NCBI GenBank assembly: GCA_002786065.1
Contig: NHNY01000004.1
Location: 1,240,001-1,304,000 of the forward strand
Length of the DNA stretch: 64,000 bases
Direction of reading: 5' to 3'
Source: Microcyclospora pomicola
Lineage: Eukaryota; Ascomycota; Dothideomycetes; Capnodiales
Positions 1 to 64,000 of this stretch are shown here, in pieces; position 1 is the stretch's first letter, and each line of letters begins with the position of its first letter. The notes under the pieces are model-generated. The model did no database searches. It was not told where the DNA came from and saw nothing but the letters and a program-made list of their open reading frames with translations. The position numbers were made by a program, and so were the translations under genes.

Positions 1-1657
1 GGTTGTTGACGAACGATGTGCCGGTCGATGCACTGGTGAGCAGAACGCTTCCGTTGCTGTGCATAGCCACATATAGTGGGCTTGAGGATCCAGCGTAAAT
101 AAGATCGTACAAGTCAGATCCTGAGACGCTCTGGAAGTAGAAAGGCGGCAAGACCAACGTCTCGGGGTTCAGGATGGGATCATCCGCAGCGGGTGCAACA
201 GTGGGCTGGAGGAGCGGTCCCACTGATCCTGTCCTGCTAACCATGGGAATGAAGTTCTCGTTGAGGACAGTGAACTGAGCCGAGGGCGCAGCTGAAACCA
301 TACAAGGTGCAGAAGGTAGATCGGTACCAGTTGGCTGGGTGAGACCGATGGTGTCAGAAGCTGAGCCTGTGGCAGCAACATCCGGCAACTGGAATTCAGT
401 ATATGTGTAGGTTTGTATGAAGATGTTGTCATCATCTGGTGTCTCCTGAGCGCCTGTAGCTGTGTATGCGGGGTCATTTGTGACCAAAGCGCTTGGGGTG
501 GTGAAGTCAGCGAATGTGACCTGAGTCTCAGTGGTAATCGTGGGAACTGTCGTTGCTGGCACATAGGGCGTCAAAGTCGGAGCCTGTAACGTCCAGCATG
601 GTCAGTCACGTGTAAGGGAGAAGATTGTGATCATGCACTCACAGCATTGATGGCACCTGGCACGTCTCGTGGACAGCCGACGTCCCAGAAGATGTTGAGG
701 TTGCTCGACTGAGGTAAGAAGTCCTTGTAAAGAGCGTTCTTGTATAGCTGACACGCGCCCCCCAAGCCGAGCTGGATGGAGAATGCGGAACAACCGGACG
801 CAGCAAGACAAAGCTTCTGGCAACCCTTCCAGTTATTGTCTTGGAATTTGGTCGAGTTGGCGAAGGATTTGTCGTACGAGGTACGCCAGCCATTGACTTG
901 ACAGATGTCAGTGCTGTTTGCACAGCCTCGATCATAGAGTGTGTTGTTGCCCTTCAGCTTCTGTCCCACAATCGCGGCACTAATGCTACGTCAGTACACT
1001 GTAGCTCAGGTATGGACGTTGGGCGGATACTCACACTGGCAAGAAGTAGAGACGGCAGTTACCGTCTTCTACAGCAAAGCTCTGGCACAAGAGCTGAGAC
1101 TTGCATAGCGCGCCACATTGAGCAAGAACCGTGAAGCTGGATTGGTTTGACTGGAAGTATGCCGAGATCAAGCTGCCTCCAGTGATCCCACATTGTGGCT
1201 GTTTCTGCGCACCGGAGATCTGTGGTTGACATTGCTGGACAGCTGTTGATTGAGGAGGGGTCAGCGTCGTGACGATCGAAGTCGAAACGACACTCGGTGC
1301 CGTCAAGGTCAGCGACGTTGAAGTTGTGAGGGTCGATGTAGATGTTGAGGACTTAGTGGACGAGGTTGATGTGGACTTGATCGAGGAGGTGGAGGTTGAC
1401 TTGACGGAAGAAGTTGACTTGGAGGAAGAAGTCGACTTGGACGAAGATGTCGACTTGGACGAAGAAGTTGATTTGGAGGAAGAGGTCGACTTGGAGGTTG
1501 ACTTCACGGTCGAGGTCGATGTTGACTTCGAGGTCGATTTTACGGTCGACGTGGTCTTGGTCGTGGCGGCGGCGGCTCTTTCTTCAAGCTGACCCTCATG
1601 CTGGGCGGCAACAAAGCCGAGCGACGCAGACAGCGCCAACAAGATGTGGAAACGCAT
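1..1657 (-). CDS. Secreted Ser/Thr-rich protein with two PAN/apple-like Cys modules (3' partial)
   Basis: Three exons are visible: 1657-1035, 979-643 and 583 to beyond base 1, joined by GT..AG introns of 55 and 59 nt that keep one frame. The ATG at 1657 is followed by a clear signal peptide (MRFHILLALSASLGFVAAQ). Residues about 30-110 are a low-complexity Lys-Ser-Thr tract with a K-S-T-S-S-S type repeat, probably an O-glycosylated stalk. Two Cys-rich stretches follow, one at the end of exon 1 and one across exon 2, each with the C...C...C-x-S/A-F...C-x-L-Y pattern of PAN/apple folds that bind sugars or proteins outside the cell. Exon 3 encodes a Thr/Ser/Pro-rich segment and runs off the left edge, so the C-terminus (possible GPI site or further domain) is unseen. 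Cell-wall or surface-adhesion protein is an inference; no enzyme domain is seen. Confidence 0.75.
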
Positions 1658-3594
1658 GCTGCTAGACGGCCGATGCTCGGGATGGCTTTGATGAGTTGTG
1701 GTTCGGCTTGTGTCTACCAGAGGACCACTGCCTTCTTATACATCGGCCCCATGTTGACTCTCGACGCGCACTGGCCGGCCTGTCAAGACCTAGAAGGCTG
1801 CAATTCGCAAACGTCTCTGCTAGAGTGACTCTGCTTGGCGGCTTGGCGGCAGATGAAGCTCAACATCGTAGTCGCCGTGAGAGCAACGCTACGCATTCAT
1901 TGCGGCTCGTCGCATAGGCGCCACGTGCTTCACATTCGGTGCGTCTAGTTGCGATGACCCTGTCGCTAGTTGGACATATCAGGAATCCAGGGAACCTGGC
2001 CCTGGGGGTGCCGCATGCCCATAGGGTCTAGCAGCGGCATGAGGCGCTGGTGGCTGGCTGGCACAGCGGTGCAGATTTTTTTGATAATGGAGCGAGACCT
2101 TTGGGATCTGAGTCGAGGCTGGCTGAGAGAGTGCGCTAGCACCTAGATCCCGTTCGATCTTAGCCTAGAATATTAGCCGTTGGATCCAAGGACTTCGGAG
2201 ATATTGCAAGCCACTTTTAAAGCCCCTAACTGACCACATGGCACAATCTAGATGTACTGCACTTGTCAGGATGGGAGATCCGATGCAGCAACGCACCCAT
2301 GTCGTTGCGGAGAGCGCGTGACTAGTAGTTCAGGTTTTCGTCTCCACGCCCGAGGTCCATTCTTGGCCAAACCCTCAACCACAATCTCTGGGCGTGTTCT
2401 CTGCTGCAAACATGGGTTGATCTCAGGCATGCTTCGTACACATCTCGCTTGTCCTGTTGCTAGACGTACGACCCGGTACAGTATTGCCTGTTGCAGACCA
2501 GATGAGGACGGAATATAGATGCAGACGATTGCGGAGGTCTTCCTGAAACAGCTACGTTGGTTATTTTTGCCGAGCCTGGACGACATGAAGCCATGCGAAA
2601 GGAGCAATACGAGCACGGATTCGGGCCGCAGCGGCTCGAAAGTGCCGCGTGCCGAGCTGTCCCGCGGCTTCGCCTCTTGGCTGCATGTCTGGAGTAGTAG
2701 AAAACGCAACGATCATATGACCGGTTTCGGACGACGTTAGAGTCGGCCAAATCCGACACCATGAGTTTTATTGTGTACGCCCCGATGCGGATATCGCCTG
2801 GCCGGCGCGCTCACGTGGTTGTGATTGGACATGTTTCTCCTCTCCTCAATGCTCAGTATGCTTGGCAGGATGCAGGTTCGTAGAGTCAACACAGTCATCG
2901 TGGCGATCGCGCCACAAGTTCATACAAATGAACCATGTGCTCGCTCATCCGCCGGCGTAGCGGGCTCATTCCGGCAGGACACTCATGGCGTTTTCCCCTG
3001 CATTCCGGACTGCATTTGATGCCCAAGAACGAGTGATGTGCGACCAGGACATGGATACTTCACGCCGCCATGGAGAATATGCAAACTCAAGGTTCTCGAT
3101 TAGCTTAAGCGAGGGAGGGGAACCTCCTTGACCAGGGCATCCAATCATTGTGAGACACAATGTCATAGACGGTACTCGTACATGGTATTTATACATCTTC
3201 ATGACTGTTGGCACCTACTTGTCCCGAATCCGACTCAGGCCCGAATCATGTTATTGGATTCGAACGCAAGCTAAGCAAACGTTGAATCTGAAGCAATATG
3301 ATTGTCGCCAGCCACATCTGCTCACTGAACCTGTAGAGCATACAGTATGATGCCTAGGTTCTGTGTCCGGCCCACATCCAGTGCAACGAACGTCGTACGC
3401 CTTCCAGGTTGCTGGCTTTCTACTGTCTTGCAGTTCGAGCACGCCACCCGTATTTTGACCATGGTCTGCTGAACATGAGAAGCATAACGCCTCGGGGACC
3501 GACCCGCCATTCACCCCACGGGGCATGTTGGCATCAACGCGCGTGTGGTGGACCATGCCATTCAGGCATTATCGCACGGATGTGAACGGTCAGA
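1658..3594. other. Gene-free interval
   Basis: About 1.9 kb between the divergent start of the secreted PAN-like protein and the 3' end of CAF1. Open frames here are short, start at non-ATG codons or overlap each other on both strands, and none resembles a protein family. I see no repeat or RNA gene. Confidence 0.6.
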
Positions 3595-5094
3595 CTATTT
3601 GCCGTACGCGAAATTCCCGAAGCCACCTGCACCCATAGTTCCATGCCCGAAGTGCTGCCCCGGCGTTTGCGTGCTCAGCCCGACATGTGTGCTTGTAGGT
3701 GTTGAAGGATTGTTCGGTGTATAGCCCTGCGCGCTTCCTTGTAGAGTACTCACATTGTTCGATTGCTGCGGTGTTCCCTGCGCAGCGAAGAACTCGTTAC
3801 GGTATTGTTCAGATGCTGGCAATGCTACACCGTGAAGGCCGTAAATTTGATCCGACAAGGCTTCGTCGAGAGTCCCCTCAAAGATCTTGTTCCGCATTGC
3901 CCAGAAGACAGCGCCCGTCAGCCAGGCATCGCTGCCTGCATTGTGCGCAAGACCGACCCGCTGACAGCCGAGTTCATCAGCTAGATCCTGGAGGCCGCTC
4001 TTGGTACCGAGATTGTCGAGGATGCGTGTGCCCTGTGCGTTCAGCGTGTGCGAGTTCTTGAGTCGCTGTGCATGACGGAGCAGGAATTTGATATCCCACA
4101 GCTTCGGGAAGAAGATAGAGACAAGCTCGAAGAACTCATTCTGCTCCTTTGGGAGCGCATTATCAGTCAGAAGCTTGATCAGATAGCCGTAATCGTAGCC
4201 ACTATGGAAGGATAGCCAGTTCACGTTCGCCACCATTGCAAGTCCGGATGTGGTAAGTAAACTACCGAACGCAGCATGACTGATGCCCATCTCGTAATTA
4301 CGCTGGAAGTCGACTCCGCTGCTCTTGAGTAGCTCGATCGACGACTCCGCGTACATGTCTTGCTCCAGGTTGAACTCGAAATTGAAGACCCATGTACAAG
4401 GACAATACATCAGGTTGTTCTGATACTGGTACTTGGAGCTCGGCTTGAATGACGGGTCCAGCTGTTGCGGAGGCAGGTCTCCTTCGGCATTCCACAGTGT
4501 GATACCAATCTGTATAGGTTTCAAGATGTCAACGTTACAACGCAGAGTCTGATAGTGATATTCTGCTTTGCTCCCTGCAAAGTTGCCAATCGGCCGTGCG
4601 ACGATGCCAGGGAATTCCGTATCCATTGAGACGAATGGGTGTTTCACAATCACCTGCCTTAGCAATTCAAACTCCTCTTCCAGGTTGTGCTTCCAGACTT
4701 CTCTTATCCGGGCATTGAAACCACCCTTGACCCCGATGTTTGCCGCCGTGGCCTGATGTGTGTGTTCTTGCATGGCTGCACCTCGAGCAAAACCTTGCTG
4801 TGCTGCCACCGAGGCAAGGCCTTGCCCTTGCCCTCCCAGAGCGCCGGAGTTGAATGATGCGGTACTCGCCCCAGTGCTGAAGGCACTACCTCCATAGGCG
4901 GATGTTGGGTTGAAAGGTGAAATGCCGCCATTGAGCGCATTTGAGCCAAAGGCATGTTGTGGATTGAAATTACTGGGTATTTGAGAGGATTGTGATTGAT
5001 AGTGTGTGCTTTGAGGTATGGTGTGTTGTGGATTCAAGCCCGCGAAAGGGTTTGACATGTGTGAAGGGTGCATTCGACCCACGGCGGGCGGCAT
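3595..5094 (-). CDS. POP2: CCR4-NOT complex deadenylase CAF1/POP2
   Basis: Poly(A)-specific 3'-5' exoribonuclease subunit of the CCR4-NOT complex, which shortens mRNA tails in the cytoplasm. Single exon. The open frame extends upstream only through a GTG codon, so I take the first ATG, at 5094, giving 499 residues. Residues 1-125 are a Gln/Ser/Gly-rich disordered leader. The RNase D-like DEDDh domain spans about 128-410. Its catalytic residues are all visible: D158 and E160 in MDTEFPG, D301 in FHSGYDYGYL, H384 and D389 in AHNAGSDAWLT. Budding yeast Pop2 has a degenerate set (established knowledge), so this one should be an active enzyme. A Pro/Ser/Thr/Gly-rich tail follows. It is divergent from the complex I gene at 5767. 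Confidence 0.95.
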   Translation of the reverse strand: MPPAVGRMHPSHMSNPFAGLNPQHTIPQSTHYQSQSSQIPSNFNPQHAFGSNALNGGISPFNPTSAYGGSAFSTGASTASFNSGALGGQGQGLASVAAQQGFARGAAMQEHTHQATAANIGVKGGFNARIREVWKHNLEEEFELLRQVIVKHPFVSMDTEFPGIVARPIGNFAGSKAEYHYQTLRCNVDILKPIQIGITLWNAEGDLPPQQLDPSFKPSSKYQYQNNLMYCPCTWVFNFEFNLEQDMYAESSIELLKSSGVDFQRNYEMGISHAAFGSLLTTSGLAMVANVNWLSFHSGYDYGYLIKLLTDNALPKEQNEFFELVSIFFPKLWDIKFLLRHAQRLKNSHTLNAQGTRILDNLGTKSGLQDLADELGCQRVGLAHNAGSDAWLTGAVFWAMRNKIFEGTLDEALSDQIYGLHGVALPASEQYRNEFFAAQGTPQQSNNVSTLQGSAQGYTPNNPSTPTSTHVGLSTQTPGQHFGHGTMGAGGFGNFAYGK

Positions 5095-5766
5095 TGTGGA
5101 AGATGTCGGGTCTGGCTCTGACTGAAGTTCGCGGCGTTCGGACACAAGAGAAGTCACATGGAATGTTGTTGTAGCAATCCGCTTCGTGCGCGACACTGGT
5201 CCTCCTGACCCGAGCTCAACTTGTACCGAGTGTCTTGATGGGAATATCCTTGTCCGAGCGCTTCCTGTTTCACCGATTGTGTTTCCACTCGCCCTCAGTT
5301 TTATGGTAGCCTACGACCGGGGCACTCTGCCTATCGAGCGATCGACTAGGCGTAGCTGGGTCTCAAGTAGAGCGTCGGTTGCGACCCAGCAGTTCTTTGG
5401 CTGGTAGAGTGGAATGCAAGGTTGATGGAAGAAGTGGACTCGGAACTTCAATTGCAGACTTCAGTTCGCTCGGGCTGGCGGTTAAGCTCTTTGTCCAGAT
5501 CCTCTTCGGGGCTCTCTATCGACCGGTTGTTTATTCGTTGATTGAGTGTGCTGTTCCCGCGTAAAGCACACGCCGTAAGTTGATGGACTGGAGTGGCAGA
5601 CACACGGCCGGAGGAAGGTGCGGCTTCTGCCGCGCGGAGCTTTGGATGAGCATGCACAAGACCGCACCTTTGGCATGACTTGCTACGGTCCAAGAGTCGA
5701 CTGCAAGAGGTCAGTGAGTACGTCCTTTACCTTATTTACGCTTGCTAATGATCTGCAGACTTCTCA
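5095..5766. promoter_or_regulatory. Shared upstream region of CAF1 and NDUFB3, with a 5'-UTR intron
   Basis: The 672 bp between the two divergent start codons should hold both promoters. On the + strand a GTGAGTA donor at 5714, a CTAAT branch-like motif and a CAG acceptor ending at 5758 define a likely 45-nt intron just upstream of the complex I ATG. No coding frame with family similarity precedes it, so it is probably a leader intron. Confidence 0.5.
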
Positions 5767-6114
5767 ATGGCACCTCCGTCAAGACCGAACCTCACTGGGT
5801 TCGACCCACAGGCATTTGCTAGGGCCGCAGGACAGCCGGCTAAGGATCCTTGGGCACGACAGTATGTTATTGCATGCGAAGCACTCTTCGACGGCCCAGT
5901 TCGACGCAGCCGCTCTGCGTAGGTTTCTTTACTGACGTGTTGTAGTGAAGCATGGCGTTACTCAGGTCCGTTCACGCGCTACAACCGCTTCAAGGGCTCC
6001 TTCCCTGGCCTAGGCATCGCAACGGTCGCATTTGCAGGATACCTGGTATACGAACAAATGTTCATGAGCTCATCACATGGACATGGCGACGGACACAGCG
6101 ACGATCATCATTGA
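5767..6114 (+). CDS. NDUFB3: NADH:ubiquinone oxidoreductase subunit B12 (NDUFB3 family)
   Basis: Small accessory subunit of the membrane arm of mitochondrial complex I. Two exons, 5767-5861 and 5946-6114, with an 84-nt intron (GTATGTT...TTGTAG), give 87 residues. The N-terminus (MAPPSRPNLTGFDPQAFA) and the family block EAWRYSGPFTRYNRFKGSFP, followed by a single hydrophobic segment (residues about 50-70), are typical of the fungal B12 subunit. The tail is His/Asp/Gly-rich (ending HSDDHH), as in other fungal members. Neither exon alone makes the protein look like anything known, so it is easily missed without splicing. Confidence 0.9.
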
Positions 6115-6999
6115 GAGGAGGACGAGCGCGTATACACTAAGCAATGGTCTCGAAGCACAGAAGAGAGGCGTTTTCGGAACATACGCGACCTTGCGGTATC
6201 GATGTTACACAGCGATGTCAGGGTGAAATCTGGTGGGAACTTCAAGTGCGTCTCTACAAAGCTTGAGGATTTTGGTCTGGCGAATGACCAAGTTGCTATT
6301 CCGCGACAGCTAGCGTCTTCGAGACGCAAGATGACAGAAGGAATCGATGGTCCCGATCAACACCAATTGCGCAGGCATTGTAGCCACATCCTGTCAAATG
6401 TTCGATTTATACTGTATCTCTCTCTTGTAGTCGCGCTCGAAATGGCTTTGCAACGTACATTGTCTCCTCAATTGTCTCCCCTCGGAATCAAACATCATTC
6501 CTTCCAATGCCATCCCAAGGTTCCGTCCAACTATAGACATTTCCCATGTACGTTATCTATCAGACTGGCGATGCTTGTGAAATGCATTGGTAAGTGACAC
6601 TGCATCTATACTTGTTGTTTCGATATATAAGTGTTGCCTGTGAACCCCCACGCCAGTGTTCACATGATATTAATGCTGTCAGCACATGCAAGGTGATCCC
6701 ATGGCTCCTCCGCTGAGCCGCCATGCAGAAGCTCGCCCGCTTCACTTTATTCACTTTCACCATCTCGAAGCTACATGTTCTTCACCTTCACACAACCACC
6801 ACTAGCCTAAGACCAAACACAACATAGCGACCTTGGTCGCCTTGCCACTCTTTCGTAACGCTTTCTTTTACGTCCGACCTGCACCATGTCATCATGAGGA
6901 TTCGATCGTTCCTTGACACCGACACCGCTTGCGCATTGGCAACTTGCACGACTCTTGTCACCTCCACTACCACCACCTAATCCTTGACCACACACCAAC
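6115..6999. other. Gene-free interval, includes carrier promoter
   Basis: About 0.9 kb between two genes on the + strand. It should hold the complex I subunit's 3' UTR and the carrier promoter; the last 200 bp are rich in short pyrimidine runs. No supported gene seen. Confidence 0.5.
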
Positions 7000-8034
7000 A
7001 TGCCTCGTGTCTATCCACCACTAGAGGGTCGTCAACCCAGCGTTGCGATTTCGCCTTCGCTTGTTGAGTCTGTCGCAGGGTTTGGGGCTGGAATGGTCAG
7101 CACTCTTGTCGTGCACCCGTTCGATGTTGTCAAGACGCGCTTGCAAATCGAGCTGGGGAATGAGACCGTGAGGCCGGGAGGAAGCTGGAGAATCGTGAAG
7201 CAAATTGCCGCGGAATCGGCAAAAGATGGCAAAGGAGTGGGCACAACTGCTGTGATTAACAGCTTCTACCGCGGGCTCATGCCGAACATGATTGGTAACA
7301 GCGTCAGCTGGGCCATTTATTTCATGTGTTACGGCAACATCAAGGACATGGTTCGCGCAGCACGAGCGACAGGAAGCCACAGCAGACTCAACTCCTCCGA
7401 CTACTTCATCGCATCCGGGCTCGCCGGCATTTTAACCGCTGTTCTCACCAACCCCATCTGGGTCATTAAGACGCGCATGCTGTCCACCGCTCGTGACGCG
7501 CCAGGCGCATACACAAGTATCTCACACGGAACGAGAGAAATCCTCCGCACGGAAGGCATTAAAGGCTTCTACCGCGGGCTGCTTCCAAGCCTGTTCGGCG
7601 TTAGCCATGGCGCAATCCAGTTCATGGCATACGAGCAGCTGAAGAATCGCTGGGCACAAGAGCGTGTGGGTGGTAAAGTGGGGCTTACCAACACCGACTA
7701 CCTACTTCTCTCAGCAGTCAGCAAGATGCTTGCTGGCTCAATCACCTACCCATACCAGGTGGTGCGCTCCCGTTTGCAGACGTACGATGCCCCAATGAAA
7801 TACAAGGGCGCCATGGATGTTGTGTCCCAAGTTTACAAGCGTGAAGGGCTCGTTGGCTTTTACAAGGGGTATGTACTTCAATTCAGTGCGTGAAGTGCAG
7901 AGACTGACGTTCACAGACTGGGACCTAACATCGTCCGCGTTCTGCCATCGACCTGCGTCACCTTCTTGGTGTACGAGAACGTGAAGTTCTATCTCCCACG
8001 TATGTTGGCCGGCGAGGACAACGACGACGACTGA
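7000..8034 (+). CDS. FLX1: Mitochondrial carrier, FAD/folate transporter type (Flx1-like)
   Basis: Inner-membrane solute carrier (SLC25 family). Exons 7000-7868 and 7917-8034, with a 48-nt intron, give 328 residues, the usual length. Three tandem repeats carry the signature helices: HPFDVVKTRLQ near residue 40, NPIWVIKTRML near 157 and YPYQVVRSRLQ near 250. The second and third repeats have PIW and PYQ instead of the usual P-x-D/E, a known hallmark of the FAD/folate/pyrimidine carrier branch; this is why I favour Flx1 (FAD exchange across the inner membrane) over a generic carrier. The second exon ends with an acidic tail (EDNDDD). A folate or NAD/pyrimidine carrier is the main alternative. 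Confidence 0.85.
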
Positions 8035-9057
8035 ACAACCAGACCCACGACGAAAACCAATCACCACGCTAGCATCGCATTATTGCATTTGAGCGGGTTG
8101 CTCCGGCGTTACACGATCTGCATTAGCATGGCATGGCGTCCCGGGGTCAGGATGAATCGGTATGTTTCTCCTTCTTTCTTGCTTGTATTTCTGCAGCGGC
8201 GGCGGCGGCGTCTAGCGGCGGGGATTCAGCATCGAAGGACGATAGCTAGTGAGGGCCTGAAAAGATGTTCTTTCACAAGGAACTTTGCTGTGCATTGCAT
8301 TGAGGGAGGGTTTTGCAAAAGAATCATGGGAAAATGGGTGAAAGCTCAACTGCGGAATAGCTGCTGGTCCGTTGGGTACTGTTGTATCTAACGACCGGCG
8401 TAGAGATACCTTAGACTCTAATGCTACTCTTTTGCTTCTTCAATCTGTTCGCTTTCTGGTGCGTGACTATGATGTTGTAGCGAGGAACAAGTCCAGCCTA
8501 TTCGATGAGATGTGCTACCCTCGCAAGTGACTACCTACATATCTTGGTAGATGTGATTTCATCGGTGCCTGCCGCTCTGAGAAGCCCCCGTACGCCTGTT
8601 GGAACGTTTATCATCCTCAGGTGTCTATAATAGGTAGTGACACGTTCTTATATACCACATCACCTCAACAGCACCGCACACTAGGCGCGTCAAACTCACT
8701 AGCATGGACGTTTTGAATCTCGATCGGAGGTCAATGCCCCTGTGTCGGGATCAATAAAAGAGTCTCGGTCGCTATCATGGCGTCGCACGTGCCTCTAGCC
8801 GCTGGTATCGCTTAAGATGGTCATGAAGCTCTTCCAACGGTCAAACCGCTAGACGGTGACGACAAATCCTTATCGGTCTCTCACCGAGAAGCACTCCTGA
8901 TCACATTGGGGGCCCAATGTGAATCCACTGAAAGTGCGCAAACCAAGTACCAAGATTCAAAGCACTGCATCTAAGCTCAACCTGACATCCCAGTAGAGAA
9001 GACGCATCTCGCAGCACTTCTGGAACATTGAACTTACCTACCTACCGACCAGCGGCC
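8035..9057. other. Gene-free interval
   Basis: About 1 kb between the carrier and the SLATT gene, both on the + strand. Open frames are short and unlike any family. The last bases hold CTACCTACC-type repeats just before the SLATT start codon. Confidence 0.5.
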
Positions 9058-10288
9058 ATGCCAGACGAACGATCGCCACTTCTGCAATTCCCAGGTCAAT
9101 TCAGCGACTCCCCAAACGACAACAATGTTGCAGACCTCTACGCACAATTCTGCCAGCTCATAGGCATGAAGCCGGTCAATTATCCTCCCGGCCAGAAGTT
9201 CTATGCGCAGCCAGAGTCCCTCTATCAGCGGGCTAACAAGCATCGCAAGAACCAGAGCGCGACGTATATGTTCTCTGCGACCGTGACCAATGGACTCCTG
9301 CTCTCTCAGGTCGTTCTAGGCGCTGCTCTAACCGGTCTAGGCGCGAGCCAGTCCAGTCATATCCTGATCACAGTCTTCGGAGCACTGAATACTGTCATTG
9401 CCGGCGTGATCGCGTTTGTCAAATCCCGAGGCCAGCCGATGCGAGCACGCATGTTCCGCGATGATCTCTCGCGTGTCGTCGACGAGATCGAGAACTCGGC
9501 TATCATGTGGCAGGGGATCAGTACTGGCGTGCATGGCTACGATGCCATCGACACCGATGACCAGGTGACTGTGCGGAGTGAGGTTGCGAGACTTACGAGA
9601 TTATATGAAAAAGCCGTCAAAATAAGCACTGTACGTATGTCCTATGCTAGGTGTGAGCATGGATTGAGCTGATACTCCCCAGATGAATGATCCCGATAGC
9701 TACGCTGCTGGCAGCTCGGTCGATGCTTATAGTGCTGCAACACGATCGAGAAACGCTGCTGCGATTGCTCCGCCGCCAGCGGCAGCCCCACCGCCTGCTC
9801 CTACTCCTGCTGTTGATGATAGTACTGGAACAGCGCCAGCGGCACAGCCTGTAGCGCCATCCCCAGCCCCTATTGATCAGGATCCAGATGCAAGCCCAGC
9901 CACCGAGGCGCCCAGTGCTAAGGTTCCGGAACCTGTCAAGCCTGAAGCAACACCAGAAGCAAAGCCCGCCACCAGCAAAGATGACGAGCCTGCTCGACCC
10001 GAAAAACCTAGCGACAGCTCATCTGAAGTCCCTGACGCAGCGCCTTCTGATACCAATGTTCCCACTACTCCTCCAGCATCAGCACCGGCACCAGCACCAG
10101 CACCCGCACCAGTACCCGCCCCTGTGCCGGCCACTGTCCGCGATCCAGACGAGAGTCCTGCGACATCTGCAATTCACATTTCCAAGAAAGTTAGCTCTGG
10201 GTTGGACGAGCGCAAGGACTCAGCCGAACTGTCTCGAAGCAGTACGAACGATCAAGGAAGCGGAAAGGAGAATATGAAAGCCTCTTAG
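9058..10288 (+). CDS. Fungal SLATT-domain two-TM protein with Pro/Ala-rich tail
   Basis: Exons 9058-9630 and 9683-10288 (52-nt intron) give 392 residues. The frame opens at a TTG at 9028, so the first ATG at 9058 (MPDERSPLLQF) is the start. Residues about 60-185 match the fungal SLATT domain (SMODS- and SLOG-associating 2TM effector): a basic lead-in, a first membrane helix near 70-95, a short Gly/Ser loop, a second helix near 102-120 (HILITVFGALNTVIAGVIAF), then the amphipathic region after KSRGQP. In bacteria SLATT proteins are predicted pore-forming effectors of nucleotide-activated defence systems; the role of fungal members is unknown. From about residue 200 the chain is disordered and rich in Pro, Ala, Glu and Asp, with an Ala-Pro dipeptide run near 330. 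I see no SMODS, SLOG or other sensor domain in the neighbouring genes. Confidence 0.8.
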
Positions 10289-11895
10289 TCTTGAGCGATA
10301 GAATTTGGACAACACCCAGCGCCACCTCGCGTGAGTCGCGGACTTCAAATCTCAGATCTTTGTGATTGATAGGGTTTCAAGCAGTATCTATGTACTACGG
10401 ATGATCTAACCAGGATATCAATGTGAGGATAGTGGTACCGGTCGTCCTACATCCCTTGCGCATAACTTGACCTAAGCATCATTGTAAAGCTGCTGAAACG
10501 TAGAAAATCGCTTCGTACGGAAGGCAGAGGTATTGATAAAGGAAGACGTAAGGTGCTTGAACGTGTAAGTTCTGCACATGCGGGATATGACCATTGTAGT
10601 ATGAAGTCTACCTAGGCATCTAAGATATCAGCGCCATATTCGCCGTAATGTATGCGCCGCAACGAATAGTAATCCACATCGTCCTGTTCGATGAGCTGAG
10701 AACGCAACTTCTATAGCTCTAGCGACCAGTTGAGGATGACGCGCCACCAGCGTCTGCCAGAATAGAGCTACCGTACAGTAATTATGGTTCAATCAACTGT
10801 GGATGTAATCAACCACGAAATACTACCTAAGGTAGGTCGATTTGGCGGTCGATGCGGCGATGCGCGAGCGTGCTCTTAGGATTGTCCTCCACTCCGATCA
10901 AATCTACAGCGACCCGGGAAGAACAACGAACCCGTACCTACCTTAGTTTATTGCAAGGGAAGGTAAATAGCGCTGGATGCACACGACACAGTATCTACCT
11001 TACCTTGAGGAACCCATGATGTTCAGGCTAGGTCAATTCGGCGCCCATCCGCTACAAAGAGCGCATTAGACAGTACCTTAACCCTAAGGTACTGTAGGGT
11101 CTCCAAAGGGCGAATTTCAACGCAGATGATACTGTAGAACTACCTTACTCAACATTACCGGCCACCGCAAACTACTGTAATGAACCTAGGTACCGTATGA
11201 CCGCGACCGCCGCTGGATAATTGCGACACATATCAAGAAGGGCAAAAGTTTGGAGACACATATCGCCTATAGCAGGTTGTCGCATCGAGTAAGGTAGTGT
11301 GGCACACACATATAACTTCGTCGTAAAGCACTGTACCGTAAGGTAAGCATGAAGAACTTTTTTGGCAAGCCAGCTTGGATGAACGATCCTGGTTTCCAGA
11401 GGTAGGGGCATGCGTCAATCACGGAGCGGATACGCGGATCAAAATTTCTGGGACGACCATGCATAATGAAACAGAGTACATGACATAGAGAGTGGAACTT
11501 GAATACAGTACGTAAGGTGGTTTACAGAACTTCCGTGTGGCCTGCCGTTGCTGTCAGCGTTGACATCGTGTATGGCTTTGGCCTGGCCTGCTGAGAGATG
11601 AACCCCCGAATGTCCTTTGGAAGCACTGTGAGGGCCGATGCTGGTTATGTAGCCTGATGGCCTCAGCTACTGTCCGTCATGATTCGCCATCGTGTGTTCG
11701 CCGTGGTAATCCGCTGAAACTCCCACGAAGAAGGAGATGAAGACGCCAAACGCAAACGCTCAGACAATGTGAAAAGCAGAACCCCAGCCAGGAAACCGCC
11801 CGAGCTTTCCCCTTCTCCCCAACTCCGACCCATCTTACCCATTTTCGATTATGCGCCAGGTCCCGCAAGAAACTCAAATCATCACAACGCAAGGT
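10289..11895. other. Gene-free interval rich in AAGGTA/TACCTT motifs
   Basis: No open frame here has a supported product. The interval is convergent (SLATT gene from the left, MORN-RING gene from the right). Between 10829 and 11345 it contains ten exact copies of AAGGTA or its complement, several forming inverted repeats (see the separate repeat entry). Confidence 0.6.
10829..11345. repeat. Cluster of short AAGGTA/TACCTT motifs with inverted repeats
   Basis: Exact copies start at 10829, 10939, 10960, 10996, 11001, 11074, 11086, 11141, 11291 and 11340. Chance would give roughly one per 2 kb counting both strands. At 11071-11080 and 11085-11094 two copies form a perfect 10-bp inverted repeat (CAGTACCTTA and its complement, 4-base spacer). 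At 10823-10835 CTACCT and AGGTAG flank one base. Near-matches such as ACCTAGGTACC (11184-11194) lie in between. There is no coding capacity; the function is unknown. Confidence 0.7.
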
Positions 11896-14700
11896 TCAGT
11901 CCAGCACGATGCGAACACCGTAGAGCTGCACACGCGCCAAGATACGTTTGCGACACATGGGGCAGTTATCCATCTTGCTGGCGCATTCCGAGCAGGCAAG
12001 GACGTGGCCGCAGTCGTAGAAGGCGGTGGTGATGTCGCGGCCGTAGCAGATGTTGCAAACACTGCGGTCCACGTCGGAGAACATGCCGGTGAGGGTGAAG
12101 GCGCCGTGCTTTTGACCGTGCTCCCAGCCGCCCACATACTTGTTGCCATTGTGCTCCGTCAAAGTGCCTTGGCCGTGGTGCTTACCCTCGTACCAAGCGC
12201 CGGTGTACGTGCTACTGTTTGATGCATAAATCATCGTCCCTTTGCCATGTGGGAGGTCGTTCTCGAACTCGCCAGTGTACTCGTCGCCTGACATGGTGAT
12301 GAGATGGCCATGCCCATGGCGCATGTTGTTGCGCTTGCCGCCGCAATAGTAGTCCTGGCCCAGCGCGTCGATCGTGATGTGGCATGGCTTGACCGAGGAT
12401 TTGGTCGTCGCCGTGACGCTGGTGAATTGGACCGAAGCCGCAAGTGGGTCGACGGGAGACGTGGCGTCGTTCTCTTCCGCGTCCGACATGACCACATCAT
12501 CGCCGTCCATGCGCCATTGTGGAGTGTCTGCGCCACCACCGGACGCAGATTGCGGGGCAGTATCTCCGCCGTCTCCTTCCGCCTCATCATGAGTGCAGGA
12601 ATCTGTCATGCGGGGATGGGAGTCGAGAAATTGATTCCGAACTCCTGGCCATGACTCCACGTCGAGCGATCGGATGCTCTTCCTCTCGTATCTTACATAG
12701 AACACAGCATACGCGACCTCCTCCCGGGCCCACTCGGTGTGAAGCCGTTGTGGCATATGTAAGGTGCCGTCCTTAGCGACAGCCTTACGTTCTTTCACCC
12801 CACAATGTGTCCCAGTAGCTTGTTTCTGTGTCAAGGCCACTATCTTTGCATCTCGATAGCCGTACCAGAGAGTCCCGACGCCACGAGGCCGAACGTAGAG
12901 CGTGTGCTGGTTGGACGTCAATGGACCAGTATGCGTCACATAGGCATACAGGTGGTATTTGGAACCGCCGATGCTTAGACATTCGTCCATCTCAACTATG
13001 TTGACGAGCTTTTTCCATTTGCGAGTCCTGGTGTCGAAGTCGTGTCTTTGCAACTCTAGCGTGACCAGTGTTGTGGCGGGAATGCGTTGGGTTTGCGCCT
13101 CCACTGCTTGTTTCACACTGCTTACATATTTGGTCTTCAGCCTGTTGCTTCCAACCGCATATCCTTCGTTTGCCTTGAGCGTACCAATCACACTCTTCAT
13201 ATGGGCGAATTCGTGCCTATCGCAGCCTTCAGCCAGCTTCTGCGCAAACCACTGCAAAGAGGTGATTACATCACCAGTCTCGGCAGATTTGATGCTGCCA
13301 TAGCCTGGCGAACACTTCCTGCTCAGCATTTTCAGGAGGAAGGTCTGGAGCAAGCCGATCGGTTTGCAGGTGCTCTTTGTTCGGTAGACGAGTGATCTGA
13401 ATTGGGGAACATGTAGCAATGCTCCGATGGCTGGAAACTCAGGCCCCGGAAAGATGAACGGCCTCAAACCAGTGGTCTCGACGCTGTGTTGGAAAAGTGC
13501 CTCAGCATCCAAATTCGAATCGTGCGCCCACATACAACCAGTCGGATCATTCACCACACGGATGAACGCTGTGAAAGCGAGGGTGTCGTTCTTGAGAATC
13601 GCCGTCCTTTGCCCAAACCTTCGCTGATGGAAGTTGTAGTGGTAGTCGTGGGAGAACTTTTGCCACCCGTAGTCTGCGGATCTGTGCTTGTACTGATGTG
13701 CGTCCGAGTGGAACTCATAGACTCGGGGCTCGGCCGGGTTGTACATCACCACTCCGATCTGTGCAGCGACCGATCGACGCTTCCTGAGCTTTGTTCGCTC
13801 ATCCGCCAGCTGAGGGAAAGGCAATAGCTGGAACTCCTCAAACTCCGGCGACTGCGACGACCGCATCGACACGCATTCGATATATATGCTGAGGTAGCTC
13901 GACTTGTCCCCGCGCGGGAAGAATTTGATCCTCCAGTCGTAGCCTCCGATGTGAACGACATCCGACAGCATGACACGTGCCTTGTTTGGCTGCTCTCTTG
14001 TTCCGTTGTATGCGACCGTAAAGTCAATCCTCCCGCTCTCCCTGATTGTGATCTCCTCGTCTTTGACATCGACAAATGTCTCCTTCTCCCAGTGTTTCAC
14101 GTCCTTGGCGCTGTACTCGACTTTGGACTGGATATGCTCGAGCTCGTCATGACTTGGCTCATCCGTGCATTCGGCCAGTGGCCGCCAGTGATGGCGCCGA
14201 TGCCCAGACTGCTGCTGTTGCTGCTCCTCCGTCTCCTCCACCTCGTCACTACCGTCGTCCTCGCCATCGTCCTCGGATGACTCCGCATGGTGTTGGGTGT
14301 TTGAGTTATCTGTAGATACTGGAGGTTGACGAGGGATCGGGATGGGTGCAGTTGCGGAAGCGTTCGAAGGGGGCATGATGTCTCCGAGCGGTGGTAGAGT
14401 GTTCGACTCGGGAAAGGTGAGCCCAGTGGCAAGTGATGCGTTTGTGGACCGGGCAGCGTGGAAGTTGGGTCCAGGTAGTGGCAGATCTGATGTGGTCGTG
14501 ACAGTAGTGGGAAGAGGGAAGGAACCGGCGAGATGCTCGGGTGGCTGCAGCGTGCTAGCAGCCTCAGCGAGAGCAAAGAGTGCGGCCGGTGCTGGGGTCC
14601 ACGAGGAAATTGGAGGTGGTTGCGGTTGGGATGTAGCAGGAAGAGCGTCGAGACCAGCGTCGGCTGGAGTGGGTGCAAAGTGCACGTGGTTCAAGCTCAT
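11896..14700 (-). CDS. MATH - degenerate USP - MORN - RING protein (putative E3 ligase)
   Basis: Single-exon gene. The first ATG is at 14700 (the frame opens with TTG at 14766), giving 934 residues. Residues 1-180 are Pro/Ser/Thr-rich with an acidic and Gln stretch. Residues about 222-392 look like a MATH/TRAF domain (IGGYDWRIKFFPRG, YLSIYIEC, then AFTAFIRVVNDPTGCMW). Residues about 411-673 follow the order of the USP7/Ubp15 catalytic domain: an FRSLVY helix end, TTLVTLELQRHDFD, YHLYAYVTHTG, QHTLYVRPRGVGTLWYGY and AYAVFYVRYE. The Cys box is gone (FPGPEFPAIGALL instead of N-x-G-x-T-C), while a His (599) and an Asp (617) remain. Residues about 784-873 contain about three MORN repeats (YTGEFENDLPHGKGT, YTGAWYEGKHHGQGT, YVGGWEHGQKHG). 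A C3HC4 RING closes the protein at 878-934 (CNIC...C-G-H-x4-C-x2-C...CPMC). I infer an E3 ligase whose pseudo-deubiquitinase part binds ubiquitin or a substrate. Confidence 0.8.
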   Translation of the reverse strand: MSLNHVHFAPTPADAGLDALPATSQPQPPPISSWTPAPAALFALAEAASTLQPPEHLAGSFPLPTTVTTTSDLPLPGPNFHAARSTNASLATGLTFPESNTLPPLGDIMPPSNASATAPIPIPRQPPVSTDNSNTQHHAESSEDDGEDDGSDEVEETEEQQQQQSGHRRHHWRPLAECTDEPSHDELEHIQSKVEYSAKDVKHWEKETFVDVKDEEITIRESGRIDFTVAYNGTREQPNKARVMLSDVVHIGGYDWRIKFFPRGDKSSYLSIYIECVSMRSSQSPEFEEFQLLPFPQLADERTKLRKRRSVAAQIGVVMYNPAEPRVYEFHSDAHQYKHRSADYGWQKFSHDYHYNFHQRRFGQRTAILKNDTLAFTAFIRVVNDPTGCMWAHDSNLDAEALFQHSVETTGLRPFIFPGPEFPAIGALLHVPQFRSLVYRTKSTCKPIGLLQTFLLKMLSRKCSPGYGSIKSAETGDVITSLQWFAQKLAEGCDRHEFAHMKSVIGTLKANEGYAVGSNRLKTKYVSSVKQAVEAQTQRIPATTLVTLELQRHDFDTRTRKWKKLVNIVEMDECLSIGGSKYHLYAYVTHTGPLTSNQHTLYVRPRGVGTLWYGYRDAKIVALTQKQATGTHCGVKERKAVAKDGTLHMPQRLHTEWAREEVAYAVFYVRYERKSIRSLDVESWPGVRNQFLDSHPRMTDSCTHDEAEGDGGDTAPQSASGGGADTPQWRMDGDDVVMSDAEENDATSPVDPLAASVQFTSVTATTKSSVKPCHITIDALGQDYYCGGKRNNMRHGHGHLITMSGDEYTGEFENDLPHGKGTMIYASNSSTYTGAWYEGKHHGQGTLTEHNGNKYVGGWEHGQKHGAFTLTGMFSDVDRSVCNICYGRDITTAFYDCGHVLACSECASKMDNCPMCRKRILARVQLYGVRIVLD

Positions 14701-16009
14701 GGTCAGCGTAGAGAGCTTGATGAGCTGATTGTGGATCTGTGTCTCCACCGTCAAATTCGGCAGCAAAGCTAGCTACGACGCCGCTGTCATCCTTCAGGCA
14801 GACTTGTTAGTTCATGTCTTCGGCTCTTCACGTGTCTGTGTGCTGTCCAGGTGAAGAAGTGAAGACAATTATGGAATGGCCGGGGAGCGAGTGGCAAATG
14901 GCAGGCAGTGGACAGTGACAGGACGGTGCAGATGGTAGTGAAGCCTCAGTTCCGGAGTGGGTCCAGTCGTGATGGCCAGGATGTGTCGAGGCGGCAGCAG
15001 CAGGCCGTGATCAGAACGGCGGTGATGAGGTTACCAGCATGGAATGGCGGGACTGAAAGGTTCTGAAGTCGTGCACTACATGAGCGATGTGAGCTGTGGT
15101 ATGAATGAGGGTGAGGTGGTGAGGCTGGTGTGCAGTGTTGTCGTGTCAGAAGTGGAAGCTCGAGGCCGCGAGCGAGCGGAACAGGTGCAGTGGCCGGCCA
15201 CACCTGAGGCACAAGTGCAGGTATAATGGGTACGCGATGTGTACTTGTGAATAAATGTACAAGGTGGTGCAGCCTCGTGTACATTTATGTACCTCGCCTT
15301 ATGGATGAAGCAGCAGTGTCACATGCATGCTGTACGACCGGAGAGCCCCACCACGATACGGTAAGATAGAGATGCATGTGAAGACAAGGGTCTGGTACTT
15401 ACAAGGAGGTACCTGAATGTGCTGCTGCTTTCAGACGACAAGGAAGAATGTTCAACAATCGCGGGCATTCAACTTGGTACTTGTAGGATCCTCAACCAGC
15501 TCACTTGATCCGTTGGAGTGAGGTAGGCTGCAAACGGCGGCGTACAGTCATGGAGGACTGCGGTCAGCGCTGCAGCACTCAGGCAGCAATCATCACCAAT
15601 TCGCTTCATGAGATAGCTCCGACCCTTGCATGCACGGCTATGCCCGCGAATCAGCCCTTGCCGCAACACGTGGCGGCGCTTCCGAGATCCGAGATCAAGA
15701 TAACACACCTCGACGAGCAACGAATCCTGCTCCAGCCATAACTTGATGTGGCGACTGGCAAGCTGAGATACGAAACACAGTACTGATGCTAGCTCATCAG
15801 GAGACCTCTATGTGCTGAACCCATAACGGTCGAAGATATCTCGGGTCAGGCTCGGCTAGAAGTCCGAAGCGGTGTGAAGCGAATTGTACATGACCTCTGG
15901 GGCTATCGGGCATAGCTCGCGAGGCTGGTGACCGGCACATCACAAACGTGCTGAAGAGACTCATGCCCACGAACGGTATCCTAGTTCTGGACCAACACGG
16001 CCATGTTCT
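14701..16009. other. Gene-free interval between MORN-RING gene and DYS1
   Basis: About 1.3 kb that should include the MORN-RING promoter and the DYS1 3' UTR. Frames are short and overlap on both strands. The only notable structure is the 11-bp inverted repeat at 15251-15288. Confidence 0.5.
15251..15288. repeat. 11-bp perfect inverted repeat
   Basis: ATAAATGTACA at 15251-15261 is followed after 16 bases by its exact complement at 15278-15288. It could form a stem-loop or bind a dimeric factor. It lies about 550 bp upstream of the MORN-RING start codon. Confidence 0.6.
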
Positions 16010-17157
16010 TTATGACTCTGTCTTAGCGAAGGTGGCAGCCACAATCAGTGGGAAAGCAACAGTGGCTTCGACGAAGACCTAAATGGCGTTGACCTGTCAG
16101 CATAATTCGCACTTGAAGGGGATGTCGGTGAAATGGTAGAAGGTGTCATTACCTTGACACTCTCCGCATCCGCCTTGATCTTGCCCCAGCTGACTGCCTC
16201 GTCTGGTCGAGCGCCAGCATCACTACCATCGAACTCTTGGGCGGTGTTGATGAATACGGCGCTCTCGGCGCCATTACGCATCAAACACGCATTCGCGATG
16301 TGATGCTTGACGATCCCACCTCCCAACACAATCATGCCGGCCCGCTTGGCGCGAACGGATATGGTGTTGATGCGGCGGATGTCCTCTACGATGTCGATCC
16401 TCAGCTGTTGTGGCGACGACTTGAAGGTGTGGAAGTAGAGCATGTCGCCAAGACTTCCATCCGTGAGCGCGGGACAGAAGACGGGGATGTCGTTTTTGTA
16501 CGCCCAGTAATACACCGACTCCTCGTTGTCGATCTCCTTGCCCAGCCGTGCGATGATCTTGCTGGGAGTCCAGTTGAGTGGCTCCTCGTTGTCTCTGGCT
16601 GCCTCCTGTTCCTCCAACATACGATCAAGGATGGGCACCACCCAGTCCTCGAAGGCGCAGTAATTGCTGTTGGGGACTATGAGATTGCCGATGCGATTCA
16701 TGCCTTGCTTCCTCAAACCTGCGCCATCGGTCGAAAAAGAGCCGAGATGGGTAGGAGCCAGGCACTTGATGAAGTCCTCTTCCACACCTCCGGCCGTCGT
16801 GACAATGGCCGAGACATGTTTGTGCTGGACCAGCCATCGTAGTGTTTCCCGCAGGCCCGAAGAGATCAGGTTCGAAGTGTATCCAAGAAACACGGTGGTT
16901 CCCTCGCCACTTTCGGGGTCCCGCCACAGTCGCATACCGTCGATGATCTTCGCCGCCTGTCCGATGGAAGAGGCTTGGAAGCCCATGCTGGACATGTTCT
17001 CCACCATCTCCGCAACCGAGACATTGCGGTTCGCGAACGCATTGAAGTCCAGGCCTTTCACAGGAATGGCATTGTGGGCGATCGGAGCAGATGGCTTCAG
17101 CACAGCATCTGTCGCTCCCGCGGGTGCCGCGCCGTTGCTTACATCGTTGGAAGTCAT
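16010..17157 (-). CDS. DYS1: Deoxyhypusine synthase
   Basis: Transfers the aminobutyl group of spermidine to a lysine of eIF5A, the first step of hypusine formation, using NAD. Exon 1 is 17157-16153 and exon 2 is 16078-16010, with a 74-nt intron; total 357 residues. The NAD/spermidine-site features are visible: [14 protein letters not shown] at about 120-132, the LTDGSLGDM block at 231-239, and the active-site lysine K284 in [12 protein letters not shown]. The last 22 residues after the splice ([20 protein letters not shown], then ES) restore the family's conserved C-terminus. Two AG acceptors lie close together; only the proximal-to-exon one, ending at 16079, gives that ending, so I chose it. 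Reading through the intron would replace the end with an unrelated tail. Confidence 0.95.
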
Positions 17158-19130
17158 GATTGCTGGAATGCTTCAAGTGATCTAGTCCCGGGCACCCGAC
17201 GACTGAACACTTGCAAAATTCTGCACGTTCGGTAGATTTCGTCACGTCACCAAGCCACAGATCCAGCTGGAGGTGCAGAGTTTTGCCCCAAACTCGGCAA
17301 GCGCATCGGATAAGATCAGATCTACATCCGGGGACTGAGGCACCAGAATTCCTGCTCCCTGATTAGCGCTGGCCAGGACTGGCGGTGGTGCCGCCGTGGA
17401 TCTGCATGGTACTGTTGCTGAGCGAGGAATGGCGTACAACAATCCTGCATCTGGAATGTGAAGGGTTCGCGGACGTGGACCCACAGAAAGACAGAACTCG
17501 CGATCCTAATACTGGCGGGCTGTGCGTAGAGGTAGGTACTGCATCTATTTTACTTTACATATTACAGTACCCACACGCCACTTTCAGGGGTGGGCGAGTG
17601 TCGGGGAGTGCTTAACGCAGATGCTAAGACACTGCTTCCCGCCCCGTCTCACACATGCGAGCGATCGATGACATAAGACGACGTTCCAGTCCCAGCCCAA
17701 CGGCTGATGATCACCTGCAAAGCCTCGACAAATCCCTCCAATCACCGCCGGCCCAGCGGCACGATACGCTAGCGTCATGCACGAAAAGCTAGACGATAAT
17801 AATGGACTCCACCTTACACTGCGATCCCTGGATTCCAGGTTTTGTTCCCGCCTACATACGTATGTTGCATGTGTGGACCGTATCGTCTACGGATCATATG
17901 GGTCGTGTGAAGATCCAGCAGCTCTGTTCGTCACGTCGCCCGGATTGTAGATGTAGTTCGGATGATCAACCGCACATCACGCAGAAAGTGCCGTATTAGT
18001 CGCACCCGTCCACAGAGTATCACCATCCTATCACCGCGCCGACGCCAAGACACTGGAACCGTCATGCACGAGATTAGGGTGGAGCCAATCAAGCGCGGGC
18101 GACGGCTATCCGCCGTGCTGTCACGCCTACAGTAGCCACAGTCGCAGCCACGGTCATTCTCACGATTCCACCCTCACCCTCCGCTAATCGACCTGACTAC
18201 TGTATTGCACAACCCGCGCCCACGCCGACCTTATGTTCCCGTTCCAGCCTAGCGAACCCTCCACGCTGCTTGGTTTTGCTGCTTGCTTGCTGCACACTCC
18301 CTCTCCCGATTCCACACTCTCTTCGCCATCGTGCACATTCGCTGTCGTGCGGCTGTGGATGACCTGCCGACCACGCCAAGATCACCGCCGTTCTCTTCAT
18401 CGTCTCGGTCTGCATCTATCGCACGAACTCGCCGCGCTCCCGAAGCCGCCGCCATCTTCTTGCGCCTGAAGCCGTGCTCGTTTCATTTCTCTCGCCTTGT
18501 CGCGCACTCTTCTTCGGCCTATCTGCTCCACGTTGGCCGTCAACCAGATCGCATCACCGTCAGCTGCGGTACTGTCTGCATCTCCGTCGGCCGCTCACAT
18601 CACGACACATCACGAGCTGCCAGCGCCGCCATCTCAGTGTCATCCACGACACTGGCGGGCCACGACGACGACATCCACGGATACGAAACCGGGGACGAGA
18701 GTCTACTCCTTCCGGCCCCAGCGTCACGTTACCGGCCAGCTGCCTCGCCTGCGGGAGAAGAAAGTGGTGGCTCGGCTAAGGATTAAGGTTTGCCGGCCAG
18801 TGCGCACTCCACAACGGCTAGCGTCTTCGATTGGCTCCTGCAACCTTCGAGATTCTGACCTGCCGGGCGTGAAACGACTCTCACACACACCCAACGCGCT
18901 GCCTGTCTGGGCGCCATCCTATCCCACGCACTCTGCTTGAGTCCTACACCGCATCACAACTCTCAGCACTTCCTCCTCACATTGGCAGGCCTGTCGCCTC
19001 CCGTCAGCTGACTTTCGGAGATTCTTCACGTGGCCTGCGTGCCCGATCCAGCGTCGCGGCGCTTGTGGCGCTTGCACACCATCGCACGCGAGCTCACCAC
19101 TCCATGGACGTCAACCTCTGAAGTCTTGCT
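17158..19130. promoter_or_regulatory. Divergent promoter region of DYS1 and SNT1
   Basis: About 2 kb separate the divergent DYS1 and SNT1 start codons. The 900 bases before SNT1 are strongly C/T-rich on the + strand, as fungal promoters and leaders often are. Open frames on both strands are low-complexity Ser/Arg/Pro artefacts of that composition. No RNA gene seen. Confidence 0.5.
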
Positions 19131-22100
19131 ATGTCGTCGCGATATCCGCCCTCCGACTATCGTGTGCCCAGGGATAGATCGCGCTCTCCTCCGCGCTTCG
19201 ACCGACGAGCCTCCGCTGCAAGTGCCTTCGATAGCAGGCCTCAGCCAACGCCAAGGACCTCCTCGGATGCCCCAAGGGCGCCTCGATCGCAGTTTGATGC
19301 ACCTCGTGCTCCCCCAGGCGCAGGACCAAGCCCGACCACTTCATCACGACCGACTTTCTCTTCGTTGAGAGACGCGCCGCCGCTGGGTAGCAATGACCGT
19401 GGCAGGCCTTTTCGCGAGCGGGATGATTACCGTCGGGATCGGCCGCCTTCGCCTCGTGAGCGGTCGCCTCCCAGGCCATTCAAAAGCTCGCGCGATTACC
19501 CTCCACGGGATGTAGATGTGAGTCGCCCGCGACGAAACTCCAGAGATGGCTCTCTATCTGCTGGAGCCACGTACCCCGAAAATCCGCCGTTTCCGCCCGC
19601 TTCATTCAGTAGGGGTGGATTTGGTGGTCGCGGCAGAGGTCGCGGTGACTTTGAGTCAGGCCGTGGTCGTGGTGGTCGCCGCAACCTGGATGACCGTGAT
19701 CTGTTCCGCCGTGATCGATCTCCTCCACCGAGATGGGGACGAGATTTGTCACGTGACGACAGAGAAGCAGAGAGGCGAGATGAACGCCGGTTCGATCGTC
19801 GTGAGGACGATCGTCGACCAGATTGGTCTGAACGCGATCGCGATCCTGTCGAACGTGGTCGTCGGGACCAGCCACCGTCACGACCTGAGCCCCGACAGAT
19901 GAATGGCTCTCCTCATAGTGCTACTGGGAGTCATGCTGGCTCGCAAGCTCCGCCGATTGATCCTGGCAGACTCGCGCTGATTGAAGGCTCTGGAAACGAT
20001 GGTGCTGCTCGACGACAGTCTGTGCCTCAGAATCATGCGCCGCCCCGTCGTGAGGTCCCAGAAACACCTTCATACCTGAATGGGCGAGCTGATGCCACAG
20101 CCAACCGCTACAACCAGCGGGGCTCATCACCTCCCACTCAAGCTCCTCCAGTCCCAGCCTTTACACTTTCGTTCGCACCGACTGCTCCCGCGGCTACGCC
20201 TGCAAACAACGGACCTGCCACTAAACCGTCACAGCCAAGTGCCACGTCAAGATCTGATGAACCTGGGCATCAAGAAGTGGCGCCACATATCAAACGGACA
20301 GACCCTCCACCGGAAGCCCCTGTTGCACCAAAAGCACCAGCACGGGCTCCGATAGCTCCCAAGACTCAGCTGGCAGAGACACCACCGACTGCACCAAGAG
20401 CACTTCGCGCCCTCGAACACGACCCTATGGCAGGGCCTCATGGCAGATTGCAGGGCGTCAGATCTTTAGAAAGCTTAGCAGGCGCTCGTGCTCCCCCTAG
20501 TGGTCCTGCTTTCGCCCGGGCTAGCGTCCCGCCACGAAGTTCCTCCACTGTGCAGAGTATTCCAACCTCTACATCAGGTCTTGCGACGCTGACACAACCC
20601 GTGTCACCTTCCATGCATCAGATCACCGCACCAACAGGACCACGAGCTTCGCGCGTCTCCCCGGCCTTGGCATCTCTATCTCCGCGACCTCCATTTGCAT
20701 CGCCGCGCCCTGACGTTGTTGGTGCCCCCGCGTTCCCCGGACAACAGCGAGCACAGACGCCACCGCCTCCATCGGGTCCGCGCAAAAGATCGATCAGTGT
20801 CTCGCCGAAGGTGTCGACGATAGCCGTGCCCACTGCACCAAAGGCTGATCGAGTGCCTCCATCCGCGCCGCGAGCAGGGCCCAATGTCCCAGGGCGGACA
20901 GCCGAGAGGCAGGGCGGGCCTCCACTGTGGGCTGTACCGTCAGCACCCAGAAATCTACAGTGGAATCAGTGGAAGCGTCCACCGCCTCCTGAGTCGAAGC
21001 TGGTGCCTGCGAAACGAGACAGCGCTGGTGAGGCAAAGGAACGTCAACAGGAGGCACATCTGCACGACTTGTCCGGCAATGTCTCAGCAATGCCGTCCAA
21101 CGTGCCACACGATACCGTACACGAACGCAATCCCACGAACGATAAGATGGATATCGATAACGACGTGGAACCACCTGCACATTCGGCACAGCAGTCGTTC
21201 TTCGGACAGCCTACAGAGGTCACAGAGGACGAAGAAATGTCTGATGCCGCCGAAGAGGAGATGGTGTCCAGTAGCGAAGACGAAGGCTTGGACGTCGAGG
21301 ATGAGGCACTGTTCAACGCCAAATTCGAGAAGAGGAAGCGCGAACTTGAGGGGAAACTAGTGGACCTGAGCGCGAGGGAGTACCGTGCTACTACGCCGCT
21401 CGAAAGTATTGCCCGACTCGCTCGAATCTCCTTGAGTGACCTTCAGCGAGTCATTGAACATCAGGAAATGGACGTCGAAGAGTCAGCTGGGGTGAAGAAG
21501 AATCGCCTCAGGGTCACACAGAATTCTGATAGTGAAGGTAATGCTGACGTTCTGACGCCAAAGGGAGAGGAAGACACCCGAGTTCAGATACGTAGCGACG
21601 ACGACCAAGTGCCAATTCGCCACGTTCGCCGTCCCAGCCCTGAGATCATAAACTTACCGTATCTCACCAAGCCACCTCACCGTTCGTTCAAGCAAGAGCC
21701 AACCTATGAGATCGCTTCCTCCGACGAAGCCTTACAAGCTGTCGTGCTCGAGGCTGTGAAGGCTGATGAAGACCACATCAGTGTTGCTCAAGCGAGGTGT
21801 GAACAAGACTTCGCGGAAAAGCTGCGGATCTGGCGTGTCCAATGTGCAAGACTGGACAGAGAGCAGGAGGAGCAGGAGAATATCGAACGACAGAAATCGA
21901 TGGAACCTTTGCCAGAGCTGGACGTGCCACTATCATCCACTAGCAATGCTGGCTCAGAAGGAAGACGCCTGAATAAGTTTAGCAGCGAGTATGTCATGGA
22001 GCAGGTTTTGAGACAATCTGAGGAGACTGCACGGATCGAGCAGGAAAAACTTGATCGCAAGGCCAGAAAAGTGCAGGCTGACATGGAGAAGGAGGCAATC

Positions 22101-25100
22101 CTGCCAGATCTTTTGACTCATGAGGAAGTGCGAGTCAGCATCTACATCGATACCAACCGATACAGAGATCCAGAATCGCTTCCCATGGTCTTCACATACT
22201 TACCGCCTGACGATACGTTTACAGATAACGAGCGCCAAATTTTCATTGCCGCATTCAAGGAGACGCCCAAGAAGTGGGGTGAAATTGCATCTTTACTTCC
22301 AGGACGTACGTATAAAGACTGCATCCATCACTACTACGCCAATAAGTGGGATAGTCGATTCAAGGACCGAACCAAGGGCAAAGCACGAGGAGGTCCAGGA
22401 CGAGGCCGTGGCAGAGGCGGAAAGTCGGCGCTGCGTGGCAGAGGTGCTTCCGCTATGGCTGATCTCAATCGAAATGAGGCTGTTGGTGCCCCTAACGTCT
22501 CTGACAGTGGGAGACCCAAGCGAGCGGCGGCCCCCACAACCTTCGGCGAGCGCGAAATTGACCTGAAGACCACTGCAGTGGGCCCTTCACCTGTCAAGAA
22601 GCTCGGTGCTGTATCCAAGCTTGATGGCGCGGGAGAACCTGAAAAGAAGAAGCGCAAGGGAGAAAAGCCCGGAAGAAAGCCAAAATCCCAGCAGCCTCTT
22701 GCGGCTCTGGCTGCAGCCCCCTTCACATCGCCAAGCAAGTCGTACATACAGGGTATGCCGAGTAAGGAAGAGATTGTGCGGGCACAGAACCTGGAAGATG
22801 CCAACCTCCTAGCAGGACTTCATGCAGGACATCATCTTGGCATGATGGGTACTGGTGATGTGCAGATGACCTATGCGGTGCACGACACTTTTGCGCAACC
22901 TCCAATGCCACTCGAGGAGCCTTCACATTCGAAGCCGATGGGTCAGAGTGCCATGTCCAAGTCTAATGCCTCCAGCTACTGGTCCGTGCCTGAACAGACA
23001 GATTTTGCCAAATACATCGCCCACTTTGGCACAGATTTCGCCTCGATTGCTGCTCATATGGGAACCAAGACACAGACTATGATTAAGAATCATTTTACGC
23101 GTCAGGTGGAGGGCGGTAACAAAGCAGAGCTTGAAGCGTCTGCCAGAGACGCCGATCAACGTCGGAAGAACGGTGAGGATATGGGAGCCCCACCTACTCC
23201 TACGCCGATCGTCAAGCGCAAGTATGACAATCCGCAACCCAACACGCCGCGTGCCCTTGCGCCTCACAAGAATGCAAACGCTATGGATTTGGACGAAGCC
23301 CCTGCTCAAACCCGTATGATCCCGAGCAAGCATACATCACCACAACAATTTGCGCAACAGCCGCGGTTCGCCGCAACGTCTCAGTCGACGCCGATCACCG
23401 CACCTAGTCCTCTTCCCACAGCGGCTGTTCCTGTCCTACAGCATGCTACACATCTACCGCCTGGAGGTCCTCCGCGTCCTCTTCAGCACTCACTCAGCTC
23501 GCGTATCTCGTTCCTGTCGGATGCTGTGCCTGATTCAAGGTCCAATCTCCAACAGTCAAACCAGTCTCTTCGATTGGTCTCGGATCCCATCAGCCAACCT
23601 CCTGCGCATGCTGCTCTGCCACCGCACAGTCAGCCAACTGTTGAGATGCTTCAAAACCTGAGAGCGGAGCAAGATCGAGCATTCCTGGTGCAACAAGAGC
23701 AGAACCAGCAGGAGCGTATTGGTCGCCACCGGCAGATTCCAATGCATCAAGACGCCATGCATTCGCCAGCCCCGCAGCCACGTACAGCACCACATCTTGA
23801 GCGCCAGCTGTCCAAAGAAGAGCCTTCTTCCACACCTCCCTCCCGGTCGGCCTTTCTAAGTACTGGCCTCACTGGCCTCTCTCGTACACAGTCCACTCAG
23901 CCCATGTTCGGCCTGGGCGGGATCGGGCTTGGTCCGCCTCTTTCCAGCCGATCGCCATTTCGTCAAGCTCAGATCAAACGCGAGGAACCTCGACCGAACT
24001 CAGTACCAGCTGTGCCGCCGCCAAGCTCAGCACCTCCTGCTGCTCCTGCGGAACCTCCGAAGCGCTCGAATCTGATGTCGATATTGAACTCTGAGCCGGA
24101 AGCACCTGCACCCGGACCCAAACGAGAAAGCCTATCTGTGGCTCCATTGAGGATGGGATCCCCAGCACCGAGGGTGTCTGCTTTCTCACACTCTGCCACG
24201 GCAGCTCCTGCCCTGGATGCGTCTTCGAGAAGAGACATGTTCGCTCAACCACCAATGGCCCAGTCTTCATTCGGCTCAAGACCACCCTTTCCGCATCCTG
24301 GTGAAAAAGCTGCACAGTCTCATGCTCAGCCGCCTCCTCTCAAGCACGAGCTCTCTTCTGGCGGGCTCTCCGCCTCCAAGCCGGATTGGGCTTCTCATGT
24401 ACACCAACGACCCAGTCAGCCAAGTCAATCAACACCACCTGCGCTCGATGGCGGGGATATGCGGAGCTCTTTTTTCTCACATCGACCATCTGCTTTGTCA
24501 TCTCTCAATCAGCCGATGAGAGGCAACCCATCGCCACCACCTAACGCTATGATGGGCCACTCTAGAAACACTTCGATGAACGCGCAAGTGCCACAGGCAC
24601 CAAGAGAGCAACAGCGGTCGGGTTTGACAGTGCAGCAGCCACAGCACCAAGCCCAACCGTCCAGCCAGCCTTTACAGCCTGGCCCGTATGGAAGTCAAGC
24701 CAATCCAGCTTTCCATCAACATCCGCAAGAGGTGCGGAATCATGCACACCACTCCCACAACTCGAGTTTGAACGCTGGATATGGTTTATCAGGCGGGCAT
24801 CACCGTGGGGTGAGCCGTGATGATCAGATGCGGCATGAGCAAGCTTTTGCGCGAGATCGCGAGGAACAGGAGTGGCGGCGCAGACAGCACGAAGATCTGG
24901 AAAGGCGGGATTCTCAGTTCCGCCATGACCAGGAACGCCAGCAGCAGCAGCAACAGCAAGGACCGCCGCAAAGCTTCGGGCGCAGCTTACCGCCCACCAT
25001 GCATCCTTCGTACGATGCGCCTGCCCCGTTCGGACAAGGCAGGCCGCCCTTTGGTCTTCGTGAAGCCAGCCTTCGTGAGGCCGAGCAATCTTACATGGAG

Positions 25101-25280
25101 GAAGCCGGTCGTCGACGGCACGAAGCGATGATGATGGACCGTGAGCGGGAGGCGGCGGCGGCGGATTATCGGCGTCGACACGAGGAACCTGGCTTCCGGC
25201 GTACTCCTCTGGGAGGAAATGGATATGGAGGACCTCCACCTCCGCCGCAACAGCAGCAGCAGCCGCCACCACGTCGATAA
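19131..25280 (+). CDS. SNT1: Snt1-type SANT-domain protein (Set3/NCoR-like co-repressor subunit)
   Basis: 2049 residues in one uninterrupted frame from an ATG at 19131. In yeast, Snt1 is a scaffold of the Set3 histone deacetylase complex and is related to animal NCoR/SMRT. The first SANT domain is at about residues 1030-1075 (FTDNERQIFIAAFKETPKKW, then LLPGRTYKDCIHHYY), preceded by a charged helical segment (about 880-1020) of the kind that contacts the deacetylase. The second SANT domain is at about 1281-1325 (YWSVPEQTDFAKYIAHFG, then KTQTMIKNHF). Between them lies an Arg/Gly/Lys-rich basic stretch. The N-terminal 750 residues (Arg/Asp/Ser then Pro-rich) and the C-terminal 700 (Gln/Pro/His-rich) are disordered. 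The long intron-free frame is unusual for this gene-structured neighbourhood. Identification rests on the two SANT domains and the overall layout. Confidence 0.85.
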   Translation: MSSRYPPSDYRVPRDRSRSPPRFDRRASAASAFDSRPQPTPRTSSDAPRAPRSQFDAPRAPPGAGPSPTTSSRPTFSSLRDAPPLGSNDRGRPFRERDDYRRDRPPSPRERSPPRPFKSSRDYPPRDVDVSRPRRNSRDGSLSAGATYPENPPFPPASFSRGGFGGRGRGRGDFESGRGRGGRRNLDDRDLFRRDRSPPPRWGRDLSRDDREAERRDERRFDRREDDRRPDWSERDRDPVERGRRDQPPSRPEPRQMNGSPHSATGSHAGSQAPPIDPGRLALIEGSGNDGAARRQSVPQNHAPPRREVPETPSYLNGRADATANRYNQRGSSPPTQAPPVPAFTLSFAPTAPAATPANNGPATKPSQPSATSRSDEPGHQEVAPHIKRTDPPPEAPVAPKAPARAPIAPKTQLAETPPTAPRALRALEHDPMAGPHGRLQGVRSLESLAGARAPPSGPAFARASVPPRSSSTVQSIPTSTSGLATLTQPVSPSMHQITAPTGPRASRVSPALASLSPRPPFASPRPDVVGAPAFPGQQRAQTPPPPSGPRKRSISVSPKVSTIAVPTAPKADRVPPSAPRAGPNVPGRTAERQGGPPLWAVPSAPRNLQWNQWKRPPPPESKLVPAKRDSAGEAKERQQEAHLHDLSGNVSAMPSNVPHDTVHERNPTNDKMDIDNDVEPPAHSAQQSFFGQPTEVTEDEEMSDAAEEEMVSSSEDEGLDVEDEALFNAKFEKRKRELEGKLVDLSAREYRATTPLESIARLARISLSDLQRVIEHQEMDVEESAGVKKNRLRVTQNSDSEGNADVLTPKGEEDTRVQIRSDDDQVPIRHVRRPSPEIINLPYLTKPPHRSFKQEPTYEIASSDEALQAVVLEAVKADEDHISVAQARCEQDFAEKLRIWRVQCARLDREQEEQENIERQKSMEPLPELDVPLSSTSNAGSEGRRLNKFSSEYVMEQVLRQSEETARIEQEKLDRKARKVQADMEKEAILPDLLTHEEVRVSIYIDTNRYRDPESLPMVFTYLPPDDTFTDNERQIFIAAFKETPKKWGEIASLLPGRTYKDCIHHYYANKWDSRFKDRTKGKARGGPGRGRGRGGKSALRGRGASAMADLNRNEAVGAPNVSDSGRPKRAAAPTTFGEREIDLKTTAVGPSPVKKLGAVSKLDGAGEPEKKKRKGEKPGRKPKSQQPLAALAAAPFTSPSKSYIQGMPSKEEIVRAQNLEDANLLAGLHAGHHLGMMGTGDVQMTYAVHDTFAQPPMPLEEPSHSKPMGQSAMSKSNASSYWSVPEQTDFAKYIAHFGTDFASIAAHMGTKTQTMIKNHFTRQVEGGNKAELEASARDADQRRKNGEDMGAPPTPTPIVKRKYDNPQPNTPRALAPHKNANAMDLDEAPAQTRMIPSKHTSPQQFAQQPRFAATSQSTPITAPSPLPTAAVPVLQHATHLPPGGPPRPLQHSLSSRISFLSDAVPDSRSNLQQSNQSLRLVSDPISQPPAHAALPPHSQPTVEMLQNLRAEQDRAFLVQQEQNQQERIGRHRQIPMHQDAMHSPAPQPRTAPHLERQLSKEEPSSTPPSRSAFLSTGLTGLSRTQSTQPMFGLGGIGLGPPLSSRSPFRQAQIKREEPRPNSVPAVPPPSSAPPAAPAEPPKRSNLMSILNSEPEAPAPGPKRESLSVAPLRMGSPAPRVSAFSHSATAAPALDASSRRDMFAQPPMAQSSFGSRPPFPHPGEKAAQSHAQPPPLKHELSSGGLSASKPDWASHVHQRPSQPSQSTPPALDGGDMRSSFFSHRPSALSSLNQPMRGNPSPPPNAMMGHSRNTSMNAQVPQAPREQQRSGLTVQQPQHQAQPSSQPLQPGPYGSQANPAFHQHPQEVRNHAHHSHNSSLNAGYGLSGGHHRGVSRDDQMRHEQAFARDREEQEWRRRQHEDLERRDSQFRHDQERQQQQQQQGPPQSFGRSLPPTMHPSYDAPAPFGQGRPPFGLREASLREAEQSYMEEAGRRRHEAMMMDREREAAAADYRRRHEEPGFRRTPLGGNGYGGPPPPPQQQQQPPPRR

Positions 25281-25705
25281 GTGTGCTCTCCTTGTTGTAT
25301 CAGTGCATATACCTTTCGTTGGATACCCTGCTCGATGCTTCGGCATGAGCATGTACATATCTCATATCGCATTGCATTGTCTTGTCCATCCATGTAGCAT
25401 ATCTGGCGGATGTGACGACCCCTTGCTGATATCAGTTCCAGCTCACGATTGACATGTGACAGCCTAAGCCTTGACGCTCTTCACCTTCACTCGCCTAGTC
25501 GCCCCTCTTTCACTTCACCGTTCCGCCTATACTTGACCATCATCTGCTCAACCTCAACCTTCAACACTCTCAAGCATACCTCCAAGATAGTACCATCCAC
25601 TCACCATCCAACCACCATCCGCTCACCAAGCCGCCACCAAGCACTGTACGCACTCAGCAACGCCTTATACCCACTATCACCCGCAGCTCCAGACAACGAT
25701 CCATC
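25281..25705. other. Short intergenic, promoter of small Myb-like gene
   Basis: The 425 bases between SNT1 and the next + strand gene turn C/T- and A/C-rich toward 25700, like a leader. No gene seen. Confidence 0.45.
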
Positions 25706-26453
25706 ATGCCTATGATCTGGAACGCTGAGGCAGATGCTAAGGTACGCTGCCTCGCCTATCGTCTTCCTTCACTGCTAGCATCCATACACCAGCACCGCGT
25801 TTTCCTCCACCGCCAGGAGCCCGGCCTTCTGCCCTCTGCCTCAGCCCTTCGCCACCGCCGCCACAGCCCTTTCGAGAACTTCATCTTTCATCCTTCTAAT
25901 CCTCCATTCACCGCATGCCCCCATGACCTCCTATCCCTCTCCACTCCCACAGTCAAGATTCGCTACGTCGGACAGCTACGACTTGACAACACAACTGACT
26001 AACAACCTCTCCTGACAGCTCCTCTCCCTGATCCTTAACATCTGCGAAGTCAAAGTCCCCGCGGCGACGCTCAAGCAGATCGCGGGCTTGATGGGGAACG
26101 GTACGTTGTGCCTGTCTGTTGTTCTCCTACGATACGAAGCTGATGCTGACGACGATGCTGTTGATGCAGACTGCACGCCTAAGGCTCTCACGCATCGTAT
26201 TGCGAAGTTTCGCAATGGTGCTGCTGGAGGGGCAGTGTCGGGCGGAAAGGCTGCTGGAGCTAGCCCAGCCAAGGGTGGTGTTGAGAAGGGCAAGGGGGCA
26301 GGAGGAGGGAGGAAGCGTGGCGTTGAAGAGGTGGTTAACAGCATTGAGGGGGATGAGGAGGGGAGTGGTGATGCGGATGATGAGGAGGTGGGAGCGAAGG
26401 TGAAGAAAGTGAAGGTCGAGGTCAAGGATGAGGAGCGCGATTCAGAGTCTTAG
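25706..26453 (+). CDS. Small Myb-like nuclear protein with charged tail
   Basis: Three exons, 25706-25741, 26019-26100 and 26170-26453, give 133 residues. The 277-nt first intron is the longest I find here; its end carries a CTAAC-type branch site and a CAG acceptor. The N-terminal 55 residues (WNAEADAKLLSLILNICEVK, then LKQIAGLMGNDCTPKALTHR) have the three-helix W...I...T-x-x-A-L-x-x-R-I pattern of a short Myb/SANT-like fold found in many small fungal proteins. The rest is Gly/Ala/Lys-rich and then strongly Lys/Glu with a KKVKVEVKDEE block, similar to low-complexity chromatin proteins. DNA binding is an inference. A related-looking gene lies at 45725. Confidence 0.75.
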
Positions 26454-26640
26454 AGGATGCGATTTTGGGAGCTGAGGAGCGGTGGCATTCTCTGGCGAGA
26501 CTGGCCTGTCACTTGATTGAGTTCCCCGATAGTCGGGCGGAAAAGGCAAGATGGCCTGGAAAGCAGGAAATGTTGAAATGTGCTCGACGTGCAGGTCGTT
26601 CTTTGATAGCAACGTACTGCGAGCTACTACTACCACTCCC

Positions 26641-27745
26641 CTACTCATCGTCATCACCATCCGTCACCCCAACCATCGCACACGAATCCTTCCACAGGCG
26701 CAGCTCCTTCTCCTGATCATACGCATAGTCCATGTACCCTTCATCAATCAACGTTAACTCCTCTCCGACCTGCGCCGTCGGACCCTGCTCGACGCAGTCC
26801 GCCAGGTATCGTCCACCCTTCGTACTCCACTCGGCGCTAACCGCGGCATACACGGTCGTCGCGGCGCCTTGCTCGGCAGACTTCATGTACTTGCTGACGG
26901 CGGGGTTCTTCTTGTGCTGCTCCATCAAGGCAGGGGGCGTGTGAATCTGCAGACCCGTCCAGATGCCGCCCGGATGCAGCGAGGTCGCATGTAGACCGCG
27001 AGCACCATACCGGCGCTCGATCTCGTTGGCCAGGTAGATGTTGGCCGTCTTGGCGGAACCGTACGCCTTCGTGGGGTCGTAGGGAGTCGACTGGAAGTGG
27101 TAGTCGCCGAACTTGACGGGTCCGTAGCGGTGCCCGATCGACGCGACGGAGACGACGCGCGAGTGGAAATCGGGCGTGCTGGTGGCGAGCAGAGCGGGCT
27201 TGACGAGCTGGAAGAGCAGGAAGTGCGCCAGGTGGTTGATGCCGAATTGGGTCTCGAAGCCGTCGCGAGTGGTGCCTTCTGGAGTAGTCATGACGCTGGA
27301 GAGGTAGTGTCAGAGATGAGCAACGGATTAAACATGAAGTGCAGAGGAAAGGGGAAATGCAGCATACTCACCCAGCATTATTGATCAGCACATTCAAGCG
27401 TCCCTGACTCTGGTCAAGAAACGACTGCGCACCTTTGCGCACACTCTCCAGACTGTCCATCTTCATGTCGATCAAGGTGATCTTGCCCCCCTGCGTCTTA
27501 GCCTTGACCTCGTCCACCACCTTCTGGCCCTTCGCACGGTCCCGTACGGTCCCGTAGACATGCGCGCCCGTCGCATAAAGCGCTCGCATCGTCTCGATGC
27601 CGATCCCCGACGACACGCCCGTCACCAGGAACACTCTCCCAGCCAGCTTGCCGACCAAACCCTCGTCTTCGACGATCTGGAGCGCAGTCGGCCGCGCATC
27701 TCCCGCGCCTTGCGTGTTTTTGTGGGCCGCAGCGTAGCGGGACAT
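26641..27745 (-). CDS. Short-chain dehydrogenase/reductase
   Basis: NAD(P)-dependent oxidoreductase of the SDR family, closest in feel to the retinol-dehydrogenase/WWOX-like group; the substrate is unknown. Exon 1 is 27745-27372 and exon 2 is 27295-26641, with a 76-nt intron; 342 residues. The start is the first ATG, at 27745; the frame continues upstream only from a GTG. The Rossmann nucleotide site is TGVSSGIG (near residue 38), NNAG falls exactly at the splice site, the active-site serine is in VSVASIGHRYG and the YxxxK pair is AYGSAK. The C-terminus is acidic (DGDDDE). It lies tail-to-tail with the small Myb-like gene, with under 200 bases between stop codons. Confidence 0.9.
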
Positions 27746-28641
27746 GATGGTCTTGGTGGAGTACGAGTTGTTCTTGCAGGGAAGGAAAAGCTTGACGGAT
27801 CGGTTTTCTTCGTTTCGCTTCTGAGAGAGCTGGACGTGGAGAATTGGAATGGATGAAGAAAGAAAAGTGCTACGAAGAAACAGGAGAGCCCGTCCTCGCG
27901 ATCGATACTTATACCTTGTTGGCCTCTCAGCTCTCCTTCGCCCATGCAGTTCGTCGGGCACATTGATGATATCTCCATATTCGACAATCTCCGTTTCCGC
28001 GCACAGACGTGGCCGACGGGTGTCGACATCGTGGCGGACTTAAGAGTGCGCTGTGGTGTCCGCACCACCGACGCGCATGAGGTTGCTCGGCTGCTGACCG
28101 AAAGGCGGGCGATGCGGCCGCATGGCGCGAGTCGGCCAACAATTCCGCTTTCGGTCAGGACTTTGATGCCGTAAAGGATAGAGTGATGAGATCGGGTCTG
28201 CTTGATGCTGAAATTGTCAGGGAATCTTCCCTTCGCTCCCTGACTCACGTGAGTATACATCGTGTAAGCTGTGGTGGAGGAAGAAAAGTTCGTGCCTCTG
28301 ACATGTACTGTTTCTTCGTCTAGGCGGAGAGGCTAGTAGCATTTTCGCCTTTAGGAAGCATCCGCAGAAATCAGCCGCTGGAAGGAAACGGGACATGTTT
28401 TGAGAACATACCATAGAAATGTTGATCGTCCTTCATACTTGTGTTTGATACCTAAGGTAAAATGGGTGTCGTGATATCTACCCTATATGCGTCGCTAATA
28501 ACCCATCAATCCTCGTTGTGAAAGGGACTTTGCCAGAAACGCCTTGCCTTGCCTTGCCATGCTGCGAGGCCCCGAAATCAATCACTTAATCGTGCTCGTC
28601 ATTCGTCATTGAGATCCCGGCTCAAATATGTCTTATCACGC
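27746..28641. other. Gene-free interval
   Basis: About 0.9 kb holding the SDR promoter and the DnaJ 3' flank. Near 28540 there is a short CCTTG pentamer repeat (three units). Overlapping frames are antisense shadows of the SDR leader. Confidence 0.45.
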
Positions 28642-29751
28642 TCATAATATCTCTTTCAAGCTCTGCTTCTGCTGTGCCGTTAAGCTGGCCGGGAACTTGA
28701 TCTTCACGCCGACGATAAAGTCGCCGCGTTGAGTGGGTGTCTTGCTCTTTGGCATGCCAAGCTGTGGGAAGCGTTCTTCGAATGTCGGCTGTGTCGGACC
28801 TGAGCTGGAGACATTGACCTGTTTTCCGTCGATCGTTGACACCGTCCGTTTCCACCCTGTCAAGGCTTCCTTGAGATCCAACTCCACGACATGTCGGAGA
28901 TCATCGGCCTCGCGAGTGTATAGTTCATGCGGCTTCTCCTTGATGATGAAGTGCAAGTCTTGCACACCACCTTCCACCTGATCTCCCATGTCGGGATATT
29001 TGATCTTGCTGCCGGCTTTGAGACCCTTCTTGATCGGCACACTCAAGATTTTGTCTTCCGTGTTTTGTTTGCCGGTCTGGTTATCAAATGTCTTTCGTTG
29101 TACCTTCAGTTTCTTGGTTATGCCGCTGAAGAGATCTTCTAGCGACACCGGGAGCGGCTTCTCCACCACGGTGGTTTCGATTTCAGGTTCTCTTCGCCGT
29201 GAGAACCCGCTCGAGCCTCTTCCTCCTGAAGACCGACCACCGGCACCGCCGAATGACTTGAATCCTCCCCCGCCTCCAAACGCGCTGAAAAGGTCATCGC
29301 CATCGTCCCCTCCCATTCCACCTCCACTCCCTCTCATGAACTCGGCAAAGATGTCCTTTGGATCGGAGAAGCCTCCGAAGCCTCCAGGTCCCCCTCCGCC
29401 TGTGCTGAAGTGGAATGTCCTCGCGCCTCCACCAGGGATTCCTCCCATACCTCCGAACCCGCCCGGCATCCCTCCACCACCAAATGGGTTCCCGCCCATG
29501 TCGTCCGCGCTCGGCGCAGGACCGGCCTTGCCTGTAATGAAGTCGTATCCATAGTTGTCGTAGTTTTTCCGCTTCTCAGGATCGGAGAGGATCTCATATG
29601 CCTCACTCGCTTCCTTGAAGGCTTCAGCGCCTGACGGGTTCTTGTCCGGGTGATTCTTGAGCGCTTGTTTGCGGTATGCTTTCTTTATCTCGTCGGCTGT
29701 GGCGGTTGCAGCCACACCCAGGCGATCGTATAGCTTGGTGTCGGAGACCAT
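28642..29751 (-). CDS. DnaJ/Hsp40 co-chaperone, type II (Sis1/Psi1-like)
   Basis: Cytosolic/nuclear J-protein that delivers clients to Hsp70 and stimulates its ATPase. Single exon, 369 residues, ATG at 29751. The J domain occupies residues 1-70 with the HPD motif ([10 protein letters not shown]). A Gly/Phe/Met-rich linker runs from about 75 to 190. The C-terminal peptide-binding domains follow ([19 protein letters not shown], then [20 protein letters not shown]), and the family end [11 protein letters not shown] is intact. There is no zinc-finger region, so it is type II rather than Ydj1-like. Confidence 0.95.
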
Positions 29752-30537
29752 GTTAATGGTCGGGTAGGTTGTGCTCGCGGGCGAGGCGGAGGGACAATCG
29801 CAGGCGGAGACTTATATGCGGAGCGAGTGTGTAATGACTGATTGGTCAATGGCGAGGGTCGCGGGTTTCAGTAGTTACAACGTGGGAATGTAAGGGGAAT
29901 CAGTACGGGAATTGAGTTTTGTTTTGACATGCGAAAGTCGATATGTAGATATTTGGCTGGACTCGATTCACATCCAGCAAGTTCCAGGATCGCCAGCATG
30001 ACGCCAACAGCGCTGCTCTATGGAAGCTTCATGAAGCTTCGATTGGCTGGCAGAGCTGCACCTCTGCTATTGATCGAGAACATGAAAGTGAATGTACGAC
30101 TGCATCTTTCGCACTCATGCTCTTGATGGTGAAAGACAAGGTTATAACACGATCTTCCTCGACGGTTTGACCAGTGATACATCAAGAATAATTCCAGACA
30201 TTTCCTCTTGGAGAGACCCAAACTACCTAGTTCTACCGCTACAAACGCACATGCCATTATCACAAAACGCATCCGACTGATCGAGCAGTCCGGAATAAGT
30301 CCCCTGAGTCGATATCAGGTCTGTGATTGCGCGCCAATGCGATGTGTATGTGTCACTCGCCGTCGTTTTCGAGGTGAAGATGTCTAGGTAGGAACACACA
30401 TCAAGCGCTGACAAACACACCCGCTATCATGGCTGGTCTCACGTGCCTTCTCCCCCCTTGCCTACGATCAGTTGTACATCCCCGCCGATAGGCATCGCAG
30501 ACACTTCTCACCTAATCAACAGTGATATCGTCGGATC
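29752..30537. other. Divergent promoter region of DnaJ and F-box genes
   Basis: About 790 bases between divergent start codons. Apart from the TATA-like and CCAAT elements near the DnaJ gene I see no gene or repeat. Confidence 0.45.
29811..29845 (-). promoter_or_regulatory. TATA-like and CCAAT elements upstream of the DnaJ gene
   Basis: On the minus strand a CATATAAG element sits at 29818-29811, about 60 bases upstream of the start codon, and a CCAAT box at 29845-29841, about 30 bases further. Spacing is plausible for a core promoter with a HAP-complex site. I did not find a convincing heat-shock element. Confidence 0.4.
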
Positions 30538-31854
30538 ATGTCTGGCTGTCTAAACAACCTGCCAGTGGAGCTCACCGAAGCGATTGTCTGCTTGCTTGAT
30601 CTGCCTTCCATCTGCGCGCTCCGAAGTACCTGTCGATCTTTAGCCGCGACAGCTTCTCATGGCCACTTCCGGTCATATCTTCGGGCGAAGACTATAAGCT
30701 TGACGCCGCAGTCTCTACGGAGAGCTCGAGCTGCCCTACAGAACACTACAGTATCTCAGTCCCTGCAATCTCTCGCCATTGTAGGTATCATCAGAAGCGC
30801 CGAGTCCACGAAACCAGAACCAATTGGGGTCGTTCAGCTCAGCCTTGCATTCAGTTCACTGAAAGCCGGATTGAAGAATGGACTCCTACAGTCGCTACGC
30901 GTAGATGTTCTTGAAGGACCCGACTATGAGGCCCTCTCATATGACCAAAGACGGCAAGCTATTTCCTCGGCGGGGCTCGCGGCTTTCGAAGCAACCGCGG
31001 TAGCTCTAGCACAAAGCGGACTCTCGATTGAAAGGCTGGACTTGTTCTCTGCTCTCCATCCGCGCCAATGCGTAAGTCCTCGTATTTCTTCCGAATGTCC
31101 GGACCTGATCCCTCGTCTCTATCCCCGCCGACACTTCAGTCTCCCTATAAGTCACGTCCGCCTGTGGGTGCAGGCTCAAGGATGGGCGAAGGGCTTGCAC
31201 AGCATCAAGCACCTTTCACTAAGCCTAACACACCGTCTCACCATCGACGAGGGCGAAGATCCTGCTTGTGAACAAGTATCCGGAGAACAAAACCTATCTG
31301 CGCTTTCCGAATTCTTCCAGATGATGCCGGTTGTTGAGCACCTCGACGTCCGTTGGTTCGGCCGCAGAACGCTTAGAGACTGTACTGAAGTGGACGAGCA
31401 AGAAGCGCGATTTTTCAACACCTGTCACGAAGCCATTCCGGCGAAAAACCTCAAGAAACTGGCACTCCGTGGCCTCCGCGTTGATGCGTCTGCGCTTCTT
31501 AGCTTCTTGAATCGATCGTCTGCACGATGGATCACGCTGCACAGCCTCCAAATAGATGGAGACAGCTGCAAAGCTATTCTAGACACTCTCACGCGCTCCG
31601 AAGACAGCTTGGAGTACTTTCATCTCAAGGACCTTTTTGAACGTCACGACAACAATGGTCTCGTCCATTACAGGGTATCCGGTAAGCCAACGCGCTCCTA
31701 TATTTACGGCGTCAATGGTTCAAGCGAAATCATTCGCGAGGGTTCCGAAGTGCAGGAGAAGCTTGAACGCACTCTTGATCCGAGAAGGATCGTGAGCAGC
31801 CGATGGATCCACCATTGGTTTAAGAACCAGATTGTGGTGTTTGGTAGTAATTGA
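30538..31854 (+). CDS. F-box protein
   Basis: Single exon, 438 residues, ATG at 30538. The F-box is at residues about 5-45 (LNNLPVELTEAIVCLLDLPS, then CRSLAATASHGHFRSYL), the motif that links to Skp1 in SCF ubiquitin ligases. The remainder alternates leucine-rich stretches (SIKHLSLSLTHRL, NLKKLALRGLRV, WITLHSLQIDG) that could form an irregular LRR-like substrate-binding domain. Fungal genomes carry many such lineage-expanded F-box genes of unknown target. Confidence 0.85.
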   Translation: MSGCLNNLPVELTEAIVCLLDLPSICALRSTCRSLAATASHGHFRSYLRAKTISLTPQSLRRARAALQNTTVSQSLQSLAIVGIIRSAESTKPEPIGVVQLSLAFSSLKAGLKNGLLQSLRVDVLEGPDYEALSYDQRRQAISSAGLAAFEATAVALAQSGLSIERLDLFSALHPRQCVSPRISSECPDLIPRLYPRRHFSLPISHVRLWVQAQGWAKGLHSIKHLSLSLTHRLTIDEGEDPACEQVSGEQNLSALSEFFQMMPVVEHLDVRWFGRRTLRDCTEVDEQEARFFNTCHEAIPAKNLKKLALRGLRVDASALLSFLNRSSARWITLHSLQIDGDSCKAILDTLTRSEDSLEYFHLKDLFERHDNNGLVHYRVSGKPTRSYIYGVNGSSEIIREGSEVQEKLERTLDPRRIVSSRWIHHWFKNQIVVFGSN

Positions 31855-32218
31855 GCTCTCTGCAGAACCGAACAGCAATGTTTCACAATTCAGCTTGAAC
31901 GAAGTTCTGGGCACAGTGGTGGCTGATCGAAGCGGCCGTCTCCTTCTAGATTGCATGTGTAGAGTGTCACATTGTAGGTATGTTTGCTTGCATTAATAAG
32001 GCGACTAAGGTCCCTCTAGCTAGCAGTCGCTTCGGATAGATACGGTGATGTAATCCTGAAACGAACTCGCCTTGATCCATCCTATACACGCTTTATGCAC
32101 ATACACGTAGATAAATGTCGCACAGTAATAAGCAGACAAATTTTCAGGTCACCAACTTCAAGTCTTGACCTGTCCGAGGTTGAAACATATTTCGTTTCCG
32201 CCGAATACTCAACTCACC
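31855..32218. other. Short intergenic
   Basis: The 364 bases between two tandem F-box-type genes on the + strand show no gene. They probably hold the terminator of the first and the promoter of the second. Confidence 0.4.
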
Positions 32219-32914
32219 ATGGCACTGCTGGATCTACCGCTGGAGCTGAGAAATCACATTTACTCCTACGTGTCCGACCTTCGTCCAGGGCACCATGTTG
32301 TAGTAGCGCCGCATGTTCGCGAGCTGCCACCCATCTGCCAAGTCAGCCGGCAGATTCGCCATGAAACGATCCCATTATATGCGCGAAACTGCCACTTCGA
32401 CGTACTCTACTACGAAACGCCCGATCTCAGCTCGTGGATCCAGGCTCTAGGTCCTGTCGGGCTTGAGAATGTGCAGAGCGTACAGCTCAGCCGGCACTGG
32501 AAGATCGTGCGGCCCTCGCAAGGCCAAGGCCATGTCGGCTTCTACATCCGCCTCCAATTCGATCGGCGCGCCAATAAGTGGGATTGCACCACAGGCACAT
32601 ATCCTTATTCCAGAGACAAGGTTGCCCTGCGGATCGATAGTGCTGAGCTGCTGCGGCGGGTGCTTGTCGAATATTTGTCTGTGGCGGCTGCGCGGGGTGA
32701 TGGGGGCCTCAAGCTCACGGCTGGGGCAATGGGCGTCGTCACAGCCGCCATGGACATCGTGGCTTCACATCCGTTCACTCTCGAGACAAAGGGTCAAAAC
32801 GTTGAGGGTGGCACCTACTGGTTGCAGCTCTGGTCAGCCATGAAGAGGAAGCTGCTCGATCTGGATTTATCGTTACGCGACTTTCGGAGCGATGTGACTC
32901 CTGGTGCTGTATGA
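32219..32914 (+). CDS. F-box/2EXR-like fungal protein
   Basis: Single exon, 231 residues. The longest frame opens at a TTG (32165); the first ATG is 32219, giving the family-typical start MALLDLPLELRNHIYSYV. The pattern L-P-x-E-L-R-N-x-I-Y followed by PICQVSRQIRHETIPLYARN and an NCHFDV strand is characteristic of a large group of fungal F-box-like/2EXR proteins. The C-terminal half (WIQALGP..., then a predicted beta-rich part) has no motif I recognise. It is probably a substrate adaptor by analogy; this is inferred, not shown. Confidence 0.8.
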   Translation: MALLDLPLELRNHIYSYVSDLRPGHHVVVAPHVRELPPICQVSRQIRHETIPLYARNCHFDVLYYETPDLSSWIQALGPVGLENVQSVQLSRHWKIVRPSQGQGHVGFYIRLQFDRRANKWDCTTGTYPYSRDKVALRIDSAELLRRVLVEYLSVAAARGDGGLKLTAGAMGVVTAAMDIVASHPFTLETKGQNVEGGTYWLQLWSAMKRKLLDLDLSLRDFRSDVTPGAV

Positions 32915-33125
32915 TAACAAACTCCCCGGGCACATTCTCAGCTCCAGCTTCAGCTGGCTTGGTAATCAACCGCAATGAGCGGTAGAGCTGGTAGGCGTTG
33001 ACGAAGATAACATAAATGATGGCTTCCTTCCTCTCGAAACTTGATCTATCAATATTGCACTCGTTAATGCAGACTGAAGCACGCAGATAAGTCTCAAAGC
33101 AACTAGACCACAACTCGGGGGCAAC

Positions 33126-33585
33126 ATGGCTCATCTTCAATACTTCGCATACGCAGGCTACGGTGAGCGGGCCCAGAAGGACGTCCACTACAGTCAAGCG
33201 GTCCGCGTGGGGGATACCATCATATGCTCCGGCCAAGGTTTGTCGTGCCGCCAAAAGCTCACGATGCACACTCGCTGACATCAACAAAGGCGGCTGGGAT
33301 CGTCACACGGAAGCCATCGCCACCGACTTGGGCGAAGAGGTAGACCAAGCGTTCGAGAACATCGAGAAGACCATTCAAGACGCAGGGGCCAAAGGCTGGC
33401 AGCAGGTGTACAGGGTCAACATCTACTGTAAGCCGTTGAACAGCGAGATCGCCGGGCATATCCTCAGGAACTTCCGCAAGTATATGCCGGGCCACCAGCC
33501 GGTCTATACGGTCATTGAAACGCCGAAGCTGGGGCTTGATGCAATGCGCATTGAGATAGAGGTCTCGGCACATCTTGGAGGATAG
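33126..33585 (+). CDS. RidA/YjgF/UK114-family protein
   Basis: Reactive-enamine/imine deaminase-like fold. Exons 33126-33237 and 33290-33585 (52-nt intron, GTTTGT..AAG) give 135 residues, the usual length for the family. After splicing the protein reads VHYSQAVRVGDTIICSGQGG, then the AFENIEKTIQDAGAKGWQQV helix, and ends with the beta strand MRIEIEVSAH. The usual catalytic Arg of the R-N-V-E-I-E block is not in standard form (DAMRIEIEV), so this may be one of the fungal paralogues of uncertain activity. It runs convergently with the Pex11-family gene. Confidence 0.85.
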
Positions 33586-33833
33586 CCTCAACGGAGTGAG
33601 GGCGAAGGTTTCGGGATGGCGTGAGTTACACAAGTGTAGGTGACATACATAGTACCTGTTTGCTTGTAGATACAATTCATCTATGGTGCTAACGAAGTCG
33701 ATACAATACGGATGTACGCATCACTGGTATTGACGGACTTCAGCGTGCATAGGCAATAGTATGCTGAGCATTACTACAACGTAAGCCGATCAACGGCATG
33801 TGTATGGTAACGTGAGCGCAATCTATCGGGTGA

Positions 33834-34693
33834 TCAGGTTGTACTCTGGACTCGCTCCCAGATCTGTTGACCCGCAAGGACGGTCGAAACAGTGCTGGCT
33901 GTTCCGACCGTGACCCAGTCAACAGGGATCCAGCCGACCGCTGATCCTGGAAGAAGTAGATCACAGCCGTCGATGACGATCTGTGTCAACAACTTGGACC
34001 TGATGGCGGGCTTAGGAGGCGGTGATCGAGCAGGCTGTTTGCGAGCCGCGGGAGTCACTGGTTTCTCCTCTGGCTCCTTCGCATTCTTGCCATCGACTTT
34101 ATGCTTCGTGCTCGGGCCTGCCAAGGGCTCTACCAAAAAGTAGAGGCGGTACAGTGAGAGCGCGATAGAAGCGAGCAACGCATAGAACCAGCATTTGTTC
34201 GCTTCGTCCTGCACTCGAGGTCCCCATGAGAACTCCGTGACGCGTAGAGTATTCGTCTATGTAGTGTCAGCTATCTACGAAATGCAAATGTTCCCCGTCG
34301 TCTGATCAAGCATACAAGGGTGAAAGCTTCAAGCAAGAAGTAAAGTCCAAGGAATGTAAACTTGATGACTTCCAGCCCCGTCTCGGCGGGGGACCGCTCT
34401 GGTTTGAAGGAGGCATAGGCCGCTGTGAAACATGGATACCATTTGAACAGGCGAAAATATCGGCGACCTGTCACATTGCGTCAACAAAGACATTCTACCC
34501 AGCTGGCATCTCAAGCAAGAATCAAATGGTGAGGTGAGAACCTACCTAGCGCGAGTTCTCGACGGAGCTCGAGCGCTGCCGCGGATGAAGTCAGGCCAAC
34601 GTAAATGGTGGCCAAGGATTGGAAGAGTCGCAAGGTCTTTTCTAGGGCGGCGGCGTCATCGGTGTAACGCACAACGGACGATAGGGCGTTCAT
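33834..34693 (-). CDS. Pex11-family peroxisomal membrane protein
   Basis: Pex11-type proteins elongate and divide peroxisomes. Three exons, 34693-34546, 34467-34316 and 34256-33834, with 78- and 59-nt introns; 240 residues. The N-terminal amphipathic part (RYTDDAAALEKTLRLFQSLA) and the GRRYFRLFKWYPCFTAAY block joined by the first splice are typical of Pex11. A hydrophobic helix (FTFLGLYFLLEAFTL), another (WFYALLASIALSLYRLYFL) and a basic Pro/Lys linker follow. The protein ends with a C-terminal segment, WVTVGTASTVSTVLAGQQIW, as in the Pex11C/gamma-like branch. Family assignment is firm by layout, the subtype less so. Confidence 0.8.
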
Positions 34694-35171
34694 TGTGTAT
34701 GTTGATTCTCATCGTGGGGAGTGTAAGACTGTCGATAAGAACACGGACTCTTGAGTCCTAGACAATAGAGTTTCCACGATCACTTCTCGTCCTGCAGGCA
34801 CGTTTGCTCTTTGCTTCACACATACACGCAGCGGGACACGTCACACCGGAGACAGAGAGGAAATCACATTCGTGATATATTCGTTTAGCCGTAGGATTAA
34901 CAGTAGTCAGCCTCGTCAATCAGTATCAGAGATCAGTACATCAGCCTTGGGGGTGTCGAAAGTGGTGCGTACATGAGTACTTAGGGTGAGCGTCTATATG
35001 CATGCATGTACAGTAAGTGACCTTACTCCGTCATGCGTGACTGTCACAGTACGAATATTGAGAAAGAAGATCCACGACCTGTATGTGCTTGTCACCTGTA
35101 TTACTTTCAAGCTACATATGATTGCTAGTTAGGGTCCCCCCCGCGTGGTAGCCCTAGACCATATAGCACGA
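34694..35171. other. Short intergenic
   Basis: The 478 bases between the Pex11-family start and the permease stop codon hold no gene that I can support. Confidence 0.4.
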
Positions 35172-37188
35172 CTAGGCATCCTTTGCGAGCTTCGAGACCG
35201 GAGCCACGTATCTGTGCCTGGCGTAAAGTATATAATACATAGTTGCGACAATCGCAACCCCTCCGAACGCAGTCGAGGCCCAGTTCATGGTGTTCACTGA
35301 TACTGGTGTTCCGATAGGGAAGAAAGCGAACACGAATGCAATGGCCAGAAACGCCAGCCCAATGATGTTGAGCGGCAAACCCCAAGCTCCCAGACTCCAG
35401 CGGCGGAACAAGAGTTCTTCTCCTCGAAGACGCTTGATTAAGACGCAGGTGATGGAGACTAGATATGACGCAAGCAGGGAGACGACTCCGATGGAGAGGA
35501 TGGCGTTGAAAGCGACATTGCTGCCGAGATTGATCAGGGAGAGGAGTGCTGCGATCAGGGATGTGACAAGGATAGCATTCATGGGAAGATCCCAGCGCGT
35601 CTGAGGCAAATCTTGTGAGGATCTGGTTGGTGGATCACAGTTTGAGGGCTCGCCACTTACATAGCTCAACCACCGACCGAACGGCAAACCCTGGTCTCGT
35701 GCAAAGGCGAACATCTGCCGAGAGCTTGTAGCAATCCCGGCGATAGTACTGCCGAGTGAAAGGATGGTGATGATGCATGTCAGGATTGTTGTCCCAGCAT
35801 GCGATTGGGTTGCGGTATAGAACGTCCCGATGAACGCAAAGCCGTACTTTGGCTCCAAAGCATCCTCGAGAGGTCCAAGACAGTAGGCCAATGTGATACA
35901 CATGACGAAGCCGGCGATACCATTGAAGACCAACGTCCCAACCATAGCCTGCGGGACGATACGTGAAGCGTCCCGGGTTTCCTCAGCTGTTCCATGTCAA
36001 TCGACATTCGCGAACGAGCGACTGCAGTAGTGATTTCTCGTGACTCACATATGTGCACAGCAGCATCTGGGCCAATCAACGAAGCAACAGGTCCTGTAAG
36101 TCCAACACAAAAGGCCAGTCCTGTAGTCGACCAGCCAGCTAAATTGGTAAGACCGGTCCATACTTCACTACTTGGAGCTTTCGGCGCTGTGACCCATAGA
36201 GTTATGAGAACGGCGAAAAACCCGACGATATGAAAAGTCAGTATCATGTTCTCGATCACGGGCAACTTTCTGGCAAACACGGTATTGATGACCACAGCGG
36301 CCACAACGATGGCAATAGCGAGGAGAGTTGAGTGCCATGGGTGGGGCTGATAAGTGTCTTTGTTGAGCACGATCAATCCTTGGATCTGGAGGGCGCAACC
36401 AAAGGCCTGACCAGCGGTCTACGAACGAGTCAGTATGGGACAATACATTCCAGGTCAGTGGAGAATCACTGACTCCTGCCTGCCAGCCCAGGACACAGAA
36501 CCAGCCTGCAGGTTGTCAGATCAAGCTTCTGAAACGCAGCGAATGTAAGGTCTGTACCTATAACGTAGCTTAAGATCTTCTGTCTGAACACCCGTTAGCG
36601 CATATCTTTGCTTGAGGCTTTGGGTATATAAGGTACTTACGCTGATCTCGGAGCGAACTCACTGACCCAATCTGTGGGTCATCAGTCAATTCTTCCTCGC
36701 CAAGTCCATTCATGGCGACTCACGATATTGGCCACCAGAAGTCGGTGCTCTGCATCATTCATCAACTCTAATCCGTCGTTGATTTTGTATTGCCAGGAAA
36801 CACTCTCACATTGAAGCCATCTCGGCCATGCTCAGTATTGCAGCTCCGAAGCCGAACATGCTGACCACGAAAGTCCAGATAATTGCAGGTCGACCGCCAT
36901 TGGGAAATGTATAGCTCGAAGTGATCAGCGCACCTTCCCAGGTATTCATGAGTGTCGCTGCGAAGCCAAAGACGGGCAGAAACTGGAAATTACGCTGTCG
37001 TGCGTTGGAATTAGACCATGAACACGCAGCGAACGCTACTGTCAAGGCTTGATAGTGCTTACTCTGAATTGTTGTCGTTTGCCCATACGGTACATGTCCT
37101 GCTGATCGATGGAAGTACCTGCTTTTTCCGAGGGCAGCTCCTCGGCCGTGGGTTGCACCATGAAGTCGCCATTCTTCCGCGAAAACAT
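35172..37188 (-). CDS. Amino acid/GABA permease (APC superfamily), nine exons
   Basis: Plasma-membrane amino acid or GABA/choline-type permease. The exons I can place in frame are 37188-37063, 36994-36810, 36749-36724, 36671-36641, 36583-36558, 36505-36474, 36418-36049, 35986-35661 and 35600-35172, all with GT..AG introns; total 516 residues. The start MFSRKNGDFMV and the block DMYRMGKRQQFRRNFQFLPV are typical of this family. The spliced small exons restore SIAPTSGGQYHWVSEFAP and GWFCVLGWQAGTAGQAFG, and the last exons carry about six membrane helices, including the GPDAAVHISEETRDASRIVP region. Longer frames around the first exon are read in the wrong phase. The last intron (35601-35660) is a multiple of three with no stop, so its removal is the least certain. 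Substrate is not determinable. Confidence 0.85.
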
Positions 37189-37929
37189 GGCGATCGATAG
37201 GGTTGAGCAACCGCTCAGTATACAAGGGACGTGGAAGATGGGTACAATCCATCAGGAAAGACTCGACTTGTGGTTCATATACTCTACTCTTTCCCAGCAC
37301 ACGTCCGAACTCTATCAGCCAGTCATGCAAGGTAAGCATCGCAGCTCGAACCTTGTCACCCGCATGTACTCCGTGACGCAGGCTTTCATGTGAAGTAGCG
37401 GTGGGTGTTACTGCTTTCGTTCGGGATCTCACTGTGTTACAGTCTTACAGAAGACCCTGGTCGAACCCTATGCATCACATCAATAATAAGGTTCCGCGCA
37501 AGCTCAAAGTGCAGGTCGCATGGTAGATCTGCAACGGGCGTGCGGACCTTATGATTCCCGCGCTTTAGCTGACGCATAAAAGACTATGGTAGGTGATGTT
37601 CTGCCGAGCTATTGCCCTCCCCGTGATTTCGTGGGAAGTGTCATTGCAGTCAATTGCAAGTCAATCCTGAGCTGTCTTGAGAGCTGTCGGAGTAGAATCA
37701 TGTCAAGACCCATTCCGTGTGTGCCGGCCGCTCAAATCCCACTCAGGATCTCGCTGTAGAAGCGAGCGTGGCCTGTCCCATACAAGAAGTCGGACAAGAG
37801 TGTCGCTGGGAGGGGGCCATTGAGACAGTCTACCACTGTACTCTGCTCCAGACGTTAAGGTGGACTCCATCACCACAAAATGAAACCTCGGACAAACAGC
37901 AGGACGCACTGCATTGAATGCTGACTATG
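37189..37929. other. Gene-free interval
   Basis: About 740 bases of permease promoter and ORC2 3' flank (both genes are on the minus strand). Overlapping frames belong to wrong-phase reading of the permease first exon or have no similarity. Confidence 0.45.
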
Positions 37930-39708
37930 CTATACAAGCTCTTCTAGAATGCCCTCCAACTCCTCTCGAGCTAGAGGCACGACTAGTCGTTCCATACCCA
38001 TCGCATCTTTCCGACTTTCTATCATTTGATGGTCATGGAATTCCCTCAGTAGCGTCCGGAAGTTCAACTCACTGGAGCACACAAACTCTTCTACAGCCTT
38101 GTGATATAGTGCTCGGTATTCTATACCTTCTGGTGCCGTGGCGACAACAGCGGGTTTTGGCACAGGCTTGGGCTTGGGCTTTTTCTTCGATCGCCGAGAG
38201 GGCGTATCGTGTGCGATAGCAAGAGCTTCGCGCTCACTCTCTGCGCCAAGGATACCATCGAGACTCATCGCGTCGTCCTCCTGTGCAATGTTACCCATCA
38301 AGCCCTCCGCATCGGCAAGAGCAAGTTGCTCTCCCACGAGCATGCGGAAGAGAGTTCGTGCGTTCTCAGGTAGCGACTTGAGAACATAGCCCACGCCGTC
38401 TTTGCCACCTAGTCTACGGCCACTACGGCCCAGAAGTGCATTGACGTCCTCGACTGTCTCATTCTCTATGCTATACGGCTCGAACGTCGTGGTGTCATGG
38501 TAGAGGAACCGTAGCCGCCGAGTGATTGCAATGTCCCACAAGAGGGGGAAGTTTGGAGAATCGCATGTCGCTACTAGTGAGATGCAGGGATGTGCTGCCA
38601 TCTGAGCAATCAATGACTGTATGGCGGTCTTCCGCAGCTGCGCATGGTCCATAGAATTGATGATGAGAATGACGTATTGAGTGGTGGATTTCTCTGTAAG
38701 TGTAGTGGCAATTAACTCAAACAGCATTGTAGGCTGCGCAGGCAATACAACGTGCTTTGGGAGTATAGCCATCGCAAAGGTAGTCAGTATATCACGAATG
38801 GTCAGGGCAGGGGCGTAGCCGTTGACTATAACAATCTTGGGAGCCTTCTCATGTTCGGTGTAAACATGCTGTGCGAAGTGCGTGGCTAGATTTCGTTTCG
38901 AACCATATCCATACAAACAGATATTATACCCCTCATCCAGCTCGAACGACCATTGATCAAAGGCGCGGTGATGTAGGCGCTTTAGCCGATCGATATCGTC
39001 TTCATGGGAGTCCTTGATCTCCTTGATGTGGGCGTTATATTCCTCATGTTTCAACAACAGCTGTGTGGGTAGAGGCGTGGCAGATGTTTTGTTTCCCCCA
39101 GCACGATTTTGGAAGAAGTATAGCTCATGTGATGGCAGATTGTCTGGTGGTGGAGTTGGCGTGCGTTCCCGCCTCCTGCCTTTGGGTCTGCCTCTTGGTC
39201 TTCCAGTCTTGGTAGGAGTCTCGATGGCCGATGAAAGCTGTATTTCTTCACCAATGGATTCGTCCTCGTCCTCATCCTCATCCTCATCCCCGCCAAGTAT
39301 CTCGCGGGCTATGGCTTCATTCTGGCCATCGTCCTCCAAATCACTCGCATCTTCTGCTTCAACACGTTCTTGAAGCGTTGTTCGACTCTTCCTACGAGCG
39401 GACCGATCGTTGCGGAGAGCTGTAGGTGTCACTTCTGGATCCGCTGCATCTAGCTCGTCGTGATTTGCATCAAGCTGCGCTTTTCCAGGAGTTGAGAACA
39501 AGACTTTTCTCAATGACTTGGGCGTGGGATCGAGATCTGCCGTTCCATTGGCTTTTGTTGGGGTCCCGCGCAGGATAGATTTCCGTGGTGTTGGGCTGGC
39601 CGCAGCTTCTAGATCCGAGTCTTGGATCCTCTGCGCGCCTCTGCTTGCTTTTCGAGGCGTCTCGTCAGCCTCTTCGCCATCATGCACCGCACGTTGTCGT
39701 TTGGGCAT
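37930..39708 (-). CDS. ORC2: Origin recognition complex subunit 2
   Basis: Subunit of the six-protein ORC that marks replication origins and loads MCM helicase. Single exon, 592 residues, ATG at 39708. The first 190 residues are a disordered acidic and basic region with an RGRPKGRRRER AT-hook-like segment near 175. The ORC2 core begins with ELYFFQNRAGGNKTSATPLP and continues through HEDDIDRLKRLHHRAFDQWS, the LYGYGSKRNL nucleotide-site-like turn, VNGYAPALTIRDIL and ILIINSMDHAQLR. These blocks are diagnostic of ORC2 rather than ORC4. The C-terminal winged-helix part ends near the stop (MERLVVPLAREELEGILEEL). Confidence 0.95.
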   Translation of the reverse strand: MPKRQRAVHDGEEADETPRKASRGAQRIQDSDLEAAASPTPRKSILRGTPTKANGTADLDPTPKSLRKVLFSTPGKAQLDANHDELDAADPEVTPTALRNDRSARRKSRTTLQERVEAEDASDLEDDGQNEAIAREILGGDEDEDEDEDESIGEEIQLSSAIETPTKTGRPRGRPKGRRRERTPTPPPDNLPSHELYFFQNRAGGNKTSATPLPTQLLLKHEEYNAHIKEIKDSHEDDIDRLKRLHHRAFDQWSFELDEGYNICLYGYGSKRNLATHFAQHVYTEHEKAPKIVIVNGYAPALTIRDILTTFAMAILPKHVVLPAQPTMLFELIATTLTEKSTTQYVILIINSMDHAQLRKTAIQSLIAQMAAHPCISLVATCDSPNFPLLWDIAITRRLRFLYHDTTTFEPYSIENETVEDVNALLGRSGRRLGGKDGVGYVLKSLPENARTLFRMLVGEQLALADAEGLMGNIAQEDDAMSLDGILGAESEREALAIAHDTPSRRSKKKPKPKPVPKPAVVATAPEGIEYRALYHKAVEEFVCSSELNFRTLLREFHDHQMIESRKDAMGMERLVVPLAREELEGILEELV

Positions 39709-40587
39709 GGTTCAGCGATCCTGTCGGAACAACTTTGCGTGGCTCGATGGGTCACGCGCTGGGAGACGCGACTGCAATCACGCCAAGCGCAAGGGCTCAG
39801 ATAAGAGCTGACCCAAACGAGCAATTAAAGTGGGTCCGATCAGTTCCCTTATCATTACAACCTCTCCAGACTTCACTTCATGCTTTCATGCGCATCTTGG
39901 TAGTCTAGACTGCTTTTCATCTTCATCTACGGCACTTTCTGAATCTCCTGGCATACTGGACCACTTGGATTCCCAGGGAAAGGACCTTGAGTGTCTGTGG
40001 CATCTGCAACGGCTTTGGCGAAATTCTCTGGTAATCATTACGTACGAGTTCGGATTTGCGGTCTACCAGGTGGCAATACAAATCATGCTCGACCACATGA
40101 CCAAGGCCACCCTTCCCTAGGAACTGAGAATGCCACGATGGCGAATACATGGTGCAGGATCTCTCCACGATCATGGTCAAAGAAATTGTCAATGATTTGT
40201 GTAGAGTCAATTGGATTGGGAAAATCACCACAGTCTTGCCACACGTCGAGCTCTTGAGTCCACCGGACAGAAGGCATGCCAACCGGATGTATCAAGGAGG
40301 GACCTGGAGACGCTGTCCCTCTTGCTGATCCCATTCTGCCGCAATACTCCGCGCGCGATGACGGCAAGGGCGAGTGGCTGTCGTGATACTCCTCTTTCGA
40401 AGGAGTTTGATTATGTGAGTGGTTGCAAAGTAAGTATTGAGGCGGTTTGCATTCGACTGTTCTTTCAGTTTTCTATCTCTCTTCCTGTTCTTTTCCTAGC
40501 GAATTACTCGACTGCCGCTTGCTCTGTATCTGTCTGTGCATTGCAACGTCTTCGAGACGGCACATAGAGGACATTTTGTGCATAACG
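39709..40587. other. Divergent promoter region of ORC2 and HPP gene
   Basis: About 880 bases separate the divergent start codons. Frames here are short or overlap; a longer frame joining the HPP gene starts upstream (40447) at a non-conserved N-terminus and is not used. Confidence 0.45.
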
Positions 40588-41617
40588 ATGGCACAACTCT
40601 CGAAAAACATTTCTTCCTCACTCGATATCGACTGCGTCTTGAATCCCTTCATCCCGCGCTCTATTCTGCATCGTCTCCCAAAACCGATTGCCCACTTCCT
40701 TGGCCACCGCCCTGGAACGGACACAGAGCCTCCGATCCCCGTGCAATGGCTGTTCACCTTCCTGGGCACTCTCGCCGGACTCTGCGTGGTATCGGCTACT
40801 TTTCAGTATGCGCCGGGAATAGCTAAATACCATCCACCGAGTCTCATCGCGTCACTCGGTGCTTCCGCAATCCTCGACTTCAACACGATTCGTACTCCGC
40901 TTGCCCAGCCTCGCAATGCCATAGTGGGGCATACCCTGAGCGCCATCATCGGTGTCGGTATCGCGAAGCTCTTCCTGCTTTCCTCAAATTTCGAGAACAT
41001 TTCCTGGCTCTCCGCCGCCGTGGCTTGTGCATGCGCCTCCTTCGCCATGAGTCTCACGAATACGATCCACCCACCCGGAGGCGCCACTGCGGTTCTCGCC
41101 AGCACAGAGGCCAGCATCCTCGCACTCGGATGGATGTTCGTGCCGATCGTCCTTGTAGGAGCGCTGGTTATGCTCGCGACCGCGTTACTGGTGAACAATA
41201 TCGCCCGACGTTATCCGGTATACTGGTGGACTGGCGCGGATGTTGGTGGACGACTGCCGTGGTACACTCGCCGGCAGCCCAGCATAAGCAGCGACACGAC
41301 CGAAGTGTTGGAACCAAGTGATGTCGAAGCCCAGAAGCATTTCCCGGGCGAAGACGTGAGCAGCGACACGAGCAGGTATGATTTCACCCCATGCAACTAT
41401 ATTCCTATTGCTCCCTTGCAACCAAAGAGACTAACCCTCCATGTGTCCTTCCAGTGCCAGAACGCTGCATCACACCTTATCACACACCTCCGCCATCTAC
41501 CCGGATGACGCTCTCTTCCTCTCCATCTCTGAGCTACACGTCCCCGCACGGCTGCAGCTTGACGGGGACGAACTGCTATTACTGCAGAAACTACAGTGCC
41601 GTTTGCGTATATCTTGA
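40588..41617 (+). CDS. HPP-family integral membrane protein
   Basis: Exons 40588-41375 and 41455-41617 (79-nt intron) give 316 residues. The family signature His-Pro-Pro-Gly-Gly is present in NTIHPPGGATAVLAS (near residue 160). About four membrane helices surround it: WLFTFLGTLAGLCVVSATF, then a GHTLSAIIGVGIAKLFL segment, an ACASFAMSL stretch and GWMFVPIVLVGALVMLATAL. HPP proteins are small four-helix membrane proteins; a plant member moves nitrite, but fungal function is unknown. The second exon supplies the typical cytosolic end (ISELHVPARLQLDGDELLLL). Without the splice the frame ends in an unrelated short tail. Confidence 0.9.
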
Positions 41618-42237
41618 CCTTGCAGTACGATACCCACGGCCTCGACATGAGTAGTTCTTCATGTGACGATGGTGGGATTTAGCGATGGCGTTCTCCGGAG
41701 TCCCCCCTGTGTTCCCAGTTCATGCTTGCGTGTACATATACCTATCTTCGTTTCGTAATGATGTACTCCACCTTATTTCCCAACCAGGGAGTACGCAAGT
41801 CGTGTGCCAATCTCTCCGAATCGTGGCGTCATTTACTCGCTTCATGTAGACTAGAGACGGGAGAAGCGTGATAGCCTTATTGGAGAAGTGCAATGGGCAG
41901 GAGTATATGTACAGACAAATGCAGCCATACGGGCACAATGCAGCGAATCGTGAGGGAGACGCATATGTACCTTATGAATATATGTATGTGCTTAGCATCG
42001 CACGGGACGGGACCTGCAATAGTTCTAGCGACAGCTGCGTTGTGTCTTCTTGTTGAGTGAGACGCACACATGGCCAAGATCCCCTTCTTCAAGGTTCGCA
42101 CGTTAAGTTGCGAGAATGGGGGCTTCCATCCAGGCTATTCACAGATAATTGCCTCACCCGTCAGATAAGTCTATTCTCATCCCTTTTCAATCATAGTATC
42201 CATTTCAGCGCCGCAATGCTTGTACCGTGAATCTATA
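41618..42237. other. Convergent intergenic (HPP and PdxS 3' flanks)
   Basis: About 620 bases between convergent stop codons hold no gene and no evident repeat. Confidence 0.4.
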
Positions 42238-43143
42238 TCACCACCCACGGGTCGCAAGCCTGTCCTTGTCATGCATGCTGCTGCAGTTGATGCCGACCAT
42301 GGCCTCACCTAGGCCGACGGAAACCTCCGCCAACACCTTGGGGTCGTTGAAGTGTGTGGTGGCCTGCACGATCGCCTTGGCGCGCTTCGCCGCGTCGCCC
42401 GACTTGAAGATGCCGGAACCGACAAACACGCCGTCGCAACCCATCTGCATCATCAATGCCGCGTCGGCGGGTGTGGCGATGCCGCCAGCCGCGAAGTTGA
42501 CCACGGGCAGTCGCTTGAGGGTCGCCGTCTGCTTGAGCAGGGCATAGTCGACTTCAAGCTCGCGGGCCATCTGGCGCAGCTCGAGATCCGAGGCGCTGCT
42601 CGCTCGCAGGATCTCCTTGTTCACCGTCTGCATGTGCCGTACAGCCTCGATCACGTCTCCTGTGCCAGCCTCGCCCTTGGTGCGGATCATGGCCGCGCCC
42701 TCGCTGATTCTCCTCAATGCCTCGCCCAGGTTCCGGCAGCCGCACACGAAGGGGGTGTTGAACTTGTTCTTGTCCACATGGTGTACAGGGTCGGCGGGGG
42801 TCAAGACCTCGCTCTCATCGATGTAGTCTACGCCGATAGCCTGCAGGATCTGGCACTCGACGATGTGGCCTATCCGTGCCTTGGCCATAACCGGGATGGT
42901 GACAGTCTTCATGATCTCTTGGATCATGGCGGGGTCCGACATGCGTGCTACTCCGCCATCTTTCCGGATGTCGGCGGGGACTCGCTCAAGCGCCATGACA
43001 GCACAGGCTCCTGCTTCTTCGGCGATGCGTGCTTGTTCGGCGTCGACGACGTCCATGATGACGCCGCCCTTCAGCATCTGGGCCAAACCTGCCTTGATGG
43101 CGAAGGAGGACTGGGTCTCGGGGACGGTGGTAGAGGGAGCCAT
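42238..43143 (-). CDS. SNZ1: Pyridoxal 5'-phosphate synthase subunit PdxS (Snz1)
   Basis: Makes vitamin B6 (PLP) from ribose 5-phosphate, glyceraldehyde 3-phosphate and ammonia supplied by PdxT/Sno. Single exon; the first ATG is at 43143 (the frame opens upstream at a TTG), giving 301 residues, the usual length. The barrel residues are intact: the catalytic lysines K88 (VMAKARIGH) and K156 ([13 protein letters not shown]), the GGVIMDV phosphate-side motif near residue 27, and the [19 protein letters not shown] block. The tail ends with [14 protein letters not shown]. The PdxT/Sno partner is not in this window, so it lies elsewhere. Confidence 0.97.
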
Positions 43144-44281
43144 GTCAGCGGTGGTGGGCGGAGAGATTGGAGGATGAGGTTGTGATTTGCGGTCGACGAG
43201 GTGGAAGGGTGGGTTCGTCGTAAGTTGTAGTAGCAAAGAAAAGACACGGGATGAACAAAGTTTTGACGCAAGAGTCGATCGCGTGCACGACTAAGAGGGG
43301 ATGATAGGCGTAGAAAAGGTATGCGGTGGTGGTGACGGCAAAGAGGCAATGGCAGAGATGAATCGGTGGATTGTATGGGATGCAGGGAAAGATGAATGTT
43401 TTCACCTGGATGTGTAGAGGAGAATAGATCTATGAAGAAGTGCTATACCATGCGAGCCATCCTCACATGAATCATCACCACTTGTACCTCATCAGCGGGA
43501 TTCCGCCCTGCAATGGCGCCTAGACTCGGCGTCCCGTCATGGCGATATTTTTTTTCTTTCGGAAGTTGACGCCCGGCAACTTAAAAAGGCGACCCCTCGT
43601 TGCCGATCGCGGGGCTGTTGCATTCAGCCACCAGATCGGGGGGCGTTTGCGCCCTGCAGGTGGATCGACAGTACAATTGCAAGAACTCCCACTGCATCTG
43701 CTACATGCTAACATGAATGGAACATACATGGATTGTGATTCAGCGTCATCTCTAGCTGTGGGAGACTCGTCAACGTATCTCACGCCATGTGACGATCTGA
43801 TTACTGCGCCCTACAGTTCGCACATGACATGCATGTAGTACTCAGGGTCCATCGCCCGAATCTGCCCCAGGTTCCGTCCTCCAGCTCTGCTTATGTCAGG
43901 CCCTATCTTCGACTTCATGTCAATGTTGCAACGAACCATTGATCTTCTTCTTTCTCCTCCGTGTCGACATGGACAGCACAAACTGTCAAGTTTCCAGTAA
44001 GCCATGATACCTGGTCGGCGTTCTTACTTCTGCGGATGTGGCTCTGCTGTCAACAGACACAATCCGGTCATGGACTGCTCCGCCACTCGTCCGAATCTGG
44101 TCACCGCTGCCATCCTGCCTGTATGAATCACCAGGACGCCGACGACGTTCCTGGTCGTAGTAGACAGAGCTCAACATCGCCCTGATTCCAGAGGTCTTCG
44201 CGTAAATAAGTTCGTGACTTTCGTCTCGTCAGCTGTTTCTTCCTCACTTTCATCCCCTGTAACACTCTGCACCATTTTCTC
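43144..44281. other. Gene-free interval
   Basis: About 1.1 kb upstream of both PdxS (minus) and the orphan gene (plus). An ATG-led 99-residue frame at 43539 has no conserved features. No supported gene is seen. Confidence 0.45.
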
Positions 44282-45277
44282 ATGGCATTACCCACATCCC
44301 ATCGGGTCGCCATCGATTATGAGCTCTGTGGCCGTCGTGACACCAATCACTCCTTCCACGACTTTCGTTCCGCCGCACAGGCGCGCAAGCGAGATCGTAC
44401 GGATCGTGAGAAGTATTATCATTACCGTGGGGTCAACCGAGGGTATCTGTCTCAGGTTCATCATGGACACAAACTTTCCAGACACAATGCGGAAGATTAT
44501 CCTTCGCTGAGGATCCGTTCTTTGTCCCTGGAAAAGGACTTTGCACTTATGACCAAAGCAGAACTCTACCAAGAAGCGCAGCAATGGCCTCGACCACCGA
44601 CCTATCATCGGAGTCGCAGGAGGTTTGATGATGCTTGCAGCATGTTGCCGCGTGTCAGGGATAAGACAGATCGGAGGCAGCATCGGCCTTGGCTAATGAA
44701 ACGGCTCGAAGAGGAGGCGGAGGAGTCTAGGCTGTCAGATCTTGATTCCGTTTGGCGGATCAGGCTTGATCTGGCGGAAGAAAAGGACTCATTTCGAAAG
44801 GGTCTCACCAGACGCTCCAAGAAGCGATCTGACTGGGAATTTGACAAGTGCTTGGTCGCATGTGACGCATGCGACTCCCATGGCTACCGTTTCCAGGTTC
44901 TTGGTACACCACTCACTGCGGAACATATACGCAGTGGTGTGCAGTCTTGTCAGCCACTGAGTCTGGACTCTGAGAAAGATGGCTGCACCAAGGCAGCCAG
45001 TTTCGAGGACGGTATGGTGCCAAACTATACACACGAAGGCTGTGAAGATATGCTGTTCACAACTTCGAACGCTGATCCGGACGATGCGACGTGGGTGAAC
45101 GTTCAGGCCGAATGCGACAGCAGTGATTGGGAATTTATCTCAGTTTGCAGCGAACAGGATTTGTCGCAAAGTGAACACTCACCATCGGCCTATGTTTTCG
45201 TATGGTCGGACTCAAGAAAAGCGATCTCGATGACACGGAAGTTGAATCGCGACCCAGTCGAGACGATGTGTGATTGA
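44282..45277 (+). CDS. Orphan hypothetical protein
   Basis: A 331-residue single frame from an ATG at 44282. I do not recognise it. The N-terminal 65 residues are Arg/His/Tyr-rich. A basic and acidic helical stretch follows (residues about 90-190, including HRPWLMKRLEEEAEESRLSD), with a repeated Arg/Lys/Ser patch (LTRRSKKRSDWEFDKC). The C-terminal third is Cys/Asp/Ser-rich with two near-repeats of a D-x-x-W-x-x-x-S/Q-x-x-x-E pattern (ATWVNVQAE, SDWEFISVCSEQD). There is no signal peptide or membrane helix. The sustained amino-acid composition makes a real gene more likely than chance, but it could be a lineage-restricted or unexpressed frame. Confidence 0.55.
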   Translation: MALPTSHRVAIDYELCGRRDTNHSFHDFRSAAQARKRDRTDREKYYHYRGVNRGYLSQVHHGHKLSRHNAEDYPSLRIRSLSLEKDFALMTKAELYQEAQQWPRPPTYHRSRRRFDDACSMLPRVRDKTDRRQHRPWLMKRLEEEAEESRLSDLDSVWRIRLDLAEEKDSFRKGLTRRSKKRSDWEFDKCLVACDACDSHGYRFQVLGTPLTAEHIRSGVQSCQPLSLDSEKDGCTKAASFEDGMVPNYTHEGCEDMLFTTSNADPDDATWVNVQAECDSSDWEFISVCSEQDLSQSEHSPSAYVFVWSDSRKAISMTRKLNRDPVETMCD

Positions 45278-45724
45278 AGTCAATCTTCAGCGTCCACAAC
45301 ATGGACTGCTTCACCTTGAAGTTGATCAGTTCCATCATGAAGTTAGCAATTACTTCACAGGCAAATCGGAATGCAGTGGCACGGGTCAGGGACAAGTGAA
45401 GTTGGAAGGGCTTAGCTGCCTGAAACGCCAAGTTTTCGCATGCATGTGAAGGTGAGGTTAGCAAGCGGCCCTGCTTGCTGGTCCGATCAAAACACTAAAC
45501 TCTCATCCTACATCTTTCCAATGTAAGTTCCTGTCCTCGTTCGTCATGCCAAATCTCTGCTGCAGCCACGATCCAGCCATCATTCAATCACGCAGATATG
45601 TAAGTCCATCCCTCCCAGAGCACCAGCCTCTTGACCTACCGAAGTGATTCCACAGTCCCTCACTCCCCCATTCAGCAACCCCAATATCCGCGAGCCATTA
45701 TCTGACTGTTACGCAGAAGCCACA
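45278..45724. other. Short intergenic
   Basis: The 447 bases before the second small Myb-like gene contain two donor-like GTAAGT sites (near 45521 and 45600), possibly leader introns. No coding feature seen. Confidence 0.4.
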
Positions 45725-46282
45725 ATGTCAGCAGAACCGACCACGACTTCGCCAGTGCCAGAAAAGAAGCCAGCCGTCGTATTCACTGAGAAGGAGGAGA
45801 ATGTTCTCAAGGTGGCTTGGTCCTGCCTCAAGGCCGGCCCTCCTGAGGTCGACATCGCCAAACTCACCAAAGCCGGTGGCTTCAACACCGCCAAGACGGC
45901 TGCAAACACCTGGGGTGTCATCAAGAAGAAGCTTGCCGCGCTGAGCCCTCCGATCGCTGCTGGTGCTGATGCCGTCGAAGGTGCCATGTCTCGTGAGTCT
46001 GAATCATGTCGCACTCGTCATTTTGGCGATTTGTAGCTAAGCTAACACTTCGTTTCAGCAACTCCGAAGACACCCAAGGCAAAGGCTACACCAAAGAAGC
46101 GTGCTCAGAAGAGCACTGACGGTGATGACGAGCTGACCGCTGCCGATGGAGACGAATCACCGCCAAAGAAGCAACGCAAGAGTCCCGCCAAGAAGACACC
46201 AGCGAAGGTGAAGGCCGAGGAGGCAGCCAGCGTCAAGGAGGAGGCTGTTGAGGAAGACGCGGAAGCTGGTGCTGCTGAGTGA
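45725..46282 (+). CDS. Small Myb-like, Lys/Pro/Glu-rich nuclear protein
   Basis: Exons 45725-45992 and 46059-46282 (66-nt intron) give 163 residues. Residues 20-75 (VVFTEKEENVLKVAWSCLKA, then FNTAKTAANTWGVIKKKLAAL) have the W...I...T-x-x-A-x-x-x-W-x-x-I spacing of a short Myb/SANT-like fold. The second exon encodes a tail of Lys/Pro/Ala blocks (TPKTPKAKATPKKRA, SPPKKQRKSPAKKTPAK), then a Glu-rich end. It resembles linker-histone-type tails and carries likely nuclear localisation signals. The layout (short Myb-like head, charged tail) parallels the gene at 25706, so they may be distant paralogues. DNA or chromatin binding is inferred. Confidence 0.75.
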
Positions 46283-46885
46283 AGGGCTGCTTGTTTCTAC
46301 CACCTGCTACAATCATATCTGCTTGTATGTGGCAGGTCAAGCAGGCAACAAGTCAACGCGCTTCAGGCCCGATGACAGCCCCTGACATACTCAATTCTTT
46401 CCTCCCCGGCATGACCGCGCTGATGTATCTTTGCATCGCCTTGCGGCTTGCGAGTGCTCGTGGCTTCGGTATACATTCTGAAGTATCTGATGGAGTCCTA
46501 TAGGGGTAGACATACATGTAGACCTCATGACAGCGATAAATTATTGTCAAGATTGTGCCTTGCTTTTCACTGGTTCTTATGTATCGTCCTGATTGTGACG
46601 ATACCAGGGTCGCGACAACATGTATTTGTGAATATGGACGGTGCAAAGGTCTGCATGTCTTGCGATGCAGTGTATCTAGTCATGTAGGAAATTATGTGTG
46701 ACATGGTGGCTGTTCTCGGTCAGGCGTTGGAGTGGAGCGTGAAGTGCCACACTTGGGCTTCACTCCAGAACACCTTCTCTCGTCCTATCATCCAGACTCG
46801 GATATTCGAGGTTGCGATCTTCACTAAGACCGCCCCGACTACACGCAATCGATCGGCTACCTGGATCAGGCTGGGTTATAGAAAG
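46283..46885. other. Intergenic, UreF promoter
   Basis: About 600 bases between two + strand genes. The UreF frame is open upstream to an in-frame ATG at 46694, described under that gene. Nothing else supported. Confidence 0.4.
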
Positions 46886-47722
46886 ATGACATCTCCACCG
46901 CTGCATGCCCTCCTCCTGCTATCCGACTCAGCTCTACCACTCGGCTCCTTCGCCTTCAGCAGCGGTCTAGAGTCCTTCCTCGCCCACACCAAGGCTTCCA
47001 ATCCTCAGGCCCAGCGACCGAACTCATCCCAAGTATCTCTTGCTCCCGGTGACTTTGACAGGTTCTTGGACCATTCGATCCAGAATCTCGCCTCCACCAC
47101 TCTGCCCTATGTGCTAGCCTGCTACCACGAGCCGGCACTGCTCCGTACGCTGGACAACGACTTCGACGCCTCTACTCCGTGCACAGTCGCTCGCCGTGCA
47201 AGCGTCACCCAAGGTCGTGCTCTGCTGACGATCTGGGAGCGCGCGCTGTGCAATTCCACGGCCGGTGTCGGAACCAGCACGAGCGCTGATGGCGCGATAG
47301 TGACCGCACGACGAGAGCTCACGCGTTGCGCCACAGACATCAAAACTTCAAAGCCTGATATCTTTGGCTTGATGGATGTCAATGGCCATCTGGCGCCGTT
47401 GTTTGGCGCGGTGTGCTGTGCACTCGGGCTGCAGGCGTCCGAAGCGACGTACTTGTTTCTGCTCAACCATGCCAAGGCGGTGCTGAGCGCAGCAGTACGA
47501 GCGAGCGTCATGGGCCCTTACCACGCACAAGCCGTGCTGGCGAGTGGAAGCTTACAGGGCTGGATCCGTGCGGCTATGGAGCGAGAGACGAAGGCGCGCA
47601 GAGGAGCGAACGGGATGTGGGAGAGGGGGAGCGTGGTGGAAAAGGCTGCAGTCACAGTGCCGGCCATGGACTTATGGATGGGCAGGCATGAACTGTTGTA
47701 TTCGCGCATCTTCAACTCGTGA
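46886..47722 (+). CDS. Urease accessory protein UreF
   Basis: Works with UreD and UreG to insert nickel into apo-urease. Single exon; I choose the ATG at 46886, giving 278 residues, because it begins the conserved block (MTSPPLHALLLLSDSALPLG). The UreF helices follow: SFAFSSGLESFLAHT, DFDRFLDHSIQNLA, FGAVCCALGLQASEATYLFL and the C-terminal DLWMGRHELLYSRIFNS, the family hallmark. The frame stays open upstream to another ATG at 46694, adding 64 residues with no family similarity. Its stop codon is 129 bases from that of LTV1 (convergent). No urease, UreD or UreG gene lies in the window. Confidence 0.95.
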   Translation: MTSPPLHALLLLSDSALPLGSFAFSSGLESFLAHTKASNPQAQRPNSSQVSLAPGDFDRFLDHSIQNLASTTLPYVLACYHEPALLRTLDNDFDASTPCTVARRASVTQGRALLTIWERALCNSTAGVGTSTSADGAIVTARRELTRCATDIKTSKPDIFGLMDVNGHLAPLFGAVCCALGLQASEATYLFLLNHAKAVLSAAVRASVMGPYHAQAVLASGSLQGWIRAAMERETKARRGANGMWERGSVVEKAAVTVPAMDLWMGRHELLYSRIFNS

Positions 47723-47851
47723 TGCGCGGCGACGTCTATATGGGGGGTATCTATGGAAACGCTAATGCTGCGAGCAAGGTTACGAAAAGGAAAAGGAGGA
47801 GCAAGCCAGAAGCGATGGTGCAAAAGTCGCCAGCCAGGCGTGGAGATTGCA

Positions 47852-49372
47852 CTACTTGGCCTTGGACTTCTGTCGGAATCTCGCAGGACCTAATTGTGCT
47901 CGCACTTCGTCCAATTGCTCCATACCGCTTTGAGGTCCGCCACGCTTCACTCGGCGGCCAGCTTTGCCTGTCGTGGAGTAATTGCCCAAGAACTCATCCA
48001 TGACGCTGTTGAAGTCGCTGCGCTCAAGCTGTGGAGCCTCAGCATCGCTTGCTCGGCTGTACGATGAGATGCCCGACATCCCGGATACGCCACTCAATCC
48101 GCTCATGTTGCTGTACCGACTCGCGTGCGACGCTTTGGACATACCAGTCATACCTGATGCCGCCGACATCGACTCGTTGAACTCATCATCCGCCATCTCG
48201 TCCTCTAGATATGACTCTTCGATCTTGTCGAAACGCGCATCAAGGAGTGTCTGCTGATCTGTTCGTGCAAGCGCGGAGGATGTCATGGAGTAGTTCGTGG
48301 TTGAAGTCTTGGCACCCTTTCGCTTTTTCCTTCGCCCGCTTGCTAATGATGATAGAGCCGAGGACTGGAGGGTAGATGGCGTAAGAGCTGGTGCGACTTG
48401 GTCTCCAGTTGTGACTCCATTCGGAGCGCCTTTGGAGGCTGATTTGAATTTCTTGAACTCGTCTAGCCAGGCACCTGCCGTGGGATCGGCGGGTGGTTGG
48501 GCTTGTACGTCTTCTGGAGGCTTTACATCCATACCTTCAGGCAGTTGAGGCATCACAGGCTCCAACCGTGGACTTCCAGCGGCTTTGATAGTGTCGTCGC
48601 TTTCCCACCCTGCCTCATCTTCTTCGTCGAACATTTGCTGCTCGCCCAATATGTCCCACTCGTCCTTTTCCACTTCGTACCCGTCTTTCGTAAGTTGACC
48701 AAAGATATCTTCCTCATCGTCGACATACGCCTCATCCTCTAAAGCCTCCAGCACTTCTCGTAGCCGCGGGTCCATGTCTGGCTGAAATCCAGCAATGTCA
48801 TCCGGCACATCCTGCTGATCTTGGTATGTCCTCTTGCGCACGAACTCCGATGGCAGAACATCCTCCGGCAGCAAGCTCCTCGCACTACTGGCCACACTGT
48901 CTCCTCCAATACTGCGCTCCTCGCCAGCTATGTCCATACTCCTTAGCGCATCCTCCAACTTCATCTTCCCTTTGGCCTTCTTCACATCCTGCGATTTTGT
49001 CCCATCGACCCAGGTCACATTCCCCTGTCCTGTCCCCAAGTCTCGCATATGTTGCATGTAATCATACTGCGTGTCATCATAAAACACACCATGCTCTGCG
49101 GCCTCGCCTTCGTTCGGTCGGTACGCCTCGCCGTAATCGCCTTCGAGATCTGCACGCTGCTTCGTCTTCGTCGATCGGTAGGAGGTGTCTGACATTACCG
49201 AACCTGCACTGGAATATGGATAGTCGGCTTCTGTTGGTCGTCGGGTGCTTTTCTTCTCCGCGAACACCATCTGCGGTGCGGTGTCATCGTTCGCGAGCGG
49301 ATCATTCTGCGCACGATGGACGAGCTGGAAAGTCGTCGCCGTCCGTTTGTCAAAGGGCTTCTGGCGAGGCAT
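47852..49372 (-). CDS. LTV1: Ltv1, 40S ribosomal subunit maturation/export factor
   Basis: Pre-40S assembly factor that holds Rps3/Rps20 in place during head formation and accompanies nuclear export. Single exon, 506 residues, ATG at 49372. The start MPRQKPFDKRTATTFQLVHR is the conserved Ltv1 N-terminus. Acidic and polar segments follow (residues about 200-280, including DDEEDIFGQLTKDGYEVEKD), with the Ltv1 LPSEFVRKRTYQDQQD stretch before them. A Ser/Met-rich block and a basic C-terminus (GRRVKRGGPQSGMEQLDE) close the protein. It shares a 259-bp upstream region with the divergent LSG1 gene. Confidence 0.9.
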   Translation of the reverse strand: MPRQKPFDKRTATTFQLVHRAQNDPLANDDTAPQMVFAEKKSTRRPTEADYPYSSAGSVMSDTSYRSTKTKQRADLEGDYGEAYRPNEGEAAEHGVFYDDTQYDYMQHMRDLGTGQGNVTWVDGTKSQDVKKAKGKMKLEDALRSMDIAGEERSIGGDSVASSARSLLPEDVLPSEFVRKRTYQDQQDVPDDIAGFQPDMDPRLREVLEALEDEAYVDDEEDIFGQLTKDGYEVEKDEWDILGEQQMFDEEDEAGWESDDTIKAAGSPRLEPVMPQLPEGMDVKPPEDVQAQPPADPTAGAWLDEFKKFKSASKGAPNGVTTGDQVAPALTPSTLQSSALSSLASGRRKKRKGAKTSTTNYSMTSSALARTDQQTLLDARFDKIEESYLEDEMADDEFNESMSAASGMTGMSKASHASRYSNMSGLSGVSGMSGISSYSRASDAEAPQLERSDFNSVMDEFLGNYSTTGKAGRRVKRGGPQSGMEQLDEVRAQLGPARFRQKSKAK

Positions 49373-49631
49373 GATGGCAAGAGTCTTCCAGTTTGTGGTT
49401 AGTATGCTCGCTTCAAGTCTTCTACGATCAGGTTTTCATTTGTGAAGTGACCAAAAGTATAGAGCTGCGTGGGGCTCAATTCCTGCCGATCGAACAAAAT
49501 TCCACCGCCGCAGCGAAATTTCAAGCCCCGCTGACGTACAGTCATATTGGTGGGGAGGGAGACATGTGCCTTCTTTCTCTTCCTCCCATACACGACATCC
49601 ACGACGATCAAGCATAAGATCGACCGTGACC
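49373..49631. promoter_or_regulatory. Divergent promoter between LTV1 and LSG1
   Basis: The 259 bp between the start codons of two ribosome-export genes must hold both promoters. A minus-strand frame across it is not supported as a gene. Confidence 0.6.
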
Positions 49632-51743
49632 ATGGTTCTCGCAAAGAGCAAGAATGCCGTTGGGCTGGGCAATTCGCTCATGAACGATCGCTTTGGCAAG
49701 AACAAGCACAGTGAGATGCATCGCGGCAATGCGCAAGGAGCCATCAAACGCCGCGATCAAGAGGGCAACACGTACATCACGAACGCGAAAAAGGAGGCCG
49801 ATTGGGTAAAGATGCGGTCGGTGACGGAGCAAGGTGCGCTTGACGAGTTTCTGTCGACTGCTGAACTGGCCGGCACGGATTTCACGGCGGAGAAGATGAA
49901 CAATGTCAAGATCATTCACACCGATCAGAAGAACCCCTACTTGCTGAGCGCAGCCGAGGAGCGCGGCGTTGTGAGAAAGCAGAATGCAAAGAGAGCCCGT
50001 TTGACTGTGCCAAGACGACCAGCATGGAATGAGAAGACTACGCCGCAGGAGCTGGACGAGAAGGAGAGGCTGAGCCTACTGGAGTGGCGAAGAGGACTGG
50101 CTGAGTTACAGGAGGTGGATGATCTTCTGATGACTCCGTTTGAGCGGAATTTGGAAGTCTGGAGACAACTCTGGCGAGTCATCGAGCGGTCAGATTTGGT
50201 AGTGCAGATCGTGGATGCTCGAAATCCGCTCATGTTCCGAAGTGAGGATCTGGAGAAATACGTCAAAGAGGTGGATTCGAACAAGCGGAACTTGCTGCTT
50301 GTCAACAAGGCGGACATGATGACCTTGGAACAGCGGCAGGCATGGGCCAAGTATTTCATGTCAAAGGGAATCAACTTCAAGTTCTTCTCCGCTGAGTTAG
50401 CGCGAGAGATGAACGAGGCACGGGATGAGGCTCAGGGTAGCGGCTTCAACGCATTGAAAGACGAGGGAGATGATGGTTCGAGCGAAGAGGAAGAGGAAGA
50501 CGATGATGACGACGATGATAGTGAAGAGGGGGACGATGATGATGATGACGAACTAGACGAGGACGACGTTGATGAGGAAATTGACGCCGATGACGCTCTT
50601 GTCAAAAACACAAAGAAAGCCAGTCTTCAAGATAAGCAAGAGGAGGATGAGGAGGATTGGGATGATGAAGAGGGCGTGGAAGCTGCACCGGAAGTCGATA
50701 GTGGGAAAGTTCCGTTGGAAGAGCAGACTCGCATCTTGACCACCGAAGATCTGGAGTCATTGTTCCTTCAGCATTCTCCTCAGGTTCCACAAGGGTCAGA
50801 TCCTTCGCAGCCCGCTCGAAAGACACAAATTGGTCTAGTAGGCTACCCCAACGTCGGCAAGTCTTCGACTATCAATGCGTTGCTCGGTGCCAAGAAGGTC
50901 TCAGTCTCAGCGACCCCGGGAAAGACGAAGCACTTCCAGACCATTCATCTCTCTTCTAGAGTGGTGCTGTGTGATTGTCCCGGTCTTGTCTTCCCCAACT
51001 TCTCCACGACCAAGGGAGAATTGGTCTGCAATGGCGTTCTGCCCATTGACCAGCTGAGAGAATATACTGGTCCAGCAACGCTCGTGGGTCAACGTATTCC
51101 TCAAGCATTCCTAGAGGCAATCTATGGCATGAAGATCGATACTCGACCCCTTGAAGAAGGTGGCACTGGTATTCCGACCGGCGAAGAAGTTCTACGAGCA
51201 TATGCTTCGGCTCGTGGCTTCCAGACTACAGGCGTTGGTCAACCTGACGAGAGTCGTGCCGCTCGCCACGTACTAAAAGATTATGTCAAGGGCAAGCTCT
51301 TATATTGCCACCCACCGCCTGTCGAGCCGCCAATTGACGGCAAGTACTTTAACCGCGACTTGTATGACGCCGCTCATCTGCCCGAGAAGCGTCGTGCACA
51401 TCTCACAGCCGTCGCGCAAACGATGTTTCAGGATGGCGCTGACGACATGTCCGTGATGGACGACCCTGACATGCTACTCCTGCTGGCACCTCAGGGGGCA
51501 AAGACTGGAAGATTGGATAAACAGTTCTTCGCTCCGGGTCAAGGAAATGGTAGCCTTGTTCAGCCATTTCATCATAAGTACAGTGAGCAGGGCAAGGCAC
51601 TGTCGGGCAGGAAACTGAAGACAGCAATTGCATTGGAGAAGGACATTGATCCAGCTGATATGAGGCTCAACTCCAAGAAGCACTTCAAAGGCGGCAAGAA
51701 AGCGAAAGGTAAGGTACGGGGTGGAGGCGGAGAGTACGTCTGA
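49632..51743 (+). CDS. LSG1: Lsg1, circularly permuted GTPase for 60S export
   Basis: Cytoplasmic GTPase that releases the export adaptor Nmd3 from pre-60S subunits. Single exon, 703 residues; the frame opens at a GTG upstream but the first ATG is 49632. As in the YlqF/YawG group, the GTPase motifs are circularly permuted: G4 NKAD (VNKADMM) near residue 226 comes before G1 GYPNVGKSS near 403 and G3 DCPG near 447. An Asp/Glu-rich insert runs from about 278 to 345. The N-terminus starts MVLAKSKNAVGLGNSLMNDR, typical of Lsg1, and the basic C-terminus ends with a KGKVRGGGGEYV tail. It is paired head-to-head with LTV1. Confidence 0.97.
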   Translation: MVLAKSKNAVGLGNSLMNDRFGKNKHSEMHRGNAQGAIKRRDQEGNTYITNAKKEADWVKMRSVTEQGALDEFLSTAELAGTDFTAEKMNNVKIIHTDQKNPYLLSAAEERGVVRKQNAKRARLTVPRRPAWNEKTTPQELDEKERLSLLEWRRGLAELQEVDDLLMTPFERNLEVWRQLWRVIERSDLVVQIVDARNPLMFRSEDLEKYVKEVDSNKRNLLLVNKADMMTLEQRQAWAKYFMSKGINFKFFSAELAREMNEARDEAQGSGFNALKDEGDDGSSEEEEEDDDDDDDSEEGDDDDDDELDEDDVDEEIDADDALVKNTKKASLQDKQEEDEEDWDDEEGVEAAPEVDSGKVPLEEQTRILTTEDLESLFLQHSPQVPQGSDPSQPARKTQIGLVGYPNVGKSSTINALLGAKKVSVSATPGKTKHFQTIHLSSRVVLCDCPGLVFPNFSTTKGELVCNGVLPIDQLREYTGPATLVGQRIPQAFLEAIYGMKIDTRPLEEGGTGIPTGEEVLRAYASARGFQTTGVGQPDESRAARHVLKDYVKGKLLYCHPPPVEPPIDGKYFNRDLYDAAHLPEKRRAHLTAVAQTMFQDGADDMSVMDDPDMLLLLAPQGAKTGRLDKQFFAPGQGNGSLVQPFHHKYSEQGKALSGRKLKTAIALEKDIDPADMRLNSKKHFKGGKKAKGKVRGGGGEYV

Positions 51744-52767
51744 TTCCCCATGGCTGCTTGTTTGAAAGCAAGATCCTCGGCGTTGTTGATCGATTGAAGC
51801 TTTCGAGGCAAGTTCTTATGGATTGCATGCAGCATGAACCCCATATATTGTGTTGCGGAGTCTCGTCGAGGTCGACAAGTCCCAAATGGGCTGGAGCGCC
51901 TCATCATTCCGACTGAGCACGTGATGCTTTGAAATCGAGCGGCTTCACTCCAGAAGCAATAACCATACTTATGGTCGGGCAAAGCGGTGACTGAAGTACA
52001 TCGCTTCTCGTTAGAGTCGGAGTGGGCTACAAATGGCAAAGATGGACTGCTTTCTGTACGAGTTTGGTACATCCGCCAGACTTCCCAATGCGGAAGAAGT
52101 GCTCTGGCGAAGGGATATATAAGAAATGATTTCTATCGTCTATTTTGCTGCTCCTCGTTAACGAGCTTTCTCAAGTGGAATATCAAAAAGCTCAAGTCTG
52201 ACCACACGTCCTTGACCGCGCTTTCATCATTCTCTCGCTCCTAAGGCCCATACATCTTCCTGCATTCTTCTCGTTCACCAAGACGAAAGCTCGCCTAGGA
52301 CATTATGCCGGCCTTTTTCGAAACTGGGCGTACCAACTCCTCTGCCAGCAAGACATCGACTACGACAATGGAGCAGATGCCTCATTCGTACCCACCATTC
52401 ACCACGTCCAGGCCTCACATCCTCACATACTCCGTCCCCTACGGTGCTGGGGTCGTTTTCGAACACCGGTCTCATCCACAGTCTCATGCTCAGCCAGAGT
52501 TGGTGGAAAAGCAAGGATCGCCGCCCGGAAGAGATGTATCTGAACGTTTCGATGCACTCTCAGCTCATCTCAGGTCAGAGGGACTGATGCAAAGACTGAA
52601 GACACGTTGCAGTGCGGGTCTTCAGTAGGACAAGCTTCACGAATTGATGCACGCCATTGGCGACTGGGTGGACGTAATGCCATATAGTGGCGACAATATT
52701 CTCGGTGCCGAGATTCGGTGCTTTAGATTCCTCCTGATTCTGGTACTTGGTAGCTGTTTAGAACAAT
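51744..52767. other. Gene-poor interval with one weak small frame
   Basis: About 1 kb between the convergent stops of LSG1 and RAI1. The only candidate is the 107-residue frame at 52305, listed separately. Confidence 0.4.
52305..52628 (+). CDS. Possible small hypothetical protein
   Basis: A 107-residue ATG-led frame (MPAFFETGRTNSSASKTSTT at the start), Ser/Thr/His/Pro-rich with no domain or membrane segment. A TATA-like GATATATAAG lies about 190 bases upstream. I do not recognise it; it may be spurious. Confidence 0.25.
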   Translation: MPAFFETGRTNSSASKTSTTTMEQMPHSYPPFTTSRPHILTYSVPYGAGVVFEHRSHPQSHAQPELVEKQGSPPGRDVSERFDALSAHLRSEGLMQRLKTRCSAGLQ

Positions 52768-54232
52768 TCAACTTGTCTCATTCGCATTGGCTGTGACATT
52801 TCCAAGCATAGCAGCAACTTCCATCCCTCTCAACTTCTCCCGATGCGTCTTGAAGCTCTGCTTGATGATCTCTCCTGTCCCAGTATCCGCAACTCGAAAC
52901 ACCTCAATGGCTTTCTGTGATTTGACCCGACGAATCCTCCACACACCCTCGCCAACGATGGTCTGCTTGAGAAAATCCAGAAACGCCGCCGTCATGTTGA
53001 TGCTGATGTTGCCATCCCACACTCGTGTACTGGCTTTGACTTTTTGCGGGATACGTTGCGTGTCCAACTCCTCGACTCGCAGCAGCTCACCGCGCGCGGA
53101 TCGAAACCCAACAGCAATCTTGGGCACGCCAAGGAGGAATGACTGCGCCCAAAAGCGCAACAGTTTACGTTCAAACTTCTCGAGCTCGCGAGGTTGGAGA
53201 GCATTGAACTCTTGCGTTGTCTTCAATTCGATCCACGGGATAGGCGTGCTGGAGTCGTCAGGCTTTTCGCCGAGTACAGCATCTACTTCGCCAGCAAGGA
53301 TGAGAGACGTGGTACCAATTCCGGTACGGACGATGGAGCAGAATTGCGCATTATTGTTGACAGTCATAGTATCGCGGGACTCGATCTCACTGCGAGTGCA
53401 CTCCGACCAGGGTTTGTGAAGTGTTGACAGAGTCTCAAACTTGTAACCTTAATGCTGTCAGCGTCTAGCCGAAGGTGTAACCGTAGTGACTTACCCCAAT
53501 ACTGCATCATTTCCTGCGGAATCAGATCTCCGCCGCGTCTCGGCTTTGTCTGTTTCTCCTGAGACCGGCTATGCTGCTTGTACGCGAAGTTTTCCTCGAT
53601 ATATCTATGTCGATTAATGCGAAAAACAAAGAATGAATTGCACTTTATAGCTTACATGGTATCCTTGATCACATGCCATTAGTTTGCGTTCGAGCTTACA
53701 AATCTGATAGTCACGATCGCGCACCTGGAAAAGAGTGGCATTCATCTCAAACTCGTTGAACATGTCGAATGCTGCCGTCAAGATCTATGTTGTGAGCTCA
53801 CATGGTCGCTGTCTATCTAACTCAGCCCTTAGGCTGATCTGCAAGAGAACTCACTTTGGTCATCATCCCTCGCCACGTAACGAGCTCAGCTTTGACTCTG
53901 ACATTCTTGATATCTCCACCATTGTCATTCAGGCTTTGAAGTGACTTGTCTTCGTACGCCTGGATTGTATCCAATAGACTGTCGAGATGTTCTTCCACGC
54001 TGTCGTCCCGCTGGATGAAGCTGTCATACCCAGCCGAGAGATCCAGTGTACGCGTTTCGCCCCATGGCGCTTGGAATATCGGAGGATAATAATAGCTCAA
54101 GGATTCCGTAGACAAGGGGCGAAGTTGGTGATCGTCGTTGTACGAGAAGTAGGTGAACTCCCGCGGCCGACGGATTGATGTTTGCCCAGTTGCAAACCGT
54201 TGGGTAGGCTCGAGTTCGAAGATCGGCATCAT
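52768..54232 (-). CDS. RAI1: Rai1/DXO decapping nuclease and Rat1 partner
   Basis: Removes incomplete or NAD caps from RNAs and stimulates the nuclear 5'-3' exonuclease Rat1. Five exons: 54232-53855, 53784-53725, 53663-53656, 53604-53495 and 53447-52768, with introns of 47-71 nt; 411 residues. The splice through the 8-nt third exon restores the family block MNATLFQDTIYIEENFAYK. Active-site motifs are visible: TWRGMMTK at the end of exon 1, then GEVDAVLG (E239, D241) and WIELKTTQEF (E259, K261). The N-terminal block RFATGQTSIRRPREFTYFSY matches Rai1. The ATG at 54232 gives MMPIFELEP. This is one of the more finely split genes in the window. Confidence 0.9.
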
Positions 54233-54740
54233 GCAAACATTATGCTGATACCCAAGGTAAGTGTGTTGGTAGACATCAATGGCCCTTTTGTTCTTTACGT
54301 TTGCCGTCCATACACGCGACCAGAGATGATTGATAGTGTGATGGTCGAGGCTGGTCCACGATCAATGCTCTTCCGCCTCTCATTTCGTCATGGCCTGTGG
54401 CTGAGCTACCTAGATCCATCTCGTGCCAGGCGGAAGTAGAGCATAACGCCGATGCCCAGGCACCACCATTACCTGCACATCCAGATGGCCACTCTCAAGC
54501 TACCTCACTTTATATCGTCTGTCCACGACCTCGAAGCGGAGGCAATATAAGAGAGCACTTCATCGAACAATTCGGAGCAGAAACCTACCTGTCAGACTTC
54601 GCAGCGGTTCCGGCGCAACATTGCACACACCATCTGGGATAGCACCCAAGGGAACTTGGCGGATGCGTAGCCTTGCAACCATTTGACCTTCTACCACTGC
54701 GCGCGTCCATCATTCGTCCCGGCAAGGAGCAGCATTCGAC
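54233..54740. promoter_or_regulatory. Divergent promoter of RAI1 and MINDY gene
   Basis: The 508 bases between two divergent start codons hold no supported gene. Confidence 0.45.
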
Positions 54741-57599
54741 ATGGTCACCCGAAAACCAGTGCCTGGGCAACTGGCAACACCCGCTCCAGCGCACAATACC
54801 TCTGCTTCCTCGAACCCGCCGTACCCCACTACTCCAACCACAGACAGTCAGGCTCCAACAGGCACAGGGAACGTCTACACGCCTCAATTGGGGAATGTGG
54901 CAGCCTTAGATTTGATCGACATGCAGGAGGCGAGAAAGCGATCAGGAAGTGATTCGGACATTTCTTCGCATGGGACATGGAACTCTGATGACGACGACCG
55001 TGACGACGACGACAAACAAGCAGAACCGGCTACATCCGATATACCAAAACCACTTCGCATCACCCCGGTCAAGCAGCCAGGCGAGCACAAGGAGGGGAAC
55101 AGGGAAGAGTTGCCCGCAGTCTTGCGAGTTGGCCCAGCGGGAGGAACGTCGAAACAAGTCACTCAAGCTGCGCAACAGTTTGGCGATGGAGCACAATCAA
55201 ATCCATGGCTGGGACCAACTTTAGGTTCGGTGACCAACACAGGGCAGCGACCGGTTGTCCCAACCATGGTGTCCAACAACCCATACAGACAACAGAATGG
55301 GTACGAGCCGCAAAACAGTCAGACTGCATGGCAGGAAGTACAATCTCAACCTCCGACACAACCTCCACCACCGCCGCCAGTGGAGCTGCCGGCAGTGACT
55401 ACACCCTCTCAGGAGCTTGCACACATGTCACTAGGTCAAGGCATATCTGGGAGCTCAAGCACCTACAAGACTGCAGAGATGTTGCCTGTGTCTACTGTAC
55501 CTGGACGCCAATTCTCAGATGAGGAATCCGACCAAGCACCAAGCAACAATCCCATACCCATCTCAAACCCTTGGCAGGATGATCAGCCGTGGTACGGAGA
55601 AGATGCTGCACACTCACAAACAATGCCATCTGCACCGCCACCATTACCGCCTGGGCGCAATGCGAATGAAACGCCCATCGATCTACCGCCTTCCGGGCAA
55701 CCTCCAACCACATCAGACTCTCTGCTTGATCGGCAAGACCATGTACAACACCAGCAATCATCTAACGATGCAGCTACGCTTTCAGACCGACCTGGTAACA
55801 TTTCCATACCAAACCCTGCCGCTGCGCGTTCAACAGAGTCGGTACCCGAGACACCAGGAACACGAATGCGGCGTCAGAAGAACGAGCACTATCAGATCAA
55901 GAATGTCCGCTGGCTGGACGGTCCAGCAATGCGCACAAGTCCAGTCCTCACTCAGAACGCCAATGGCCCTTGTCCCTTGCTTGCGCTTGTCAATGCATTG
56001 GTACTCGGTACGCCACCCAATGTAGATACTGCGTTGATCGAAACACTACGGACAAGGGAGCAAGTGAGCCTCGGACTGCTGCTTGACGCTGTGTTTGATG
56101 AATTGATGTCGGGGCGACGTGGTGAGTCTGCAGACGATCTGCCTGATGTCAGTGATCTATACGCATTCCTGCTCGCACTTCACACCGGTATGAACGTGAA
56201 CCCACGATTTGTCACGTCACTTGCCGGATTGCCGGGTTCGCCGAGTGGCGATTCAAGAGTCGACCATATACATCCGCTTGAACGCCCAGAAAACAAGCCA
56301 GGGAGTTTTGAGGAGACTCGGGAGATGCGACTGTACTCTACTTTCAATGTGCCACTAATTCACGGCTGGACGGCACCGAAAGGTACGCCAGATTATGATG
56401 CTTTCGAACGATCTGCTCAGACATTCGAGGATGCACAGAACGTCCAGTTTTCACAGGTTGAATTGGAAGACAAGCTACAATCCGAAGGTCTCAGTTCTGT
56501 AGAGCAGCAGAAACTCCAGGACATTCACACCATCAAGAATTTCCTAGACTCATGGCCTACACAATTGACAAACCACGGCTTGGAGATGATTTCCTCGAGC
56601 TTGAAGCTTGGCCAGATCGCGATCTTGTTCCGCAATGACCATTTCAGTACACTGTACAAAGAGTCCAAGCATGGTGCGCTGATGACACTGGTCACTGATG
56701 CTGGTTACTCGAGCCACGAGGAGATTGTCTGGGAGAGCTTGGTTGACGTCAATGGAGCTGCATCGGAGCTCTTCAGCGGTGATTTTCGTACAGTGAGCCA
56801 TCAGCAAGACGCAAGGCTCAACCAAAATAGTTCCGCGGGTGGTGAAGAAGGCTGGCAAACGGTTCCCAGTACACGACGACAAGATCATCAGCGAATACCT
56901 TCCGATGCCCGGACGACACCGGCGACCGCCGAAATTCGACCTCCTCTCCCTGGCTCTCGTCCTGCACAAGAGGCTGCTCCAACAAGTGTTAGCGACGCTG
57001 AGTCACAAAGGAGAGCAGCTGAGCAAGAAGACCACGATCTGGCACTTGCCCTTCAACTTCAAGAGGAGGAGGAAGACCAGCAACGGCAAGCTGATCAACG
57101 CAGACGACGCGAGCAAGAACTATCGGAGCAGTTCCTGTCGACCGAATCAAGCGAAGGTCCTCGTCCTACCATCCCGCCCAGGCGAGGGACAGGCCGTAAC
57201 ACCTCTACCACGAATATTCCCATTACCAATCGTCCGCGGCCTAGCGGACGTCCTGCCGTCAATAGACCTGCAGACCAAGACGATCCCGAAGCACCTCCAT
57301 CTTATGAGCAAGCTGCGACTGATCGACCCTACCGTCCTGCTGGTTCCACAGCGCCCGGCATGCAAGGCAGTCCTTTGTCGGCATACGATGCGCTTCGCCA
57401 GCAGCAGAACGCTATGAGCACTACGAGCCTCAACTCTACTGCATCCCCCCCGTACCATGCCCGCCAACGCAGCGATGGCAACCGCCTTCGACGGCGAGAC
57501 AGCCAGCTTGCTGGATCCGGACTTGGTAACCCATCGCCGCAGCGGGTTAATCAGGCAGCCAATGTACATGACGCAGAGGAGAGATGTAGTGTAATGTAA
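54741..57599 (+). CDS. MINDY-family deubiquitinase (Miy1-like) with CaaX end
   Basis: Cysteine protease that trims K48-linked ubiquitin chains (MINDY/FAM63 family). Single exon, 952 residues, ATG at 54741. The first 370 residues are disordered (Pro/Gln/Ser/Thr-rich). The catalytic domain begins near 372 (YQIKNVRWLDG), with the catalytic C411 in NANGPCPLLALVNAL, a STFNVPLIHGW block in the middle and H634 in FRNDHFSTLYK. A UIM-like helix (EDHDLALALQLQEEEE) sits near 760, which should help bind ubiquitin chains. The C-terminal 180 residues are disordered and end in CSVM, which fits a farnesylation CaaX box, so membrane attachment is likely (inferred). It is divergent from RAI1. Confidence 0.92.
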   Translation: MVTRKPVPGQLATPAPAHNTSASSNPPYPTTPTTDSQAPTGTGNVYTPQLGNVAALDLIDMQEARKRSGSDSDISSHGTWNSDDDDRDDDDKQAEPATSDIPKPLRITPVKQPGEHKEGNREELPAVLRVGPAGGTSKQVTQAAQQFGDGAQSNPWLGPTLGSVTNTGQRPVVPTMVSNNPYRQQNGYEPQNSQTAWQEVQSQPPTQPPPPPPVELPAVTTPSQELAHMSLGQGISGSSSTYKTAEMLPVSTVPGRQFSDEESDQAPSNNPIPISNPWQDDQPWYGEDAAHSQTMPSAPPPLPPGRNANETPIDLPPSGQPPTTSDSLLDRQDHVQHQQSSNDAATLSDRPGNISIPNPAAARSTESVPETPGTRMRRQKNEHYQIKNVRWLDGPAMRTSPVLTQNANGPCPLLALVNALVLGTPPNVDTALIETLRTREQVSLGLLLDAVFDELMSGRRGESADDLPDVSDLYAFLLALHTGMNVNPRFVTSLAGLPGSPSGDSRVDHIHPLERPENKPGSFEETREMRLYSTFNVPLIHGWTAPKGTPDYDAFERSAQTFEDAQNVQFSQVELEDKLQSEGLSSVEQQKLQDIHTIKNFLDSWPTQLTNHGLEMISSSLKLGQIAILFRNDHFSTLYKESKHGALMTLVTDAGYSSHEEIVWESLVDVNGAASELFSGDFRTVSHQQDARLNQNSSAGGEEGWQTVPSTRRQDHQRIPSDARTTPATAEIRPPLPGSRPAQEAAPTSVSDAESQRRAAEQEDHDLALALQLQEEEEDQQRQADQRRRREQELSEQFLSTESSEGPRPTIPPRRGTGRNTSTTNIPITNRPRPSGRPAVNRPADQDDPEAPPSYEQAATDRPYRPAGSTAPGMQGSPLSAYDALRQQQNAMSTTSLNSTASPPYHARQRSDGNRLRRRDSQLAGSGLGNPSPQRVNQAANVHDAEERCSVM

Positions 57600-57937
57600 A
57601 ATTAGCCTTGTTGTTTCTAGCATAGCAATACGATACATGATACCCACATCATTTCTTCGTGCCTCGTTCGCATGAGCAGCTATAAAGAACTACACACTAT
57701 AACAGTAAAATTACGGTTGGGTGTACCTCGTTGTAGGACAAACCTTCCAGTGCGGCTATGTTTGCATATGCATTGTACAACGCATAGGAAATACAATGAT
57801 GAGGTGACGAGTGAATTCTGGAACTTGATACATTGGTTGGTCTATATCATCAAAGAAAAACGCCAGACGCGGACTGTGCCATGATGTGTACAAAAATGCG
57901 CCCTAAAATGCGGGCCTAATGCTAACAGAAACAAGAA
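57600..57937. other. Short convergent intergenic
   Basis: The 338 bases between convergent stop codons are A/T-rich with several AATA runs, consistent with 3' UTRs. No gene is seen. Confidence 0.4.
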
Positions 57938-60900
57938 TTATGGTTCGTCCTCTTTTCGAGTGACCATTTCGCGGACTTCGCTCAAAGCAAGCGGGTAGCT
58001 CGTGGGGCGATAAGGCGCCGGCTCTTCGGACGCGGACACCCAGATGCCCTTGGTGATCTCCTTGCCCAGCATCTCCATGATAGGCGTGACGATGGGGAGA
58101 CAGGCGAAGAGGGTAGTATAGCAGATGAGCGCGGTCAGGAGCATGTTCAGCCAGAATGGGAGGCCTTGGCCAGCGAAGAAAACACAAACCAGACTGCCCA
58201 TGGACCAGAAGACCAGCCCGTGAATCAGGTAGATCGTGAAGACGTGAGGAAAGAGGAAGAGGAAGACTTTGGTCGACAGGACTGCTTGCACCCATGTCGA
58301 CAGCTCTACGACGTATTGTGCGGCTACAGCGAATACGAGTCCGTTGAGTTTGGGCTCGGTGTAGCCAGGATAGCCGGCCCGAGCGGTGTCCATGATAGGA
58401 AGATCGGTTTGCATGTCAGGATGAATGCCACGCTCGTTGGTCGAGAACGTGTAGCCGGTCCAGACAGAAAGCAGATCGTTGCCCAAACTCGCGAAGACCA
58501 GGACACAGGCTAGGATCAACATTGGGTAGTGAATGAGGGGGTTCGCTTGGATGGGTTTGCGGTACTTGTATGTGATGTCCAGATCGGCGAGCATCAGACC
58601 GAACCAGAAGTAAGATCCCCACGACATTGCGTACCAGTGATTGATGATGCAGAAAGCGTAGTAGCCGAAACGCTTCCAAGGCGTCTTGATCTCACGGATG
58701 ATGACCACGCCAAGTAGCACCAGCCAACTGTTTTGGAGCTGCACGGGTATTGTCCACAGTACACCAGTGCAGAAGTTCCAGGTCAATTGAGGAGCGGCAT
58801 TAGGAATAAGGTAGAAAAGCTGTAGTGTTTCGTCGATAAAATAGCCGAAGTTGGTGTATAAAGTGGTTGATGGCCAGGTTGACCAGGTGATAGAGGGGAT
58901 GTATTCAAGATAGTAAACGGCACCAAGGTCCATGAGAAAGTACTCGAACAGGATGACGGCCGTGATTGGGATCATTAGACGTGGGCAACGACAGACGACC
59001 TTCTCGGCAATAGTCTTGAGATTGCCGGTGCGAAGATAGCCGCTGGTCAGGAAACGTGTCGAGGTGGTGAAGAAGATACCGACCCAGATCTCGTTGAAGA
59101 AAAAAGGTTCAATCGTTCTTCGTGCCCAGTACTCACTTTCATAGTGCTGGGGTAAATATTCTTCGATCACAGAAGGGACAAATGTGAGGATGAAATGAGT
59201 GCAAGAAACAAGAAGCGAGCATACGGCGACCAGACCAGCGAGGTAGTCTACACGCGTGCGTGCTTGTGGGACCGCTCCAGGCTTCGGCGTAGGCTTTGCT
59301 CCCGGGTTCGCCGCAGCCTGCGAGCCCTCGGGCACATAGTCGAGGCGTGATGGTGCTTTCGAAAGCAGATCTGCTGTAGATGCGTCCATGCGATTTGCAA
59401 GTGGTTCGATGGCGTCGAAACTAGTACCGGGTCTGCCATATGGACCCTCTTTCTCATACGCAGCAAGCGTTGCGGTACTCGCAGCAGCGGAGTATAGAAG
59501 AGGTTGACCGCTGACGGATCGGCCTTGTGCACCCAGATAAGGGCGACCAGGGCTAGCGCTGCCATCGATCAATGTAGTCGAGCTCCCAACCATCATTGGC
59601 CTCAAGTGGTCCATCTCGAAATCGGTCTGCGTGGTCCATGCATCGGAGACTGGTCTGCTCTTCGAGTTCAGATATGCTTGGGATTCTGGCCGGTTCTTGC
59701 CTTCATAGTATCCGCTTGGCATAGGCGAGGTCGGCATTTTCGGCCGGCTCATCGGAACCGTTGAAGACCGGGCGGGGGCCTTCTTGCCCATCATTTTGCG
59801 CGCAACTGCGTGAATGATCAGCACAGCGCTGAACGCCAGGCTCGCTATGATTATGGCGATTCCAGCCGCATGATTCTTCTTGCTCGGTACTGGCACACTC
59901 GCAGTTTCTCTCGAGGTCATTGCATCAGTGTAAGGCGTGCTTGCCCGTAAAGTCCAATCTTCAGTGGAACAGTACTGGCTGGAATCGCAGCTTGCCTGTC
60001 CAAGCTGTGACTCGCTTGTCAAAGACGAGTTGAAGAACAACCGGATCCATCCGATGCCAGCTGTTGTACCGCTGACCGCTGGGGTTTGCATCCAGTCTAG
60101 ATCACCGTTAGACCAATGCTTGAATATAAGCGACGAGGCCATCTCGACCATGTTTGCATTACTCGTCGGCACGGTGGTCAGAGTGTTGTTGCCCACCCAG
60201 TAGGTGATGTCGTCACTTGTCCAGTCCATCCGGTAGGGCAAGTAGCCGTATGGGAAATTGTACGAAGGCAGTGATGAATAATTGAGTCCGGCGGTGAGGT
60301 TTGGAGCCTGCCCACCATATGTTGTCTGAAAACTTGGATCGTATCCATTTCCCATGGCTAGCAAGTCGAGCTCCGCCGAAACTGATTCGTTGTGTTCTGC
60401 TCTCATCGTCAAGGCAGTACCTTGCCCGTATGGCGGACTCTTCATGAGTGCTCGAAAAGAGCCATATTGAATGTCCTTCCGTACCGTCTCTATCACTGCC
60501 CCGTCCACCAGATGAGTGGAAGTGTATGGCGAGACAGTGAGATTCAGGATCGACGGAGCAATATTCCATTCGGTGATGTTGGACGAAAAGAAAACGTTGG
60601 ACTTGGCCGCCCCTTCTCTGTAGTAGATTGTCCATCCCTTCTCATATTTATGCTCGAACTCGTTGATGGTGAACAGGTCGGCGGGAAGGGTGGTGTTGGA
60701 CGCCGTCTCATTGAAATATGCAATTATGGAATCCGTGAAGACATTTCCCGTGACAGGGTCTGAGTATCCGCAAGTGCAAGTAGCGGTTCCATTGTCTACT
60801 GATGTCGCGGCACTCGAAGTCGCGCTGCTGGTACTGCTACTAGTGGTGCTGATGTCGGCATCCGTGGTTGTGCTGGTGACCGAAGTCGCTGTGATGGAGG

Positions 60901-61033
60901 AGGAGGAAGACGTAGTCGTGGTCGTATCGTCCTGCGCAAAGGCCGTGGTCGCAAGGAGAAGGACAGAGGACGAGATGGCGCTTGTCCAGTTCCTTCTCCG
61001 ACGAAGCCAGGGGTTGTGCGTGCGACGCGCCAT
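57938..61033 (-). CDS. Membrane acyltransferase-3-like protein with extracellular domain
   Basis: Single exon; the frame opens at a GTG, so the ATG at 61033 is used, giving 1031 residues. Residues 1-33 form a signal peptide (basic MARRTHNPWLRRRRN, then a Leu/Ala core). A Thr/Ser-rich stretch runs to about 80, followed by an extracellular domain to about 385 containing a CTCGYSDPVTG start and many N-x-S/T sites. One helix near 390-412 (HAAGIAIIIASLAFSAVLII) is followed by a cytosolic Pro/Ser/Arg linker of about 200 residues. The C-terminal 400 residues hold about ten membrane helices in the order of acyltransferase-3-like fungal proteins, starting RTRVDYLAGLVAVCSLLVSC. Such proteins are thought to modify surface glycans or lipids; the substrate is unknown. 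Confidence 0.7.
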   Translation of the reverse strand: MARRTHNPWLRRRRNWTSAISSSVLLLATTAFAQDDTTTTTSSSSSITATSVTSTTTDADISTTSSSTSSATSSAATSVDNGTATCTCGYSDPVTGNVFTDSIIAYFNETASNTTLPADLFTINEFEHKYEKGWTIYYREGAAKSNVFFSSNITEWNIAPSILNLTVSPYTSTHLVDGAVIETVRKDIQYGSFRALMKSPPYGQGTALTMRAEHNESVSAELDLLAMGNGYDPSFQTTYGGQAPNLTAGLNYSSLPSYNFPYGYLPYRMDWTSDDITYWVGNNTLTTVPTSNANMVEMASSLIFKHWSNGDLDWMQTPAVSGTTAGIGWIRLFFNSSLTSESQLGQASCDSSQYCSTEDWTLRASTPYTDAMTSRETASVPVPSKKNHAAGIAIIIASLAFSAVLIIHAVARKMMGKKAPARSSTVPMSRPKMPTSPMPSGYYEGKNRPESQAYLNSKSRPVSDAWTTQTDFEMDHLRPMMVGSSTTLIDGSASPGRPYLGAQGRSVSGQPLLYSAAASTATLAAYEKEGPYGRPGTSFDAIEPLANRMDASTADLLSKAPSRLDYVPEGSQAAANPGAKPTPKPGAVPQARTRVDYLAGLVAVCSLLVSCTHFILTFVPSVIEEYLPQHYESEYWARRTIEPFFFNEIWVGIFFTTSTRFLTSGYLRTGNLKTIAEKVVCRCPRLMIPITAVILFEYFLMDLGAVYYLEYIPSITWSTWPSTTLYTNFGYFIDETLQLFYLIPNAAPQLTWNFCTGVLWTIPVQLQNSWLVLLGVVIIREIKTPWKRFGYYAFCIINHWYAMSWGSYFWFGLMLADLDITYKYRKPIQANPLIHYPMLILACVLVFASLGNDLLSVWTGYTFSTNERGIHPDMQTDLPIMDTARAGYPGYTEPKLNGLVFAVAAQYVVELSTWVQAVLSTKVFLFLFPHVFTIYLIHGLVFWSMGSLVCVFFAGQGLPFWLNMLLTALICYTTLFACLPIVTPIMEMLGKEITKGIWVSASEEPAPYRPTSYPLALSEVREMVTRKEDEP

Positions 61034-62918
61034 TCGAAACACGCAGGCCGGGAAGAGAGCGTAAGGTGTTCCTTGCGTGAGATAGGTTCAAAACTGAATA
61101 TTTCAATCGTTGTTCAGCTGCATTCTTTTCTCCTACAACAGATAGGCTTCATCCAGATGGCCCGCGCAAGCACAATAACCAAGCGAGTGTTGTATGGGTC
61201 TGACGAAGTGATCGGTGGTCGGTGGGTCGAGCGCAGTCGACGTGGAGGTAGCTGACTGTGAGATTGGTTCGTGCTTGTTCGTGCACTACCACACCAGTAT
61301 GGTGAAGTGAAGAGAAAGCAACATGAACATGAAAGTGGTGAGCAGCTGATTTCCCGGAAGCCGCATCAGCGTCAGCATGAGCAGCTACCTGAACAACACC
61401 ACCTGCATCAGCCACTACTGGACCAGCGACTGCATGCGCTAATCGTCTTCCCTGCAGGACTGTTGCCGATACATGCTGCACCGGGTCTACGCTCTCCTGA
61501 TCTCAGGATTGGCATTCCTTGACGTCCCGAAGACTACTACTGAACACTGATCCTCCGAGCCCACCACCGCCACCAGTTCCCCAACGCCCGCGGAGGCTGA
61601 ACCTCCCACTGCCAAGACGTAGCCACGCCAGTCCGCCGATCTATCCTACTTTCCCACCAATCCCTACCGGCAGAAGGACAATGCAGGTGATCCGCTGGAT
61701 TCTCCTTAGCAGCGAGATCTGACTCCAGCATTATTTACTGCATCGAGTCTTTCGCAATTCCCGCGCGAACTGTCGCCGAACTTGGCAGGGCATTACCGAC
61801 ACTTCCGTTCCCCTTTATATCTAGACGATGTACTTTTTGGCTCTCTGACGAACGGAACCCGTCAAGCCGCCGACTACATTCTTCTCTGCGACTATTGGAT
61901 GGTCTGTCAGGGTCAAGGTTTGCCACCTGCTCGCAGAGAAGATAACTGAAACACGGCTCGAAAAGGTCCCGGAACACAATCCTGCAGTCGCATGAGCTAG
62001 CATGCGAGGACACACGCATGCTCTACCAAGAGCACGATGCGCGCAGCATACCTGAGCATTGATCCGTCATTCCACGATTATGACCATCGTCATCTCCTGC
62101 TGCGCACGATGATATGTCGGATACCCACACCAACTACACATATGATATCTGATCTCGCGAGATGAGTAGATCTACCGATTGATCCTGGCGAATGTCACTG
62201 AGATAGCATATGATGCCATTATCATTGCATCATCCGCTCATCAAGCAGACGCCCAACGGTGGCGGACATGGACCGAGCCTACTCTTCGCATGCAATGTCA
62301 ACGAGTAGCTTATCAGCAAAGCCAATTTTTCTATTATTGCTCGGCACTTCCACATACTGTACCAAGTGTGTTTCGCGCTGGGTTCGCGTGTTAGAAGCGT
62401 GCGACGCGCGGCTCGTGAACCAGGGGAGCGAATCTGCTCCGCGGGAATTTAGGCTGGACGGCCACCTAATCTCTGAATGTGAGTGCTGCTTGAGATAAGC
62501 CCGATGGTCAGGTAAAGTTATCTTATAGCAAAGATCTTGGTAAAACGCATTCCACCCACTCACAGGACTGACGGTGTCTTGACTGCCAGAATGGCACCCT
62601 CATCTCGTGTTAGGAAGAGGCCCATACCGCTGTCTTAATGGGTCGCATGCACAGGACGAAGGATTCAGACATGAAACATGGTATCTCAATCCAAATGATG
62701 ATTTTCTGCTGATTGGTGGTGGAGCAACAACGGGGAGAAGACAAAGGTATTATCTACTGTTCGAATTGGACCTCCTTCGAGATATTCAGTGTTTGTATGC
62801 TAGTAAACATGCGGCGACTCTTTGAAAAGGCGCGTGCAATGTCTTATGATATACAATTGTACATATAGCGCATCTACCACAGCGCTCCAGGAGTCGCGTC
62901 CATAGTGCGATGTGCCGT
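61034..62918. other. Gene-free interval
   Basis: About 1.9 kb between the acyltransferase promoter and the right-edge gene. Frames are short, non-ATG or overlapping on both strands. I see no repeat, tRNA or conserved protein. Confidence 0.5.
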
Positions 62919-64000
62919 TCACGTCACCAAGACATCCAGTTGCGCATATACGTCCACTACGGCGCGGTACACCAGCAGCAGGGGATAGACGACGAGCAGC
63001 ACAGGCGCTGTCCACGCCGGCACAAACTCGCTCCGCGCCTTGTGGATCATGTACACCGTCGATAATAGGCAGATCACACTGTAGTTCAAGTCAGCTATCG
63101 GGACGTGTAACAGAGGGCGATGGTGAAGATGGCTTACCCTGCAATCATCAGCCACTCACTGATGGGGTACGGAAAGTACACAGTAGAGGCAAACTGGGCG
63201 GTCGATGACGGCGTCTCTGTGAAAAGCAGAGCGAATGCCATGCACAGATACTGCAAGATGGCATGTGACGCGATCCGCAATACCACCAGTTCGTAGATCA
63301 CTGCGAATCTTGATTTTCCCGTCCACTTCACTGCCGACGCATCCGTGCTACTGTTCTTCTTGAAAGCGACTGAAGTGTATCGTGCCGCAGCTAGAACCCA
63401 CTGACGCGCTTCGGTGGCTTGTGTGTACAGATAGCTGGCGTAGGTCGCTGGACAGGGCTCGAAGCAGACAAGTCTCAGGTCGTTAACTGTCCGGGCGCCT
63501 TGCGCGACTGCAGCAAAGCCAACATCATGGCCGGTACGCGCTACATTGGCTGTCGCGCCAGTTGCAGCTCGTAGCGCCGCTGTCCTCCAGTAAGTATTCG
63601 AGTCCAATGCGGCGTTGAATGTCCAGGTGATGGCCCGACCAGGGTACAGGAGCGCGTACACCATGTCATGCTCGATGTTGGCCAGCGCGGCGAAGAATGA
63701 GGAGCTTCTTCCCTGTGGCACACGCACACTTCTGCCTTGCATCACGTCTACCTTCGCATCCTGCATCAGGCGCTCCACCGCAATGCGCATAGCATGTGGG
63801 TGCGGCCGTTGATCACGGGAAAAGATGGCCATGATACTAGCAGCCATCGTGCCGGCGGAGGACAGGAAGTGCGCGAGACGCGCTGAAAGTGAGCCTTGAG
63901 CATGTGGAGGAGTCACGTAGATGCGTACCCCGGCCGCTTCCAGGGTTCCGTCGTAGTCGTTGGCGTGCATATGCGCTATGCTGTGCTCGTGGCACAGGAC
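62919..64000 (-). CDS. Unidentified multi-pass membrane protein (5' partial)
   Basis: Exon 63138 to beyond 64000 and exon 63078-62919 are joined by a 59-nt intron (GTAAGCC...CAG), keeping one frame. An ATG lies at 63970, but the frame is open to the window edge, so the true start may be outside. I do not recognise the family. The visible N-terminal part is soluble and Ala/Thr/Arg-rich with predicted helices; three or four hydrophobic segments occur toward the end (VIYELVVLRIASHAILQYLC, then a YPISEWLMIAGVICLLS segment across the splice, and WTAPVLLVVYPLLLVYRAVV). The C-terminus is short (YAQLDVLVT). Possibly a transporter-like or channel-like protein; this is a guess. Confidence 0.55.

Follow-up and report, generated by a model that had tools for sequence, protein, structure and literature searches.

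A putative RING ubiquitin ligase with a USP7/Ubp15-like pseudo-deubiquitinase core in leotiomyceta fungi

Several described proteins share parts with the one reported here, the product of a gene in a 64,000-nucleotide stretch of the Microcyclospora pomicola genome (the window, by which we mean the whole of the DNA that was analysed). TRIM37 has a RING and a MATH domain, as the window protein does, and no known USP domain. In A20 a protease and an E3 zinc finger stand in one chain; the protease is active and is an OTU enzyme, of another fold. XIAP, cIAP1/2, BIRC7 and MYLIP end in a RING of like ligand pattern and linchpin position, whereas the BIR domains of IAP-type E3s and the FERM domain of MYLIP are missing from the window protein, whose substrate module would instead be MATH plus pseudo-USP. 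MORN1 and RSPH1, its top PDB sequence matches, share the MORN repeats and to our knowledge have no ubiquitin-system domains. We likewise know of no RING in USP39/Sad1 or PAN2/USP52, which have roles in splicing and deadenylation. Like the window protein, these two have a USP domain that lacks the usual catalytic residues (PMC10919355). USP7 and Ubp15 share with it the order of MATH then USP and the USP fold; the window protein differs from them in its replaced catalytic triad, its shortened fingers, the missing USP7_C2 and PF12436 domains, and the added MORN repeats and RING.

The combination of MATH, USP, MORN and RING was not described in the titles or abstracts of the literature searched. 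The available part of a review of fungal deubiquitinases names UBP15 as the MATH-bearing one and does not mention a pseudo-USP/RING family (PMC9599802). An earlier note on this DNA, made from the letters alone, knew of no described family with this architecture, which holds for that literature but not for the databases, where many relatives have the same order. They are filed there as PIP5-kinase, radial spoke head 1, Alsin, apoptosis inhibitor IAP, USP21 or peptidase C19, conflicting names that each reflect one domain at most; several others are called "MATH and UCH domain protein". The deubiquitinase label often given to them is probably wrong.

The gene and its relatives

The gene is real. 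Its frame runs without a break on the minus strand, from an ATG at 14700 to a stop at 11896-11898, and Pfam recognised four domains in it, each above its curated cut-off: from N- to C-terminus MATH_2 (residues 240-351, E 6e-8), UCH (473-631, E 5e-6), MORN (E 3e-12) and the RING zf-C3HC4_3 (879-920, E 7e-12). The single uninterrupted frame of 934 codons and the four parts joined in one protein had both been read correctly in the earlier note. The UCH profile was matched only from its position 67 of 254 onward, so its Cys-box part is unmatched. An AlphaFold (AF2) model of the window protein, built from 109 sequences, had pLDDT values mostly above 90 across MATH, USP and MORN and of 80-94 over the RING (by ten-residue block); values fell below 50 at residues 1-152, 647-654 and 697-764. 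Positions of the features are collected in Table 1.

Table 1. Features of the window protein and its upstream neighbour, with positions in the window
Feature	Residues	Position	Strand	Basis
Whole CDS		11896..14700	-	934 codons + stop; intron not required
MATH/TRAF domain, pocket motif D343-Y344-G345-W346	218-384	13549..14049	-	Pfam MATH_2, AF2 strands
Pseudo-USP (USP7-like, triad lost)	405-673	12682..13488	-	
G419, faces catalytic Cys	419	13444..13446	-	Ungapped reading against P0111, MAFFT; Cys in 0/220
Shortened fingers region	506-544	13069..13185	-	Segment length, AF2 model
Q598, faces catalytic His	598	12907..12909	-	BLASTP, MAFFT, USP7 profile alignment; His in 2/220
R616, faces catalytic Asp	616	12853..12855	-	BLASTP, MAFFT; 20 Asp and 1 Asn in 220
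MORN repeats, four beta hairpins in model	784-871	12088..12351	-	Pfam, PDB sequence matches, AF2 model
C-terminal RING, IAP/MYLIP type	879-927	11920..12066	-	Pfam, alignment, PDB sequence matches
Deoxyhypusine synthase (DHPS) gene, upstream neighbour		16045..17157	-	Pfam; same order in five fused relatives

The family as counted here has 220 members: the window protein (P0001), 108 sequences from a first homologue search and 111 from a second, which gave 165 matches with the best 120 listed. A bacterial kinase (P0110; Pfam MORN plus kinase) was removed ahead of every count. All eight C3HC4 ligands of the RING are complete in 180 members, and all of these have at least two MORN-like motifs (loose pattern) downstream of the USP part. 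The four-domain order, which the earlier note had proposed seeking in other fungi, is widespread: by taxonomy look-up, full-RING members occur in at least seven classes of leotiomyceta, namely Dothideomycetes (for example P0013), Eurotiomycetes (P0124), Lecanoromycetes (P0189), Geoglossomycetes (P0169), Coniocybomycetes (P0197), Xylobotryomycetes (P0086) and Candelariomycetes (P0178), and also in the leotiomyceta of uncertain place Trizodia, Thelocarpon and Vezdaea. We noticed no Sordariomycete or Leotiomycete names among the named matches of this short-word search, in which few genera were given taxonomy; absence from these two classes is not established, since only candidates sharing many short words were scored.

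A quick LG+G4 tree was computed from 81 of the 220 members with Ubp15 as a single, long-branched outgroup. Its root is unsure because the outgroup pairs with a long row, P0108; a search from P0108, the row nearest the root, for a sister group returned only P0108 itself and P0185. RING-bearing rows were found in all main branches, and for this reason, with the root unsure, we do not favour RING-less members as the ancestral form. A complete RING is missing from 40 of the 220 sequences, including every row of two groups in the tree, one of eight (P0092, P0095, P0100, P0103, P0106, P0214, P0215 and P0217) and one of three (P0097, P0098 and P0222). In the larger group P0214 and P0215 end inside the RING, and the other six stop just past the UBL stretch, in sequence that resembles a translated intron. 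We take many of the 40 to be reading frames probably truncated at an intron or at the end of a contig; the two groups may have truly lost the RING. The two relatives with the highest scores, P0002 and P0003, bear the species name Quercus suber (cork oak) in the database yet nest in the fungal tree with the window protein; the oak assembly is probably contaminated with fungal DNA.

The USP-like domain

USP7 was the top PDB profile match of the window protein (E 3.9e-22, far above chance) and also topped both Foldseek and VIA. Within the M. pomicola genome, where 15 USP loci were scanned, Ubp15 (P0111) best matched the USP profile of the family (85.9 bits vs 34.3 for the next locus). The alignment behind the USP and MATH profiles contained Ubp15, but neither Ubp15 nor members with less than half of the columns filled went into the profiles themselves. 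The model of a long relative, P0078, matched full-length USP7 over 1001 columns (E 1.1e-33). Eleven long relatives were scanned for the C-terminal domains of USP7: PF12436 (UBL) was above cut-off in eight and below it in three, USP7_C2 (PF14533) was found in none, and the MORN-RING part occupies the place of USP7_C2. The own-genome Ubp15 matches both domains, and the window protein, a short form, had no Pfam match to either. The USP fold itself is kept in the window protein according to Pfam, the AF2 model, the PDB profile match, Foldseek and VIA. The order of MATH then USP, the own-genome Ubp15 match, the first rank of USP7 in Foldseek and VIA and the partial UBL in long relatives all argue for USP7 ancestry. 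The USP part thus appears to be of USP7/Ubp15 type by descent, as the earlier note had suggested, and, as far as can be judged from its residues, to lack those that define a deubiquitinase.

In active USPs the fingers help to hold ubiquitin. The fingers segment, from the thumb helix to the first palm strand, has 40 residues in the window protein vs 77 in Ubp15, and in the model no strand at 506-544 is as long as three residues; the canonical grip on ubiquitin is therefore probably weakened in the window protein. The median length of the segment is 40 for the 68 members classed as short and 43 for the 138 classed as long, with 14 members outside both classes. It ranges from 33 to 76 over the 220 members and reaches at least 60 residues in 35 of them; strong shortening is true of the window protein and most members, not of all.

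At the Cys box, GLRPFIFPGPEFPAIGALLHVPQFRSLVY of the window protein stands opposite GLRNQGATCYLNSLLQSLYLTGAFRKAVY of the own-genome Ubp15 without gaps, which puts G419 at the catalytic Cys, and MAFFT likewise places a Gly in that column. The triad of Ubp15 is C235, H479 and D496, and its counterparts in the window protein are G419, Q598 and R616. The earlier note had been right that the Cys box is replaced, but the His599 and Asp617 that it took for the remaining triad residues are each one position off: in BLASTP and MAFFT, H599 and D617 lie opposite the next residues of Ubp15, a Tyr and a second Asp. The alignment to the USP7 profile agrees on Q598 and opens a gap at the Asp position. In USP7 the triad is reported as C223, H464 and D481, and D482 is counted as critical too, as a fourth residue (PMC10867860). 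D617 is the counterpart of D482, and Asp is present there in 153 of the 220 members.

Two triad residues never occur together in one member, and the His column is occupied by His in P0054 and P0212 only. An intact Cys box, which the earlier note had proposed seeking among orthologues, was absent from all 220 members (with the second search represented by the best 120 of its 165 matches). Ranked by entropy within the domain, the lost His and Asp columns stand at the 79th and 82nd percentiles, compared with the 2nd for H590 and the 1st for W612. Both thus vary more than most columns of the domain, which we counted in favour of triad loss; the Cys column, at the 50th percentile, is average. With Cys, His and Asp all replaced in the alignments, the USP part looks catalytically dead, and more completely so than the earlier note had proposed.

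We also considered a displaced nucleophile. The window protein has no Cys in residues 405-444. A Cys lies within eight residues of the catalytic Cys column in 31 members, and the commonest Cys columns within 385-673 are 389, in the MATH-USP linker (154 of 219), and 622 (151 of 220), which is an Ala in the window protein. P0212 (named Vezdaea aestivalis) is the sole one of the 31 to have His in the His column as well; its Cys lies four residues before the Cys column, and Leu and Ser occupy the two Asp positions. P0088, which is closely related to it, lacks both the Cys and the His at those positions. Of all 220 members, P0212 comes closest in its aligned residues to a residual active site. A displaced nucleophile was rejected as a general rule on these counts, a rejection that does not cover P0212 itself.

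Candidate ligase features and readings of function

The RING is intact in its sequence, so the RING finger described in the earlier note stands. Its zinc ligands are C882, C885, C897, H899, C903, C906, C913 and C916, followed by a linchpin Arg (R917) and a tail aromatic (Y927). Among the 180 full-RING members the Arg directly after the last Cys is invariant (180/180) and a Tyr, Phe or Trp stands ten residues beyond it in 178. The nearest solved RINGs by sequence are those of XIAP, cIAP and MYLIP. In cIAP1, E2~Ub is reported to be stabilised by linchpin R606 and by F616 of the tail, the latter across the RING dimer, and F616H is defective in ubiquitin transfer; the spacing of R606 and F616 is that of residues 917 and 927 (PMC6349121). 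Arg is described as working best at the linchpin position, where XIAP has Tyr, so a linchpin Arg is not universal in the dimeric IAP class (PMC12326332). Ligands, linchpin and tail aromatic together are the sequence features of a dimeric IAP-type RING E3 and suggest E3 activity; with its RING intact, the window protein may add ubiquitin instead of removing it.

The MATH domain is modelled as strands between residues 218 and 384, mostly at pLDDT above 90. Pocket column 343 is Asp in 213 of the 220 members, and column 344 is aromatic in 212 (Trp in 144, Tyr in 45, Phe in 23). They match USP7 D164 and W165, reported as essential for binding of P/A/ExxS motifs (PMC6203733), which counts for a substrate pocket in this MATH domain. 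MORN repeats are described as protein-protein and dimerisation modules that dimerise in solved examples (PMC7725318).

At a probability of roughly two in three, we read the window protein as a USP7/Ubp15 paralogue that lost catalysis and works as a RING E3, MORN and RING having replaced the C-terminal activating module of USP7. The MATH domain would select substrates through the same pocket as in USP7, the dead USP core (with the UBL stretch in long relatives) would serve as a scaffold, and the MORN repeats would aid assembly. The C-terminal RING, as a homodimer of IAP type, would recruit and activate E2~ubiquitin through the linchpin Arg and, across the dimer, the tail Tyr. E3 activity, dimerisation and substrate choice are our interpretation of computed features: the domains and their order, the predicted folds, the loss of the triad, the integrity of the RING and the spread of the family. 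Against this account we counted Y344, a Tyr in place of the Trp, and the 40 sequences without a complete RING, with their two whole groups. USP53/54, once called dead, have been revived as USPs (PMC12037411), and USP52/PAN2 through a non-conserved Cys (PMC10919355); these precedents, the common Cys at 389 and 622 and P0212 also weigh against it. More tentatively, the E3 and the active paralogue Ubp15 might read the same MATH-binding motifs, one adding and the other removing ubiquitin on shared substrates, the ligase having been built by swapping the C-terminal activating module of USP7 for MORN-RING.

The palm and thumb of the USP fold, which the model retains with high confidence, could also serve a reader: the pseudo-USP would still bind ubiquitin, and the E3 would dock on ubiquitinated substrates and extend chains in the manner of an E4. 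Pseudo-DUBs are reported to have non-catalytic roles (PMC10919355) and some members have the longer fingers, but the rewritten Cys-box loop and, in the window protein, the short fingers, with no modelled strand of at least three residues, make such a reader unlikely. We are more doubtful still of a dominant-negative scaffold that competes with or joins Ubp15 at MATH-bound partners, its RING being mainly structural. Both paralogues are present in one genome and both keep the DxG[WF] pocket motif, as such a scaffold would have it, whereas the constancy of the linchpin Arg and of the tail aromatic suggests selection for E2~Ub activation beyond folding.

That the protein is still a deubiquitinase with a non-canonical nucleophile seems very improbable. 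The database names peptidase C19 and USP21, the USP52 precedent (PMC10919355) and the 31 members with a nearby Cys point that way; set against them are the Cys column empty of Cys, the near absence of His, which P0212 alone combines with a nearby Cys, the placement of the commonest Cys columns in the linker and at an Ala of the window protein, and the lack of Cys at 405-444. A chance gene fusion or gene-model artefact of the M. pomicola genome alone has nothing but the odd architecture in its favour and can be practically dismissed, given the single frame in genomic DNA and the full RING, always with MORN-like motifs after the USP part, in 180 of 220 members.

If a ligase of USP7/Ubp15 descent is the right reading, the family would clearly illustrate the conversion of a deubiquitinase fold into a ubiquitin ligase, conserved in at least seven leotiomyceta classes. 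Fungal proteins filed as deubiquitinases, kinases, alsins and radial-spoke proteins would then need re-annotation, and surveys of mould deubiquitinases that count UCH/MATH domains could overcount. The family also offers a way to test whether an active enzyme and its pseudoenzyme paralogue have substrates in common.

Neighbouring genes

Twenty neighbouring ORFs in the window were scanned with Pfam; tRNA and Rfam scans gave no matches. The DHPS gene and the pseudo-USP/RING gene are separate in the window, 1.3 kb apart on the same strand. Five of the 220 relatives are models in which DHPS is fused in the same order. We read these as joined neighbours and not as a true fusion, since the genes are separate in the window in the same order and strand; the adjacency and the five fusions suggest a conserved neighbourhood. 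Beyond the 3' end of the gene, ORF 9028-9672 (+) has a SLATT_fungal domain (SMODS and SLOG-associating 2TM effector; Pfam E 6.6e-35). Not adjacent to the gene are a weak F-box-like match in ORF 30538-31854 and a MINDY deubiquitinase domain (E 3.4e-74) in a 952-residue ORF at 54741-57599 (+). The sole Pfam match of a 1034-residue ORF at 57938-61042 (-) is a glycosyl hydrolase 16 domain at residues 180-319.
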